Positions 1 to 64,000 of a stretch of 64,000 nucleotides of DNA are shown one piece after another; position 1 is the first letter of the stretch; each line of letters opens with the position of its first letter. The position numbers and the translations under genes were made by a program. The DNA is taken from the NCBI GenBank assembly GCA_029834535.1, contig JAQMWT010000392.1, positions 31,230-95,229 of the forward strand, given 5' to 3'. The notes under the pieces were generated by a model that saw only the letters and a list, made by a program, of their open reading frames with translations, was not told where the DNA came from and did no database searches. The stretch is from Chrysophaeum taylorii (taxonomy: Eukaryota; Sar; Pelagophyceae; Pelagomonadales; Pelagomonadaceae).

Positions 1-303
1 ATGTTGCTGCTGCTCGCGCGCGTCGGCCTCGCTCCGCAGTTTGTCGTATGTCTTTTGGAGAGACACGAGGTACCGCCTCGACGTCTCCAACTCGAGATTT
101 TGGAAATCGGCGACATCGCGCTTCAACGTCTCCACGGCAGCCGAGTCCTCGTCGAGCGCGCGCTGCACCGTCGCCATCTTCACGTGCCGCGCCCGCGACG
201 GCGTCTTCCCGAAGTGGGTGTGGGTCTTGGCCACGAACTTGCGACGCTGGTACGTTCCCGTCGACCCCTCCTCGCGGCGGGGCGGCGCTGCTGGACCCAT
301 CAT
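1..303 (-). CDS. Coiled-coil protein, N-terminal part (gene runs off the window start)
   Basis: Reading the minus strand from the ATG at 303 gives 101 codons open to base 1. The first ~40 residues are basic and rich in T, H and R (YQRRKFVAKTHTHFGK); residues ~45-101 are charged with regular Leu/Val/Ala spacing (VQRALDEDSAAVETLKRDV, then LETSRRYLVSLQKTYDKL), as expected of a coiled coil. A second ATG follows immediately at 300. The start lies 64 bp from the start of the FKBP gene on the other strand, so the two probably share a promoter region. The family is not recognised; many axonemal and cytoskeletal coiled-coil proteins look like this, but nothing here decides it. Confidence 0.6.
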   Translation of the reverse strand, partial: MMGPAAPPRREEGSTGTYQRRKFVAKTHTHFGKTPSRARHVKMATVQRALDEDSAAVETLKRDVADFQNLELETSRRYLVSLQKTYDKLRSEADAREQQQH

Positions 304-367
304 CCTTCCGAGATGATACACCAAGTTGCGTATCTTCTTCGTCTAACGGACCTAATAAGATCTCAAC

Positions 368-1123
368 ATGTTGAAGAAGAACCTCTTCTTCTTCTTCTTC
401 TTCGTCGTCGTCGTCGTTTCCGCCGCCGCCGCCGCCGCCGGGGACCTGTTTTTCGTGGTGGGGCCCGGGGTGCGACGGCTTCTCCCGAGGCAGCGGCGGC
501 GGGCCCCCCTCCTCCTCCTCCGCGCCGTCGAGGAGTACGAGGCGACGGCCTCGGGCCTGAAGTTTCGCGACGACATCGAGGGCAGCGGGGACCAACCGAA
601 GAAAGGGGACGTGGTCGTCGTCGACTACGTCGGGTCGCTCTCGAGCTCGGGATCAGAGTTCGACTCGTCCTACGCGCGGGGCGCGCCCTTTTCCTTCCCC
701 CTCGGCGAGGGTCGCGTCATCGCGGGCTGGGACGAGGGGCTCGCGACTATGCGCGTCGGAGGCAAGCGCACGCTCCTCATCCCGCCCCACCTCGCCTACG
801 GCGACCGCGACGTCGGCGGCGGCCGCATTCCGCCCAACAGCGAGCTCAAGTTCGTCGTCGAGCTCAAGGACGTGAAATCGGGACCTCTCGCGCAGGTCGC
901 CATGACCGCCGACAACACCGTCCAGAACGTAATAGGAAACTTTGGCCTCAATCCGTTCACCTTCTTTGTTGTCCTCTTTTTGCTCCTCACGGTCGTCCCC
1001 GTCTTTCTTCCGGACGACTCGCCCTTGATGTACGGCGACTTTCCGAACCCGTTCGCCGCAACAACAGCAACGACGACGAGCTCCCTCGACGCCGAGATGA
1101 CGCGCGAGCTTTCGGCGCTCTAA
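368..1123 (+). CDS. FKBP-type peptidyl-prolyl cis-trans isomerase with signal peptide and C-terminal membrane segment
   Basis: 251 aa. Residues 1-24 are a hydrophobic signal peptide (poly-Phe, poly-Val, then poly-Ala). Residues ~62-170 are an FKBP domain: VVVDYVGSL, the FDSSYARGAPFSFPLG segment, VIAGWDEGLATMRVGGKR, LAYGDR and the closing strand ELKFVVELKDV. The family catalyses proline cis-trans isomerisation and assists folding. Residues ~198-215 form a hydrophobic membrane segment followed by an acidic tail, so the product is probably a membrane-anchored FKBP of the secretory or plastid system. The basic stretch at 35-46 could be transit-like, but no Phe +1 motif is evident. The ATG at 368 is the only in-frame start that gives a signal peptide. 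The gene ends 17 bp from the convergent TFIIE-beta stop. Confidence 0.9.
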   Translation: MLKKNLFFFFFFVVVVVSAAAAAAGDLFFVVGPGVRRLLPRQRRRAPLLLLRAVEEYEATASGLKFRDDIEGSGDQPKKGDVVVVDYVGSLSSSGSEFDSSYARGAPFSFPLGEGRVIAGWDEGLATMRVGGKRTLLIPPHLAYGDRDVGGGRIPPNSELKFVVELKDVKSGPLAQVAMTADNTVQNVIGNFGLNPFTFFVVLFLLLTVVPVFLPDDSPLMYGDFPNPFAATTATTTSSLDAEMTRELSAL

Positions 1124-1140
1124 AAATATATTCATATAAA

Positions 1141-2388
1141 CTACGACGCACCAGCTGCAGCAGCAGCAGCAGCAGCACCCTCCTCCTCGTAATCGTCGTC
1201 GCTCCCGCTCGCCGGTGCCTTCTTCTTCTTCTTAATCTCCTCCTCCTTCTTCTTCTTCTTCTTCTTGTCGTCTGCCGGCTTACTATTATTGTTGGTGCGT
1301 TCGTCGGCGGCGGCCAGGATGTCCCCAATCTCGGTGCCGACGAGGTGCGTGTTGGTGATTTTGTGGTACCCCCGATTGTACCTGCGTTTCTTGGGTTTTC
1401 GCTCGTCGCCGTCGTCGCTCTTCTTCGACGAGGCACTCTTGGTCGGTCGCCGCTGCGAAAGCATGGAGACGTGATCTAAATCCGCCGCGACCAGGGCCCG
1501 CGCGAGCATGTCCTTGTCCGACGGCAGGAGGGCGGCCGTCTCGAGCCACGCCGCTCTCACGTCGTTCGTGCATCCAAACTTGACCAACGACACACCTTCG
1601 GGCGGCCTCGTATCGAGCGACGGCACGAGACTCATCTCGTCGCCCTCAAACGGATCGACGTACTCGTTCGCCGAGTGCATGTCCTGGACGCTGCTGACGC
1701 TGAGCGGCCGCTCGGCGCGCTTCGGCTGGTGGCCTCCTCTGTTGACTCGGCTCGACACGCGGCGCCACTCGCCGCCCACGCGCACGGCGTCCCCTCGTCG
1801 TATCTCGGCCGTCACCTCCTTGGATATCGTCACGAGCGAACATTTGTCGTCGACGAGTTTAGAACCAATCGCGCGCGCGCTCAACTCGACGAGGTACTGT
1901 CCCTTTCGCGGAAACAACACGACGTCGTTCGTCGTCGCGTTCTGGTGCGCCAGAACCTGGCCCGTCACGATCAAAACCTCGATGTCCTCCTTCGCCTCGG
2001 CATAACACTCTCCGAGGGCTTTCGCGCTTACCCCCGTAGACCGATCGATTCTTCCTTTGAGGCTCGTACGGTCGGTGACGTCCTCGAAGGTAGTCTTGAA
2101 AGCGTACACCACTTCGCCCTCCTCGTCCATCGTGCGCTCGATGCGCTCGTTCTCCTGCAGCTTGGCGTCCACCTCGATGTCCTCGGCGAGGTCCACCGCG
2201 ATCAGACCGTCATCCTCCATCGCGAGGATTACCTGCTCCACGCTCAACGCCGCCTTCCCGGCGCGACGCTTCAGGGTGTCCACCACCTCGGACATCCGCG
2301 TCAGGGCGTCCCTCGTGTCCTCCTCTTCCGCCTCCTCCTCCGCTTCGGCGCGGGCGCGCAGCTCCTCGGAGCTTGCGAAATCGAACAT
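1141..2388 (-). CDS. Transcription initiation factor TFIIE, beta subunit
   Basis: 415 aa. After an acidic N-terminus (residues ~8-28), residues ~44-165 read as the winged-helix core of TFIIE-beta: SVEQVILAMED, an insertion, then SLKGRIDRSTGVSAKALGEC, EDIEVLIVTGQVLAHQN and DVVLFPR. Residues ~170-310 resemble the third winged-helix part. The C-terminus has the family's basic segment ending in ITNTHLVGTEIGDIL, like the plant pattern KxTNxHL. TFIIE-beta works with TFIIE-alpha to recruit and regulate TFIIH at RNA polymerase II promoters, in the nucleus. The tail is Lys-rich, then acidic, then poly-Ala. The call rests on the overall pattern and the C-terminal motif; without a profile search another winged-helix protein is possible. 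Single exon; start ATG at 2388. Confidence 0.7.
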   Translation of the reverse strand: MFDFASSEELRARAEAEEEAEEEDTRDALTRMSEVVDTLKRRAGKAALSVEQVILAMEDDGLIAVDLAEDIEVDAKLQENERIERTMDEEGEVVYAFKTTFEDVTDRTSLKGRIDRSTGVSAKALGECYAEAKEDIEVLIVTGQVLAHQNATTNDVVLFPRKGQYLVELSARAIGSKLVDDKCSLVTISKEVTAEIRRGDAVRVGGEWRRVSSRVNRGGHQPKRAERPLSVSSVQDMHSANEYVDPFEGDEMSLVPSLDTRPPEGVSLVKFGCTNDVRAAWLETAALLPSDKDMLARALVAADLDHVSMLSQRRPTKSASSKKSDDGDERKPKKRRYNRGYHKITNTHLVGTEIGDILAAADERTNNNSKPADDKKKKKKKEEEIKKKKKAPASGSDDDYEEEGAAAAAAAAGAS

Positions 2389-2597
2389 CCCCAGACCGGC
2401 CTCACCTGAACGAAGGGTAAGGGTAGTTGCTTTACGTCGAGGAAGAGGAGGGCCGGACCAAAACTATACTGACATTTTGTTGTTGTTGATTTTCCCACTA
2501 CGCGCCTGTCTCGTCCCGTCTCGTCTCGTCTCCACCCGGGCTCTGGGTTCGAGGGAACAAAAAAAGAACACGGACGACCTACAAGTACTTTGTGATG

Positions 2598-2647
2598 AGG
2601 AGGGAGGGAGGGAGGGAGGGAGAGAGGCCCACGTACGTACGTACGTA
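2598..2647. repeat. Short (GGGA)n and (ACGT)n runs
   Basis: A run of GGGA units (about 2599-2624) is followed by CGTA/ACGT units (about 2630-2646), just beyond the stop codon of the minus-strand gene at 2648. Nothing else is seen in the 259 bp between the two genes here. Confidence 0.7.
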
Positions 2648-3442
2648 TCAGGTGTTGATAAGAGTCTGGCGAGGGCGTGGGCTGTAGGTACCCGGGTCCG
2701 GGGCGAAGAAGCAGCAGTCAGAGGCGTGGGAAAGAATGGGGGCGCAGGTGCGCGAGAGGAAGGAGGAGGTGTCGCTTGCGTGCTGGGGTGCGAGTTCGGC
2801 GAGTTGGGCTCGGATGACGCGTTTGAGATCGTCTCGAGTCCGTTCGTTGGTGAAGACCGCCTGCGTCCGGCACCGAAAGTCGACGACGCGGCTTTTGCTG
2901 GAGACGATGACGTCGCAGGCGATATTGGCGAGGCTGATGCCGCGGTTCGAGGTGCGCTCGCTGATGTCGAGCCTTAAATTGCATTGCGTCGAGGCCCTCA
3001 GCTCAGATTTTTGCAGGTCGATGACGTAGGTCGCCGGGACAAGGGTCGTCGCGGGAAAGGGCCCGATGTCGTCGATCATGGGGAATTCGGTCCCGATTAC
3101 ATGGAAGAAGTCGGCGAAGATCGCTTGATTAGCCATGAGGACGAGCACGCTCGACTGACCAGTCAAATTCGCAAGTCGACGCCGCAAGAGGGCCTCGCGA
3201 TCACTTCGCTGGAGCTCCCCACCTAGCTCGCTCCCGTCCACCTCGATGACGCGGAAGTCGCTGCGGCTGAGGTCCTTGACTAAAGTCTGCTCCATAAGAA
3301 TCGACGGCTGCGCTTCGAACGACGCGATAAACGCTTCCGAACTCTCGACGTGTTCCGCCAGCGATGCTTCAAGCTTCAAGCACAACCGCGTCGAGCACAC
3401 CTTGTCGAGCAGCACGTCGACCTGCTCCATCGCCTTGCTCAT
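2648..3442 (-). CDS. Hypothetical protein, no family recognised
   Basis: Single ORF of 264 codons from the ATG at 3442 (an in-frame GTG sits just upstream at 3445). It opens MSKAMEQVDVLLDKVCS, contains a Leu-rich middle (SSVLVLMANQAIFADFFHVI) and a segment with alternating strand-like character (DVIVSSKSRVVDFRCRTQAVF), and has several cysteines. No signal peptide or membrane helix is evident. Codon use is GC-rich like its neighbours, which supports a real gene. An upstream exon cannot be excluded, because the start lies next to an A-rich stretch. Confidence 0.6.
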   Translation of the reverse strand: MSKAMEQVDVLLDKVCSTRLCLKLEASLAEHVESSEAFIASFEAQPSILMEQTLVKDLSRSDFRVIEVDGSELGGELQRSDREALLRRRLANLTGQSSVLVLMANQAIFADFFHVIGTEFPMIDDIGPFPATTLVPATYVIDLQKSELRASTQCNLRLDISERTSNRGISLANIACDVIVSSKSRVVDFRCRTQAVFTNERTRDDLKRVIRAQLAELAPQHASDTSSFLSRTCAPILSHASDCCFFAPDPGTYSPRPRQTLINT

Positions 3443-3562
3443 CACGTCGCTGCTTCGGAAAAAAAAAAGCTGATGACAATGATGCAGGAACGTTTTGTGT
3501 CCGTTAACGGACCCTTACCACTGCTTTTCCCTCCTGTTGAGGTGCGACCTCCTCGTCGATTG

Positions 3563-3602
<40 letters not shown>

Positions 3603-3889
3603 GGCGCGCCACTCGGTCAAAGAATCCCTCGACGCACAGTCTCCGCCCCCACCGCTTCGCAGCCCGGTGCTCTGCTGCTGTTGTCGCTTCGTCCAAATTT
3701 TTTAAGATGCCGTCGTCGTCAACTGGCGGCGCAGCGCGAGTCGAGTGCAGGACCGACGGCATACTTATTACCTGGCGAAGTTTGGCCTTTGATTTTCTAT
3801 GAGATCCTCTCCATGTTTTCTGCGATGCCTACGTTTTTCGAGAAAGACGAGAATTCCGATAATTCAAACCAAGGTTATTATTATTACGA
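3443..3889. other. Gene-free stretch with (GACA)n microsatellite
   Basis: Holds a perfect (GACA)n run of about ten units at 3563-3603. The same tetranucleotide recurs beside the helicase repeats further on, so this may mark the edge of the repeat cluster. Short ORFs here have no recognisable content. Confidence 0.5.
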
Positions 3890-4874
3890 GTGCAGGCCAG
3901 TAAGTTCACCTAGTCTCAATCTCTAACCCTAGTAAGTTCACCTGGTCCCAGTAAGTTCATATGGTCAGTTAGTTCACTTAGTCCCAATCTCTAACCCTGC
4001 GTAAACCCACTCGTGCTCACACCCACTCTCCTTTGAGCTCGTCGCTCCCACCCCCGCCAATCCAAGCTGCTTTGATCCGCACGCACCGCCAACCTTTGAG
4101 TTTGAGTTGCCAAAAAAAAAACCAGTAAGTTCACCTGGTCCCAGTAAGCTCACCTGGTCACTCAGTTCACCTAGTCCCAATCTCAAACCCCAGTAAGTTC
4201 ACCTGGTCCAGTAAGTTCACCTACAGTGCGCGTGTAGACAACGGGAGGGGGCTTATCGGTATTGCGCAGCACGTGTGGGGTAGGGTGGAGTCGTCGACTC
4301 AGAAGAGCATATCCTCGGGGCTGCCGATCGACAGAGAGCCACGTAGAGCTGGACGTGGCAGAAGACGGGCAAGAGGACGCCGACCTTGCGGGGCGTCTGC
4401 CTCTGGCTCTTGTTGATCGTTTGGCGTCGGCGGGCCTTAAGGGATACAGGTTGGAGGAGCCTCGGTGACAACGACACGATCGATCATGTATCTGGTACCG
4501 TTGCAGTGGCCGTGCGACGGGTCGAGGTTGCGAAGACTTTAAGCTCGCGATCAAAGTCAGCATGCCGTTGGTTGTCAGGGAGTTGAAAACTCGACTGTAA
4601 AGAGCGAGGCGTCGTCTTCCGACCCAACCTAGTCGGCCGAAAAGAACTCCGACGCCTCGTCTCCGGGAAAAAAAGGCCGCGGTCATGCGCGCGTTGTCAG
4701 CATCGACAACATCGTTTCGACGGGGCGTGAGAATGGCGCGCTGAAAGAGCCGCCGCGGGTCGTGGAAACAGTCTGCGAGGTCGCCGTAGACGGCTTGGAG
4801 GATCACTGTCTGGCTCTCGCGCCTACCTGATCCTTACTCTCGCGCCTATCTGATCCTTACCCTAAATCGAGGGA
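3890..4874 (-). mobile_element. Helitron/PIF1-helicase-derived repeat, copy 1
   Basis: First of seven ~1 kb repeats. On the minus strand, from 4820 down, it reads as the last part of a PIF1-type helicase in several frames: AVYGDLADCFHDPRRLFQRA, ILTPRRNDVVDADNARM, then LRNLDPSHGHCNGTRYMIDR, then the motif V region INKSQ and the C-terminal QLYVALCR, where active helicases have LYVALSR. Frameshifts break the reading between blocks, so it is a pseudogene. Motif order and the NGTRY/TINKSQGQ/VALSR pattern are characteristic of Helitron Rep-helicases and their PIF1 relatives. Beyond the helicase end comes an array of the motif CAGTAAGTTCACCTGGTCCC. The copy starts at GTGCAGGCCAG and ends at CCCTAAATCGAGGGA, as do the others. 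Confidence 0.65.
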
Positions 4875-4901
4875 CAAACAAACAAACATAGGGTCGGACA
4901 A

Positions 4902-5819
4902 GTGCAGGCCAGTAAGTTCACCTAGTCCCAATCTCTAACCCCAGTAAGTTCACCTAATCCCAGTAAGTTTCATATAAGTTCACCTGGTCAGTAAGTTCAC
5001 CTAGCTCACACCCACTCCTTCGAGCTCGTCGCTCTCGCCTCCGCCAATCTAAGCTGCTTTGATCCGCACGCGCCGCCAACCTTTGAGTTTACTCTAAAAA
5101 CTTTACTCTGAAAACCCCAGTATGTTCACCTGGTCCCAGTAAGTTCACCTGGTCCCAGTAAGTTCACCTACCGTGCGCGTGTAGATGCCGGGAGGGTGCT
5201 TATCGGTATTGCGCAGCACGTGTGGGGTAGTGTGGAGTCGTCGACTCAGAAGAGGATATCCTCGGGGTTGCCGATCGACAGAGAGCCACGTAGAGCTGGA
5301 CGTGGCAGAAGACAGGCTTGGGCAAGGACGCCGACCTCGCGGGGCGTCTGGCCCTGGCTCTTGTTGATCGTTTGGCGTCGGCGGGCCTTGAGGGATACAG
5401 GTTGGAGGAGCCTCGGTGACACGACACGATCGATCATGTATCTGGTACCGTTGCAGTGGCCGTGCGACGGGTCGAGGTTGCGAAGACTTTAAGCTCGCGA
5501 TCAAAGTCAGCATGCCGTTGGTTGTGAGGGAGTTAAAACTCGACTGTAAAGAGCGAGGCGTCGTCTTCCGACCCAACCTAGTCGGCCGAAAAGAACTCCG
5601 ACGCCTCGTCTCCGGGGAAGGCCACGGTCATGCGCGCGTTGTCAGCATCGACAACATCGTTTCGACGGGGCGTGAGAATGGCGCGCTGAAAGAGCCGCCG
5701 CGGCTCGTGGAAATAGTCTGCGAGGTCGCCGTAGACGGCTTGGAGGATCACTGTCTGGCTCTCGCACCTACCTGATCCTTACTCTCGCGCCTACCTGATC
5801 CTTACCCTAAATCGAGGGA
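4902..5819 (-). mobile_element. Helitron/PIF1-helicase-derived repeat, copy 2
   Basis: Same structure as copy 1, with the AGTAAGTTCACC array at 4902-5170 and the helicase remnant at about 5172-5780. Helicase blocks are INKSQGQTPREVGVL and QLYVALCR, with NPEDILF recovered in another frame, the equivalent of the family's C-terminal end. It carries its own small deletions relative to copy 1. Confidence 0.65.
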
Positions 5820-5836
5820 CAAACAGACAGACAAAC

Positions 5837-7005
5837 CACAGGGGTATATATAGCCCCGGGCACTCGCACACACCAGGACCGGCATTCCTACCCTCACCTT
5901 TTGGTTATGGGCCCACGTTATCGCGCGTTCGAATCCGCCCCACCGCTGCGCCGCAAGGAGTGTGTGAGTGGCTTCGACGCAGTTGCCATTGCCTACTGCT
6001 GGAGCCCCATCGTCTAGCACAAACACTAGACCCCCCTCATCTGGGCGCTTTCACTTACCAGGACCGGGTGTTCATCTCCGACGCAGATGATCATCTTAAG
6101 CAGATGGCGTCGTCGTCTGCTGGGTCCCCATCGTCTCGCATACACATACATGCTTGACTCGCCCCAGATGTTCACGTTTCACTATGATGGGGAAGCACAG
6201 GGGTATATATACCCCCGGGCACTCGCACACACCAGGACCGGCATTCCTACCCTCACCTTTTGGTTATGGGCCCTTAAAGCGCTCGAGGTGGATCGCGCGT
6301 TCGAATCCACTCCACCGCTGCGTCGCAAGAGTATGTGAGTGTCTACGAAGCAGTTGCCGTCGCCAACTGCTGGAGCCCCATCGTCTAGCACAAACACTAG
6401 ACCCCCCTCATCTGGGCGCTTTCACTTACCAGGACCGGGTGTTCATCTCCGACGCAGATGTTCATCTTAAGCAGATGGCGTCGTCGTCATCTGGGTCCCC
6501 ACCGTCTCGCATACATGCTTGACTCGCCCCAGATGTTCACGTTTCACTGTGATGGGGAAGCACAGGGGTATATATAGCCCCGGGCACTCGCACACACCAG
6601 GACCGGCATTCCTACCCTCACCTTTTGGTTATGGGCCCTTAAAGCGCTCGAGGTGGATCGCGCGTTCGAATCCGCCCCACCGCTGCGCCGCAAGGAGTGT
6701 GTGAGTGGCTTCGACGCAGTTGCCATTGCCAACTGCTGGAGCCCCATCGTCTAGCACAAACACTAGACCCCCCTCATCTGGGCGCTTTCACTTACCAGGA
6801 CCGGGTGTTCAACTCCGACGCAGATGTTCATCTTAAGCAGATGGCGTCGTCGTCTGCTGGGTCCCCACCGTTTCGCATACACATACATGCTTGACTCGCC
6901 CCAGATGTTCACGTTTCACTATGATGGGGAAGCACAGGGGTATATATAGCCCCGGGCACTCACACACACCAGGACCGGCATTCCTACCCTTACCTTGTGC
7001 AAACA
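5837..7005. repeat. Tandem satellite, ~359-372 bp unit, with TATA-containing near-palindrome
   Basis: The block GGGGTATATATAGCCCC starts at 5841, 6200 (slightly altered), 6565 and 6937, giving three units of 359, 365 and 372 bp and a partial fourth. Each unit also contains CTTTTGGTTATGGGCCC, a GTTCGAATCC box that matches the tRNA B-box consensus, and two related half-units beginning CCCCATCGTCT. No ORF persists across units. The array sits between helicase-repeat copies 2 and 3 and ends in a (GACA)n run. Confidence 0.8.
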
Positions 7006-7058
7006 AACAAACAGACAGACAGACAAACATCTGTCGATTAGTAGTTAGGATAAGACAA

Positions 7059-8186
7059 GTGCAGGCCAGTAAGTTCACCTAGTCCCAATCTCTAACCCCA
7101 GTAAGTTCACCTGTTTCTGTTAAGTTCACCTGGTCAGTAAGTTCACCTAGCTCTAACCAACTCCTTTGAGCTCGTCGCTCTCGCCTCCGCCAACCTAAGC
7201 TGCTTTGGTCCGCACGCGCCGCCAGCCTTTGAGTTTACTCTAAAAACCCCAGTAAGTTCACTTGGTCTCAGTAAGTTCACCTGGTCACTAAGTTCACCTA
7301 GTCCCAATCTCAAACCCCAGTAAGTTCACCTGGTCCCAGTAAGTTCACCTACCGTGCGCGTGTAGACGCCGGGAGGGGGCTTATCGGTATTGCGCAGCAC
7401 GTGTGGGGTAGGGTGGAGTCGTCGACTCAGAAGACGATATCCTCGGGGTTGCCGATCGACAGAGAGCCACGTAGAGCTGGACGTGGCAGAAGACGGGCTT
7501 GGGCAAGAGGACGCCGACCTCGCGGGGCGTCTGGCCCTGGCTCTTGTTGATCGTTTGGCGTCGGCGGGCCTTACGGGATACAGGTTGGAGGAGCCTCGGT
7601 GACAACGACACGATCGATCATGTATCTGGTACCGTTGCAGTGGCCGTGCGACGGGTCGAGGTTGCGAAGACTTTAAGCTCGCGATCAAAGTCAGCATGCC
7701 GTTGGTTGTCGGGGAGTTGAAAACTCAACTGTAAAGAGCGAGGCGTCGTCTTCCGACCCAGCCTAGTCAGCCGAAAAGAACTCCGACGCCTCGTCTCCGG
7801 GAAAAAAAGGCCGCGGTCATGCGCGCGTTGTCAGCATCGACAACATCATTTCGACGGGGCGTGAGAATGGCGCGCTGAAAGAGCCGCAGCGGGTCGTGGA
7901 AATAGTCTGCGAGGTCGCCGTAGACGGCTTGGAGGATCACTGTCTGGCTCTCGCGCCTACCTGATCCTTACTCTCGCAAAAAAAGGCCGCGGTCATGCGC
8001 GCGTTGTCAGCATCGACAACATCGTTTCGACGGGGCGTGAGAATGGCGCGCTGAAAGAGCCGCCGCGGCTCGTGGAAATAGTCTGCGAGGTCGCCGTAGA
8101 CGGCTTGGAGGATCACTGTCTGGCTCTCTCGCGCCTACCTGATCCTTACTCTCGCGCCTACCTGATCCTTACCCTAAATCGAGGGA
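7059..8186 (-). mobile_element. Helitron/PIF1-helicase-derived repeat, copy 3, with internal duplication
   Basis: Motif array 7059-7345, helicase remnant about 7345-7950. A ~180 bp piece of the helicase part (about 7797-7977) is repeated in tandem at 7978-8160, so this copy is longer than the others. The blocks INKSQGQTPREVGVLLPKPV and FCHVQLYVALCR are well kept. Confidence 0.65.
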
Positions 8187-8189
8187 CAA

Positions 8190-8232
<43 letters not shown>

Positions 8233-8537
8233 TCTGTCGATTAGTAGTTAGGAAAACGAGACTAGCCCGCGCCGCAACGACGGGTCCTACAACGCGTGGG
8301 CTTTCCCCTTTTTTTGCGTGAGGGGACGAAAGGATGCCGACTTCACTATGGGGACTAGTTCCATCGCGACGATCTCGCGGCGTGGCGGCACATACTGCTT
8401 GAGTACAAATGAACATAGCTCAGCGATCCGTTGAGTATGTCTTAGTACAAACTGAAACATAGTTAACGGCTCGTACGAACTTTCTTATCCGACCCTGACA
8501 AACAGACAGACAAACATCTGTCGATTAGTAGTTACAA
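8187..8537. repeat. Spacer with (GACA)n and recurrent end module
   Basis: Contains a (GACA)n run at 8190-8226 and the module TGTCGATTAGTAGTTAGG twice (8235 and 8519), flanking ~260 bp of unassigned sequence. No gene is seen. Confidence 0.55.
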
Positions 8538-9535
8538 GTGCAGGCCAGTAAGCTCGCCAGTAAGTTCACCTGGTCCCAATCTCTAACCCCAGTAAGTTCA
8601 CCTGGCCCCAGTAAGTTCACCTAGTCCCAATCTCTAACCCCAGTAAGTTCGGTGTAAGCCCACTCGTGCTCACATCCACTCACCCCACTCTCCTTCGAGC
8701 TCGTCGCTCTCACCTCCGCCAATCTAAGCTGCTTTGATCCGTACACGCCGCTCGCCTTTGCGTTCACTCTAAAAACCCCTGTAAGTTCACTTGGTCTCAG
8801 TAAGTTCACCTGGTCACTAAGTTCACCTAGTCCCAATCTCAAACCCCAGTAAGTTCACCTGGTCCCAGTAAGTTCAGCTACCGTGCGCGTGTAGACGCCG
8901 GGAGGGGGCTTATCGGTATTGCGCAGCACGTGTGGGGTAGGGTGGAGTCGTCGACTCAGAAGAGGATATCCTCGGGGTTGCCGATCGACAGAGAGCCACG
9001 TAGAGCTGGACGTGACAGAAGACGGGCTTGGGCAAGAGGACGCCGACCTCGCGGGGCGTCTGGCCCTGGCTCTTGGTGATCGTTTGGCGTCGGCGGGCCT
9101 TAAGGGATACAGGTTGGAGGAGCCTCGGTGACAACGACACGATCGATCATGTATCTGGTACCGTTGCAGTGGCCGTGCGACGGGTCGAGGTTGCGAAGAC
9201 TTTAAGCTCGCGATCAAAGTCAGCATGCCGTTGGTTGTCAGGGAGTTGAAAACTCTACTGTAAAGAGCGAGGCGTCGTCTTCCGACCCAGCCTAGTCAGC
9301 CGAAAAGAACTCCGACGCCTCGTCTCCGGGAATAAAAGGACGCAGTCATGCGCGCGTTGTCAGCATCGACAACATCGTTTCAACGGGGCGTGAGAATGGC
9401 GCGCTGGCTAAAAGAGCCGCCGCGGGTCGTGGAAATAGTCTGCGAGGTAGACGGCTTGGAGGATCACTGTCTGGCTCTCGCGCCTACATGATCCTTACTC
9501 TCGTGCCTACCTGATCCTTACCCTAAATCGAGGGA
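8538..9535 (-). mobile_element. Helitron/PIF1-helicase-derived repeat, copy 4
   Basis: Motif array 8538-8875, helicase remnant about 8880-9500 on the minus strand, with the same blocks as copy 1 (INKSQ equivalent here altered to ITKSQ) and the same two boundaries. Small insertions and deletions distinguish it from its neighbours. Confidence 0.65.
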
Positions 9536-10067
9536 CAAACAGACAGACAGACAAACAAACAGACAGACAGACAAACATCTGTCGATTAGTAGTTAGGAAG
9601 ACAGACAGACAGACAAACACACACCCCCCCCTCTTAGCAGTCGACATTTAAAGACAGACAAACAGGCGGCCCAAACTCGCCGCATCTACCGCGAGTGGGG
9701 GATCGCCAACGCATTAGGCCGGGCTCGCTGTGCCCTCACCGCCCTCACCCATGTCGCCGCCTCGGGGAACCCCGCCCAGGCCGCCCGATCCCAGCAGGAC
9801 GTCACCCTTCGTCGCACATACGTCCGGCGGCAGTATGCGTACGACCTACGGGCGGGGCCCGTCCTCTCTTCGCCTGCCCCACGCCTCGGCGATGACCCCG
9901 ACTAGGTCCCGCGTACTTATCTCCGCCCGTCAGGCACATCCCTCATACCCCACAAACCCACCCACATCCTTCATGCTCCCCACACACACCCCCCCGCTCT
10001 TAGCAGTCGACATTTAAAGACAGACAGACAAACAAACAGACAAACATCTGTCGATTAGTAGTTAGGA
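9536..10067. repeat. Simple repeats and recurrent end modules between helicase repeats and MULE
   Basis: (GACA)/(CAAA) runs at 9540-9575 and 9600-9615, the module TGTCGATTAGTAGTTAGG at 9580 and 10049, and a second module CTTAGCAGTCGACATTTAAA at about 9632 and 10000. Between them (9660-9990) is GC-rich sequence with two overlapping short ORFs; one frame (RRIYREWGIANALGRARCAL) looks coding but is too short to name. It may be another transposon fragment. Confidence 0.5.
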
Positions 10068-10070
10068 TTA

Positions 10071-10190
10071 TTATTAGGGAAAAGTCAAGTTTCCAACCAC
10101 CATGTATGTTTGGTCACCGTAAATCCCCAACAAGTTTGGTCACTTAAGTTTAGTCAATCCGTATCTTGGCTGACTAAACTTATGCTCGAG
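10071..10190. repeat. Outer terminal inverted repeat of the MULE pair (left)
   Basis: The ~115 bp here match, in inverse complement, 17338-17460: both contain AAAAGTCAAG, TCCAACCACCAT, GTTTGGTCACCGTAAA and CAACAAGTTTGGTCACTTAA in the same order. Identity is high but not perfect, as expected of a somewhat aged element. Confidence 0.8.
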
Positions 10191-10255
10191 GAAAGCAAGG
10201 ATAGGGCTCGCTGACAAAACAAGGCCCGCTGTGATCAAGCATTTGGAGGTTCTGC

Positions 10256-13200
10256 ATGTCGCGTCGTGACTCCGGAGCGTCCTTCGACTTCGACACGGAT
10301 GACGAGGAGGTCGATATCGACGAGGGCTTCGCTCAGGTCGAGCGGGACCGTGCTGGTATCACGCTGACGTCGGGCGACGACGACACCAAGAACGCCAAGC
10401 GTGGCCTGACGAAGGTTAACGACTGTGACAGATCGCCGCGTACGCTGTCGCAGCTCAGAATGTTCAAGCACCACGTTTCGCTGCTTTCACGCTACCCGAC
10501 GAAATCCGAATTTAGTATGTGCGTTCGGGAAGAGGCCGAGTTGCAGCCGAAGATGGTCGACACGGGGGGCAAGCAACAGCGTGCATAACATGATCAATAC
10601 CGCGACGGCGTTGTCGTTCAAGTGTAAAGTAGAGGGCTGCGGCTTCTTTAAGCGCGCTGCTCGTCGTGATGGGCTTATAGACTTCGTCGTCACGCATGAT
10701 GAACCTCACACAGGAGTTTTTACACCGACAAAAACCCAGCCCAAGTCGAACTACCGCGCAGAGCACTTCTTAGAGGCCGTGACGACCATCATCAAGAAGG
10801 GCTCTATGGAGAGCAAGTCAGGAGGCACTACTCGGAAAGGCGTCTGGTAGATGTCCACAACAACGTCATCAAGGAAAGGCTCAATGAGATGACGAACCGT
10901 GAGCATACACTCTCATCCGTCGAGAACATCTAGCTCAAGTCCATCCTAGCGCTCTTGGGAAACGAGGAGAGGAACGTGGTATCACCGGTGTCTTGCGCAG
11001 GTCTTGTTTGTGGCTGTTGTCCTGCGAGGATGTGCATGTGTGTGATCAAACTTGTAATGTTCTGACCAAACTTTGTGACAAAACTTGTGACTGTATGACC
11101 AAACGTGTGACTTTATGACCAAACTTTTGACTTGGTGACCAAACTTGTGACTTTATGATCAAACTTATGTCCGTGTGATCAAACTTTGTGAACTTGTAGC
11201 TTTCTGATCAAACTCTTTTGGTTTCGTGACCACACTTGAAAATCGTAGCTTAGTGTGTTAGTATACTTCGCCACATCTACATTCACGTGTGTGCATCAAA
11301 GTCACACTTGTCATTCTCTTAGGCGGAGTTGCACGCTTGCCAGCGCGCGTTGCGAGCCCACGGTCATGCGGTTAAGTTGTATGGCGCGAAACAAGGAGAT
11401 CTCCTGAAGGTATTCATGAAGAGGCTCAAGTCTGAGCACAAGTCGGAACAAGAGTTCAGGCATGGCTCCGACAGGAGCCGGTACAAGAGCTTAGACCTCA
11501 ACGACTACAAGATCCCTGAAACGCTGCAGTCACCTGCCTTGGCTGATAGGAAGTTCTTCTTAGGTTATGTCGTCGTGTCGAAACCCGCCATACGCATGAT
11601 GAATGCGGGCCTCCTGCGCCGGCAGGCGTTTATTGACGGCGCTCACTGCCTCGACAACCAGGTGATGATTTCTGTGACCGGCCGTGATGCCAACAACCAC
11701 CTCGTGATGATATCCACTTCGCGGTGGAACATGACCGAGTCTGCGGAATCGATCGGCAAGGTCATTAAACTGACCGTCGAGAACATCCCGCACAGAAACT
11801 GTCAGGGATTCGTCATAGTACAGGACTTCCAAAGGGAGGCCTCATAGCGCACGTCACCGTGAGTGACCTCGCTAGCACCATTTGATTCCTCGTCTAATTC
11901 CGATTCCTGCGCAGCATACGCCCGAGGCCGACGCCTTCTCGTGCAGTAAGTCTTTGATGAACTGTTTACTCTTCGTGAATACGTCCTATTCACAGTGAAC
12001 CACGGCAGCGAGAACATCGCAAAGATCGCGGAATCCGGGGACGCCGCTATCTTTCGTCGCTTTGTTGAGGCGCCTACGAAGGCGGCCAGCGACGCTTTTC
12101 ATGCCGAACTTTCTCCCAAGGCCCAGCGTTGGGTGAGTCATAATCTCCTCGTGGCATTGAGTTTTCTGGCACTACAGGTTGCCAGTCGGCGCGAATATGC
12201 GCGAAAGCATCTGAACGATCAGGAAGCAGACACCGTCACAGTGTTAGACGGGCCCAGGGCACTCTTTGGCACGAGTACGAACAACCCGGCGGAGGCTTTC
12301 AACAAGAAGCACATCAACGCGAGGTTATGCAACGGACCCAAGTCCCTCCAGACCTTGTTCGCTGAGCAGGCAACGACCTACGCGGATACGAGCGCAGCGG
12401 CCATCCGGTGCGCAAAAACCGGCGAGAGGCTCACGTGAGTCTTCCTCGTGTTCGGATGCAAATTGTTGCGTCATTAGTTTCGTCTTGTCTTCGATCAAAA
12501 TAGCGTGTTTTCGGCCAATAATCTCAAGGGTCTCAACCATCTCAAATACGTACGGGCCTACGGGCCTTTGTCTTTTCAGATCAAACTCCCGTTGTTATGT
12601 TCACACTTGTCGGGTTGTTCTATGTGATATCTAAGCGTGAACCGTAGGCCCAACTACAATAATGATGCCCAAGTCAAGGTTGCAAAAAGCAAGACCCGGA
12701 TAACAAGAGTTCAGCCTTACGGCGGCGGCGCTGGGGCCAATAAGGGGACGTTCTTGGTGTATGTCAAAGGTGACAACAATCAGCAACTTACGTCCGTCGT
12801 TGTTATCGGGCAGAAGGGATACGTGAATTTTGAAGATTCGGAGCAACTCGACGTACTTTCCTGTAGCTGTGGCAACTACGCGTTCTCTCGCTTGCCGTGC
12901 GTTTGCATGATTGGAGCTCAGATAGCTCGCGGTGAGCATGCTGAGGATCTCTATCCACTTTGGACCACGACGCAGCGTTGGGAAAATCAATATCGGGTCG
13001 GGGGGGTGTTTCCGATTCTCAACGCAACGGAAATTGAATCGGCGCAAGGAGAAATTGAAGCCGAATGCAAAGAAGCTGGTGAGGAGTTTGAGCCTTGGCT
13101 GCCATCCGCGATCGGGCCCCGACGGACAGGCAGGCCAAAGAACGACCAACGCCAAGAATCCTCGCTGCGGAAGAATACGGGGTCGGGGTCAAAGAAGGAC

Positions 13201-13869
13201 CGGAAGCGAGCACGAAAAGAAATGGCCAAGACGTTCGCCGGGTTGGACCCAAAAGGAACTGCAGCCCGGGTCGCCAGTAAAAAGCGGAGGAAAGGAGGCC
13301 GCAAAGCAACCGAGCCTACCGAGCCTCCCGCGTCTACCGAGCCTCCCGCGTCTACCGAGCCTACCGAGCGTGCCGCGTCTCCCGCGTATACCGAGCCCAC
13401 CGAGCCTCCCGCGTCTACCGAGCCTCCCGCGTCGACCGGGCCCCCAAACAAGCAGCAGAAAGAGTCGTCTACAAGCTCGTTTCCTCCCTGGTGGCCAACA
13501 GACAAAGAAGCGTGGGACCGTGCGCGCGCCGAGCTCACCACCACCCTCAATATGCTTACGGCGCACGGAAGGAGTGTCAAATCAGTCCGGGTGATGGCTT
13601 CGGATGTGCCATATCCCGCTGCGCAGCCTAAACACGACGTTCCTGGAACAGTCACCTACGCCAGAAACAAGTTCGCCGTCACGTACGACAACGGGGACGA
13701 TACGGAGCGGTATGATGCGAACGACGAAGACAAGGGAATCCTTGCCGAGCTGAGTATGGGGTACTTCTTACCTTTCGAGAACGATTCGGTGCGATATTTG
13801 AAGCCGAGTTCAATGATGTGTGTTTTTATGGGAGTGTCCAAGAATGTTTGTAGCAGCGAGCTCGTGTGA
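10256..13869 (+). pseudogene. MULE transposase (zinc finger, DDE core, SWIM finger, Tudor-like tail), frameshifted
   Basis: Coding blocks in order. 10256-10570 is an acidic N-terminus. 10590-10800 carries a MuDR-type finger (FKCKVEGCGFFKR and HDEPHTG). 10826-10985 is broken by a stop. 11329-11858 is the DDE core start with IDGAHC, DANNHLVMIS, then the DxxKGGLIA region (frameshift near 11825). 11915-11945 and 11996-12432 follow, separated by 56 bp (11859-11914, GTGAGT..GCAG) and 50 bp (11946-11995, GTAAGT..CACAG) introns; they give AFSCMNHGSEN and STNNPAEAFNKKH, typical MULE blocks. From about 12650 comes VDL-type context and a SWIM-like finger (CSCGNYAFSRLPCVC), then Pro/Thr repeats (TEPPAS), then VTYDNGDDTERYDANDED, which resembles a Tudor/PWWP-like fold. 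The right-hand copy lacks the frameshift at ~10578, so this copy is the damaged one. Confidence 0.75.
11035..11240. repeat. Array of TGACCAAACTT-type motifs inside a transposase intron
   Basis: About ten copies of TGA(C/T)CAAACTT lie at ~20 bp intervals, between two coding blocks of the transposase. The same undecamer fills the terminal and subterminal parts of both MULEs (10095-10180, 14690-15200, 16110-16175, 17345-17430), which suggests transposase binding sites. Confidence 0.7.
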
Positions 13870-13979
13870 CCCCACGGTCCTATCGGGCATGTACACCCAA
13901 CGCACTCGACACGGAAACAACAGGCTTCGTGCAGGAATCCAATCAATCAGGACGGCCTACGCGTGCTCCACCGGCCGGA

Positions 13980-14522
13980 AAGCCTCGCTCCAAGAAAAGG
14001 ACCCAGTGCGCCATGTTCTCCGCTCGTTCAACAAGGCTCACAGGTGACTTGTTTATTTCCAAGCTCCCGCGTCGACTTCAAATCCATGGTTCATTAACGC
14101 CCGGGGGGCACTTCGACATAGCCGTGTGGTTGCCTCGACAAGACCGCCAACGACAACCTCCACAACACTATCAAGAGGCACCCTCCTTAGAACCTCTGAT
14201 GCGCGCTCTCGACCCTGAATCGATTCGCAAAGACGCTCTCCCTCTCGGATTTTGGGATCCAGAATGGGATGATCCGTGTCACGCTGACCATTTACCTTTG
14301 TCTTTTGGCGTCTGCCTCTTGCCGAAGAATGGCGGACGACCACGGCAACAGCACCATGGTGAGTCGCGGTATGGGATGCTCCTACGATGGAAGGTGCGAG
14401 AATGGGCCCAGCTTAACCGCGTCAAGCCGTGGGAAACTGCTGGCGAGGCCGCGCGTCGCAGCCCTCAATATGCGAAGCTCCTTGCGTATCGCCGCGCTGT
14501 CTTAGGACGGACCTCCTTCTAA
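13980..14522 (+). CDS. Second open reading frame of the MULE, unknown function
   Basis: Follows the transposase stop in another frame. The recognisable part is LEPLMRALDPESIRKDALPL then GFWDPEWDDPCHADHLPLSF. The right-hand copy on the minus strand (15463-15747) has the related LLAQFLEVVEFRVLNPESII then KDALPLEFWDAEWGDPSHAD, so this peptide is conserved between the two elements and was probably translated. It could be a last exon of the transposase or a separate accessory protein. No family is recognised. Confidence 0.4.
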   Translation, partial: KPRSKKRTQCAMFSARSTRLTGDLFISKLPRRLQIHGSLTPGGHFDIAVWLPRQDRQRQPPQHYQEAPSLEPLMRALDPESIRKDALPLGFWDPEWDDPCHADHLPLSFGVCLLPKNGGRPRQQHHGESRYGMLLRWKVREWAQLNRVKPWETAGEAARRSPQYAKLLAYRRAVLGRTSF

Positions 14523-15650
14523 GGCGGTCATGGGGGGGTGTCCATGCCGCGCGTGTAACGCCACGGTAGATTCTGCGTAGCTGCAGCACCTAGCTTTCTT
14601 TTTAAAAGCATTTTCGCACCAAAAGCGCTCACGCGCCCCCTTAAAAAGCCTCCTTAAGTTTGATTTAAAAAGCCGAAGTTTGGTCAATACTGTGGAAGTT
14701 TGAGGAGTAGTGATCAAACTTGTTGACCAAACTTACAAGGAAATTAATCAAACTTTTAGGGTTGATTGATCAAACTTAATGCAACTTCGGAGTGACCAAA
14801 CTTAACTGACCTAACTTCTATGGAAATTGACCACACATGTGAGTTTTTCCTCAATCGTACATCAAAATCGAGCAAACATGAAAGAAATTCACCAAACTTT
14901 TTGACCAAACTTGACGGATCCCTAATAATAATAATAAGGGATCGGTAACCCTAATAATAATAATAAGGGATCGGTCAAGTTTGGTCAAAAAGTTTGGTGA
15001 ATTTCTTTCATGTTTGCTCGATTTTGATGTATGATTAAGGAAAAACTCACATGTGTGGTCAATTTCCATAGAAGTTAGGTCAGTTAAGTTTGGTCACTCC
15101 GAAGTTGCATTAAGTTTGATCAATCAACCCTAAAAGTTTGATTAATTTCCTTGTAAGTTTGGTCAACAAGTTTGATCACTACTCCTCAAACTTCCACAGT
15201 ATTGACCAAACTTCGGCTTTTTAAATCAAACTTAAGGAGGCTTTTTAAGGGGGCGCGTGAGCGCTTTTGGTGCGAAAATGCTTTTAAAAAGAAAGCTAGG
15301 TGCTGCAGCTACGCAGAATCTACCGTGGCGTTACACGCGCGGCATGGACACCCCCCCATGACCGCCTTAGAAGGAGGTCCGTCCTAAGACAGCACGGCGA
15401 TACGCAAGGAGAGCGGGCAGCGACACGCGGCCCCGAGAGCAGATTCCCACGGCTTGGCGTACTTAAGCTGGGCCCATTCTCGTACCTTCCATCGTTCGTA
15501 GAAGCCACCCAAACCGCGACTCACCACGGTGGTGTTGCCGTGGTCGTGCGTCATTCTTCAACAACAAGCGGACATAGGACACCAGACTTACACGGTCTGC
15601 GTGAGACGGATCACCCCATTCTGCATCCCAAAACTCGAGAGGGAGCGCGT
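14300..15650. repeat. Large palindrome at the tail-to-tail MULE junction
   Basis: Arms of about 650 bp are inverted around ~14944; 14502-14717 and 15172-15387 translate identically on opposite strands. The centre (14915-14973) holds two copies of CCCTAATAATAATAATAAGG. A few substitutions (for example near 14850 versus 15035) show that the arms are old enough to differ or are separate copies. Confidence 0.85.
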
Positions 15651-16397
15651 CTTTGATAATCGACTCGGGGTTGAGAACGCGAAACTCGACGACCTCGAGA
15701 AACTGCGCGAGCAACGCCCCTCGAGCACCCAAAGATTGTAGTCCCACACTTGTGCGGGACCGTACAGGACCACGTTCAGGAGTTCCTCACCGTCGCGTAC
15801 CCGATCCGGAGTTAGCTGTCTAGCTTGATCATGGGACGGCAACGCGAGCACGTGCCGTTACGCCAGCATAAACAACTCGCACGACCGTAAGAGAACACCT
15901 CCTTATCCTCCTCCTCCTCGCGCATCTCGACAACCCCGCCCTGCCGCAAGATCTCCCCGGGAGCTGCTGCTGCACCGTCGAGCACTGTACGAGAAAGTCG
16001 GCAAATACAAGCTGCGGCGCGAAGGGATGTCAAGACGTCGACAGCCTCGTTCCGGAAGATCGCCGACACCACCCCTGTAATTCTAACCCAGTCATCAGTA
16101 CGAGTCTAAAATATGACAAGTTTGATGTGATTGTTCGAAATTTGATCACACCAAATTGAATGCCTCCAAGTTTGACCATACACACGCATCAACATGCGAA
16201 TACTCGCAGAACAACATACAAACAAGGCCTGCGCAAGACAACGCTGATACCACGCTGTTTCGTCGCCCAAGATTATTCGGATGCGCCTTATTAGTTCGAT
16301 GTTTATGACAGACTACAGCGAACGATCCCGGTTCGTCATCTCGTGCCTTTAGCGGATGACACTGTTGCAGATGTCTATCAAACGCATATGCCGAGAA

Positions 16398-16717
16398 GAG
16401 CCGCCTGACAGACTGAATAACTAACTAACTAACTTCAGACCTCTCCCGAGCATGGGAGCCAGGCCGGACCGGCAGGAGCCGGTGCGGAATCACAGAGGCA
16501 AATCACGCAGTTGTGGGGCAGGGGCGAGGGACGAGGACGGACTCGTTGATGGTGGACCGCCACTGCGCGGTCTTGTGCGAGGTCGTGCAAAAGCGTCGCA
16601 GGCCGCGGACGTGTTGGTCCACGAACAATCGACCTGTCCGTCGCGCTCTGCCCAACCGAGCGAACCCCATCCCAACACGGACTTTCCGGGTGCTAACCGG
16701 CCAGCGAGCCGCCTGAC
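16398..16717 (-). mobile_element. 5'-truncated LINE 3' end with (TTAG)n tail, inserted in MULE
   Basis: A 296 bp insertion (16410-16705) flanked by a 12 bp target-site duplication GAGCCGCCTGAC at 16398 and 16706. On the minus strand it ends with the non-coding 3' block CCTGGCTCCCATGCTCGGGA and a (TTAG)n tail. Upstream it reads TTSHKTAQWRSTINES, the last residues of a LINE reverse transcriptase protein. The same 3' block occurs at 17927-18294 and 47372-47732. Confidence 0.8.
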
Positions 16718-17337
16718 GACTTGCCCTCCATAAAGCCCTTGATGAGGACCGACACGGCCTCGCAGAAGTGTGCTTCGCGCGATAGCTGGATCTTTGTCGG
16801 CAAGAAGGTTCGGAGCAGGTGTGCCTTTTAGCACATGTGACGGTATTGTCTACTTGCACATCACAACGACCAGCACGCACATAAACGCTGCATCTTACAT
16901 ATAGCACTTGAACGACAGCGCTGTCGCGCTGTAGACCATGATGTTGTACGCGCCGTCAACTTGCCGCCCGTGTCGAACATCATCTGCTGCAAGTCGGCCT
17001 CGAGAACACACCTGCTGAACTTGGCATCTTGGTCAGATCGAGTAAAGTGGAGCCTCGTATTTGCGCGCTCTGAGCTGCGACAGCGTACTCGGCGATCTCT
17101 CGTAGTCGTTTACCTTCGTCTGGGCACGCGACTTCTTGTTTTCTTTCTCGGCGTCGTGGTCAACCGACGTCGGCGTGTTACCACCACGCTCCCGCTCGAC
17201 CTGAGCGAAGCCCGCATCGATACCGTGTTCGTTTCGAAGTCGAAGGACGATCCGGAGTCACAGCGCGACGTGGAGAACCGCTGAAAGCTTGATCACGGCG
17301 GGCCTTGTTTTGTCATCGAACCGTATGTTTGCTCTCT

Positions 17338-17460
17338 AAGAGTACAAGTTTAGTCAACCAAGAGACGGATTGACCAAACTTAAGTGACCAAACTTGTTGA
17401 AGGTTTACGGTGACCAAACTTATATGGTGGTTGGAAGCTTGACTTTTCCCTTACTATTAT
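17338..17460. repeat. Outer terminal inverted repeat of the MULE pair (right)
   Basis: Inverse complement of 10071-10190, ending CCCTTACTATTATTAG. Substitutions relative to the left copy are scattered. The flanking bases on the two sides show no shared target-site duplication. Confidence 0.8.
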
Positions 17461-17917
17461 TAGTGTTCGGACTCGAGTTGAACCCCGCAGTCACATCGAT
17501 CACTTCGCTGGTGGACGTCTACGCCGGCTCGGTGCGGCCTCTTGTCATCTGCTCGCGCGTGCTCGCCGTTCGCGCGCCAATCCTGATCACGGAGCTCTCT
17601 CCTCGACCATCGCCACTGTCGGAATATGGTTTGATCAGTGCCGACGGCTCGACACGCCACACTCCATAGCCCGTCGTTCGCAGTCCCAATCCGCGCGATG
17701 CACAGCGCCTCCGCCGACTTACGGACGCCCCACTCCGTTGACACGATCCCCACACGACATGGGAGGTAAACTGGGTAGAGAGTCCGTGGAGCGCTTTAAG
17801 ATGGACAACACGTCGCACTATCAACCTCTGCGCGTCCCGGAACCGGGTCCTCGGGCCACCGCGCTGGGATCCGAGACTTGCGCAACCCGCGTGCGAGGTC
17901 GGCGAGGTCCGCCGACA
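17461..17917. other. Unassigned sequence
   Basis: No convincing gene or repeat. Short ORFs on both strands have GC-rich host-like composition but no recognised motif; it may be an old transposon remnant. Confidence 0.3.
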
Positions 17918-17924
17918 TCGTCTT

Positions 17925-17971
<47 letters not shown>

Positions 17972-18303
17972 TTTCGGACCTCTCCCGGGCATGGGAGCCA
18001 GGCTGGGCCGACAGGAGCCGGTCCAGGATCACAGAGCAAAATCACACAGTTGAGGTAGAGGCGAGGTATGAAAAGGCGTTGATGGCGGACCGCCACTGCG
18101 CGCGGTCTTGTGCGAGGTCGTGCCCACGAGTTGAAGGGGATATCGCATTTCCGGAGTGCCTTGGCGAGCGTCCTCCCGTACGTCATCTGCGGAGCCCCCG
18201 GTGGGCGCTTGGAGCGGACCCAAGACGAGAGCATCTTGCGAGGGAGTCGGGAGAAGGGCATGCGGGCGACGTTACCAGCCCAGAGGAGCTAGCGTCGTCT
18301 TTA
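17918..18303 (-). mobile_element. 5'-truncated LINE 3' end with long (TTAG)n tail
   Basis: The insertion at 17927-18294 is flanked by TCGTCTTTA (17918 and 18295). The tail, read on the plus strand, is (AACT)n of about eleven units at 17927-17972. On the minus strand it encodes LWAGNVARMPFSRLPRKM, then GAPQMTYGRTLAKALRKCDI: the characteristic C-terminal end of LINE ORF2 proteins (RWxGHVARMxxxRLPRxxL ... GRPxxTY). It is the longest plain copy of this family in the window. Confidence 0.85.
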
Positions 18304-20469
18304 CCGTACAACATGCACGCACGTTGAAGTCTACTGTACTGACGTGGCCGGAGGGCGGTGAGCATGCAGAGGCGCGAACACACACCAGCATCGGCCAGAC
18401 CGTTGGTGCCCAGCAGGACTCTTCGTCGCGCCTCTCCTTGGCGACAGAACGAAATGCCCTTCGATCCGGCTATCCTTCTCTTCGCCATTCCCTGGCTTGG
18501 CGGCGACGAGTCCATCGTTCCTAGCCAGATCAGCAAGCAAAGCCTACTCAGTGCTCTCCTTGGTAGCGTCGTCATCGTAGGCTTGCTCGTCGTCGAGATC
18601 ATCGCTGTCGTTGTCGGACTAGGCGCACCCATAGCCCGCTTCATGGAAGCCGTTTTTGTCGACCCCACCGGCTTTCGCCGTCGAAACCTCGCTTTTTCAA
18701 TGCCGGTTTTGCTTGCGCGTCGTCATCTCGAAGAACAAAGACTCTCCAACATTCTTATTCGTCGGCTTGTCGTCGGTCAGCCACGGGTCGTCTGCTTCTG
18801 GAGGTCGTCGCTGGGGATGATGATCATCTTGTCAGCCGCCTCAAGCTTTTTCGAGGTTCTTCCTGGAGCCCCGATCTCAACCACGCGTGCGCCGGTCTCC
18901 TCCAGATGTATTCCCTCCTCGTCCTTGAGCGGAGCCCGTAGCTCGACACATTTTCACCCTCGAGTTTCTTTCGCGGCACGACACCGAAATTCTAAGAGCC
19001 GCGGGTCGCGGATGGCAGCGCCACTCACTCCCATGGACCTATAAGGACCCATCGCGCGGGAGACGGCCGTGCCATCACGACCGTAGCCAGTTGCGGAACA
19101 CAAACCACGCCGCACTCGGGGAGCACCCGCACCGTATACTCCCGAGCCCACGCCATTCGGGGAGGATGATGGTGCGAGGGATCAGCAAGGGTAACACAGC
19201 GACGGACGAGCAACCTCGGTGGAGCACGACGGTAGACATGGAAAGAAAATGGCGAGTTGGCTGGGCAAATCACGTCGTCGCAGCACCACTCCTTGATTCG
19301 GACGCGAACGGCGCGGCGTAAGGCGTAGTCGCTCGAGCCTGTGCTGTAAAAGTCGTTACACCGATGTCTTGATCGGAAAGATGCTCGCGTTCATGAAACG
19401 CAACACATTAGCGATGGGTCAAACTCATAGCACGCTGGTCGCGGTTGGCAAAAAAGGGAGCATGATAACGCACGAGATCGGGGGGATGTAAGCGCGTTGA
19501 GGAGAGGGGACTTCTCTCTGACGTAGACGCCGCCGGAAGGCCAGACAATGAGATCGCATGGTGTCGCTAAGGCCTCTCCATGTGCAACGTAACCTCGTTG
19601 GCACACGACGTCGTCGAAGCAAACGTAAGCGGTCGTAGGATGGCCTCAGTCGCGGGCTCGCACCCAAGTTGCGTGTCGGCCCGTTATTCTTTGATGGGTG
19701 TCAAATTTGACAGCAACAGTAGTCAGAGAGAAGAAATAAAAAGGAGCGAGGGATGAGGAACAGACCGCGTTTGCGAGCGAAGTGACATCGACAGTGAAGA
19801 AAACTATAGAAGACCAATGAGTCAAACGCGCATCGCACGAAGAAAATCATTTCAGACTCCCACCACGTGGACGCGCTACGTGAGCTCAAAACTCGCCGCA
19901 GACGTAGAAAAAACAACAACACCAACAGTAATGAGAACGCCGAACAACACCGAAATTCGGTGTTGTTCGAGAATTCGGAAATCTTGCCACGTGGCTAATA
20001 AGAAGTATCCTTGAGTCAGCTCTGATGACTATCATTTTTTGCTGCAGAAAATGGCAAAATATAAAGTACGTACGGCATATTGATGAGACACATCTTCTCG
20101 AGAAGGCGGAAGATGGTAATAGACGAGGACATTCACGGGGCGGGCGGCGCGAGCATGGGTAGACCGGAATACCGGCGCGCGGTGCGTCACGCGCAGGCGG
20201 TACAGAGCGAGGTCGTAGGGAGGTGGCAGGCAGGGAAGGTGTGAATTCGGACGAGTAGGAGAACAAAACAAGACCAGCAGTCGCAGGAGCTGAGACAGCA
20301 GGATGGCACACGGGTCGTCGAGCGCCACAAGAGCCTGTCTTCGAAAAAGCCGGTGTGCCATATTGGTGGTGGCTGTTGAGGTGGTGGTCTTTGTTGAGTA
20401 TGCATTCTGATTGGCCGTCAGGTGCCGGCGATGTGGTAGTGGCGATAAAAAACAGAACGAGGCACGAAA

Positions 20470-20505
<36 letters not shown>

Positions 20506-20623
20506 ATACAGGCCGTCAGGCATCGGTCACGAATCGGTAAGGCCTGCGCAAAAGAAGGATGGCAAGTAAGTCTCAAACCCCGAGGCGACGCCTCAGCTCT
20601 GGGAAATAAGGAAGGCGAGCGAG
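18304..20623. other. Long gene-poor stretch, content largely unassigned
   Basis: ORFs up to 228 aa exist on the plus strand (18358-19044) but have no recognisable domain. One minus-strand frame near 18600 encodes an acidic run (SDNDSDDLDDEQAYDDDATK) that looks coding but is interrupted by stops. A (GAT)n microsatellite lies at about 20471-20512. A perfect short palindrome is listed separately. Confidence 0.4.
19941..19969. repeat. Perfect 14-bp inverted repeat with 1-nt spacer
   Basis: CGAACAACACCGAA, one A, then its exact reverse complement. It could form a cruciform or RNA hairpin. It lies in gene-free sequence with no link to a recognised element. Confidence 0.8.
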
Positions 20624-22674
20624 TCACAACCCCCGAGGCGACGCGTCCTTGCGAATTGGTGAGTCTTCGAGGGAGGACCGCAGCTCGGCGCAGGAGCCCG
20701 AAGATGATGGACCAGGGGTGCGTTTTTCCTCTTCGTCGTCCGAGCCGTCGGACGAGAAGGTGTCGTAGTCGCTGTGGTGGTTCTGGCCATGCCATTGGAA
20801 CGTCGTTGGACTGCGGCGGCGGCGGCGGTTAACGCGACGGCACAAAGAACGGGGACTTACAGCAGGTTTTGTGCTTGGGGGGGATGGCGGCGATTTTTCT
20901 TGTGGTTGACTCCCGAGTCTTGGGTTTGCGGGCGGGGGACGCGGGCGGTGATGGGTCGGTCGACGAGGGTGCCCAGGGCGCGAGAGACGGGCGTCATGTC
21001 GAGGTTGACGTAGGCCGAGCCGCGCTTTCGCTTTTCGCAGAAGGTACGAATGGCGGTGTCGAAGCGGGGCGAGAGGCCACGTCTGTCGTCGCGGGACTCT
21101 TGAGCTAGCCAAGGGTGGCGGAGGGCCTCGGCCGCCGTGCAGCGGTCCTCGGGTTGCGGCTGGAGCATTCTGAGGAGGAGATCGACGCCGTGGCGCGAAA
21201 CTTCCTTGAGGTCGGCGTCGACGTCGAGCGGGGGGGTCTTGCCGAACTGGGGGGGCTGCTCCCAGGGCGGGGAGCCGGTGAGGAGGATGTACATGACGAC
21301 GCCGGCCGACCAGACGTCGACGGGCGGGCCGTAGCGTTCGCGATGGAACACTTCGGGCGCCATGTAGTAAGGGCTGCCGCAGAGGGTGTGGGTGCGCGCG
21401 CGTCGAAAGAGCGCGGCAACCTCGCGTTCGCCGCTGAAGGCGTTCAGGTCAGGCGCGGGCGCCGACACCGTCGGCGCGGAGAGCGAGGCCGAGTAGGCCG
21501 CCGCGGCCGTTTCGTCCGCGAGCAGTGCGAACGCCTCTTCCTCGCCGCTCAGGTACGACGACGCGAGCGGAGACTCGGCGACGTAGGGCGCGTTCAGTCG
21601 GACGTCGAGACCCTGCGCCGTCGCGTAGTAGTAGTCGATGCCGCCGCCGCCGCCGCCGCCGCCCGAATATGTCGCGGCGGAGGTGTTGTCGTCCATGGTC
21701 GAGGCGAGGCCTTGGTGGACGTCGGGCTGCCATCGATGAGCGAGGCCGCCGCCCTCGCTGTGGTCGTTCGTGTGCGTGTACTGCTGCGCGGAGTCCTCGT
21801 CGACCGGCTCGAGTGCCTCGCCCCAGCTCGGTCTTCGTCGTTGCTGCTGGTGGCCCCACGGCGGCTCGGCCTCGACGACGGGCGGGTGCGTCGCGTTGGG
21901 TCCGTCCCCCCACGGGCTGGTCTCGTAGGGCGCGGGTGGGGGGTAGTCGTGGGAGAATACGGACGACTGGAGCGGTGGCGGGGGGTGCTGCGGCACGACG
22001 GGGAGGTGCGGCATAGCGTGGCGAACCGGCGGCAACGCGACGGGCGGGGGCGGCGGGGCGCCGAGAAACGGGCGGTCGTCGTCGTCCTCCTCGAGGGTCT
22101 TGACGAGGCCAAAGTCGCTGAGCTTGATGTCCCAGCCGTCTTTGGTGGTGAGCAGGAGGTTTTCGGGTTTGACGTCGCGGTGGATGACGCCCTGGCGGTG
22201 CATGGCCGACAACGCCGAGAGGAGCTGTCGTATAATTGTTTTTGCCTCGTGTTCGGTAAAGTTGCCGCGTTCGACGATTCGGTCGAACAACTCCCCGCCA
22301 TGCGCGCGCTCCATGACAATGTAGAGCTCGGCCGGGGTCTCCCAGACCTCTCGCATCTCGACGACGCGCGGGTGTCTGAGCGAGCTAAGGACGCGGACCT
22401 CGTCCCTTAGTCGTCTCGTCGCACGGACCCCGACGCAGCATCGTCGCTTGAAAACCCGCTTTACGGCAACCAATTCGTTGGTGGCGCGGACTCGGGCCCC
22501 AAAGACCTCCGAGCTCGCCCCGTGGCCGATAATGTCCTCGATGTCGTACCGTGCCAGGAAGCCACGGGGCCAAGTGGTAAGGGCTCCCACGATGGGGGGA
22601 GCGGGGATCCACTTGGCGTTGGGCACGCCACGCGTCAAGTGCTCGAGGTGCGGTCTCTGGACCGATTCCACCAT
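20624..22674 (-). CDS. CAMK-like serine/threonine protein kinase with ~230-aa activation-segment insert
   Basis: Two exons: 22674-20861 and 20810-20624, joined over a 50 bp intron (GTAAGT..CCGCAG), 666 aa in total. Kinase motifs: Gly loop IGHGASSEVFGA (50-60), VAVKRV with the ATP-binding Lys72, catalytic HRDVKPEN (165-172), SDFGLVK (186-192), GSPYYMAPEV (433-442), DVWSAGVVMYILLTGSPPW (453-471) and the closing Arg in EDRCTAAEALRHPWL. The layout and the HPWL end are CAMK-like. Between DFG and APE sits an insert of about 230 residues (195-425) rich in Pro, Ala, Gly and acidic residues, where kinases usually have 20-30. No EF-hands follow, so it is not a classical CDPK. The second exon adds a Ser/acid-rich tail. 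It starts 42 bp from the divergent gene at 22717. Confidence 0.9.
20811..20860 (-). other. 50-bp intron in the kinase gene
   Basis: GTAAGT donor at 20860-20855 and a GCCGCCGCAG acceptor ending at 20811. Removal keeps the frame (1814 + 187 = 2001 nt) and extends the protein from a stop lying inside the donor to a 62-residue tail. Confidence 0.75.
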
Positions 22675-22716
22675 GTCGGCGGCGGCCGATCGCGCTTTTC
22701 CTAGCTACGAAGCTTT

Positions 22717-23307
22717 ATGGTACTACTTAAAAAGGATTTTCAGGAGCGTTGCTCGAGAGTACGGTCCGTTGAAAACCACCGGATGCAGATTGTGAGCGAC
22801 CCGTCGTTGCTTCCCGTCGGGTGCGTTGCCCACGACGTGCTCGACGCCCACGACGCCGAGATGGAACGGCGAACGGGCCCACTCTACCCCCCAAACCGTC
22901 GCGCGGCTCTCGAGGTGTTTTTCCGTCGGTCCGTCACCCTCGACCTGCGCCTCGAGCCGCGGCTTGCTGGATTTCCGGTGACGCGTTGGCTCGGCGCCGC
23001 AGCCGCGCTCGGCGAGCTCGCGAAACTGTGTGGCGTTTCGAGATCTTGTTTGCCCTCGAGCGCTCTCTTCGCGATGGTCCTCGCGGCGATGGCGGCGAGA
23101 ATGTTGCGAGCGAAGGCCGTGCATCGAAGCCACGTCGTTGTCCCCGCGATCGTCTTGCTGCGTTGCCTTGGCCTCAGCCCCGTCTTTGCCCCCACCTTGT
23201 GGGTCGCCACCGTTTTCTCGCTCACGACGCCCGCACATCAACAACAACAACAACAACAACAACAACAGCCGCAGCTCAACACTAAGTTCGCAACGTCTCA
23301 CAAGTAG
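22717..23307 (+). CDS. Hypothetical protein with C-terminal polyglutamine
   Basis: 196 aa from the ATG at 22717. The N-terminal half is polar (SDPSLLPVGCVAHDVLDAHD); residues ~85-165 are Ala/Leu-rich, with two hydrophobic stretches (AAAALGELAKLCGV; VVVPAIVLLRCLGLSPVF) that may be membrane segments or buried helices. A (CAA)n tract encodes about ten glutamines near the end. Third codon positions are strongly GC-biased, as in the neighbouring genes, which supports translation. A cyclin-like helical bundle is conceivable but not supported by a clear motif. It ends 10 bp from the convergent gene. Confidence 0.6.
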   Translation: MVLLKKDFQERCSRVRSVENHRMQIVSDPSLLPVGCVAHDVLDAHDAEMERRTGPLYPPNRRAALEVFFRRSVTLDLRLEPRLAGFPVTRWLGAAAALGELAKLCGVSRSCLPSSALFAMVLAAMAARMLRAKAVHRSHVVVPAIVLLRCLGLSPVFAPTLWVATVFSLTTPAHQQQQQQQQQQPQLNTKFATSHK

Positions 23308-23317
23308 AAGAAAGACC

Positions 23318-24058
23318 CTACTGTCGCGCTAGCATGTGCCTCGTCCGGAGCTCGCGCTTGTAGACGGCCATGCGCTCGTGAAATGAGGAGGAGGAGGAGG
23401 GGGGCCACTCCGGGGCCCTGTCACCACCATCTCGTGCCCCCCCCCCCGGTCTGGCGCCAAAGACCATCTCGAGGTCCGAGCAGGCTTGGAGCGCACGCAG
23501 CTGGGTTTTCTTATCCCCGAGCTCGGCCTCGAGGTTGGCGAGGTTAGTCTCGGCGCGGTCGACCCGGTCGCAGAGGTCGGCGTGGCACTGTCGCACCGCG
23601 TCGGCGTCCATGTTGGCCACGAGCGTGCGGTTGCGTTCTTCCATCAACTGCTCGTTCAACTGGTCCATCTCCTCGTCGAGCATCGCCGACCGCTTTTCCA
23701 ACGTTTCGAGGACTCGGGTCGCGTCTCCGAGCTCTCCCGCCGCAACAACGTGCTCCTCCTCGAGCCGCTCGTTCCCGCGCTTCAAAGCCTCGAGCCGCGC
23801 CCGCATCTCGACGATCTCCGCCACCTCGATCACGTCGGCACCACACCCGCCGGGGGCGCGCCGCTTCCGCCGCTCGATTGCCTTCCCTGGCAGAATGCGG
23901 CACATCGGCAGAATCTTCTGGACGAACAACTCGGCCCTGTCCTCGTCCTCTCGAAGCCCCACCGCGAACGACAAGTTCTGGACGTCGCCGATGTGGCTGA
24001 AGCTGCTGTAGGCAGGGTGCGACGCGCTCCCGAAGTAACTCTCCTCTGTCGAATTCAT
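23318..24058 (-). CDS. Coiled-coil protein, unknown function
   Basis: 246 aa from the ATG at 24058 (MNSTEESYFGSASH); an in-frame ATG at 24085 would add nine residues. Residues ~85-205 are a long coiled coil (MRARLEALKRGNERLEEEHV; TLEKRSAMLDEEMDQLNEQL; AETNLANLEAELGDKKTQL). The tail is Gly/Ser-rich and ends basic (YKRELRTRHMLARQ). A basic RRKRRAP segment could be a nuclear signal. The start lies 60 bp from the divergent exchanger gene. The family is not identified. Confidence 0.7.
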   Translation of the reverse strand: MNSTEESYFGSASHPAYSSFSHIGDVQNLSFAVGLREDEDRAELFVQKILPMCRILPGKAIERRKRRAPGGCGADVIEVAEIVEMRARLEALKRGNERLEEEHVVAAGELGDATRVLETLEKRSAMLDEEMDQLNEQLMEERNRTLVANMDADAVRQCHADLCDRVDRAETNLANLEAELGDKKTQLRALQACSDLEMVFGARPGGGARDGGDRAPEWPPSSSSSFHERMAVYKRELRTRHMLARQ

Positions 24059-24118
24059 TGCGTTGCAATGATTTCGTGACGTCATCACTTTCTCTCGTGT
24101 CTTTCCAAAAGCCGCCAC

Positions 24119-25336
24119 ATGGGTCCGGTGGTTGCGCGCGACGTGGGGGTCGCCATCGGGTGCGTCGGCGTCGCGACGGTCGCGTTCGCGCTGATGGCTG
24201 TCGTCGCCCACCGGTTCGTCCCCGTCCTCTGCAAGATATCCGCCTCCTGGAAGATCCCCGCGAACGTCGCCGGGGCGACGCTCATGGCCGCGGGGGCCTC
24301 GTCGCCCGAGCTCTTTTCGAACATCATCTCGGTCTACATCACCAAGAGCGACATCGGCGTCGGCACCATCATCGGTTCTGAGATTTTTAACCACATGATC
24401 ATCCTCGCGGGCGTGGCTTGGGCCCGAGACGGACCCCAACGCCTCGACCCTCTCACGAGTCTGCGGGACACGGGCGCCTACCTGGCCGCGCTCTGCGTGC
24501 TTCTGGTCGCCGTCAGCGACGTCCACCGCCACGCGAGCACCGACGACGAGATAAACGCCGTCGTCGTCGTGCGCAGCGCGACGACGGTTCCTCTCCCTCT
24601 CGTCTACGCCGTCTACGTCTTCTTTTGCGGCGATCTCGGGCGTCTCGCGCTCTCGCGCTGCTTCGGGCCCTACGTCCCCGCCTACACCAAAGACGAAGAG
24701 ATTATCCCCCTCACCACCGTCAAGGAGGAGAGGCGCCCGCCCGACGAGGACGACGAGGAGGACCTCGACGCGTGGACGCGCGCGCCCGCCTGCGTCCTCC
24801 CCGTCCTCGCCACTATTCCCGCCTCCATGCCTTACCTCGCCGCGCTCTCCTGCGTCGTGTGGATGACGGGCTTGAGCTACGCGATGGTCGTGAGCCTCGA
24901 GCGCGCGGCGGATTTTTGCGGAGCTTCGACCTCGGTCGTGGGCCTCACCGTAGGCGCGATCGGCACCTCGCTCCCGAACCTCGTCAGCTCTACGACGGCC
25001 GCGAAACGCGGCCTCGCCGACATGGCCGTCTCCAACGCCCTCGGATCCAACGTCTTCAACATCTGCATCGCCCTCGGTGGGCCCTGGCTTTTCTACCCCG
25101 TCGTCCATCGAGGCCACGCCTATTCCAACATGCACGACGACGCCGTCGACGTCCTCGCGTTATTCCTCGTCGCAGTCCTCCTCGCCTACATGCTTCTCAA
25201 CGTCATCACCAAGTATACCTTATACCCCCAGTTCGCCTTCTACTTCGTCGCCATCTATGCCGCCTTTCTCCTCACCGCCCTCCTCGCACACAACACGTTT
25301 CGATCCATCGAAAATCGCGAACAGGGCGGACACTGA
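24119..25336 (+). CDS. Cation/Ca2+ exchanger of the NCKX (SLC24-like) type with two Asp-to-Asn changes in the alpha-2 repeat
   Basis: 405 aa, about ten hydrophobic segments. The alpha-1 repeat is at residues 51-98 (AGATLMAAGASSPELFSNII, Glu64 present); alpha-2 is at 275-325 (GLTVGAIGTSLPNLVSS, then GLADMAVSNALGSNVFNI). A hydrophilic acidic loop (~190-225) separates the halves, as in NCKX proteins. Family members move Ca2+ (with K+) out in exchange for Na+ across plasma or organelle membranes. In NCKX2 the alpha-2 positions are Asp548 (PDL) and Asp575 (FDI); here both are Asn (287 and 314). Asp575 sets K+ dependence in NCKX2, so K+ coupling may be lost. No long N-terminal extension or cleavable signal is apparent; the ATG at 24119 begins just before the first helix. 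Confidence 0.9.
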   Translation: MGPVVARDVGVAIGCVGVATVAFALMAVVAHRFVPVLCKISASWKIPANVAGATLMAAGASSPELFSNIISVYITKSDIGVGTIIGSEIFNHMIILAGVAWARDGPQRLDPLTSLRDTGAYLAALCVLLVAVSDVHRHASTDDEINAVVVVRSATTVPLPLVYAVYVFFCGDLGRLALSRCFGPYVPAYTKDEEIIPLTTVKEERRPPDEDDEEDLDAWTRAPACVLPVLATIPASMPYLAALSCVVWMTGLSYAMVVSLERAADFCGASTSVVGLTVGAIGTSLPNLVSSTTAAKRGLADMAVSNALGSNVFNICIALGGPWLFYPVVHRGHAYSNMHDDAVDVLALFLVAVLLAYMLLNVITKYTLYPQFAFYFVAIYAAFLLTALLAHNTFRSIENREQGGH

Positions 25337-25765
25337 AGGCGCCAAGGTGGCCCGTTCGTGTCGTTAGATTGTTGGATTGTAACCGCATAATAACCCCGCG
25401 CTCTGCTGGATGATGATGAAAATGATTCGGCGGCGGCGGCTGCGGCGGCGGCGGCCCTTATTTATTAATTACCCCGAGACGAGGTAAGTCGTCGGGGGGG
25501 GGGGGGAACTCGGGTTCAGCAAGAGGAACCGGCCGCTGCCTCAGATGACATAAATAAATATATATATTGCAGCGGGTGCAACTCGACGTCGCAGAAGATG
25601 ACCGACTTTTTCCCCAACCATCGACGTGTAAATCCTGCCTGTCCGTCGGAATGCAGCGGCCATGATGGCAACAACGAGAGTTTGATTGGATTTGGGGATT
25701 CAACGAAACACGTACGAAGATATATATGCAGGTCCCGCGAGTTTCATCGCCAGAGCCCACCATCC

Positions 25766-25799
<34 letters not shown>

Positions 25800-26920
25800 C
25801 ATATTATGACGAACTTGGGGTCTGAAGTAGGCCACGTCGAGCACTCGATTTTTTCCTATAAACTACGGCGCGCGGCCGCGGTGTGGCATGAATGGGCACA
25901 CAGCTGCCTCGATGATGATTCCACGGAGGGCGAGAGACAATACATATTGGTACTACGACGTAGCTGCACTACGATTATGATTCTTTTGTGTTTCTGCATG
26001 CGGCATGCACGGTGTTGTTGAATAGAGGCAATGGCGTGTTCAATCGAAGAGCGGCAACGTGCTATCTTTCTATCTCGTCACGGCGAGCACAGCTCATACA
26101 AAAGCGACCAACGTCGGCCGGGAAAAGGAACCTCGGATCCTTCTTCCGACGAGTTCTAAAAGATCCAGCATACGCAGCAGCAGGCAGGCGATTCTTTGCC
26201 GGTCCTCAACGATTTTCTCCTCGATTGTCTCCTGCTCGTCCTCCTCGGTGCGCTCAGCTTCCGGCGGGCGCTCGTCTCCACTGACTCTTCGTGGTTTTCT
26301 TCTCTGTCATTCTCATCGTTCAAGTTTCACATCCTGTTGTTTCTTTCACGGCAACGCGGTCCTAATCCCCGCCTCCTGCTTTGATCTTCACGGCCAAGGC
26401 CTTGACAGCCTTGCCCGTCCGGCGGGCCAATCTCCATCTTCGCGTGGTCACAACACGGCGGGAAAGAAATGCGAGCATCTACAGATAGATAACACGCTCT
26501 TTCGAACGGCGCCACTAACGCCCACTTTCGCACGCATCTCATCTCGTAAGAAAGGAAGGAGCACATGTGGTGGTACATGGTGTTCGAGAATTCGAAAAGC
26601 CGTTGTGCGGAGGTAAAGAACTAACGGAACTCTTTTTCTGGCAGCAACGTCCGGAAAAAGGAGGTCGCAAGACAAGACGCGAGGTCATCGAGGATTACTA
26701 TTAGTTGGGAGTCGGGATTTCGCACCCCGAACGACATCGACCGCGTCGAGTTGCCCGCCCGAGAGGCACTCGCTGGACCTCTTGGGACCTCGGCGTGTGT
26801 GGCTGAACGAGGATTGTCGGCGGCGCTCTCGGTCTCCTGGCACGGAATTCGGCGAACTCCCCCGGCGTCGATTTAGTTGCCCTTAAAACCCGCGACGTCG
26901 CACGGATTGCTGCCGACGGG
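25337..26920. other. Gene-poor stretch with trinucleotide repeats
   Basis: Contains GGC/CGG runs near 25430-25456, a G run at 25493-25506 and a (GAC)n run at 25767-25799. ORFs up to 185 aa (26059-26616, +) are not convincing: composition is mixed and no domain is seen. Confidence 0.4.
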
Positions 26921-27220
26921 ATGATGTTATTGCGCGAGCGCGCGGACGCCGCTGACGGCGAATTCGCTTATTTATGTCGCGGCTGCCTGCACGTGTTTTT
27001 TGGCGGAGCGAGTCACGTCGAGCTGCGCGAGACGCAAACGTTGCACTTGGTGATTCAGCGCGGGCGCGTCGTGGTCGAGCTCATCAAGGGCCGCCTACCC
27101 GACTGCTTTGAGCGCGGATTGTATTTTTGCCAGCGGCCGAGGTGTCGAAGGCGTGGACCTTGCGGTGGTGCGCGCGCCGCCGCATCACCCTTCGAGACGT
27201 GGCCCTCGGGCTCGAGATGA
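26921..27220 (+). CDS. Possible small gene or exon, unknown function
   Basis: 99 codons from an ATG, with host-like codon bias. MLLRERADAADGEFAYLCRG, then CLHVFFGGASHVELRETQTL and RGRVVVELIKGRLPDCFERG read like a compact alpha/beta domain with several Cys. After about 27130 the reading moves more plausibly to another frame (WCARRRITLRDVALGLEMTA), so an intron or frameshift is likely. It may be the first exon of a longer gene or a decayed copy. Confidence 0.35.
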   Translation: MMLLRERADAADGEFAYLCRGCLHVFFGGASHVELRETQTLHLVIQRGRVVVELIKGRLPDCFERGLYFCQRPRCRRRGPCGGARAAASPFETWPSGSR

Positions 27221-28979
27221 CCGCGCGCGCGGCGCCAGACAGAGTCCAAGGTTGTGTGTTGTTACGCGAGGTGGCGGGACGACCGCTCGCCTGCGCGCGC
27301 GCGTTCATGATTGTCCCCAGCGTGCCGCCCTTAAAACCTTGGCCGACGCGAAGAAAGACGACGCGACAGACATCATCACGAGCTGCGCGTTCGATTGCGA
27401 TGCTCGGGACGTCTCGACTGCGGTTGAGTCTCCCTCGAGACAAAAACATGCACAATCAATCGAGAAGGACGATACGTTTGGAGCTTCCGCTTTGGCCGTC
27501 GTACGACGAGCCGCGATTGCACCGTCGGAGACTACTCTTACGCGCGACGCGACAACAGACGCGCTCGATCTTATCCGTCGCCGTGAAACGCGTCCGCCCA
27601 AAGGGCCGCTGCTTTCAACGGGCGCTCGTCGTCGACGACGGCCGCATGGATTTGAAAGCTCGTCAGCTCACGCGGAGGACGTCGCCGCCTTCTCGGCGCG
27701 GCAAAGCCAAAACTCGGAGCCTTATCAAAACAAAGCACAACCCAAAAATGTGGCACGAAGCGCCGCGTAACTCAGAGGTCGGCCAGAAACGGGCAATTCC
27801 AAACCACGCGGCGAATGCGACCTCTTCACGACTTTCGATCTTCGGGGACTCGCCATCCGTTTTTCCGTCGAGTGGCGGCCGTCGTGCCTCTCGCTTAAGG
27901 TTGATTCCTCCCGTGGGGAGTTTAGTTGGAACGAGCCCCGGCAACAAGCAAATCGACGCCACATTATTATAATTCCTGCAATCGACTGGCGAAGCGAACA
28001 TGCTGTGTCGGCGGAAGGCCAAGTTTCTCGACGTATGATCATCGTTGGCAACAAGCTGCTGATTATTAAGGTCCTACCCGCGCGGCGCCGTTTACTTCGT
28101 TGGCGATGGCGGATACGGCCTGATTGCGAGCGACAGAGTTGCGTAGACCTCCCGCGGCCCTTTTTTTAAAGTCGAGATTCCGCTTTCGCGACGGTCCTTG
28201 GATGATCAATTGTTGTGGATAGTGAACGTGGGTTTGCCTCATCTTTTTTCACAAATAAGACGATTTCGCTGCGTCCTTCGTCGAACCCTTACTGCTGCCA
28301 CGGCTAGAATGTTCTCTTGGCGCGAAGGGCTGCTTCCATTGCACATTTTTTCAGGCCGAGGGACTCAAAGGCGTCCACGTATTTGGGGTCGCCCATTCAT
28401 TCGACGACCTGGTCCGTAGTGTCATCGCCTCTGTCGTTCGAGAGCCTCGACGTGCTCCGAGACCCAGAAAGAGAAGCGTGTCGTGCCGAGGATTAGGAAT
28501 TCGTCGAGCGTCTACAAGCAGCATCGTTCGTTCCCTTTGCGAACGAACGATCCGCGTCGCCTTTGGGAGGGACGGACGCAAAGGCTCAAAGATCTTCTCC
28601 ATAATCGAGCCCCAACAATAACGTCGTCTTTGCTCGTCGTCGGAGCGGCGGCGGCGGCGTCCAAAATTTAATTTTGAGAGAAGGAAGTGGCATCAGGCGA
28701 GGGACGAAAATTAAAAATGGTCCCAAAAAAAATCATCTCGTTTCCGGAAGCAGCATCACGCGTGGGATGTTTGGCGAGACATTCGGGTGACACAACATCA
28801 TCGCGTTCGAGTCGGAATAGGTAGGTATTTCGTGGAAGGAGACCGATGCCGACAACTCCATACTTAATTCCGGCGTTTTTGCCGGAAGATAGATTGCGGC
28901 GGGGCTATGCATAATTTCGGCAAATCAGGCTCCTGTGTTTTTGACGTACGGAAAGACGCACGAGGTATGTATGTATGTC
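27221..28979. other. Stretch without a supported gene
   Basis: The 281-codon plus-strand frame over 27127-27972 begins with TTG, is basic and low in complexity, and shows no domain. Nothing else is recognisable. The right end carries GTAT repeats leading into the helicase-repeat cluster. Confidence 0.35.
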
Positions 28980-28980
28980 T

Positions 28981-29041
28981 TAACTACTAATCGACAGATG
29001 TTTGTTTGTTTGTTTGTTTGTCTGTCTTTAAATGTCGACAA
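28981..29041. repeat. Recurrent end module, inverted copy
   Basis: Reverse complement of the modules at 8187-8537 and 9536-10067: TAACTACTAATCGACA, a (TTTG)n run, then GTCTTTAAATGTCGAC. It lies directly against helicase-repeat copy 5. Confidence 0.7.
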
Positions 29042-30026
29042 GTGCAGGCCAGTAAGTGCAGGCCAGTAAGTTCACCTAGTCCCAATCTCTAACCCCAGTA
29101 AGTTCACCTGGTCCCAGTAAGTTTCATATAAGTTCACCTGGTCAGTAAGTTGACCTAGCTCACACCAACTCCTTTGAGCTCGTCGCTCTCGCCTCCGCCA
29201 ATCTAAGCTGCTTTGATCCGCACGCGCCGCCAACCTTTGAGTTTACTCTAAAAACCCTTTACTCTAAAAACCCCAGTATGTTCACCTGGTCCCGGTTTCA
29301 CCTGGTCACTCAGTTCACCTAGTCCCAATCTCAAACCCCAGTAAGTTCACCTGGTCCCAGTAAGTTCACCTATAGTGCGCGTGTAGACGCCGGGAGGGGG
29401 CTTATAGGTATTGCGCAGCACGTGGGTAGGGTGGAGTCGTCGACTCAGAAGAGTATATCCTCGGGGTTGCCGATCGACAGAGAGCCACGTAGAGCTGGAC
29501 GTGGCAGAAGACGGGCTTGGGAAAGAGGACGCCGACCTCGCGGGGCGTCTGGCCCTGGCTCTTGTTGATCGTTTGGCGTAGGCGGGCCTTAAGGGATACA
29601 GGTTGGAGGAGCCTCGGTGACAACGACACGATCGATCATGTATCTGGTACCGTTGCAGTGGCCGTGCGACGGGTCGAGGTTGCGAAGACATTAAGCTCGC
29701 GATCAAAGTCAGCATGCCGTTGGTTGTCAGGGAGTTGAAAACTCTACTGTAAAGAGCGAGGCGTCGTCTTCCGACCCAGCCTAGTCAGCCGAAAAGAACT
29801 CCGACGCCTCGTCTCCGGGAAAAAAAGGCCGCGGTCATGCGCGCGTTGTCAGCATCGACAACATCGTTTCGACGGGGCGTGAGAATGGCGCGCTGAAAGA
29901 GCCGCCGCGGGTCGTGGAAATAGTCTGCGAGGTCGCCGTAGACGGCTTGGAGGATCACTGTCTGGCTCTCGCGCCTACCTGATCCTTACTCTCGCGCCTA
30001 CCTGATCCTTACCCTAAATCGAGGGA
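29042..30026 (-). mobile_element. Helitron/PIF1-helicase-derived repeat, copy 5
   Basis: Same boundaries and order as copy 1: motif array 29042-29370, helicase remnant about 29370-29980 on the minus strand. The INKSQ, VGVLFPKPVFCH and QLYVALCR blocks are present, with frameshifts at the same places as other copies, so these copies descend from an already broken master. Confidence 0.65.
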
Positions 30027-30063
30027 CAAACAGACAAACATCTGTCGATTAGTAGTTAGGACA

Positions 30064-31119
30064 AGTGCAGGCCAGTAAGTTCACCTAGTCCCAATCTCTA
30101 ACCCCAGTAAGTTCACCTAATCCCAGTAAGTTTCATGTAAGTTCACCTGGTCAGTAAGTTCACCTAGTCCAAATCTCTAACCCCAGTAAGTTCACCTGGT
30201 CCAGTAAGTTTCATATAAGTTCACCTGGTCAGTAAGTTCACCTAGCTCACTCCCACTCCTTCGAGCTCGTCGCTCTCGCCCCGCCAATCTAAGCGCTTTG
30301 ATCCGCACACGCCGCTAACCTTTGAGTTTACTCTAAAACCCCAATAAGTTCACCTGGTCCCAGTAAGTTCCCCTCGTCACTAAGTTCCCCTAGGCCCCAT
30401 CTCAAACCCAGTAAGTTCACCTGGCCCAGTAAGTTCACCTACAGTGCGCGTGTAGACGCCGGGAGGGGGCTTATAGGTATTGCGCAGCACGTGTGGGGTA
30501 GGGTGGAGTCGTCGACTCAGAAGAGCGTATCCTCGGGGTTGCCGATCGACAGAGAGCCACGTAGAGCTGGACGTGGCAGAAGACGGGCTTGGGCAAGAGG
30601 ACGCCGACCTCGCGGGGCGTCTGCCCTGGCTCTTGTTGATCGTTTGGCGTCGGCGGGCCTTAAGGGATACAGGTTGGAGGAGCCTCGGTGACAACGACAC
30701 GATCGATCATGTATCTGGTACCGTTGCAGTGGCCGTGCGACGGGTCGAGGTTGCGAAGACTTTAAGCTCGCGATCAAAGTCAGCATGCCGTTGGTTGTCA
30801 GGGAGTTGAAAACTCTACTGTAAAGAGCGAGGCGTCGTCTTCCGACCCAGCCTAGTCAGCCGAAAAGAACTCCGACGCCTCGTCTCCGGGAAAAAAAGGC
30901 CGCGGTCATGCGCGCGTTGTCAGCATCGACAACATCGTTTCGACGGGGCGTGAGAATGGCGCGCTGAAAGAGCCGCCGCGGCTCGTGGAAATAGTCTGCG
31001 AGGTCGCCGTAGACGGCTTGGAGGATCACTGTCTGGCCTCGCGCCTACCTGATCCTTACTCTCGGGCCTACCTGATCCTTACTCTCGGGCCTACCTGATC
31101 CTTACCCTAAATCGAGGGA
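30064..31119 (-). mobile_element. Helitron/PIF1-helicase-derived repeat, copy 6
   Basis: The motif array is longer here (30064-30445) through an internal repeat of the AGTAAGTTCACC block. The helicase remnant covers about 30450-31060, with single-base deletions (for example near 30620) not found in copy 5. Confidence 0.65.
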
Positions 31120-31219
31120 CAAACAGACAGACAAACATCTGTCGATTAGTAGTTAGGACTGCTAAGAGGGGGGGGTGTGTGTGGGGAGCATGAAGGATGT
31201 GGGTGGGTTTGTGGGGTCC

Positions 31220-32191
31220 TTCGATTTAGGGTAAGGATCAGGTAGGCCCGAGAGTAAAGGATCAGGTAGGTGCGAGAGCCAGACAGTGATCCTCCAAGCC
31301 GTCTACGGCGACCTCGCAGACTATTTCCACGACCCGCGGCGGCTCTTTCAGCGCGCCATTCTCACGCCCCGTCGAAACGATGTTGTCGATGCTGACAACG
31401 CGCGCATGACCGCGGCCTTTTTTTCCCGGAGACGAGGCGTCGGAGTTCTTTTCGGCTGACTAGGCTGGGTCGGAAGACGACGCCTCGCTCTTTACAGTAG
31501 AGTTTTCAACTCCCTGACAACCAACGGCATGATGACTTTGATCGCGAGCTTAATGTCTTGGCAACCTCGACCCGTCGCACGGCCACTGCAACGGTACCAG
31601 ATACATGATCGATCGTGTCGTTGTCACCGAGGCTCCTCCAACCTGTATCGCTTAAGGCCCGCCTACGCCAAACGATCAACAAGAGCCAGGGCCAGACGCC
31701 CCGCGAGGTCGGCGTCCTCTTTCCCAAGCCCGTCTTCTGCCACGTCCAGCTCTACGTGGCTCTCTGTCGATCGGCATCCCCGAGGATATGCTCATCTGGG
31801 TCGACGACTCCACCCTACCCCACACGTGCTGCGCAATACCGATAAGCCCCCTCACGGCGTCTACACGCGCACTGTAGGTGAACTTACTGGGACCAGGTGA
31901 ACTTACTGGGGTTGGAGATTGGGACTAGGTGAGCTGAGTGACCAGGTGAAACTGGGACCAGGTGAACATACTGGGGTTTTTAGAGTAAAGGGTTTTTAGA
32001 GTGAACTCAAAGGTTGGAGGCGCGTGCGGATCAAAGCAGCTTAGATTCGCGGAGGCGAGAGCGACGAGCTCAAAGGAGTTGGTGTGAGCTAGGTGAACTT
32101 ACTGAACAGGTGAACTTATACGAAACTTACTGGGACCAGGTGAACTTACTGGGGTTAGAGATTGGGAGTAGGTGAACTTACTGGCCTGCAC
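31220..32191 (+). mobile_element. Helitron/PIF1-helicase-derived repeat, copy 7 (inverted)
   Basis: Only plus-strand copy. It reads LQAVYGDLADYFHDPRRLFQ then RAILTPRRNDVVDADNARM (31290-31420), the NGTRYMIDR region (31590), INKSQGQTPREVGVLFPKPV (31678) and QLYVALC (31750), then the array of GTGAACTTACTGGGACCAG to 32190. With copy 6 it forms an imperfect inverted pair around 31120-31220, which contains the end modules and a G/T-rich stretch. Confidence 0.65.
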
Positions 32192-32326
32192 TTGTATATA
32201 TATATCAGGCAACAAGAAAAGACGCGCATACATATACACCACCAGCACCAAGTGTATAGAGAAGAAAGCAGCCGTGCCTCGAAGGAGGCGGGAGGGGAAG
32301 AAAAAGTAGTCCGATCAGAGAACGGA

Positions 32327-33406
32327 CTAGGTGGTGGACTTGAAGTGGGAGGTGACATCGTCAAGGAGGAGGGGGGTTCGCGGTGGAGTCGGCAGCAAGT
32401 CGGGGACGTTGGGCACTATGCCGGAGGGGTTGAGGGGGAAGAGGGAGGAAAAGTAGGAGGCCGCGGCGTCGCGGAGGTCGAAGGTGTCCTGGACCCCCGG
32501 GAGGCTGGAAAGGTCCTCGAGCCAGCGCTGGAGGTTGGGGTAGTTGGCGCGAACAGTCTTCCGGCCGCACTTGAAGAGCGTCGCGTAGACCGCGTCGAAC
32601 CTCGATATTGTCGGATAGAGCCAGACGTCGGCCTGGGTGAGTCGTTCTCCGAGAAGGAAGCGGCCGTCTTCGAGACGGGCGTCGGCGCGCTCGAGAGCAT
32701 CGTGGAGTGCCTTCTCTGCTCCGTCGTACGCGGCTTGCCTCGTCGCGAATCCGCACTTGTAAACGCCGTCGTTGATGTCCGCGTAGATCCAGGCGCACGC
32801 CTCGTCGATCGCTGGGATGAGGTCGGCGGGCCGGAGATCGACGCTGTTCCCGAGGCCTGGCGCGGCGACGGCCGCGACGATGTCCGCGCTGTCGCGCGCG
32901 ACGACGTCGCCCGAGGTCGCATCGACGAGCAACGGCGCCGTGCACCGTCCGCGGTAGGGAGCGCCCGTGGCCCTGTCGTAGATCTGCTTGAGGTCGCGCG
33001 CCCCGAACACGGGGTCTGGGGGTTTGGCGACGACCCACCCCCCCCGCGACGCTCGAGTCGCGTCGTCGACGAGGGTCGTCACGTGCACTTGGCTCACGTT
33101 CCGGAGAGCGAGGGCAAGGAGGGTGCGGTGGCACCACGGGCACGCGTTCCCGACGTACAGCTCGTACCTTTTCGATCCCACGAGCTCGGGGGGCTCGCCG
33201 CCGCCGCCGACCTGTGGTGCGGGTCGAGCGTACGCGCCCTCGGCCGTCTGCGGCGCCAGCTCTGCCATCATGGTGCGCCATGCTTCGCGCCACGCAAACC
33301 GCGCGCTCTTCACGAGCACCTGCTGGCTCGGGATCCACTCGAGCACGCGGAACCCCCCTTGGCTCAGCCCCGAGGCCGTGGCCACAACACAAATCAGGAG
33401 CACCAT
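32327..33406 (-). CDS. Glutathione S-transferase of the Xi/Iota (ECM4-like) type with CPWC active site
   Basis: 359 aa from the ATG at 33406; an upstream in-frame ATG at 33463 would add 19 basic residues and overlap the divergent gene. The chosen start gives a hydrophobic leader (MVLLICVVATASGLS). The thioredoxin-like N-domain has YVGNACPWCHRTLLAL (Cys89, Cys92). The C-domain has the ECM4/GHR hallmarks: DPVFGARDLKQIYDRA, RGRCTAPLLVD, INDGVYKCGFATRQAAYDGA, RLTQADVWLYPTISRFDAVY and YPNLQRWLEDL. Xi-class enzymes reduce glutathionyl-hydroquinones; the related Iota class of photosynthetic organisms carries CPWC, which makes that class the better guess. The leader suggests entry to the secretory or plastid route. 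Its start is 12 bp from a divergent thioredoxin-like gene. Confidence 0.85.
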   Translation of the reverse strand: MVLLICVVATASGLSQGGFRVLEWIPSQQVLVKSARFAWREAWRTMMAELAPQTAEGAYARPAPQVGGGGEPPELVGSKRYELYVGNACPWCHRTLLALALRNVSQVHVTTLVDDATRASRGGWVVAKPPDPVFGARDLKQIYDRATGAPYRGRCTAPLLVDATSGDVVARDSADIVAAVAAPGLGNSVDLRPADLIPAIDEACAWIYADINDGVYKCGFATRQAAYDGAEKALHDALERADARLEDGRFLLGERLTQADVWLYPTISRFDAVYATLFKCGRKTVRANYPNLQRWLEDLSSLPGVQDTFDLRDAAASYFSSLFPLNPSGIVPNVPDLLPTPPRTPLLLDDVTSHFKSTT

Positions 33407-33418
33407 CCTTACCCTCTC

Positions 33419-33916
33419 ATGCGGACCACGCTCCTGGCGGCGTGGTTTGGGGTGGTTCATCATCGACGGAGCATCATTCCAAAAGCGACAAGCCTCGACC
33501 TCGTGGGGCCCCTCGACCCCCCCGACACCGCGCGCTTCAAGGGCAAGCGCGTTGCCCTCTATTTCGGCGCAGGATGGTGTCCGGCCTGCGCGAGATTCGA
33601 ACCGTCGTTGCTCGCCTTTAAGGCCGCCCTCGACGGCGACATCGAGCTCATCTACGTCTCGTCAGACATGCCAGGGGCCTCCCGCGCGCAGGCGCTCGGC
33701 CTCGTCGAAGCGAAAGAACCCGACGACCTCAAGCGACGCTTCGGAGTCTGGGCAGGTCGCGAGGTAGGCACCTTTGGCGCGAGAGGACGTCGCTCGGGCG
33801 TCCCGGCGGTCGTCGTCCTCGGCGAACACGACCTCCAGGAGGCCGCATTCCTCCCGGCCGAGGCCGAGGGCCCTAGTGTCCTCAACAACTGGCCCCTCGA
33901 CGCTCGCTGGTCCTAA
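33419..33916 (+). CDS. Thioredoxin-like (nucleoredoxin/tryparedoxin type) protein
   Basis: 165 aa from the ATG at 33419. Residues 41-165 fit a thioredoxin-like_8 fold: KRVALYFGAGWCPACARF with the redox Cys54 and Cys57, ELIYVSSDM, and a later GVPAVVVLGEHD with the cis-Pro region. The segment after the active site matches nucleoredoxins and tryparedoxins (thiol-disulfide oxidoreductases) better than classical thioredoxin, which has WCGPC. The first ~35 residues (MRTTLLAAWFGVVHHRRSII) could be an organellar targeting sequence. Divergent pairing with a GST suggests joint redox regulation. Confidence 0.85.
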   Translation: MRTTLLAAWFGVVHHRRSIIPKATSLDLVGPLDPPDTARFKGKRVALYFGAGWCPACARFEPSLLAFKAALDGDIELIYVSSDMPGASRAQALGLVEAKEPDDLKRRFGVWAGREVGTFGARGRRSGVPAVVVLGEHDLQEAAFLPAEAEGPSVLNNWPLDARWS

Positions 33917-34236
33917 CTTTCTTGTTAATCTTTCTTGTCGACCGCCGCCTTATTACTTCGATTCATAAAGAGCACGACGACGGGGTATCTCTCGAACTAC
34001 GTTTTCCTTGGCAGGGGCCTTGCGGCTCGCGCGGTCGTGGTCGAGAATACTAATAATAGGGCTATGGTCGATAGACCAAGGACCGAGTTTTTTTTTATTT
34101 ATTATGGTGCACCTTTTTTCCCGTCTCGTTTCGAGACGCCATCGCGTTTTACGAACGAACCCGCACATTGTGTGGTGGTCGTGGCCCTCCCATGCTGACC
34201 AACTGACTTGCAAAGTCTTGGACAGCCAGCCTCTTC
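33917..34236. other. Intergenic stretch without recognised features
   Basis: No ORF of note. The sequence is less GC-rich than the flanking genes, with an A/T run near 34087-34105. Confidence 0.3.
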
Positions 34237-34392
34237 CGAGGCTCGGCGACGCGGAGTCTGTCGTTTTAAGGTGGTCCTCGATGGCTTTGCTAGCAGCCAT
34301 CGATGACCACCTCCGAGCCTCGGCGACGCGGAGTCTGTCGTTTTAAGGTGGTCCTCGATGGCTTTGCTAGCAGCCATCGATGACCACCTCCG
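34237..34392. repeat. Two tandem 77-bp units, each with an 17-18 bp-stem hairpin
   Basis: Unit starts GAGGCTCGGCGACGCGGAG. Each unit contains GGTGGTCCTCGATGGCT, an 8-nt loop region and AGCCATCGATGACCACC, at 34270-34311 and 34347-34388: a near-perfect stem with one C/A mismatch. The two copies are almost identical. This could be a small-RNA precursor pair or a MITE-like remnant; orientation is undetermined because the hairpin reads similarly on both strands. Confidence 0.7.
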
Positions 34393-34979
34393 AGCATCGC
34401 GTCGCCTGCCAGGCTGCGACGGGGCCTGCGCTCTCCATCTTCGAGGCGTGCCGCGAGGCCGTCGCGCCGCACCCGACCGAACTCGTCAGATCGAACGTCC
34501 CCCCGCAATCGCCGAGTGCTCTGCGAAGTCGTGGCGCGCCGCCGATACGATGGTGACCTGATTGACCGCCAGGCGCATCGAACTCCAGGTGAAAGAAATT
34601 CCGCCGCGATTTCACCACTGCTCGGCTGATCTCGTCGGAGCAGACACCGTTGTATGTCCACGCTGCTCTCGTTCATCGAGCGTGACAGACACCCATGAGA
34701 CCATCGCGCAGATGCTAGACAACCACGCGCGCTCAGACCTCGATGATCGCCGGCGCAGGTGACGTCGGAGCAGGGGCTCGAACGTTGGTCCTGTTTCTTT
34801 CCCCAGGCCCTGACAAATTATCGAGGGAGTGGGCTCGCGGGTCGTGAGCCCTAGGTAAATGAACATGAATGTGAACACTGAGCCTGAGGGGAGGAATTCT
34901 GGTGAAGTGAGGTGGAGTGAATTTCGATGGACCTAGTGACGTGAGCTCAGTGTGAATTCTCAACGCTGTCAACGTCATT
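34393..34979. other. Unassigned stretch upstream of a LINE fragment
   Basis: Short overlapping ORFs on the minus strand show no domain. Part of it may be decayed LINE sequence continuous with the element that follows. Confidence 0.3.
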
Positions 34980-35612
34980 CCCACGGGGATATGACGGCCG
35001 TCACCTACGTCTAAGTCGGAGAGGTCGGCACCATCGTAGGTTGCCGGGTCATCGTGGAGAATGCCTGGCTTGGCGACGAAGAGTATCTCGGATTTCGCCT
35101 CTCTCCCTGCTTGTCGGCCACCCGTGGGGACTTCCATACCCCTTCGCGCGCAAAGCACGCGCGATGTGCCGCGTTACACGTCGCCAGACCTGGCAACATC
35201 ATATCAAAACTTCAACCCTCGGCGCGTCGGCCTGGAGACTATCGACATCTACATCTCGTGCCGACAACCTCGCTGGGCAGGCCACGTTGCCCGGATGCCC
35301 TGACATCGCCTCCCTCGGGAAATGCACACCTCCTGGTGCGCCTCCAGACGTCCCCACGGGCCCCCACAGTCACGTACGGCCGTGGTCTCAACAAAGCACT
35401 CCGCCAGTTCCATATACCCGCAGCGGCTTGGTACTCCCTCGCTCAAAACCGTGACAACTGGCGACAACAAATCAACTCGCCCTCAATCCCCCTCCCCCAC
35501 CCCGTCTCATCGCCCAGTGACCCTACTTCCACGCGCCTTGGCGCTGGGAGTAGCCTACGCCGAATGCACTGGGCTGGCCTCTAGTTATTAGTTAGTTATT
35601 TATCATTTCCCA
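34980..35612 (+). mobile_element. LINE 3' fragment, C-terminal reverse-transcriptase region and (TTAG)n-like tail
   Basis: Across two frames it reads RQPRWAGHVARMP (35265-35302), then PTVTYGRGLNKALRQFHI (35368-35420) and PAAAWYSLAQNRDNWRQQI: the conserved C-terminus of LINE ORF2. The element ends at 35581-35605 in TTATTAGTTAGTTATT, a degenerate form of the (TTAG)n tail seen in the other copies. Its 3' block differs from those copies, so it is a related subfamily. Boundaries at the 5' side are not certain. Confidence 0.7.
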
Positions 35613-36154
35613 GGCTCAGGGAGCCAGAATGGATGAGCGCAGAGGGAAACAAGGGGGAAGCATGAACGTAAAAGTGATGAGCGCGACCGGGATCAAGGAT
35701 GAAGCAAGAATGCAAAGAGCGGCAGCAGAAGTAGGAAGACTTGAGTTTCTCTACTCATACCTAAAGAGTTCGTTCGTCCGTTCGTATCATCCGTATCCGC
35801 TTACATCGTGGCACGAGGCCCCCGCAGGCCGACCAGAAACACGCCATAACCAAGCGCGCAAGCGGATGACCGAACGTATATTTCGTGTCTGCGATGTTTC
35901 TTATTATTTTTTTTTCTTATCGTAGTTCTTGGAGTTAGGGTCGCCAGCAGAGAGAGTCGCAATAATAACAACGTGAACGTGAAGTGGGGTGTAGGAATGC
36001 GGTTACCACGAACCCCTAGGTCGTAGAAGGATCGGAAGCTGAGTCCGGGGCATGCCACAAAGACGCGTGTTGGTCGGGGTCGTCGTCGCGCCATGGAGTA
36101 GGCTGGGGGAGTCGGACTCAAAAGCCAGCGAGGAGACACGCGCAGTGAAGATGA
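35613..36154. other. Gene-free stretch downstream of the repeat-protein gene
   Basis: Short ORFs only, without recognisable content. It probably includes the 3' untranslated region of the minus-strand gene ending at 36155. Confidence 0.3.
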
Positions 36155-39100
36155 TCAACGGGAAATCGACGACAAGTAATCGCCAGGAGCGGCCTTCGTC
36201 GTCGAGCGCGCAGGGGCGGCATTCACTTTGCCGATGGCAGACAAGTAGTCACCACCAGACGGCGCCGCGACGGAAGCGGCAGGCGGGGCCGAATTACCTT
36301 GAATCGAAGAGAGGTAGTCACCACCAGCAGGCGCAGCCACGGGAGCAGACGGGGCAGGCATAGTCCTGCCGCTGACAGACGAGAGGTAGTCACCAGCGCC
36401 AGTTCCGGGCGTGTACGTCTTCCCAGGGGATACGGCCGAAACCGACGAAAGATAGTCAGGAGCGCCAGTGCCCGGAACGTACACCTTGCCTGTCGACATG
36501 GAGGCAACTGACGACAAGTAGTCAGCAGGGCCAGAGCCGGCAGGTGCAGAAGTCTTAATTGCCGACGAGCTAGAGATCGCGGAGAGGTAGTCGCCAGCCG
36601 TAGGTGGCGGCGCCTGCGGTACCGCAGACTCAGTCGGCGACGATGGCGCCACAGGAGCTGACGACCCGCCCGTTAAGCCAGCGATCGACGTCAGGTAGTC
36701 AGCAAGCCCAGTTCCTGGAGGCGCCGGCATGTAGGACTTGCCCGGCGAAGCAGCCGAGACCGACGAGAGGTAGTCACCAGCGCCCGAGCCGGGCGTGTAG
36801 GTCCTGCCGGGGGACGCAGCCGAGACCGAGGAGAGGTAGTCGGCAGGTCCAGTGCCCGGCGTGTACGACTTGCCCGTAGCCATGGCCGACACCGACGACA
36901 GGTAGTCAGCAGGACCAGCGCCAGCCGGTGCGACAGCAGGCGCTACCGCGGCCGCCGCCGGTGCCGCCGCCGAGACCGACGAGAGGTAGTCACCGGCACC
37001 AGTGCCGGGCGTGTAGGACTTGCCCGGCGAAGCAGCCGAGACCGACGAGAGGTAGTCACCAGCGCCCGAGCCGGGCGTGTAGGTCCTGCCGGGGGACGCA
37101 GCCGAGACCGAGGAGAGGTAGTCGGCAGCCCCAGTGCCCGGCGTGTACGACTTGCCCGTAGCCATGGCCGACACCGACGACAGGTAGTCAGCAGGACCAG
37201 CGCCAGCCGGTGCGGCAGCAGGCGCTACCCCAGCCGCCGCCGGTGCCGCCGCCGAGACCGACGAGAGGTAGTCACCGGCACCAGTGCCGGGCGTGTAAGT
37301 CTTGCCCGGCGAAGCAGCCGAGACCGACGAGAGGTAATCACCAGCGCCCGAGCCAGGCGTGTAGGTCCTGCCGGGGGACGCAGCCGAGACCGAGGAGAGG
37401 TAGTCGGCAGCTCCAGTGCCCGGCGTGTACGACTTGCCCGTAGCCATGGCCGACACCGACGACAGGTAATCAGCAGGACCAGCGCCAGCCGGTGCGGCAG
37501 CAGGCACCGCCGCGGCCGCCGCCGGTGCCGCCCCCGAGACCGACGAGAGGTAGTCACCGGCGCCAGTGCCGGGCGTGTAGGTCTTGCCCGGCGAAGCAGC
37601 CGAGACCGACGAGAGGTAGTCACCAGCGCCCGAGCCGGGCGTGTAGGTCCTTCCGGGGGACGCAGCCGAGACCGAGGAGAGGTAGTCGGCAGCTCCAGTG
37701 CCCGGCGTGTACGACTTGCCCGTAGCCATGGCCGACACCGACGACAGGTAGTCAGCAGGACCAGCGCCAGCCGGTGCGGCAGCAGGCGCCGCCGCGGCCG
37801 CCGCCGGTGCCGCCGCCGAGACCGACGAAAGGTAGTCACCGGCGCCCGTGCCGGACGTGTAGGTCTTGCCCGGCGAAGCAGCCGAGACCGACGAGAGGTA
37901 GTCACCAGCGCCCGAGCCGGGCGTGTAGGTCCTTCCGGGGGACGCAGCCGAGACCGAGGAGAGGTAGTCTGCAGCTCCAGTGCCCGGCGTGTACGACTTG
38001 CCCGTAGCCATGGCCGACACCGACGACAGGTAGTCAGCAGGACCAGCGCCAGCCGGTGCGGCCGCAGGCGCCACCGCGGCCGCCGCCGGTGCCGCCGCCG
38101 CCGAGACCGACGAAAGGTAGTCACCGGCGCCAGTGCCGGGCGTGTAGGTCTTGCCCGGCGAAGCAGCCGAGACCGACGAGAGGTAGTCACCAGCACCCGA
38201 GCCGGGCGTGTAGGTCCTTCCGGGGGACGCAGCCGAGACCGAGGAGAGGTAGTCCGCAGCTCCAGTGCCCGGCGTGTACGACTTGCCCGTAGCCATGGCC
38301 GACACCGACGACAGGTAGTCAGCAGGACCAGCGCCACCCGGTGCGGCAGCAGGCGCTACCGCGGCCGCCGCCGGTGCCGCCGCCGGTGCCGCCGCCGAGA
38401 CCGACGAAAGGTAGTCACCGGCGCCCGTGCCGGGCGTGTAGGTCTTGCCCGGCGAAGCAGCCGAGACCGACGAGAGGTAGTCACCAGCACCCGAGCCGGG
38501 CGTGTAGGTCCTTCCGGGGGACACAGCCGAGACCGAGGAGAGGTAGTCGGCAGCTCCAGTGCCCGGCGTGTACGACTTGCCCGTAGCCATGGCCGACACC
38601 GACGACAGGTAGTCAGCAGGACCAGCGCCAGCCGGTGCGGCCGCAGGCGCCGCCGCGGCCGCCGCCGGTGCCGCCGCCGAGACCGACGAAAGGTAGTCAC
38701 CGGCGCCCGTGCCGGGCGTGTAGGTCTTGCCCGGCGAAGCAGCCGAGACCGACGAGAGGTAGTCACCAGCGCCCGAGCCGGGCGTGTAGGTCCTTCCGGG
38801 GGACGCAGCCGAGACCGAGGAGAGGTAGTCTGCAGCTCCAGTGCCCGGCGTGTACGACTTGCCCGTAGCCATGGCCGACACCGACGACAGGTAGTCAGCA
38901 GGACCAGCGCCAGCCGGTGCGGCCGCAGGCGCCGCCGCGGCCGCCGCCGGTGCCGCCGCCGAGACCGACGAAAGGTAGTCACCGGCGCCCGTGCCGGGCG
39001 TGTAGGTCTTGCCCGGCGAAGCAGCCGAGACCGACGAGAGGTAGTCACCAGCGCCCGAACCGGGCGTGTAGGTCCTTCCGGGGGACGCAGCCGAGACCGA

Positions 39101-41071
39101 GGAGAGGTAGTCCGCAGCTCCAGTGCCCGGCGTGTACGACTTGCCCGTAGCCATGGCCGACACCGACGACAGGTAGTCAGCAGGACCAGCGCCAGCCGGT
39201 GCGGCCGCAGGCGCCGCCGCGGCCGCGGCGGCCGGTGCCGCCGCCGAGACCGACGAAAGGTAGTCACCGGCGCCCGTGCCGGGCGTGTAGGTCTTGCCCG
39301 GCGAAGCAGCCGAGACCGACGAGAGGTAGTCACCAGCGCCCGAGCCGGGCGTGTAGGTCCTTCCGGGGGACGCAGCCGAGACCGAGGAGAGGTAGTCTGC
39401 AGCTCCAGTGCCCGGCGTGTACGACTTGCCCGTAGCCATGGCCGACACCGACGACAGGTAGTCAGCAGGACCAGCGCCAGCCGGTGCGGCCGCAGGCGCC
39501 GCCGCGGCCGCGGCCGGTGCCGCCGCCGAGACCGACGAAAGGTAGTCACCGGCGCCCGTGCCGGGCGTGTAGGTCTTGCCCGGCGAAGCAGCCGAGACCG
39601 ACGAGAGGTAGTCACCAGCGCCCGAGCCGGGCGTGTAGGTCCTTCCGGGGGACGCAGCCGAGACCGAGGAGAGGTAGTCGGCAGCTCCAGTGCCCGGCGT
39701 GTACGACTTGCCCGTAGCCATGGCCGACACCGACGACAGGTAGTCAGCAGGACCAGCGCCAGCCGGTGCGGCAGCAGGCGCCGCCGCGGCCGCCGCCGGT
39801 GCCGCCGCCGAGACCGACGAAAGGTAGTCACCGGCGCCCGTGCCGGGCGTGTAGGTCTTGCCCGGCGAAGCAGCCGAGACCGACGAGAGGTAGTCACCAG
39901 CGCCCGAGCCGGGCGTGTAGGTCCTTCCGGGGGACGCAGCCGAGACCGAGGAGAGGTAGTCCGCAGCTCCAGTGCCCGGCGTGTACGACTTGCCCGTAGC
40001 CATGGCCGACACCGACGACAGGTAGTCAGCAGGACCAGCGCCAGCCGGTGCGGCCGCAGGCGCTACCGCGGCCGCGGCCGGTGCCGCCGCCGAGACCGAC
40101 GAGAGGTAGTCACCGGCACCAGTCCCGGGCGTGTAGGTCTTGCCAGGCGAAGCAGCCGAGACCGAGGAGAGGTAGTCACCAGCGCCCGAGCCAGGCGTGT
40201 AGGTCCTGCGGGGGGACGCAGCCGAGACCGAGGAGAGGTAGTCCGCAGCTCCAGTGCCCGGCGTGTACGACTTGCCCGTAGCCATGGCCGACACCGACGA
40301 CAGGTAGTCAGCAGGACCAGCGCCAGCAGAGGCCGTAAGTTGGGGGGCGGCAGGGGCCGCCGAGGCGGCTATCGAGGAGAGGTAGTCGCCAACAGCAGCC
40401 GGAGCCGACGTCATCTCCGAGGTTGTCGCCGTCACTTTTCCGGCAATGGTGGAGAGGTAGTCTGCAGGGCCCGAGCCTGGCGGCGCCGAGGCGGTGACCT
40501 TCTCGGTGGCCATGGCGTTGACAGACGAGAGGTAGTCGGATGGCCCAGCGCCGCCGCTGTACGCGCTAGCTGGCGATGCGGCGGCGACAGACGTGAGGTA
40601 GTCAGCAGCGGCGGCGGCAGGCGCGGCTTGAGTCGGCGGATTGGGCGCCGTAAAAGAGGAGGCAGCGGAGGGCGGCGCCGGCTTGTACAAGTCGTCGGTG
40701 CCCTGGGTGGTGATGGAAGCAAGGTAGTCCGGGGGGGCAACGGCCGATCCGACGGGGGCTTGCGAAGACAGGAACTCGCTCGGCTTGGCGATCGAGGAGA
40801 GATAGTCGCCGATCGCCGCCGAGGCCGCGGGCGAGTTAAGAGAGGAGATGGAGGCGGCGTCGATCGACTCGAGGTAGCCCCCCGGGGCGCTGGGGGGTGC
40901 CTCGTTGGACGACGTCTGCGGGGCTTTGCTGTCGGGCGACGAGCTTAGGGAAGCGAGATAATCGAGGTCAGCAACGGTTGCCTTGGTGCCCTCCGTTCCC
41001 ATGGGCTTGCCGTGCTTGACGAAGGCGTCGGCGAGGCCGGCGACTAGGAGGAGGCGCATCGTGAACGTCAT
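36155..41071 (-). CDS. Giant plastid-targeted low-complexity protein with DYLSSV repeats
   Basis: 1638 aa from the ATG at 41071 (alternative ATG at 41059). MTFTMRLLLVAGLADA is a signal peptide; cleavage before FVKHGKP places Phe at +1, the bipartite plastid signal of red-derived secondary plastids. The rest is disordered in character: Ala, Ser, Gly, Pro, Thr and Tyr dominate, with almost no Trp, Cys or His. A D-Y-L-(S/A/T)-S-(V/I/L) motif recurs more than sixty times at ~23-residue intervals. In the centre it is organised into about thirteen near-identical 94-aa units, each DYLSSVSAMATGKSYTP, DYLSSVSAASPGRTYTP, DYLSSVSAASPGKTYTP and DYLSSVSA plus an Ala/Pro linker. The ends hold older, diverged motifs (DYLASLSS, DYLSTIAGKV, DYLSAIG). 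No known domain. The design suits a multivalent scaffold inside the plastid; function is not known. Confidence 0.85.
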   Translation of the reverse strand: MTFTMRLLLVAGLADAFVKHGKPMGTEGTKATVADLDYLASLSSSPDSKAPQTSSNEAPPSAPGGYLESIDAASISSLNSPAASAAIGDYLSSIAKPSEFLSSQAPVGSAVAPPDYLASITTQGTDDLYKPAPPSAASSFTAPNPPTQAAPAAAAADYLTSVAAASPASAYSGGAGPSDYLSSVNAMATEKVTASAPPGSGPADYLSTIAGKVTATTSEMTSAPAAVGDYLSSIAASAAPAAPQLTASAGAGPADYLSSVSAMATGKSYTPGTGAADYLSSVSAASPRRTYTPGSGAGDYLSSVSAASPGKTYTPGTGAGDYLSSVSAAAPAAAAVAPAAAPAGAGPADYLSSVSAMATGKSYTPGTGAADYLSSVSAASPGRTYTPGSGAGDYLSSVSAASPGKTYTPGTGAGDYLSSVSAAAPAAAAAAPAAAPAGAGPADYLSSVSAMATGKSYTPGTGAADYLSSVSAASPGRTYTPGSGAGDYLSSVSAASPGKTYTPGTGAGDYLSSVSAAAPAAAAAAPAAAPAGAGPADYLSSVSAMATGKSYTPGTGAADYLSSVSAASPGRTYTPGSGAGDYLSSVSAASPGKTYTPGTGAGDYLSSVSAAAPAAAAAAAPAAAPAGAGPADYLSSVSAMATGKSYTPGTGAADYLSSVSAASPGRTYTPGSGAGDYLSSVSAASPGKTYTPGTGAGDYLSSVSAAAPAAAAAAPAAAPAGAGPADYLSSVSAMATGKSYTPGTGAADYLSSVSAASPGRTYTPGSGAGDYLSSVSAASPGKTYTPGTGAGDYLSSVSAAAPAAAAAAPAAAPAGAGPADYLSSVSAMATGKSYTPGTGAADYLSSVSAVSPGRTYTPGSGAGDYLSSVSAASPGKTYTPGTGAGDYLSSVSAAAPAAAPAAAAVAPAAAPGGAGPADYLSSVSAMATGKSYTPGTGAADYLSSVSAASPGRTYTPGSGAGDYLSSVSAASPGKTYTPGTGAGDYLSSVSAAAAPAAAAVAPAAAPAGAGPADYLSSVSAMATGKSYTPGTGAADYLSSVSAASPGRTYTPGSGAGDYLSSVSAASPGKTYTSGTGAGDYLSSVSAAAPAAAAAAPAAAPAGAGPADYLSSVSAMATGKSYTPGTGAADYLSSVSAASPGRTYTPGSGAGDYLSSVSAASPGKTYTPGTGAGDYLSSVSGAAPAAAAAVPAAAPAGAGPADYLSSVSAMATGKSYTPGTGAADYLSSVSAASPGRTYTPGSGAGDYLSSVSAASPGKTYTPGTGAGDYLSSVSAAAPAAAGVAPAAAPAGAGPADYLSSVSAMATGKSYTPGTGAADYLSSVSAASPGRTYTPGSGAGDYLSSVSAASPGKSYTPGTGAGDYLSSVSAAAPAAAAVAPAVAPAGAGPADYLSSVSAMATGKSYTPGTGPADYLSSVSAASPGRTYTPGSGAGDYLSSVSAASPGKSYMPAPPGTGLADYLTSIAGLTGGSSAPVAPSSPTESAVPQAPPPTAGDYLSAISSSSAIKTSAPAGSGPADYLSSVASMSTGKVYVPGTGAPDYLSSVSAVSPGKTYTPGTGAGDYLSSVSGRTMPAPSAPVAAPAGGDYLSSIQGNSAPPAASVAAPSGGDYLSAIGKVNAAPARSTTKAAPGDYLSSISR
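36730..40330. repeat. Coding minisatellite, ~282-bp unit, about thirteen copies
   Basis: Successive units are spaced 282, 282, 282, 282, 285, 294, 282, 282, 285, 282 and 282 bp, always multiples of three. Length changes fall only in the Ala/Pro linker. Units differ mostly by isolated substitutions, so the array is kept uniform by unequal crossing-over or gene conversion. It gives long open frames on other strands that are not genes. Confidence 0.9.
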
Positions 41072-42192
41072 GACACACGCGTCACAACTTAAGGATACCT
41101 TATTTGAAAGCAAAGGGTGCTTTCCCACGCACGACTGACCACGCACGCGTCATGGGACAACTGAGGGTAAACAGTACGAAACTTCGGTACGTCATTTCGT
41201 GATGTCATCCGGTACTGCCCAGAAAATGTTTGTTCTGTGCATACATTCGTAATACAGTTTACGTACAGTTGCTTTCTTCCAGCATAAATCGATAGGGTCA
41301 GTAGGGTTTTTAAAGGTCGACTGACTGTTAAGAGGGCGGGGGGTGTGGCGGTAAGCGCCCATCACCCCACTTATCTGTCTGTTACCCTGCCTGTTACCTC
41401 GAATTTGTTGGTCTCGCCCTGCCATTTTCACGCTTTTCCACTGGAGCCTATGTACCGAGGATCTGTATTGATTCCTCCCTATATCTGAAATCGAGATGGC
41501 TTATACTATAAGCGCCGGGTTGGGCGTGTAGTGGAACCCCCCGCGGTTTAGGCTATTTAAAAGGCCGCGTGGTGCCCGTCGGCCCGGCCAAGAGGGGCGG
41601 GTGAACTGAGCTTCCAATGCAGTGGCCTCAGGACACGGGTATCGGGAAGCCCCGGGGGTGTTGTTACGCGATCCCCGGACTCCCGGTTTTACGTATTCGG
41701 CGGCGAATCGGTGATTCGGCTCTTGAGCAAGCGCAAAGCCGACGTGTTAGTGGGGCGAGATTCCGACGGATCGAAAGGGTAACTGCGCGCTCTTTACGTG
41801 AATCGGAACACACGTTCGAAGGGATACTTTCGGACGTCGAGCAGATTTCGTGAGTCTCAATTCGAGAGCCCAGGAGACCGACTAGAGACCGAAAATGTGT
41901 TGTCACCCTGGCGGGGTCCTTGTTGCAGTGGTAGAAGTGCTCGTCCTCTGTGCGCCCTGTCTCCTTCGACGCAGGGGCAGCACTTGACAGTGTCCGGTGA
42001 CGGGCTTCTTGAGCGTGTACGTAGTGTGTTTTAGCGAGAGAGAGAGAGAGAGAGAAGAGAGATTTGGCATTTGGCCTTGTAAGTCTGTCGCACTGGTCAA
42101 GCGCGCGAGTCAAAAGGTTGCCGGAAATTTTGCCGTTTGACGAAAAGTTTTTGGTGTCTGGGATAGTTGCTGCTACCCGAGAAAATACATCA
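41072..42192. other. Promoter side of the repeat-protein gene, then likely Gypsy leader/LTR sequence
   Basis: At 41311-41345 a fragment resembles the end module of the helicase cluster (TAAAGGTCGACTGACTGTTA followed by a G-rich run). From about 41550 the sequence is GC-rich and leads into the gag frames. TGGTAGAAGTGCTCG at 41929 resembles a tRNA primer-binding site but matches only partly. A (GA)n run lies at 42036-42056. LTR borders could not be fixed. Confidence 0.35.
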
Positions 42193-44330
42193 TGGAAAAC
42201 TTAAGGGGATGGATTCGGGACGCCCAGGGACGCCTGCGGCGTACGATCACCTCCACCATCGAGGCATCTGTCCGACGACGGCTTGGAGCGGGACGGGCGA
42301 CGAACGAAAAGAGCACACGCCAGCAGAGCGCGACCTGAGTGTGGCAAGCTTGCCAGAGGCATGCCCTGCAGGAAGTGAAGAAGCAGTCACAGCCGGGGCT
42401 GCGAAAGCGACAGCTCCAGTATCTGCGTCTGCAGCATTCGCCGGACCCGAGCCGACGTCGACGTCCGTACACTCACGGGGGAGTGGGACGGGTACTACGG
42501 AACGGCCTCAGGAATACCAACGGCGACTCGAGTACCGGAGGCGAGCGCACCTCCGGTACCACCACCCGGGTCTGCTGCCGCTGGAGAGAAACGGAAGACC
42601 TTGATCCCGAAGTATTACGGATGATTAATGAACGAATTAATTTGTTCGGGCTGCGAATGAACCATCTCGAAGAGGAAGTAGTACGCCAGCGTCAAGAAAC
42701 TGAGCGCCATCGAATCGAAAACGAGTGTCTCCGATGGGAGATCGAAGAGTCGAAACGAGGCCGAGAGGAACGGGCACCTTGTCCCGATGTTACTCGCGTA
42801 CCTCCGGAAAGAGAAGACGACGTCATGTCGTCACTTTCGGACGATCCACCGCCACGGAGGCATCCGGAGCCTACGCGGCGGCGGCATTCCGAGCCTGATC
42901 TAGTTCGTCCCCGCGACGACGACGACGACCTCGACATGGAGAGGGGCGCTGCAGGAATGGTTAAGCTGCCTTTTCAGGCGCTTTTAGGACCCATCGTCAT
43001 CAAACCGCGTGATGAGGTTGGCGAGGTGCAGACGTGGTTCCGTCAGCTTCGATGTACAATTGAGAGGAAAATGGATCGACCTTCGATCGCCATTAACACG
43101 GTTCAGGGGGACTACCAGCGGGCCCCGATGACACCCTACTTGAAGTGGGAGGAAGAACGGCAGCCCATGTGGGAACAATTTCGACGGGGGCTTATTACGA
43201 AAGCGGAGCTGGCCGTCACGACGAAGAGTTTCTCGACGCTATTGAGGAGGCGCTGCTGTTGCCTTGTCCGCCCCGGTCCACTCCAGAGCAGCTGGAAAAG
43301 GACTGGTATCGGATGCAGCAAGGCAACCTCCCGCTCTCGAAGTATATGAGTAGGTGGATCCAGAAGCTCGGGCAATGGCGAGCTTCATCTGGACAAACAA
43401 TGGATCCATCTGCGTTTAGAATACACTTTAAAGCCGACAACGCTCAAATCTCATCACCCGAGAAAGCACGCACGCTGGATGATGTTATTCAGTTGACTGT
43501 GCAAATCGCTAAGATCTTGGAGGCCGACCCGTCAGTCGATGAAGAGGACGAACTGAAATAGAATTAGGAGAAAAACCAGAAGGAACGAGCGGCACGACAG
43601 AGGAAGGAATGGCTTCGGCAACAGCAGATGGCCGGGTGTGTAACCAATTCCGAAGCGCCACCTTGGCTGCCCGCGGGTCTTGACCCCGATTCGCGTGAAG
43701 CAGTGACGACGTGCTTTGACTGTGGAAGGAACTGGAATTTTGGCCATGAGAAAGGGACTTGCCCTCGACCTGGCAACCCTCCGAGGAAAGTTCGCGCCGC
43801 CCGAACACTAAGAGATGCCGGCTTCCCTCCAACTGCGGAAGGACAAGAACAGTATCTGCAGGCTATTATCGCGAGTCAAGCTTCAGTGACCCAACGAGTA
43901 CAGGGACCCCCTGGAAAGCCACCGCAGATGGTCTACACAGCAGCACAGGGCACAGGTGCAGGTCAACCACCGGTGATCACAGGTGCTCAGCAACAGGTGG
44001 TCCATCAGCAGGCCGCCGCACCGCAGGTCGCGCAGACTTCACGTAGAGTGGAGGATATTGCGAACGCTTTAAACACCATGTCGTTGATACGTCAAGCCCA
44101 TCAGACGACTAGTGCGGTAAGGGATCAGCAACAGCAGAAGGCGAGCACCAGCCAGCGCAATGATGGAGCCGCAGCTCGATGGCTCGACGTTCTGGGTGAG
44201 GATCAGGGTGACAATAAGCGGTCTGGAAATTGCACCGTCCAGAATTCCGAACTTAGGATAAGACCCAACATGACGGAGAAGAAGATGACAATACGGCACT
44301 GCCTAGGATACTTCCAAAGTTGCCTCTTAA
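42193..44330 (+). pseudogene. Gypsy-type retrotransposon gag (element 1), frameshifted
   Basis: Coding pieces in several frames: MENLRGWIRDAQGRLRR from the ATG at 42193, a coiled-coil segment (MINERINLFGLRMNHLEEEV) near 42620-42760, an acid/Arg-rich linker, a retrotransposon-gag core (FQALLGPIVIKPRDEVGEVQ, then WFRQLRCTIERK at ~43040), continuing in another frame (FLDAIEEALLLPCPPRSTPE, LEKDWYRMQQGNLPLSKYMS) to 43561. From 43628 follows a zinc-knuckle-like CFDCGRNWNFGHEKGTC with CX2CX7HX4C spacing, three residues longer than the usual knuckle, then a Gln-rich tail. No matching pol follows, because a Copia element begins at about 44330. Confidence 0.65.
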
Positions 44331-47300
44331 CACTTGTTTTACTTTGGTAGTCACGCCTTCCGATCAAATGCAGAATTTCTTAACTCAGTATGCTTTTGAT
44401 CAAAGCTCTACACATGCGTGTTATGCTACTACGGTAAAATTGTACAGTGAGTATAATCTTCCAATCATGACTACCCCTGGCTATGCTTATACCTGTGCTT
44501 CGCACCATGTCATATATTTTCGACGTTATGCTGGTCCTTTGCACGTCGTTAAATTGCCTGATTCACTGTCTCCGGCTATTCAGACAGCAACCAATAAACA
44601 AAGGATCACTCGCGCGATGATCATTCGTACGTTGATGCCAGCTCTTCCTAATCATCCTGATGTTGGTTATGTCAAATTGAATGTCGCTCTGTTCCTTCCT
44701 ATGCAAAATCAGAACAACGACCCAGATCTCCATGTCATCAGTATCCCTCGTGGGGTGAAGACAAACTTGGCATGCATATCTTTGGTACTGAATTTAAGGG
44801 TCAGTCAAACATCACAAGTAAGATTGATGATAATGTGCAAATCCCTCTATTCAGACAGGACAACTTGCACTCTGCCCATCTACTCGCTACAGCAGGCTAA
44901 AATGCGCAAGATGGAACTTCGCTCGCTGCAGTTTAAGCTGTGTACCTTCAGCGAACAACGGGAAATGCAAGGTCTCTATACGAAGCTGCTTGAACGTGTA
45001 ATTTACGTTCCTTGGTACAAGACTATCTTGGAGTCTATGTTCTCTCAGCTTGTATACATTCGCAAACAACTATCACCGCCCACATGACGCAGATTAAACC
45101 CCTATCTGCTACATACGGTAACTTCGGCATCTAATTCTCGCACTCCCACAGTATCTCTTCTTTGCTCTGGCTTGTCCACTCCAGCATTTCGAGCTTGTGC
45201 TACTCATGACTTGCGAATCAACATCAACGTCAAAGTTCTTGTTGAGAGCGATGAAACTCTTGCGCACATGCTACGAACTAGGTTTGGCAACTCCATAGAA
45301 AACTTTCCTTCTCTCCCCAAGCTCCTAACGTATCTGCATCGTGCCTCGGAGAATGAACGTGCTAAATACTATTCCGATATCGTGGAACTTACGTTTCCGT
45401 GCACAAATAGAAATGTAATCAACGGGAGAGCCATATCGACTTTCGAACGAGATATGGACGACTCATTATTTCCAAGCGCGTTAAGTGTGCTTGAATTTAT
45501 AAAACCTCTAGTCCTCCGTGTGGAGATGACTCCGAAGCACAGTGCATCCTATGAAGACCATATCAGAGTTGCTAGTTTGCTCTTTTCTTCAATGCACTAC
45601 AGTGGACATCTGCGATCGTTTTCTTTGATATTTATGTGGCGACTATCAAGCTAGGGAACGTTGGATGCTTGTTGCCCGCAAATATAAATTCTGGGCCTCT
45701 AGATTTGCTGTCCTGGCCCAATGAACGGGTCACTTCCTTTCTTGACATTGCGGATTATAGCAATGATATAAGTCGAAAGTTATATGTCGATGAACCATGG
45801 ACGCAAGTAATTCCTGATGCTCCTTACGTGTCTCATCTTAAGACCTTTGGCTCCTTTAATCGCACAGGGTCTGTTCGCTTGACTGTAGCAGAATTAGAAA
45901 CATTAACTACGCTTTTTCTACGTCTACACTCACAGAAAACAACAGAGCTCCCATCACAGGATGAGATTAAGCACATCGCAAACTTCCGCCTTGGATTCCT
46001 AACGAATTCAAAGCAACCCTTGCCTTGTATGACATCTCCTATTGAATTAAAAGCGTGTGTCATTTTATATAACATCATGCGACGCTTGTTTCCAAAATCA
46101 ATCACTTTACCTGTGTCTTTTCGTATTACCACGTTCGAAACTAACCAAGCTTCACACAGGTTATTCTTAAACAAATCCTCAGCCACTCCCATCATCTACA
46201 TCGCAGGTGGAAGACACACAGGTGGTGACATCACCGTCACCAACCCTTCTTCAAAGTACCAAGCTCATATCAACTCATTTGGCGAGACCCTTACTCTGCA
46301 ATCGCATAAGAGTGGAGTAGGCAAAATGGCTATTTTAGAATCCGCGACTGGTTTTTTGTGGCTTTGTCAAACTTATCATCGCGTTGGTGAACTGCGGGAC
46401 ACACGTTGCTTAATGCACACTCTTGTCTCTCACAGTTCTCTTGTGCTTCAGGATTCACTCATTTTCTACTCGAAACCTAACCATCTCGAGTTTGTCGACA
46501 GGTCTTTTGCTCTAAGTGACATGAATTTGTCTCAAGGCATGTATCTGGGCTTCATCACCTCTAGTGGCAGAAAAATGGGAGCTAAAGTGCATTCTATCTA
46601 TACTCCCACTCCCACTATCCGTGGACATGCAAACATGTTGGTGTGTGATCCGAGAGTTGGTCGTCTTCGACATTACTCGACACGAGAATTGGCACGCGCC
46701 AACAATTTCACAGCGTACCAAACTAATTTTGTTTTGTCTCTACCTCCTGATTTGTGTTGTGACATGTTGTGACATGATTGCAAATGCTATTCCAGCTGGC
46801 ACCTATCATGTGCTGTATACACATTCGTGCCAGATCGCCTATGATCTGCGTAAATTAACCTTATCTCCATCTTTCGATCCCGATCATGCCAAACTAACCA
46901 AAACATACAGGTCAACTTTCTTCACCAACATCTTTCCTACAGATCACTCACAACTACATTATCGGAGTTTTCTTACCATGCAACATTTATCTTCTAAAAC
47001 TTCCAAGTGCTATGATAACCTGGCCACTATTTCCGACCTGCCTCCGTTTGATGTCGCCTCTGTTGCACGTGTATTTTTGTCTCACGTTTCGTCTTTAGAT
47101 GATACATCAACTTCCACCTCTAAACCTAAAGAAAAACCTATTCCATTAATAACACCAAGGCAAGAACACGAGATTGCGCTTCCTTCGACACAAAGGTACA
47201 TTCTCGTGGTACACTCGCTTTTCGCGATGCACGGCGACACGCTACATTTTTTTCATGACACTTACCATTCGAGTGACTCTCAAGCCATAAAAGCTGTTCA

Positions 47301-47358
47301 GGTCATCTCGAATCCAGGTCACCATCCTTCTGATGTACCTTATCGGAAATTCTGTGTT
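44331..47358 (+). pseudogene. Copia element 1: gag-like region and gag-pre-integrase
   Basis: Three long frames (to 45087, 45172-45654, 45636-46772) and a fourth to 47376 run nearly head to tail, with apparent frameshifts. The first parts have no recognised domain and are unusually long for a Copia gag. The last carries a gag-pre-integrase pattern with paired His and Cys (HGDTLHFFHDTYH, NPGHHP, FCVDCTL), the zinc-binding start of Copia integrases. The Cys pair sits at the LINE insertion point. Confidence 0.5.
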
Positions 47359-47745
47359 GACTGCACTTTACCCTGATCGCCGACTGCGGTTGCGATGGAG
47401 GACGGTGCCTCATGAATCCTGAGCCTTGCGAGGGCATCCGCCCTCCCGGCGTAGGTTGGCACCTATTCGCCTCCCGGGCGGGCCGGTTTGGCAGCCGGAA
47501 CGTTCGCAGTGGGTCGGGGTATGGCCGGGGGGCGAAGACGGAAGGTTATCGACGAGTTGGTTGTCAGTCACATCGCGGTCTCCTCGTCGCATGGCGACAA
47601 GCTTGATGGTCACCCTCCGCCGACCGACCTTTCGGCGCTCCTCGTCTAAAGGCCCGTGATTCCGGACTGGCTCCTGTCGGTCCGGCCTGGCTCCCATGCT
47701 CGGGAGAGGTCTGAAATTAGTTAAGTTAGTTAGACTGCACTTTAC
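47359..47745 (+). mobile_element. 5'-truncated LINE 3' end inserted into Copia integrase
   Basis: The insertion at 47372-47732 is flanked by a 13 bp target-site duplication GACTGCACTTTAC (47359 and 47733). It ends with CCTGGCTCCCATGCTCGGGA and the tail TTAGTTAAGTTAGTTAG, the same 3' block as at 16410 and 17927 but on the plus strand. Removing it rejoins the Copia frame at the Cys-Cys-His region, so the LINE came after the Copia. Confidence 0.85.
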
Positions 47746-48657
47746 ACAAGAAAAAGTTCTCGCATTCACATAATTTAAAGAAACACCCTTCCTTCGAAAA
47801 GACGTTCCAGCCTGGCGAAGCATGGCCATGTGATGGTGGGTATATATCAATACTCTCCGAGTTTGGTCAATTCCGTCACATATTGGTCTTCATGTGCCTT
47901 ATTTCAAAAAGTATTTTAGTGTATTTCTGTCGCACTACGAATGCTAGCGAATTCTGCAAAGCACTCGAGTTCGTTCGTTATTTCTGTTCCACTTATGTTC
48001 ATGTGCAATTGAAACAAATCTACTGTGGCTCCTTTAAACCCTATTTGTCCCAGTATGTTACCACTCCCTGTCGTGTTGAGCACGGCATTAATATGGCTGC
48101 CTTCCCGCCTTACTTGCATGCTTTTAATCTCGAGGTAGAAGCTGCTGTTGGTCATATAGCAACTGCTGCGTCCACTAGACTTAGGACCCTACTGAATGTG
48201 TCATACAAGGGTCACCCTGCTCTACATTTTCCGTGGGCTGTAATTCATGCTGTTCAGTCGTATAATCTCCTTCCTACTGTCTCTCTTGAACGTATTTATA
48301 ATAATGTGTTAAGTCCCCAACCAATGTTGCTAGACCAGTGTAATGTTCCTCAACAAGACGATCTAAAGCAGTTCGGTTCTGTTTGTTATTTGCACTCGGA
48401 ACCTAATGAGTTTCATAAGTATGAACCTCGATGTCGCGTTTACATCTACTTGTGTGGCGCTAATGCCATTAACCCACTTGTCACACCGCACGTTAACCAT
48501 TTAGCTGATGTTGTTCTTAATCCAGAAAACGGTCAAGTCCGTGTCTCTTCTAAACTTACCTTTCCTTATCTAACTTCTAAATCTCCTCCCGATTATGAAC
48601 AATCCCACCACCTGCGCCTTCTCCTGAGGTACCCTTTTCTGTTCCAGCTCCCCCAGT
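47746..48657 (+). pseudogene. Copia element 1: integrase core
   Basis: PGEAWPCDGGYISILSEFGQ with the first catalytic Asp near 47818, then in another frame PYLHAFNLEVEAAVGHIATA with the catalytic Glu region, FPWAVIHAVQSYNLLPTVSL and the post-core block KQFGSVCYLHSEPNEFHKYE. This order (D..N..E, HAxxxxN, FG..yv....K) is that of Copia integrases. A frameshift lies near 47900. Confidence 0.75.
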
Positions 48658-49515
48658 GATGCGTCGCAGAGGGGATTACCTCTACTCCTTCACCAGCTCC
48701 AGCTCCTTCGGCCACGGCTCCCGCTTCTGCTGCCCCAGTCGAAACACCTACGACATCTGCCTTCCCGCAAAATGCCTTACCTGCTATGCCCACATTTCGT
48801 GAGCTCTCCTCACAATATGCTCTACGTCTCACCCAAGGTCCTAATCAACCTCAACCTCGACGTAAAACCAATCTCCAAGCAGTCCAAGCTCGCCTCGCTT
48901 CGCCGACTATTGGCGATTACAAGCAAGCAGGTGGCACTTTGGCCGATTTTAAATATGATCTCTCCAAGCGCTACATCACCTTCTCCGAACCCACCTTCCA
49001 CTCCCTGCATGCTGCTAATCGCATCCACTGGATGTGTATGCTTCCAGAGGGGGAGTTTGCTCCTACACTTCATCATCACGTTCACCAAGTTCTTTCGCAA
49101 CCATCTTGCTTACGTGCATCTTCTGGTGTGGACCAGGGCAGACATATACCTCCATCGTCTGCCCCTCCAGTTCATTTTCTCGACACCTCCTGCCTCTCGG
49201 ATTTCCAGCTGCCTCGTGCTCTTGTTCACCTAACTGCAGAGCATGCGCAAGCATTTCAATTGCCTACCGCCCAATACACATACGGACTGCTGACGCCCCT
49301 CGCTATTATGGCAAATAATAATGCCTCCTATGGTGATTCCGACCCACACCTCTCAGACATCGAGGACTACATCACTGTGCAGGCTCACTATATTGAGTCT
49401 TACCTACAAGCTTATCCTCTACTCGTTGTTCGACTAGTCGAAACTCCCGAACATGCTCCCGCTCATTCTGATGCCGATTGTTATGACATCACCTATTTTG
49501 ACTCAAGATCAAGAT
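48658..49515 (+). pseudogene. Copia element 1: integrase-RT linker, low-complexity
   Basis: A Pro/Ala-rich stretch (48670-48770), then a frame from 48786 to 49520 (FRELSSQYALRLTQGPNQPQ; HLSDIEDYITVQAHYIESYL). It corresponds to the variable region between integrase and reverse transcriptase in Copia polyproteins; no domain is recognised. Confidence 0.45.
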
Positions 49516-50420
49516 CCTAGCACCATTGGCCCTTACCAGTACAAGAGTGAAGCCAAAGATATCAAGATTGATGAGTATGAGCTGACCTGCCTAAAAGGCC
49601 TCTCAGACGCCGATCGCAAGGCCTACATCTCCGCGATTTCCAAGGAGATCTTCGATATAGTTTAGTTCGGCTGCTTTAAGTTATCGCTGCCGATGGCTAA
49701 TTCCAAGCCCATCGACACCAGGCTCGTGCTGCGCATCAAGACCAACGCGGCCGGCGAATATCTCAAGCACAAGGCTAGGTTGGTGCTGAGGGGGCTTCTA
49801 GCTTCCCTCGGCACCGACTTCTTCAACACGTTCAGCCCGATGGCGCAGCTTACAGGTATTCGTTGTGTTCTAGCACTAGCTGCGCACCTTCGGCTTCCCG
49901 TCTATCATATAGACGTGCCCAACGCGTTTGTCCAAGCCCCTATCGATTCACATGTGTATGTCAAGCTCCCGCAAGGCATCTATATAATGGATCCAGAAGA
50001 CGCTATATACAAAGGCCGTCGACTCCCTAAATTGCTGAAGTCACATTATGGACGACGGCAGAGTCCGGCACTCTGGAATCAAACCATTAATGGTTTCTTT
50101 CGACGCTCTTGGATATCATCGCTTTCGCACAGATACGTGTATCTACGCCAAGGTTCGAGATGATGCCACCTTCTTGCTGAGTACTTTATCCGTGGACGAC
50201 GTTGTCGTCATTTGCACCTCAGAAATACTTCGTCTCGAGTTTCAACAAGCTATGAAGAAACAATACTCTGTCGAAGCTTTGAGGAAGTACACACTCTCTT
50301 GGGTATGCGAGTCACGAGAACTTCTGATGGCTCCATTTCGCTGGATAGTTAGGCTAAAATCGACGCAATCTTCGAGGAGCATTCAATGTTATTGAACTGA
50401 AAACCTTCTTTGACTCCGAT
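49516..50420 (+). pseudogene. Copia element 1: reverse transcriptase (RVT_2)
   Basis: LVLRIKTNAAGEYLKHKARL, FFNTFSPMAQLTGIRCVLAL, PVYHIDVPNAFVQAP and the KSHYGRRQSPALWNQ block are typical of Copia RT. After a frameshift near 50100 the catalytic pair is present as SVDDVVVIC. A stop (TAG) precedes the block at 49662. Confidence 0.8.
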
Positions 50421-50849
50421 GTCGCCCTCTGCCACGTATAAAACTGGAGAGCCGTCATCTGAGACAGACAAGTACATTCCAAACACCTTCTCGACCCTCC
50501 TTGGTAAATTGACATTTGTTCAGTTATCCTGCCGGCCAGATCTCTCTCGAAGTCTCAGCCGATGATGAGGGATGCATAATCCATCCTTCTTGCGCGTTCA
50601 GCTATTGGCTGGTACCTTTCGACATCTTCGCAAACCTGAGAACCGCAACCTGCGCCTATGGTACTACTCGAAGTCTTCTGCTTTAATGGATCACTTGCGC
50701 TCTATCATTGGCAATCATATGGCAACCATGTTAGACGACACCGCAGAGCAGGTGGATTCCGGTGACTTTGATCCACTTGTTACATTTGTAGATGCTGATA
50801 ACGCGCCATCATATGAACATGACCGCAAGAGTCCGGCTGGATATGCCAT

Positions 50850-51348
50850 CTAACTATCTGGCTCTCTTGTTACATGGAAGTCCAAGCTTCAACCTATAAC
50901 AGCTATTTCCACTCGTGAGAGTGAACTTATTGCTCTCAATACTTGCGCTGATGATGTGGTTTGGTTGCGTAAATTGATGACGGAAATGGCCTTCGCGATA
51001 AATCCTCGATACTATCTCCGCCAACCTTAAGGAAAAGATCTGCTGCTGGATTATGATGCCCACGACAATCCACTACCGTCGGATATGTCGCTCATCCGCA
51101 ACAGTCCTGTCCTTGGTGATTCTGCTTCTGCTATTCATTTGTCAAATAATCCTAACAGTGCTACTAAAGCCAAAGCCATCAGCACCCGCTGGTTCCGCAT
51201 ACGCGACTATGTTCAGCTTAAACGTATCAGGCTGCACCATATTTCTGGCACACATAATGCTGCCGACGGTTTTACAAAGCCCCTTGGTGCTCCCCTCTTT
51301 TCAACCTTTCGCACTCTGCTTGGTGTGGCGGCAACTCCTGACCGCTAA
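50850..51348 (+). pseudogene. Copia element 1: RNase H
   Basis: LGDSASAIHLSNNPNSATKA, then STRWFRIRDYVQLKRIRLHH and GTHNAADGFTKPLG match the C-terminal RNase H of Copia elements (D..A..L, RxxxxRe, ADxxTKpL). The preceding part is in another frame (WKSKLQPITA, then RESELIALN at 50870-50940). Confidence 0.8.
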
Positions 51349-51399
51349 GGCTTACCCCCCCCCTCTCAAGGCCTGATACCCGTTCAACGGAACGGCTTT

Positions 51400-52075
51400 T
51401 CATACTTTCCTAGTGACGTCACACCTCTCCCTCGAGAGAAGCGTATCTTGCAGCATTCTTGTAGCATTCTTGCTATCATAAACCACCTCTCCATCCTTAA
51501 GTTGAGAGGCTTGATGAGCGTGAGCAAGGTGTGTGGCGAGCATAACCGACCCCGAGTCCGTGTTTGCCTCGTTCAGTGAGGTCTAGGGCGAGTCGGTGAG
51601 AACCCCCTTTGTCATCCGGGGGTCGGGAGTGTTTTTCTGTGCCGCCATACGTGGTGGAGGATATGAGATTGCGCGACTATGTCGGTCGCCAACGAACGAG
51701 TGCCCCGCACGCACTGTAATACGTGGTCCGGATTTGCACGCGTGCCCTGATCAAGCACGCGGAGTTCCAGCGGACCGACTTGCGTTGAGAATATACGCGG
51801 ATTTTGTTTCGTTCGTGCGTCCCGAGAGACGACGAACACGCGTGCGAGTTGGAAATCGCAGCGCATTCACCCGGGATTGATTTTGGTATAGCTGAACGGC
51901 GGAAGATGCTAGCGAGTGGGATCGCTACCCACGGGCATTTCTGGATTGCCAGCGGACGAGAACTCCGTGAGTGCTGTTTTGACAGCGACAGACCGCGCTG
52001 TTGTGAGCGACGTGCATTACTTCGAGTGATCGAATCCGGAACTGGTTCGAGATTCCTCATCGACATTGATATAAT
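51400..52075. promoter_or_regulatory. Leader/putative LTR region of Gypsy element 2
   Basis: GC-rich, without ORFs, between Copia RNase H and the gag ATG at 52076. TGACGTCA lies at 51413. LTR ends and primer-binding site could not be set because the 3' LTR is not in the window. Confidence 0.35.
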
Positions 52076-53590
52076 ATGGAAGAAGACGCAGACGTGCGTG
52101 AGGGAGGATCTCCTCCAGTGCTTCCCGCCGCCACTGAGATAGGCCGCGAGGAAGGTGAATTACGAGAGGCCGAGGCAGTCGACGTTACCGAATTGCCCCA
52201 TGAGGCGCCTCCAGATACCGCAATTTTTTCGCCGTTGAGTCCAACGACCCCGGACCGTGGCGAGCGTGTTACTATTGAGCGCGGATCCTTAACTCGAAGT
52301 CGACTTCGTGAAGACCTCGAGCGGAGACGGCGCGAAAACGAACGACTAGCTGAGCGATTTGCCCGTGAAAGGGCTGAAGCTAAGGAAGAAGCGGCTCGAC
52401 AAGAGCTCAACATGCTGAATGAAGCGTTGCGGCAAGAGCTCGAAACAACGAGGACCTTACGTGAGGAGGTTGAACGACTTCGTCGTGAGCGAGACGAATT
52501 AGCAGCCGAACGTGCGCGTCGTGAGGGCAGCCGTGAACGACCCGTGAGTCGGCCCGAACCGGAAACACCCGCGAGGCGGCCTGGACCGGAAAGGAGCACT
52601 GAAACGGGGGATGAACCTCCGCCCCGAGTCGATACGGAGACTGAGGGTAGGGCGGAAACTGAAGATGAATGTGCGAAATTGTTACGGGGATTATCGCAGA
52701 CGTTTGCGGACGCCTTCGAGAAGGCCTACTTGGGCCGATCTCGTCGCCCCACTTCCCGTTTGAAGGCTGACAACTTTAAACTCGCCATCGACGGCCAAGA
52801 TCAACGGCAGTTTGATCTGGATTCGGTAGCGGTGATGCATACTTTGGCAGACGACCATTACTCGGTCGAGAAATTACGTTACTTATTACCGGTGCATTTA
52901 CGCGATACCGTTGCACCAATTTTCGAGGAGCATGTGCGGAAATACGAAGAGCTGTGCGATGAGCTGCCGCACGGTCCGTCATTTTATTTGAAATTGGACG
53001 ACGAAGAGCATGGAGCCGCGATTCGGCGCCTCCGTCGTCTTAACAGAACTTCCTGTGATCGAGTTTTGAATTATTTTAGATCGATTGCCGACCTCCGAGC
53101 ACGCAGCAGGAGCTGCTCGATAAGCGGCGGAAGGTCACTCAGTCTTCGGTTCCGAAGAAGACTGCGGAGCGACACGTACAAACATATTGTACCAAGTTCC
53201 AGAACGAGGCGCTTGCCTTTTGTACCAAGTCCAACCGCACGATGGATGACGTTGATATCATCGATCAGCTTATAATCGGTTTGGCGTCCAAGGATTTACG
53301 GAGCCGTATGCGGACTATGAGGAGTGGTCACCCGGATAGCTACGTTACTTTACGTCGACGGTGGAGCTCATTATGAGACTTGAGAACGACTTTCGGATGT
53401 TGATGGAGGAGGAAAAAGATCAGGGACCCTCCAATCCGAAACCGAATAAACGGCCGCGAGGGCGGGGAGGTCGAGCCATGGGCTCCGATCAACAAGCTAA
53501 GCAAGATGCGGATAAACCGTCTGGAAATACGGTCCCGCTGATCTTACGAGATCAGTTTTGGTGGTGTAAGAAGACGTGCAAGGAGTGCTG
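52076..53590 (+). pseudogene. Gypsy element 2: gag
   Basis: MEEDADVREGGSPPVLPAAT begins at a clear ATG. Residues ~75-155 are a long Arg/Glu coiled coil (RRRRENERLAERFARERAEA). Then follows a gag core (LKADNFKLAIDGQDQRQFDL; KLRYLLPVHLRDTVAPIFEE), continuing after a frameshift near 53090 (HVQTYCTKFQNEALAFCTKS; IDQLIIGLASKDLRSRM). A C-terminal Cys cluster (FWWCKKTCKEC) ends at a TGA at 53589. Confidence 0.7.
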
Positions 53591-54357
53591 ATACTTCTGG
53601 TGCACCCATGATGAAGACGAACACGGAAGTCGCGTGGTTTACAACCGCGATCCGGACCGTTATCACTGTGCGATGTGGAAGCGCATTCGGAAACACAAAG
53701 AGCGACCCACATCACGTTCCGCTTGGGAGAAGCGTGACGATGCATCTAATGCGCACGCTACGCGCGGATCGGAACCTGCTACCGAGATTCAAACGGCCCT
53801 CACCGAGCTTGGAACCACAATGGCGACCATAGTGAGCGAGGTCAGAGGCATCAAAGATAGCAAGTCTTTCTTCTACACGACAGCGAGACGGACGGTCACC
53901 TTCTAGACGATCGTCGCGCCGACGCCGAAGTAAGAGCCCTGATCAAAAGGCCAATAGTCCTACATCCAGTCCGAGCCCCCGCCGTCGCCGCCATAGCCGG
54001 TGTTCTAGTCGCAATTCGCGCCGGCGCAGACGTCATCGGCAGCGCGATGACGAATATGACGGAGGCCGATATCAGGACAGTTCGGGACATTCGAGCGCAA
54101 CTTTCGCGTTCCAATCTCTATGCGAAGCGCAGCCATCGTCGGGAGTTGTCTTTTACCCGACGGCGCGCCCCGCCCGAGTCTCCGATGACGTTGCCGATGC
54201 CGCTGTGACGAGCACCCATCGCTTGCAACAGGAGCGAACTACCACCGACGCTCGGATCGTTCGGTGGCCTTCTACATCGTATGTGGAAGCAATATCAGAT
54301 GAAGCTTTGGATTCTCCGCGCTAATGGGAAGACTCAGACTCGGAGACCGACGAACCC
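53591..54357 (+). pseudogene. Gypsy element 2: Cys/His-rich and Arg/Ser-rich segment
   Basis: Continues after the TGA with YFWCTHDEDEH and DRYHCAMWKRIRK, so the Cys/His residues on both sides of the stop may form one zinc-binding domain. Then, in another frame, an RS-rich region (SPSRRSSRRRRSKSPDQK; SPRRRRHSRCSSRNSRRRRR) suited to nucleic-acid binding or nuclear targeting. Confidence 0.5.
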
Positions 54358-55610
54358 GTGCCGCAGGTTCCAGTGTCCCCCCGTTCGTCAATGTGCATGT
54401 CTTGCAGGGAAGTTCACGACGACGATGTTAGACCTTTTGAGCTGACGTCGGGGACGACGTCTTCTTTTCCTACGGCCCCCCTCGAAACGGTTTTAGCCGA
54501 TGTTTTAGCCGATACAGTTTTGGTCGCAGCAGAGCAGACCACAGCGGCACCGATGGAGGAGAAGTGGACGGGAATGTCCGATTTGATGGACGAGAAATTG
54601 CGAAAATCGTCCGAGGAGACAAAGGAGGAAGTATATGTGCCTCCGATTGAGAAGTGTCAGGATTTGTTGCCAGCGAAACTTGGGAATGAGGAAGCAGCCG
54701 AGGCGCCGAGCCCACCCGAGGTTGCGATGGAAAAAGAGAGAGAGCCACCAGACAAAGAGACCGCGGCGAACGCCAATATAGGTCCAGAGGTGAGACGCGC
54801 GACGCCAGATATGGCAGCGGTGACGATGCAGATGCTGGGCGATGCGAAACCGGAGGCACGATACCATCATGCACTTCCGCCGCGCGATCGGGAAAAGATC
54901 GAGCAAGACCTCATCACCATCGGTTGTCTGGACCCTGGCACACTTACATCCATAGTTGGACATATTTACAGACGACGAGACGGGCCGAAGTTCGCAGCGA
55001 CTTTAGGCGCTGATGGAATGGCTGATGTCTCCTATATTTGTCGTGGGATGGTCGACAAACTGGCGAAGGATCATATAATCCTCGACCGAGGCGATCTCCC
55101 AGTCGAGCGCACCCTGTACGGGTCAGGATTGAATAAGGCGACTATCCACAAATGGGTCGCATTGCGAATTGCGCTCGCGGACGACGTGGCAGTCCCAGTG
55201 GCTGCCATAGTGGCCGATACTAATCACCTATTTATGCTCGGAGCGCGCGATATTCGATTGCTGGGAGCCATAGTGGACTACCCGCGAAATCGCATTGCGT
55301 TTCTCCGCACACAAGTCGCTTATGGGCGCAGGAAGTTAAAGGTGCAGGATCGACGAGTCGATTCTCCGATTTTGACGTTCAGATCAACTTATGATGAGCG
55401 CAGCCCCGTGGTAGTTCAGGTCTATGGGCAACAGCACCATGCGATGCAAAAGAGCCTGAGCACAGTTGAGGACCGAGTTACGCTCGCTTGTGCAAGATTG
55501 AACACCTCCAGCGTCCACCGCCGAAACGAGCGGCAGCTTCGACGACTTGGGGAGTCCCCACAGTTACGCCTTCTCAAAGCTCGAACAGCGATGCCCATGA
55601 AGTGGTAGCC
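54358..55610 (+). pseudogene. Gypsy element 2: retropepsin-like protease region
   Basis: An acidic linker is followed (from ~54970) by FAATLGADGMADVSYICRGM, then VERTLYGSGLNKATIHKWVA and HLFMLGARDIRLLGAIVDYP. The flanking residues fit retroviral-type aspartic proteases (DTGADVSYI, a glycine-rich strand, then iLGxDxl). The catalytic D-T/S-G is altered to D-G-M, so this copy should be inactive. Confidence 0.6.
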
Positions 55611-57352
55611 TATGCTCCGCGCACGATGAAGGTCGAGCCTGGGTGCACTTGCTGCGTGCCAGTCACTCTTTCAGAGCCCATGGAAACCGGGCAAGTTTTC
55701 GTTGCTACGTCTTCTGGATACGAGCAACTTGGGGTAGTCGATGGAATGTGTTCTTCTCCCGAGGATCACGACAAGTTCGCCGCTCGAGTGGCGATCTCCT
55801 CTACCCAGGATGTGCCGACCGTGATTACTCAAGGTGAAGTTCTCGCTTTGGGTGATATTGTTTGTTTTGATGACGAGCTGAATGTTGAGACGGTCGACGA
55901 ATTAACGAAAGACTGTGAGGCCGAATATGACAAGGCCAGCCTATCGTTTACTGTTTCGGTCGCAGGCCATCTGACTCAAGGCGGTGCTGCTCCCGAACCG
56001 AAGCTTTTGAGCTCGGTGCAGAAGGCGTCTCCTTCTGCTGATAAGGATAGGAATTCTTGTCAAGAATCCCTCGGTAACGACGCTTTCGACCGACGAACCG
56101 ACGAGGAGGAAAAGAAGTGCCGAGAGGTTACAGAAGGCGAGATTCGCCGAAGATTTGAAAATGCCCAATGGCTGCTGATCACGTATCGCAAGGTTGTGAT
56201 GCTATTTAGCGGCGCCGGAGGCAGTACTTTAGGGCTGCATCGAGCGAATGAGTTGTGCGGGACGTCGTTTCAAGTCGTCCTTGCTCTTGACTCTACAACA
56301 GCTGCCAACAAGATTCATCACAAGAATATTCCGAAGATACCTGTGGTTCAGCACACGCTCTGCGGACGATATGACACGACCCTCCGATTGATCAAGGCTT
56401 ATTTGCCTGAAGCGGAATGGTCATCGTCGATGTGTATTGCACCTCTACCTTGCGTTCGTTCAGCACTCTGCAATTTGACGTCCAGAGATGTTGGCAGCGG
56501 AGTTACGGCCACTAATTGGACGATGAAGCTGTGCAAAATGGCTGGCTTCATGATGTGGCTGATTGAACAGGAGGCGTCCATTATTTCTTATATAGCGCGC
56601 TTACACCCTTACGTGTACGTCGTCATTTTTTTTTTAATGATATCACGCCCACTTTGATGAGCTCCCGCGTGCGGTTGTTGGTCTCCAGTCAGCCACTGCA
56701 CCTGCAAGAGGCTCCGAAGACATGTGCGAACATGCAACAGAAATTGGCTGCAGCATTAGGTTACGCGGATGAACGCCACCTGCTCCAGCTGAATAATCTA
56801 GGTGCGTCCCGAGACGTAACAGATACGACTTACACCGCTGCGCGAGTTCCTCTTCGCTTTGGACCGCACCGCTCGGACACTCCGCCTTTGACTCTCAAGA
56901 TGACGGCAGAGTTGCTCACGATGCCGCTAGACGATGATTGGGATGGCCTGTCTAAGACATACTCGTTCAAGCATTTAGCGTGTGTGGTCCCTCCAGACAC
57001 TCTTGCGATTTTAGCAGTCGATCTGCACAACTCCGTGACCAGAGGTTTCCGCCAAAGTGGCGAAGTCCTGCCGACCGCGTTGAGTCCGACAGATCGATCC
57101 TCTGAGCAGTATTTGCGAATTGCGGACACCACCCTTCGTCACGTACAGATCCCGCTGTTGAATACGCGTACTCGTGTCGTTAAGTGGAAGTCGGAAGATG
57201 ATCTCCAGGATCCCACCAAATGGAAACCGCCAGAAGTACCTATGCATCCGCTTCCAACAGATGCGCCGGGGACGGCTCATGCTTCTTCCGCTGCCCCCCG
57301 ACAAAAGTGGAGGTTCCGCCAGATCCGGAACCTGAACAGGAGCCGAAAGTAA
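55611..57352 (+). CDS. Gypsy element 2: C5-cytosine DNA methyltransferase domain
   Basis: After a protease-distal segment in the frame of 55488-56657 comes the methyltransferase. Motif I is MLFSGAGGSTLGLHRA (56199 on), the AdoMet-binding loop. Motif II is LALDSTTAANKIHHKNIP. Motif IV is APLPCVRSA, with the catalytic Cys codon at 56451-56453. LIEQ near 56565 is in the place of motif VI (ENV). Near a run of ten T (56626-56635) the frame changes, and 56654 on gives QQKLAAALGYADERHLLQLN then GASRDVTDTTYTAAR, where C5 enzymes have the LGY and motif VIII (QxRxR) region. The family transfers a methyl group from AdoMet to cytosine C5 in DNA. Motifs IV (PPCQ expected) and VI are not canonical, so activity of this copy is doubtful. 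It is flanked in the same direction by protease and RT, so it belongs to the element. Confidence 0.75.
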
Positions 57353-58520
57353 GGAGCGAGCCGAATGTGCGCGTCAAAGGTGAAAGGATCAATAATAAGA
57401 GCCACCCTGAGGTGAGGTTCAAATACGAAGAAAAGTCCGATGTGCCATGGAAGGATGCGCCGCGCGACGCGGACGGTGCACCGTTACCGCAAACTCCGGA
57501 GCACGTCAAGGACATCGATGCTATGGAAGTTGAAATTCCGACGAAAGAGGAAGTCGAAAAGGTTGTTCGAGAACTGGAAATTCCCGACAACCCGCATCTG
57601 GATGAGGATGCGAAGATGATGTTGAGCCTCTGCGTGCAATGCGCGTGGGCCTTTTTTGATGCGATTATGAGACCCGTGGACTCGCCGCCGGTTTCTCTAC
57701 GATTTAAGGACGCAAACCCACGACCGATTAAGATGACACCTTATAGGTTGACGCCAGGCTCGAGTGTCTCAGAAAGCAGATCACCGAGTGGTGTCGCGAT
57801 GGAGTCATCCGACCGGCGAACTCTCCGTGGGGATTCCCTGTACTGATGCTGCCTAAGAAGGGAGCAGAGGCCGGGACGTCGAATGCTTCTCGTGCTGCAG
57901 TTGACTTGCGTCAGCTCAATGATCAGCTGGTCAATGACAGTTGGCCGAATATTCGTCAAGATGATGCTTTGGCCTTTCTTGCCACGCGCCGTTGGCGGAC
58001 GTGCATTGATATTCGATGGGGTTATCATAACCTACGTTTGGACGCCGCCGCTCAGGACGCCGTCACGATGGTTAGTCCACTTGGAGCCCATAGTTTCTTG
58101 CGCTTGCCTCTGGGAGTGAAAACAGCAGGAGCTCTCTTCTGTAAGCAGATGGCCAGCCATTTGTCCACATGGATGTATAAGGACTTGGTCGCGTTTGTCG
58201 ACGTTTTTATGATGGGATCGGATGAACTCCGCCGTCATTTACAAGTCTTGATTGAAGTGCTGTGACATTTAGCGCAGCGAGGATGTGGTGGACGAACTTC
58301 TAAGTTCCACCTCCTCAAAGATGAAATCGAGTTTCTGGGACACATTTCGACGCCGGAAGGCTTGAAGCCGAATCCCAAGACGTTAGAAGCGTTGCAACAG
58401 ATGCAGATTCCCGGTACGCTGCCGAAAACGTCGCCGAAGACCCAGATTCAATCCTTCGTCGGCATGAGCAACTACTGCCGCCGATACGTAAAGAATTATT
58501 CGAAGATTGTGGAGCCGCTG
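57353..58520 (+). pseudogene. Gypsy element 2: reverse transcriptase
   Basis: IKMTPYRLTP, then after a frameshift near 57755 RVSQ-type context and WGFPVLMLPKKG, AAVDLRQLNDQL, CIDIRWGYHNLRLDAAAQDA, SFLRLPLGVKTAGALFCKQM. The active-site strand reads LVAFVDVFMMGSDE, where active Gypsy RTs have YxDD/FxDD: the second Asp is Val. A TGA at 58263 interrupts the frame; the thumb and connection follow (KFHLLKDEIEFLGHISTPEG; IQSFVGMSNYCRRYVKNYSK). Confidence 0.8.
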
Positions 58521-59090
58521 AGGCATTGTGTCTTGAAGGTGCTAAGTTTGAGAGGACGCCTGAGTGCCAAAAGGCATTTGACACGATCATCGAAGCTTTG
58601 GTGTACTCTCGCGGAGTTTATCATCCTGACTACGATCTTCCCTTTCAGATCCGCTCGGATGCTTCCAAGGATGGTCTGGGCGCGTATCTTTTTCAGCTCG
58701 TGGAAGTCAAGGACGAAACCGGCAAGGTGACACGAGAGGAACGAGTGATTGAGTATTGGAGCCGAGCTGTGCCGAAAGAGATGCGGAACTATGAGCCCCG
58801 CCGGCTGTAGCTACTGGCAGTTATTCTTTCTCTTGAGCATTTTCGCTCTTATATTGAAGGTCACAAGACGATCCTCGAGACGGATCATCGCAATTTGAAG
58901 TTTTTACGAAAGGCGAAGCACTCGTCTGGGCAGTTGGCTCGTTGGGCGATGCGGCTCGCCAATTTCGATCCTGAATTGGGTTACAAACCAGGAAAGTCGC
59001 CGGGAATGAGTATCCCTGACTGTCTCTCTCGCAATCCTATCGATCATGTCATCGAGACGGATGAGTTTGGTGAACCCTTGAACCACGCGT
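58521..59090 (+). pseudogene. Gypsy element 2: RNase H
   Basis: After another frameshift: QIRSDASKDGLGAYLFQLVE, VIEYWSRAVPKEMRNYEPRR, a TAG at 58808, then LLAVILSLEHFRSYIEGHKT and ILETDHRNLKFLRKA. These are the DAS, SR/nYe and tDh blocks of the Gypsy RNase H. Confidence 0.8.
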
Positions 59091-59917
59091 ACCTAGTGTG
59101 CCAAGAACTTCCTCGCCCTGTCGATGATGAAGGAGTACCTTTACCTGGGTGCCATGTCATTCTGTCGTTTGTTACGACTGAGTTGCCTGTGGAGAAAGAA
59201 AAAGATGGTCGCGACGATCCGATGCAATTGGTCACGTCTCATGCTACGAGACAACGTCAGAAGCAACGTCTGCAGACCCAAGCTAGTATTTTCCGTGATG
59301 CCGATGATCACCAAGAGTACATCGACAAGATTCCGGATAATTTGACTTTGGAAGAGATAGCCAAAGAGCAGATCACTGACGCTACTTGCGAGAACATTCG
59401 TTATCGCATGGCTCAAGGCCATTCTCTTCGTCGGTACGGAGCCAGTTATCGCTATCAAGTGGTGAACGGAGTTCTCTACCGTGCCACACCTGACTTTCAC
59501 CCGATGATAGTCGCACCCCGAACTTCACGGACGCGCATCATCCGATTGTACCATGACATACCTCTCAATGGTGGTCACATGGGTCGTCAAAGTACGGTGC
59601 AGTCGACACGTGAACGCTTTTGGTGGCCCCTCATGTCTAATGAGGTGGGTGCTTATATTGCTGGTTGCATAGTGTGCAAGAAAGCTCGCACGCCTGAACC
59701 AAAGAGAGCAGGTCTTCTCCAGCAACCTGTGTATGATGGTGATTGCGCCGTCCTGTGTATGGATTTGTTCGGACCCTTGCCTAGTGCCGGTCCCGAGACG
59801 TATCTGATCATCTTTTTTGATCCATTTTCTCATTTCTTGATTCTTGACGTACTACACAATAAGACTGCTAAGTCAATCCTCGAGTCTTTTTGCGGAGCAT
59901 TTAGCAAGCAGTGGTAA
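59091..59917 (+). pseudogene. Gypsy element 2: integrase, truncated after the first catalytic Asp
   Basis: The HHCC zinc finger is present (LYHDIPLNGGHMGRQSTVQS, then WWPLMSNEVGAYIAGCIVCK). The core begins VLCMDLFGPLPSAGPETYLI, containing the first Asp, and stops at 59917 before the second Asp and the Glu. The break coincides with the border of sequence belonging to the Copia element on the minus strand; the rest may lie beyond the window. Confidence 0.8.
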
Positions 59918-61112
59918 GTCACCTGGGAAACCATCCCGTCTCATCGTGAACGTCTGGAAGGTTAATTCGGGGAATGAAAGGCTATGTTCCCTATATCCTC
60001 AGAACACGACAGGTGGCATCTAGAACTACACGAGAAAGGTTAAATGTATAGTGCTACATACCTCGGGGCGCGCTAGACCATGATGATGAGCGTGGGCACA
60101 AATCAGAGGACTATTAGATTGTGTAGAAAGGAAGAAGAAGGGTAGGGAAGAGATCACGTTCTCAACGGACGGGTAAGGGTAAGAGGCAGCAGATTTCTCT
60201 GCACCCCCTCGAGATGTCTTAAGCGCAAGGTGCGACCGTATAGCATCTAGAGAAAGATGATGATGAAAAAAGAAAAGAGGAAGGAATACGGCCTTGATGG
60301 TCACAGAGGTCACATACGAAGCATCAAGTGTATAGAAGGGTCTTAGGACTTGGACTTGGACTTGGTGGAACTGAGAGTCGATTTGACCCTTTTGAACAGA
60401 ACATTAAGAAACACAGATACAACAGACAGTGTGTTAGTATTATTAATCATCGTCAGCTTCTGCTGTAAGGTGGTGAACACCAATAGCTGAACGATGTGGT
60501 GCCAAGAGAAGGGTGAGTGCAAGTGGAGCATTCAGTATGGAAGGCGATAGAGAATCTAGTTGAAAGGCGTCCATTTGGTTTCCAAAACAAAAAAAAAAAA
60601 AGGTTGGACTTGGCGAACGAAGAACAAGATAGAAGAGTCTCCAGATTCACATGAGAGCGTACGGAATGCTCTGAAGCATGAGAGCAACTTGTCACGTAGA
60701 TGAAGGAGGTGATCGTCCGGGGAGGAGTAGTTGGTAGCATGTTGATCATGAGCGGTGAGTATTAAGCGAGACAACAGCTCTGTGATCTTGTACGGTGTAT
60801 AAGTAACACGTGGGTGTTGGCTGTAGGAGGGAAGAGCCGGTTCTCCAGGGAGGTGTTTCCTGGAGTTGGTCGACTTGTTGGCACAAGAAGTCGGAATCAA
60901 CAAGCGAAGCAGAAGGCGTAGGTAACGGTGGCGAAGATATCTCCAGAGTAGCGTCTAGCGTGGAGTGTGAGTAGTTTAACGACGTTTCGGTCAACGTTAA
61001 AAAAAAGAAGGGGTGCAGGAAGCCTTAATGTTCTGCCTGAACATAAGTGTGGCCGAACATTACACCCCGGAGTAATAGCGGTTCTGTATCATCAGAGGAT
61101 GATGCGTAGTTG
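59918..61112 (-). other. Decayed sequence distal to the minus-strand Copia element
   Basis: Minus-strand frames (60340-60994) such as LPGEPALPSYSQHPRVTYTP and HLLHLRDKLLSCFRAFRTLS look like fragments of one long frame broken at an A-run (60588-60601). No domain is recognised. It may be LTR/3' region of Copia element 2 or an adjacent gag. Confidence 0.3.
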
Positions 61113-61934
61113 TTAAGATGTTGTACACGCGATCAGATAACAGTATGAATCACATGGTGGTATTTGGTGGCTTGAAGCCTGAGTTTTACGAGCTTGTGTT
61201 TGCTCGAGCGTTACAAGAAGGTCAAGATGCTCCAGGTGCATCTGAGTAATAAGCCGAAGATCCAGTGCCAATGGTATTTGAGTAGTGGCGTCTGTGGCTG
61301 CATCGGTTACTGATAAGACTAAATGAGCAAGTGACGAATGTTGTGTTAGATTGCTGGTCAAGAGATGTAGCTCCTCTGGCAAATGATACGTGCGTATGAT
61401 GGTTGCGCATATATGACCAGCTGAGCACCCGTTACAGGAGGGTTGGAAGGAAGTAGCATTACGTGCACATACGTTAGGTTGTATGGGCGCCTGATCGGTG
61501 TTGTGACAAGCACAACAAATGTTAGTGGTGATAGTTGAGATGGGAATATGACCATTCTTCTTGTGGTCATCTGTGTTAAGGTGACTCAGCACTTCAGTGG
61601 GGAGTTCACTAGGTGCTTGTGACTTCGAATTATATGTGGTAGAAGCAAGAAATGTAGGATGACAGGATGAAACGCTCACGTTTGGGGCCTCTGTATGTAG
61701 CAGCCAATAGAAGTAATAGCAGGAGCAGCTTCCCAAAATGTAGTAATGGGTAGGCGCATGGATATGAGCGTCGTAAGTTCCACAAACAGTAAAGAGTCAG
61801 CAGATTCATATATCGAGTTGAGTGCCGTAGAGATTTCCGCTCGCATAACAGAAGAGAGAAAGGGCGTGGGAGGAGTACGGAAGCTCTCAGAACGAGAGAA
61901 TCCTCGTTCAATCAGGGCAAAATCCATGTTGAGG
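61113..61934 (-). pseudogene. ORF downstream of Copia element 2 RNase H, unknown
   Basis: From an ATG at about 61928: MDFALIERGFSRSESFRTPP, with a frame change near 61680 continuing for ~190 residues (HLNTDDHKKNGHIPISTITT; ICCACHNTDQ; CNGCSAGHICATI). The Cys/His-rich part could bind zinc. Its position after RNase H makes it either a third ORF of the Copia element or the gag of a neighbouring copy in the same orientation. No family is recognised. Confidence 0.35.
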
Positions 61935-62169
61935 CCATCGCTGGTGTCGGTGAGACAGTAGCAGCCTGGGAGGTAGTAGGAGTGACAGTGGTTATGGGTT
62001 GTCGCATTTGAAACAACTTGGGAGAGAGCCACGGCGACGGGAGTGTCAAAGAGCAATACGTAACTGAACGAAGTACAACAAAAAATGTGGCAAGAAGGTA
62101 AGGCCAGGGATGGTTTGACGACATTGCAGTCACTAGAGTTAGGCATCTTCAATCCATGGGATTGTCGTG

Positions 62170-63730
62170 AAGGCGATGCATACCAGTAGAGAACGAAAAG
62201 TGGGAACTCAGCCGCAAGTGGTTTTGTAAAACCATCGCCACGTTCAGCTTGCCGGGAACATGATGGACTCGTATTTTCTGAAGCGATGTACTCACGGATC
62301 TTAAACCATCTAGTCGACAGTGCCTTGGATCGAGAGGACCATCTGGTTATGGGAACAGCGGCAGCATTGTCAGACAAAAGAGGTAGAACTTCTGATGAAG
62401 CGCATCTCAGCAATTGGGTTGTCATTGTCATCGAAGTCAACAGGGTCAGCGGTGTTCTCACCATTAGCATTGTTGACGTAGAAGGTGGGGTTGACGACAA
62501 GGAGTTTCCAACAGCGCGTAGCCAAACAGCATCAGCACAAATACTGAGGCAATCAACTCAGCTTCGTGAGTTGAGCAGGAGACAATCGGTTTGGTTTGCT
62601 TTTCCAACCAATAAGGCAGTTGAAAAGATAGAAGACAAACCCGGTGGTAGATTTCCATCTTCCTGTGCTAAGGAAGGGGCATTGTCAGCGTCAACCATGG
62701 CAACTAAGGGTCAAACTGTCCAGTAGATACATCCTGGTTGGTAGTCAACCACAGTGGATGATCAATTCGATTAGCGGAGACAGTGCGAAGGTGAGCTTCA
62801 ATGGCATTACCTTTAGGGTGAAACCAGAGGCGAAGTGAGCGGTTTCCGGCTTCTTGAGGTAGCGAAGTAAATGTCTGCATTTGGACGTGAACATACGGGG
62901 TGCATGCCACGCGAACATCTGCCAGGCTTGTGAAGTCAGGTCTGCAGGCAACATGAACACCAGCTTGCCAAGGAGGGTGGCAAAGTGCGAGTTGATGTAC
63001 AACCTGTTTCAGTGCTGGGAGTGCCATCTTTATACTTGAAGGACGATGACATAGATATTTAGCAGGGTCAGTTGCTGCAAGACTGGGTGATCAGCAGGGT
63101 CATCAACGGCTTGCACATCAGAAGAAATGGAGCCATCAGATGTGCGACACACACATGCCTAGGAGGGTGGACAGGTTCAAACTGTCTACAGCATACGTTG
63201 GAGGCATCCTGTAAATCAGTCGCGAAGGTCGTCATTGGACACAATAACAATGTCGTCTACAGACAGACTGCATACGACGAACTTAACGCGCGGATACTCG
63301 AGCGCGCAGCAAGAGTCGAATGCAGGCGTTTGTAACCAAGGCTACGGAAGAAGCCGTCTATCTCTTTGTTCCAAAGGGATGGTGATTGCGAGTCCATAAA
63401 GTGACTTCAGCAGCCGGTAGACGTCGGCCCTTGTACTTAGCGTCATCGGGGTCGATAAGCTTGATGCCGTCTGGTAATTGAACATAGACGGCATCGATGT
63501 CAGACTGAACGAAGGCGTTCGGGACGTCGCATGGTAGACAGGCAATTGCGTATGCTGCAATAGCTGTAGTACGGATTGCGGTCATAGTGGCCATGGGGCT
63601 GAAGGTACCAAAGAATCGGCGCCAAGAGATGCGGAAGCCACGTAGTACGAAGGCGAAACGCCTTGTGCTGTAACTTGCCTGCAGAGTCTGTTTTAATCTT
63701 CAGCACCATCTTGCTGTCAATAGGACGAGA
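62170..63730 (-). mobile_element. Copia-type element 2: reverse transcriptase and RNase H, decayed
   Basis: On the minus strand: MVLKIKTDSAGKLQHKA (63709), FSPMATMTAIRTTAIAAYAI, CDVPNAFVQSDIDAVYVQLP and DGIKLIDPDDAKYKGRRLP, then the catalytic SVDDIVIVSNDD at about 63265-63230, a middle region (MFTSKCRHLLRYLKKPE) and RNase H (LSDNAAAVPITRWSSRSKAL; STRWFKIREYI; RGDGFTKPL at 62215). Frameshifts and stops separate the pieces. The RT matches Copia element 1 in layout (xDVPNAFVQ, IDPDDAKYKGRRLP versus MDPEDAIYKGRRLP), so the two belong to one family. Confidence 0.75.
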
Positions 63731-63932
63731 GCACGTCGGGTAAGGAAAAGTTTGAAGCAGCCAAAGCGGATAATGTCGTGGAGTTCCTGGCGATGGCCTT
63801 GGCGGCGCCTGTTTTCAGGCGACAAACCGTGGAGGCACTTAAGTTTATATTCGTCAATGCAAACGTCCGCTTCTTGGACCTTATATTCAATGGAAACGTC
63901 CGCTTCTTGGACCTTATATTCGTCAGGACCAA
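63717..63932 (-). other. Short ORF with two tandem 12-residue repeats
   Basis: Two copies of NIRSKKRTF follow one another (a 36 bp tandem duplication at about 63873-63930). It lies at the 5' side of the Copia RT frame and may be part of the integrase-RT linker. Nothing recognisable lies between 63933 and the window end. Confidence 0.3.
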
Positions 63933-64000
63933 CAGTGGCTGGTGAATTATAGTTTAGCGACGTTGCGGTCGAGGCAGTGTGCGCAACTTCGGGATAAGCG

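What the first reader, a model, noticed from the sequence alone, without database searches (positions are those of the whole stretch)
55611..57352. Gypsy retrotransposon with an embedded cytosine-5 DNA methyltransferase
Motif I (LFSGAGGSTLGL), motif II, the motif IV catalytic Cys (56451) and an LGY plus motif VIII-like segment lie between protease and reverse transcriptase of one Gypsy element, all in the same direction. Retrotransposons carrying C5 methyltransferases have been reported in dinoflagellates (Symbiodinium) and charophytes, where the enzyme can methylate CG sites de novo; self-methylation of the element's DNA was proposed as camouflage. A case in an algal genome of apparent stramenopile type would be a separate acquisition. 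This copy is damaged; related copies elsewhere in the genome could be intact.
Basis: partly seen in the sequence, partly recalled or inferred. Interest (0 to 1): 0.92.

Follow-up and report, generated by a model that had tools for sequence, protein, structure and literature searches.

The report
Retrotransposons carrying DNA-methylating enzymes
In this alga's genome two different families of jumping genes carry, in many copies, a built-in relative of the enzymes that cells use to mark and silence DNA, and selection has kept that part in shape.

Summary
Confirmed, and larger than reported. The window holds a damaged Gypsy LTR retrotransposon (about 51,324-59,890, +; 3' end missing) with a C5 cytosine methyltransferase (DNMT) domain, motifs I to X, at 56,166-57,187, between a protease-like segment and reverse transcriptase. 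This copy changes frame near 56,630 and its motif IV reads PLPC instead of SPPC. It is not a one-off: two capped searches show at least 174 places with the domain; two copies lie in single open frames of 3,063 and 3,067 codons, and one of them has 98% identical LTRs. Catalytic residues (GxGG, SPPC, motif VI Glu, RxR) are conserved and Ka/Ks is 0.07 between subfamilies. The nearest relatives found are a DNMT of the yellow-green alga Tribonema and DNMT domains in two unnamed proteins. Unexpectedly, a second family, Copia-type (at least 90 places), carries a different DNMT-like domain between protease-like segment and integrase. The kind is known from dinoflagellates and Klebsormidium; DNMT lineage, architecture, host and the two parallel captures make this a new variant. 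Most likely the enzyme methylates the element's own cDNA or new insertion; that step is inferred: CpG is not depleted in the Gypsy copies and no methylation data were available.

The parts
51324..59890 (+). Gypsy LTR retrotransposon copy, 5' end present, 3' end missing
   Evidence: blastn of related copies L019, L020, L022, L025 onto the window
51324..51660 (+). 5' LTR (start matched; end is an estimate from the length of the LTR of another copy)
   Evidence: LTR of the C5 copy matches at 51,324-51,358 and 51,475-51,509; 3' end of L019 matches 51,324-51,430
52076..53275 (+). N-terminal, gag-like coding part (no Pfam family over its cut-off)
54358..55608 (+). frame with a retropepsin-like segment (DGMADVSYI ... 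LLGARDIRLLGAIVDY, judged by eye; no Pfam match)
56166..57187 (+). C5 DNMT domain, in two frames (56,166-56,630 and 56,633-57,187)
56205..56237 (+). motif I, FSGAGGSTLGL
56451..56453 (+). motif IV Cys codon (context APLPC here, ASPPC in 13 of 14 aligned copies)
56565..56567 (+). motif VI Glu of IEQE (by register with L020 E135)
56660..56674 (+). motif VIII equivalent, SSRVR (by register with L020)
56984..56995 (+). motif X equivalent, VVPP (by register with L020)
57846..58265 (+). reverse transcriptase (RVT_1, E 8.9e-7)
58526..58810 (+). RNase H (RT_RNaseH_2, RT_RNaseH)
58895..59917 (+). integrase frame: zinc-binding domain (Integrase_H2C2) and the beginning of the core; element sequence ends at 59,890

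Best explanation
A Gypsy LTR retrotransposon family carries a C5 cytosine methyltransferase as a regular Pol domain, in the order protease-like, DNMT, RT, RNase H, integrase (shown by sequence). The polyprotein is probably cut by its protease, so that the DNMT goes with RT into the particle or pre-integration complex and methylates cytosines of the new cDNA or of the fresh insertion (inferred). The marks would make the newcomer look like resident DNA, or seed methylation that the host's DNMT5-like enzyme copies on (inferred; substrate and sequence context unknown). The window copy is a dead, truncated member. A second, Copia-type family has taken up a different DNMT-like domain. The confidence given is for the whole statement; that the domain is a DNMT homologue and a regular part of the family I hold at about 0.97.
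For: Homology: P0001 at E 2.6e-10 in a search of 5.8 billion proteins, P0003 of Tribonema at E 2.9e-14, 29% over 297 columns. Invariant GxGG, motif II Asp, SPPC, motif VI Glu and RxR in an alignment of two Gypsy domains with P0001-P0004 and host DNMT2. Foldseek's first 14 of 29 hits at E 0.001 or better are C5 MTases. At least 174 places. Single frames of 3,063 and 3,067 codons from DNMT to rve. LTR pair 98.2% identical. Ka/Ks 0.073 between subfamilies for the DNMT, 0.026 for RT. Host DNMT2-like, DNMT5-like and SRA proteins. Activity of comparable retrotransposon DNMTs on CG in yeast is published for SymbioDIRS (PMC5890265, part 3 read).
Confidence: 0.55

Rival explanations
1. The domain methylates RNA (element RNA or primer tRNA), to stabilise the genomic RNA or to help packaging or priming.
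For: Foldseek's best hits are DNMT2 chains and VIA-align ranks RNA methyltransferases first; CpG is not depleted. RNA as a target was also raised in PMC5890265 for SymbioLINE.
Against: By sequence it groups with the Tribonema DNMT and not with host DNMT2 (long branches); the fold ranking covers the common core only.
Confidence: 0.2
2. The domain binds SAM or DNA but does not methylate; it serves the pre-integration complex or target choice.
For: Weak match to PF00145 and a divergent C-terminal half; motif VI reads IEQE rather than ENV.
Against: Cys, motif VI Glu and RxR are kept across two Gypsy subfamilies and their distant relatives, which a mere binding role would hardly need.
Confidence: 0.15
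3. The DNMT limits the element's own expression by marking new copies for silencing, so that the host tolerates it.
For: High copy number in a genome of about 71 Mb; a DNMT5-like enzyme and an SRA protein are there to keep marks.
Against: No methylation or expression data; CpG not depleted.
Confidence: 0.09
4. Chance insertion of a host DNMT gene into this one copy.
For: Only that the window copy is damaged.
Against: At least 174 places, single frames with RT in two copies, purifying selection.
Confidence: 0.01

Closest known systems
KnitGypsy-Dnmt3 of Klebsormidium nitens (PMC5890265; parts 1-4 of 7 read)
   Same: C5 DNMT inside the Pol frame of a Gypsy-type element, many copies, purifying selection
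   Different: There the DNMT is a Dnmt3 and the repeats are arranged as in DIRS. Here plain direct LTRs, and a domain whose nearest relatives found are a Tribonema DNMT and P0001/P0002; no Dnmt3 sequence was compared directly.
SymbioLINE-Dnmt and SymbioDIRS-Dnmt3 of Symbiodinium (PMC5890265)
   Same: Retrotransposon-borne DNMTs in high copy number in an alga; the DIRS ones methylate CG in yeast
   Different: LINE and DIRS, not LTR Gypsy or Copia; the paper says Copia of Symbiodinium lacks a DNMT
DNMT-bearing 'LTR Copia and DIRS' elements mentioned in PMC12344493 (one passage seen)
   Same: Mentions DNMT3 members in Copia elements
   Different: Attributed to streptophytes and dinoflagellates, citing the 2018 paper, which calls the streptophyte one Gypsy; no stramenopile in the passages seen
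P0003, DNMT of Tribonema minus
   Same: 29% identity over 297 columns, motif VI as IEQ
   Different: A 296-aa protein on a long contig, without other domains
P0001 and P0002, unnamed ENA proteins
   Same: Related DNMT with IPVVQHTL and ASPPC (P0001)
   Different: P0002 has a weak GIY-YIG match; P0001 has an RT-like stretch seen only by eye; not Gypsy

Membership tests
C5 cytosine methyltransferase (Gypsy domain) | motif I FxGxGG, motif IV PPC, motif VI Glu, motif VIII RxR, motif X, in order | tested here: met
   (copies other than the window's)
C5 cytosine methyltransferase (Gypsy domain) | Pfam PF00145 over its cut-off | tested here: not met
   16-19 bits, cut-off 22; the relatives P0001, P0003 and P0004 are over it, P0002 is not
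C5 cytosine methyltransferase (Gypsy domain) | class I methyltransferase fold of the C5 type | tested here: inconclusive
   N-terminal half fits; C-terminal half modelled with low confidence; RNA MTases rank higher by VIA-align
C5 cytosine methyltransferase (Gypsy domain) | methylates cytosine in DNA | not testable with these tools
   needs an assay
Ty3/Gypsy LTR retrotransposon | RT and RNase H followed by integrase in one Pol frame | tested here: met
   L026, L027
Ty3/Gypsy LTR retrotransposon | direct LTRs with TG...CA ends | tested here: met
   one copy tested in full: 341/340 bp, 98.2%, TGTGGCGG...CGCCACA; window copy has no 3' LTR
Ty3/Gypsy LTR retrotransposon | target-site duplication | tested here: not met
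   not seen at the flanks of the one copy inspected (by eye)
KnitGypsy-Dnmt3 | DNMT of the Dnmt3 class | tested here: inconclusive
   groups with Tribonema DNMT, but no Dnmt3 was in the tree
KnitGypsy-Dnmt3 | DIRS-like split repeats | tested here: not met
   direct LTR pair in the C5 copy
Ty1/Copia LTR retrotransposon (second family) | RVT_2 with integrase core before RT | tested here: met
   L033: RVT_2 E 1.6e-38, rve upstream but under its cut-off (17.2 of 32.6 bits); L034: RVT_2 E 9.5e-28; other loci not tested for RVT_2
C5 cytosine methyltransferase (Copia domain) | Pfam PF00145 over its cut-off | tested here: met
   30-46 bits in L003-L010, L033, L034, L037, over model positions about 20-173 only
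C5 cytosine methyltransferase (Copia domain) | all motifs I to X | tested here: inconclusive
   PCQ, ENV and one Arg of motif VIII kept in the 7 aligned copies, motif I degenerate, motif X not recognised (by eye)

The most novel reading that the evidence does not exclude
The host's own DNMTs found here are only DNMT2-like and DNMT5-like (DNMT5 maintains but does not start methylation in Cryptococcus, as PMC10538959 cites). Two different LTR families would then supply the de novo step: each took up its own DNMT, marks its new copies, and DNMT5 perpetuates the marks, so that the parasites write part of the host methylome.
Probability: 0.2. Interest if true: 0.92.

Novelty: new variant of a known kind. 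Interest (0 to 1): 0.74.

Why it matters
Retrotransposons that carry the class of enzyme used to silence them were described from two lineages. A further host with two captures side by side, in Gypsy and in Copia, suggests that the combination is favoured again and again and therefore does something. Many copies with open frames in a genome of about 71 Mb make it testable: do young copies carry methylation, in which context, and does the domain write it?

Tried and rejected
Motif VI first read as VNF (Glu lost; my notebook entry still says so): rejected. Pairwise alignments with gaps suggested it, and for the stretch against P0001 the gapped version even scores a little better than the gapless one (46 against 38). 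The alignment with Tribonema and others makes E135 of IEQE the motif VI Glu, with IEQV in Tribonema, and the better model puts it in a strand, residues 131-137. Spacing from Cys to Glu (38) and Glu to motif VIII (30) equals that of P0001 (6 of 14 rows measured correctly there; in the others my script caught a different LIE or SPPC).

First model: pLDDT 30, not used.

Stand-alone donor gene in this genome: none seen in the lists; all are capped, so it is not excluded.

DNMT-free Gypsy relatives: of 87 RT places (87 of 1,559 candidates scored), 47 have a listed DNMT within 3 kb upstream. Six more (C201, C99, C648, C11, C206, C668) have one in the list, noticed by eye. Of the 40 without one, 5 were read: 4 carry the domain, one is an internal deletion. 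The rest were not read.

PDB by sequence: no match at E 0.01 for the Gypsy or the Copia profile. Profile comparison of the Gypsy domain with Copia and with host DNMT5, and of Copia with host DNMT2: nothing (very shallow profiles). IMG/VR: no relatives confirmed. Protein search with the Copia domain: none of 521 candidates.

The host: SSU search failed twice for technical reasons; a pattern search found one SSU of bacterial type beside a permuted mitochondrial 5S, so no species is named.

Tree: Copia joins host DNMT5 at 57/88, flagged as long branches meeting; no conclusion drawn.

Full report
What is in the window. Frames on the + strand between 52,076 and 59,917 give RVT_1, RNase H and Integrase_H2C2. 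Comparison with other copies shows that the element starts with its LTR near 51,324 and breaks off at 59,890; the domain changes frame near 56,630 and has APLPC where 13 of 14 aligned copies have ASPPC. By sequence this copy is dead.

The family. The segment matches 106 places in a first capped search (107 rows, one short second row dropped) and 119 in a second one with another subfamily as bait: together 174 distinct places, a lower bound. Two main subfamilies are, for the most part, 82-93% and 66-69% identical to the window copy over the segment, with a few in between. Two copies on contig C5 lie in single open frames of 3,063 and 3,067 codons with DNMT, RVT_1, RNase H, Integrase_H2C2 and rve in order. 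The first has LTRs of 341 and 340 bp, 98.2% identical, 10.28 kb from end to end; no target-site duplication was seen. Most other copies are broken to some degree. Of 87 RT places, 47 have the domain within 3 kb upstream in the lists; of the other 40, 5 were read and 4 of these carry it, the fifth being a deletion.

Selection. Among 13 open copies (14 aligned; L018 dropped for its length) Ka/Ks of the domain is 0.19 (15 pairs) and 0.21 (21 pairs) within subfamilies and 0.073 between them (42 pairs). RT was intact in 6 of the 14; between subfamilies it gives 0.026 (8 pairs). Ks between subfamilies is about 1.7, near saturation; the C-terminal half of the domain gave no estimate; and copies were chosen for open frames. 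The domain is kept, less strictly than RT.

Second family. The PF00145 search found 57 matches (123 of 474 candidates scored). Two are host genes: a DNMT2-like protein (L001) beside a chlorophyll-binding protein gene, and a DNMT with SNF2 in the same 2,086-codon frame, so DNMT5-like (L002, L049). The 14 others that I looked at (L003-L010, L033-L038) share one further domain type. L033 and L034 carry RVT_2 (E 1.6e-38 and 9.5e-28), so the family is Copia; the DNMT-like domain lies between a protease-like segment (DGGA, by eye) and the integrase. PCQ and ENV are kept, motif I is degenerate and motif X was not recognised. Ka/Ks is 0.13 (10 pairs of 5 copies; two of the 7 aligned left out for their lengths). 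A search with it gave 98 rows, 90 distinct places (90 of 736 candidates scored); 36 of the 55 non-host PF00145 places are among them. L036 has a direct repeat of about 195 bp, 96.5% identical, 8.9 kb apart, a candidate LTR pair without TG...CA ends. The two DNMTs show no close kinship.

Does methylation show? CpG observed/expected is 1.15-1.36 in 8 Gypsy loci, 1.01-1.03 in 3 Copia loci, 1.26 and 1.46 in two host loci, 1.16 in the window; these are whole 10-kb stretches, flanks included. No depletion in Gypsy; Copia is lower than the host loci. This neither shows nor excludes self-methylation. The genome also has one SRA-domain match.

Compared with print. PMC5890265 (parts 1-4 of 7 read) describes DNMTs in Symbiodinium LINE and DIRS elements and in a Klebsormidium Gypsy with DIRS-like repeats, says that Symbiodinium Copia lacks a DNMT, and shows CG methylation in yeast for the DIRS ones, not for the LINE and Gypsy ones. 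PMC12344493 (passages) mentions DNMT3 in 'LTR Copia and DIRS' elements of streptophytes and dinoflagellates, which does not agree with the Gypsy label of 2018. PMC6338049 (passages) says in general that adenine- and cytosine-methylase retrotransposons of Gypsy and DIRS type occur in groups including stramenopiles. PMC12477816 (passages) has an N4C/N6A methylase in a brown-algal DNA transposon. PMC10538959 (passages) gives DNMT5 for Tribonema and a Tribonema DNMT near DNMT4; whether that one is P0003 I do not know. PMC9998398 and PMC3145265 were seen as passages. The searches listed no paper that I recognised as reporting a C5 DNMT inside a stramenopile Gypsy or Copia element; subscription papers and preprints are not held, and most listed papers were seen as titles only.

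Host. 70.8 Mb in 697 contigs, a chlorophyll-binding protein gene next to DNMT2, an organelle contig. A photosynthetic stramenopile is likely; it was not proven.

How it probably works. Shown: the domain, its place, its conservation, its selection. Inferred: release with RT by the protease, action on cDNA or the new insertion, and a benefit through looking like resident DNA or through marks for DNMT5 to copy. RNA as substrate, a non-catalytic role and self-limitation are the live rivals.

Noticed in passing
L003-L010, L033-L038: A Copia-type family with its own DNMT-like domain, at least 90 places; possibly a second capture independent of the Gypsy one.
   Followed up: partly
proteins P0001 (2034 aa) and P0002 (459 aa): Unnamed ENA proteins with a related DNMT; P0002 also has a weak GIY-YIG match and P0001 an RT-like stretch (QGGPLSG ... 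YADD, by eye), perhaps another kind of DNMT-bearing retroelement.
   Followed up: partly
L013, L015, L016, L021, near codon 192 of the DNMT: Four copies share a run with one A fewer than in L020 and the same frame change: inherited by broken copies that kept spreading, or a repeated assembly error.
   Followed up: no
window 47368-47734: 97-98% identical to stretches next to or inside the Gypsy copies L020 and L022: another mobile repeat.
   Followed up: no
L008, far 3' part: Downstream of the Copia DNMT the translation resembles the N-terminal part of the Gypsy frame (by eye): nested insertions.
   Followed up: no
G000 C405:5807, C58:34065, C114:36500, C384:24366; C225:11156 and C311:15684: P0003 or P0004 matches outside the two listed subfamilies, some in frames of 1,400-2,100 codons; possibly a third DNMT-bearing subfamily.
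   Followed up: no
G000 C594:64137: One SRA-domain match in a 909-codon frame, a possible reader of methylated DNA.
   Followed up: no
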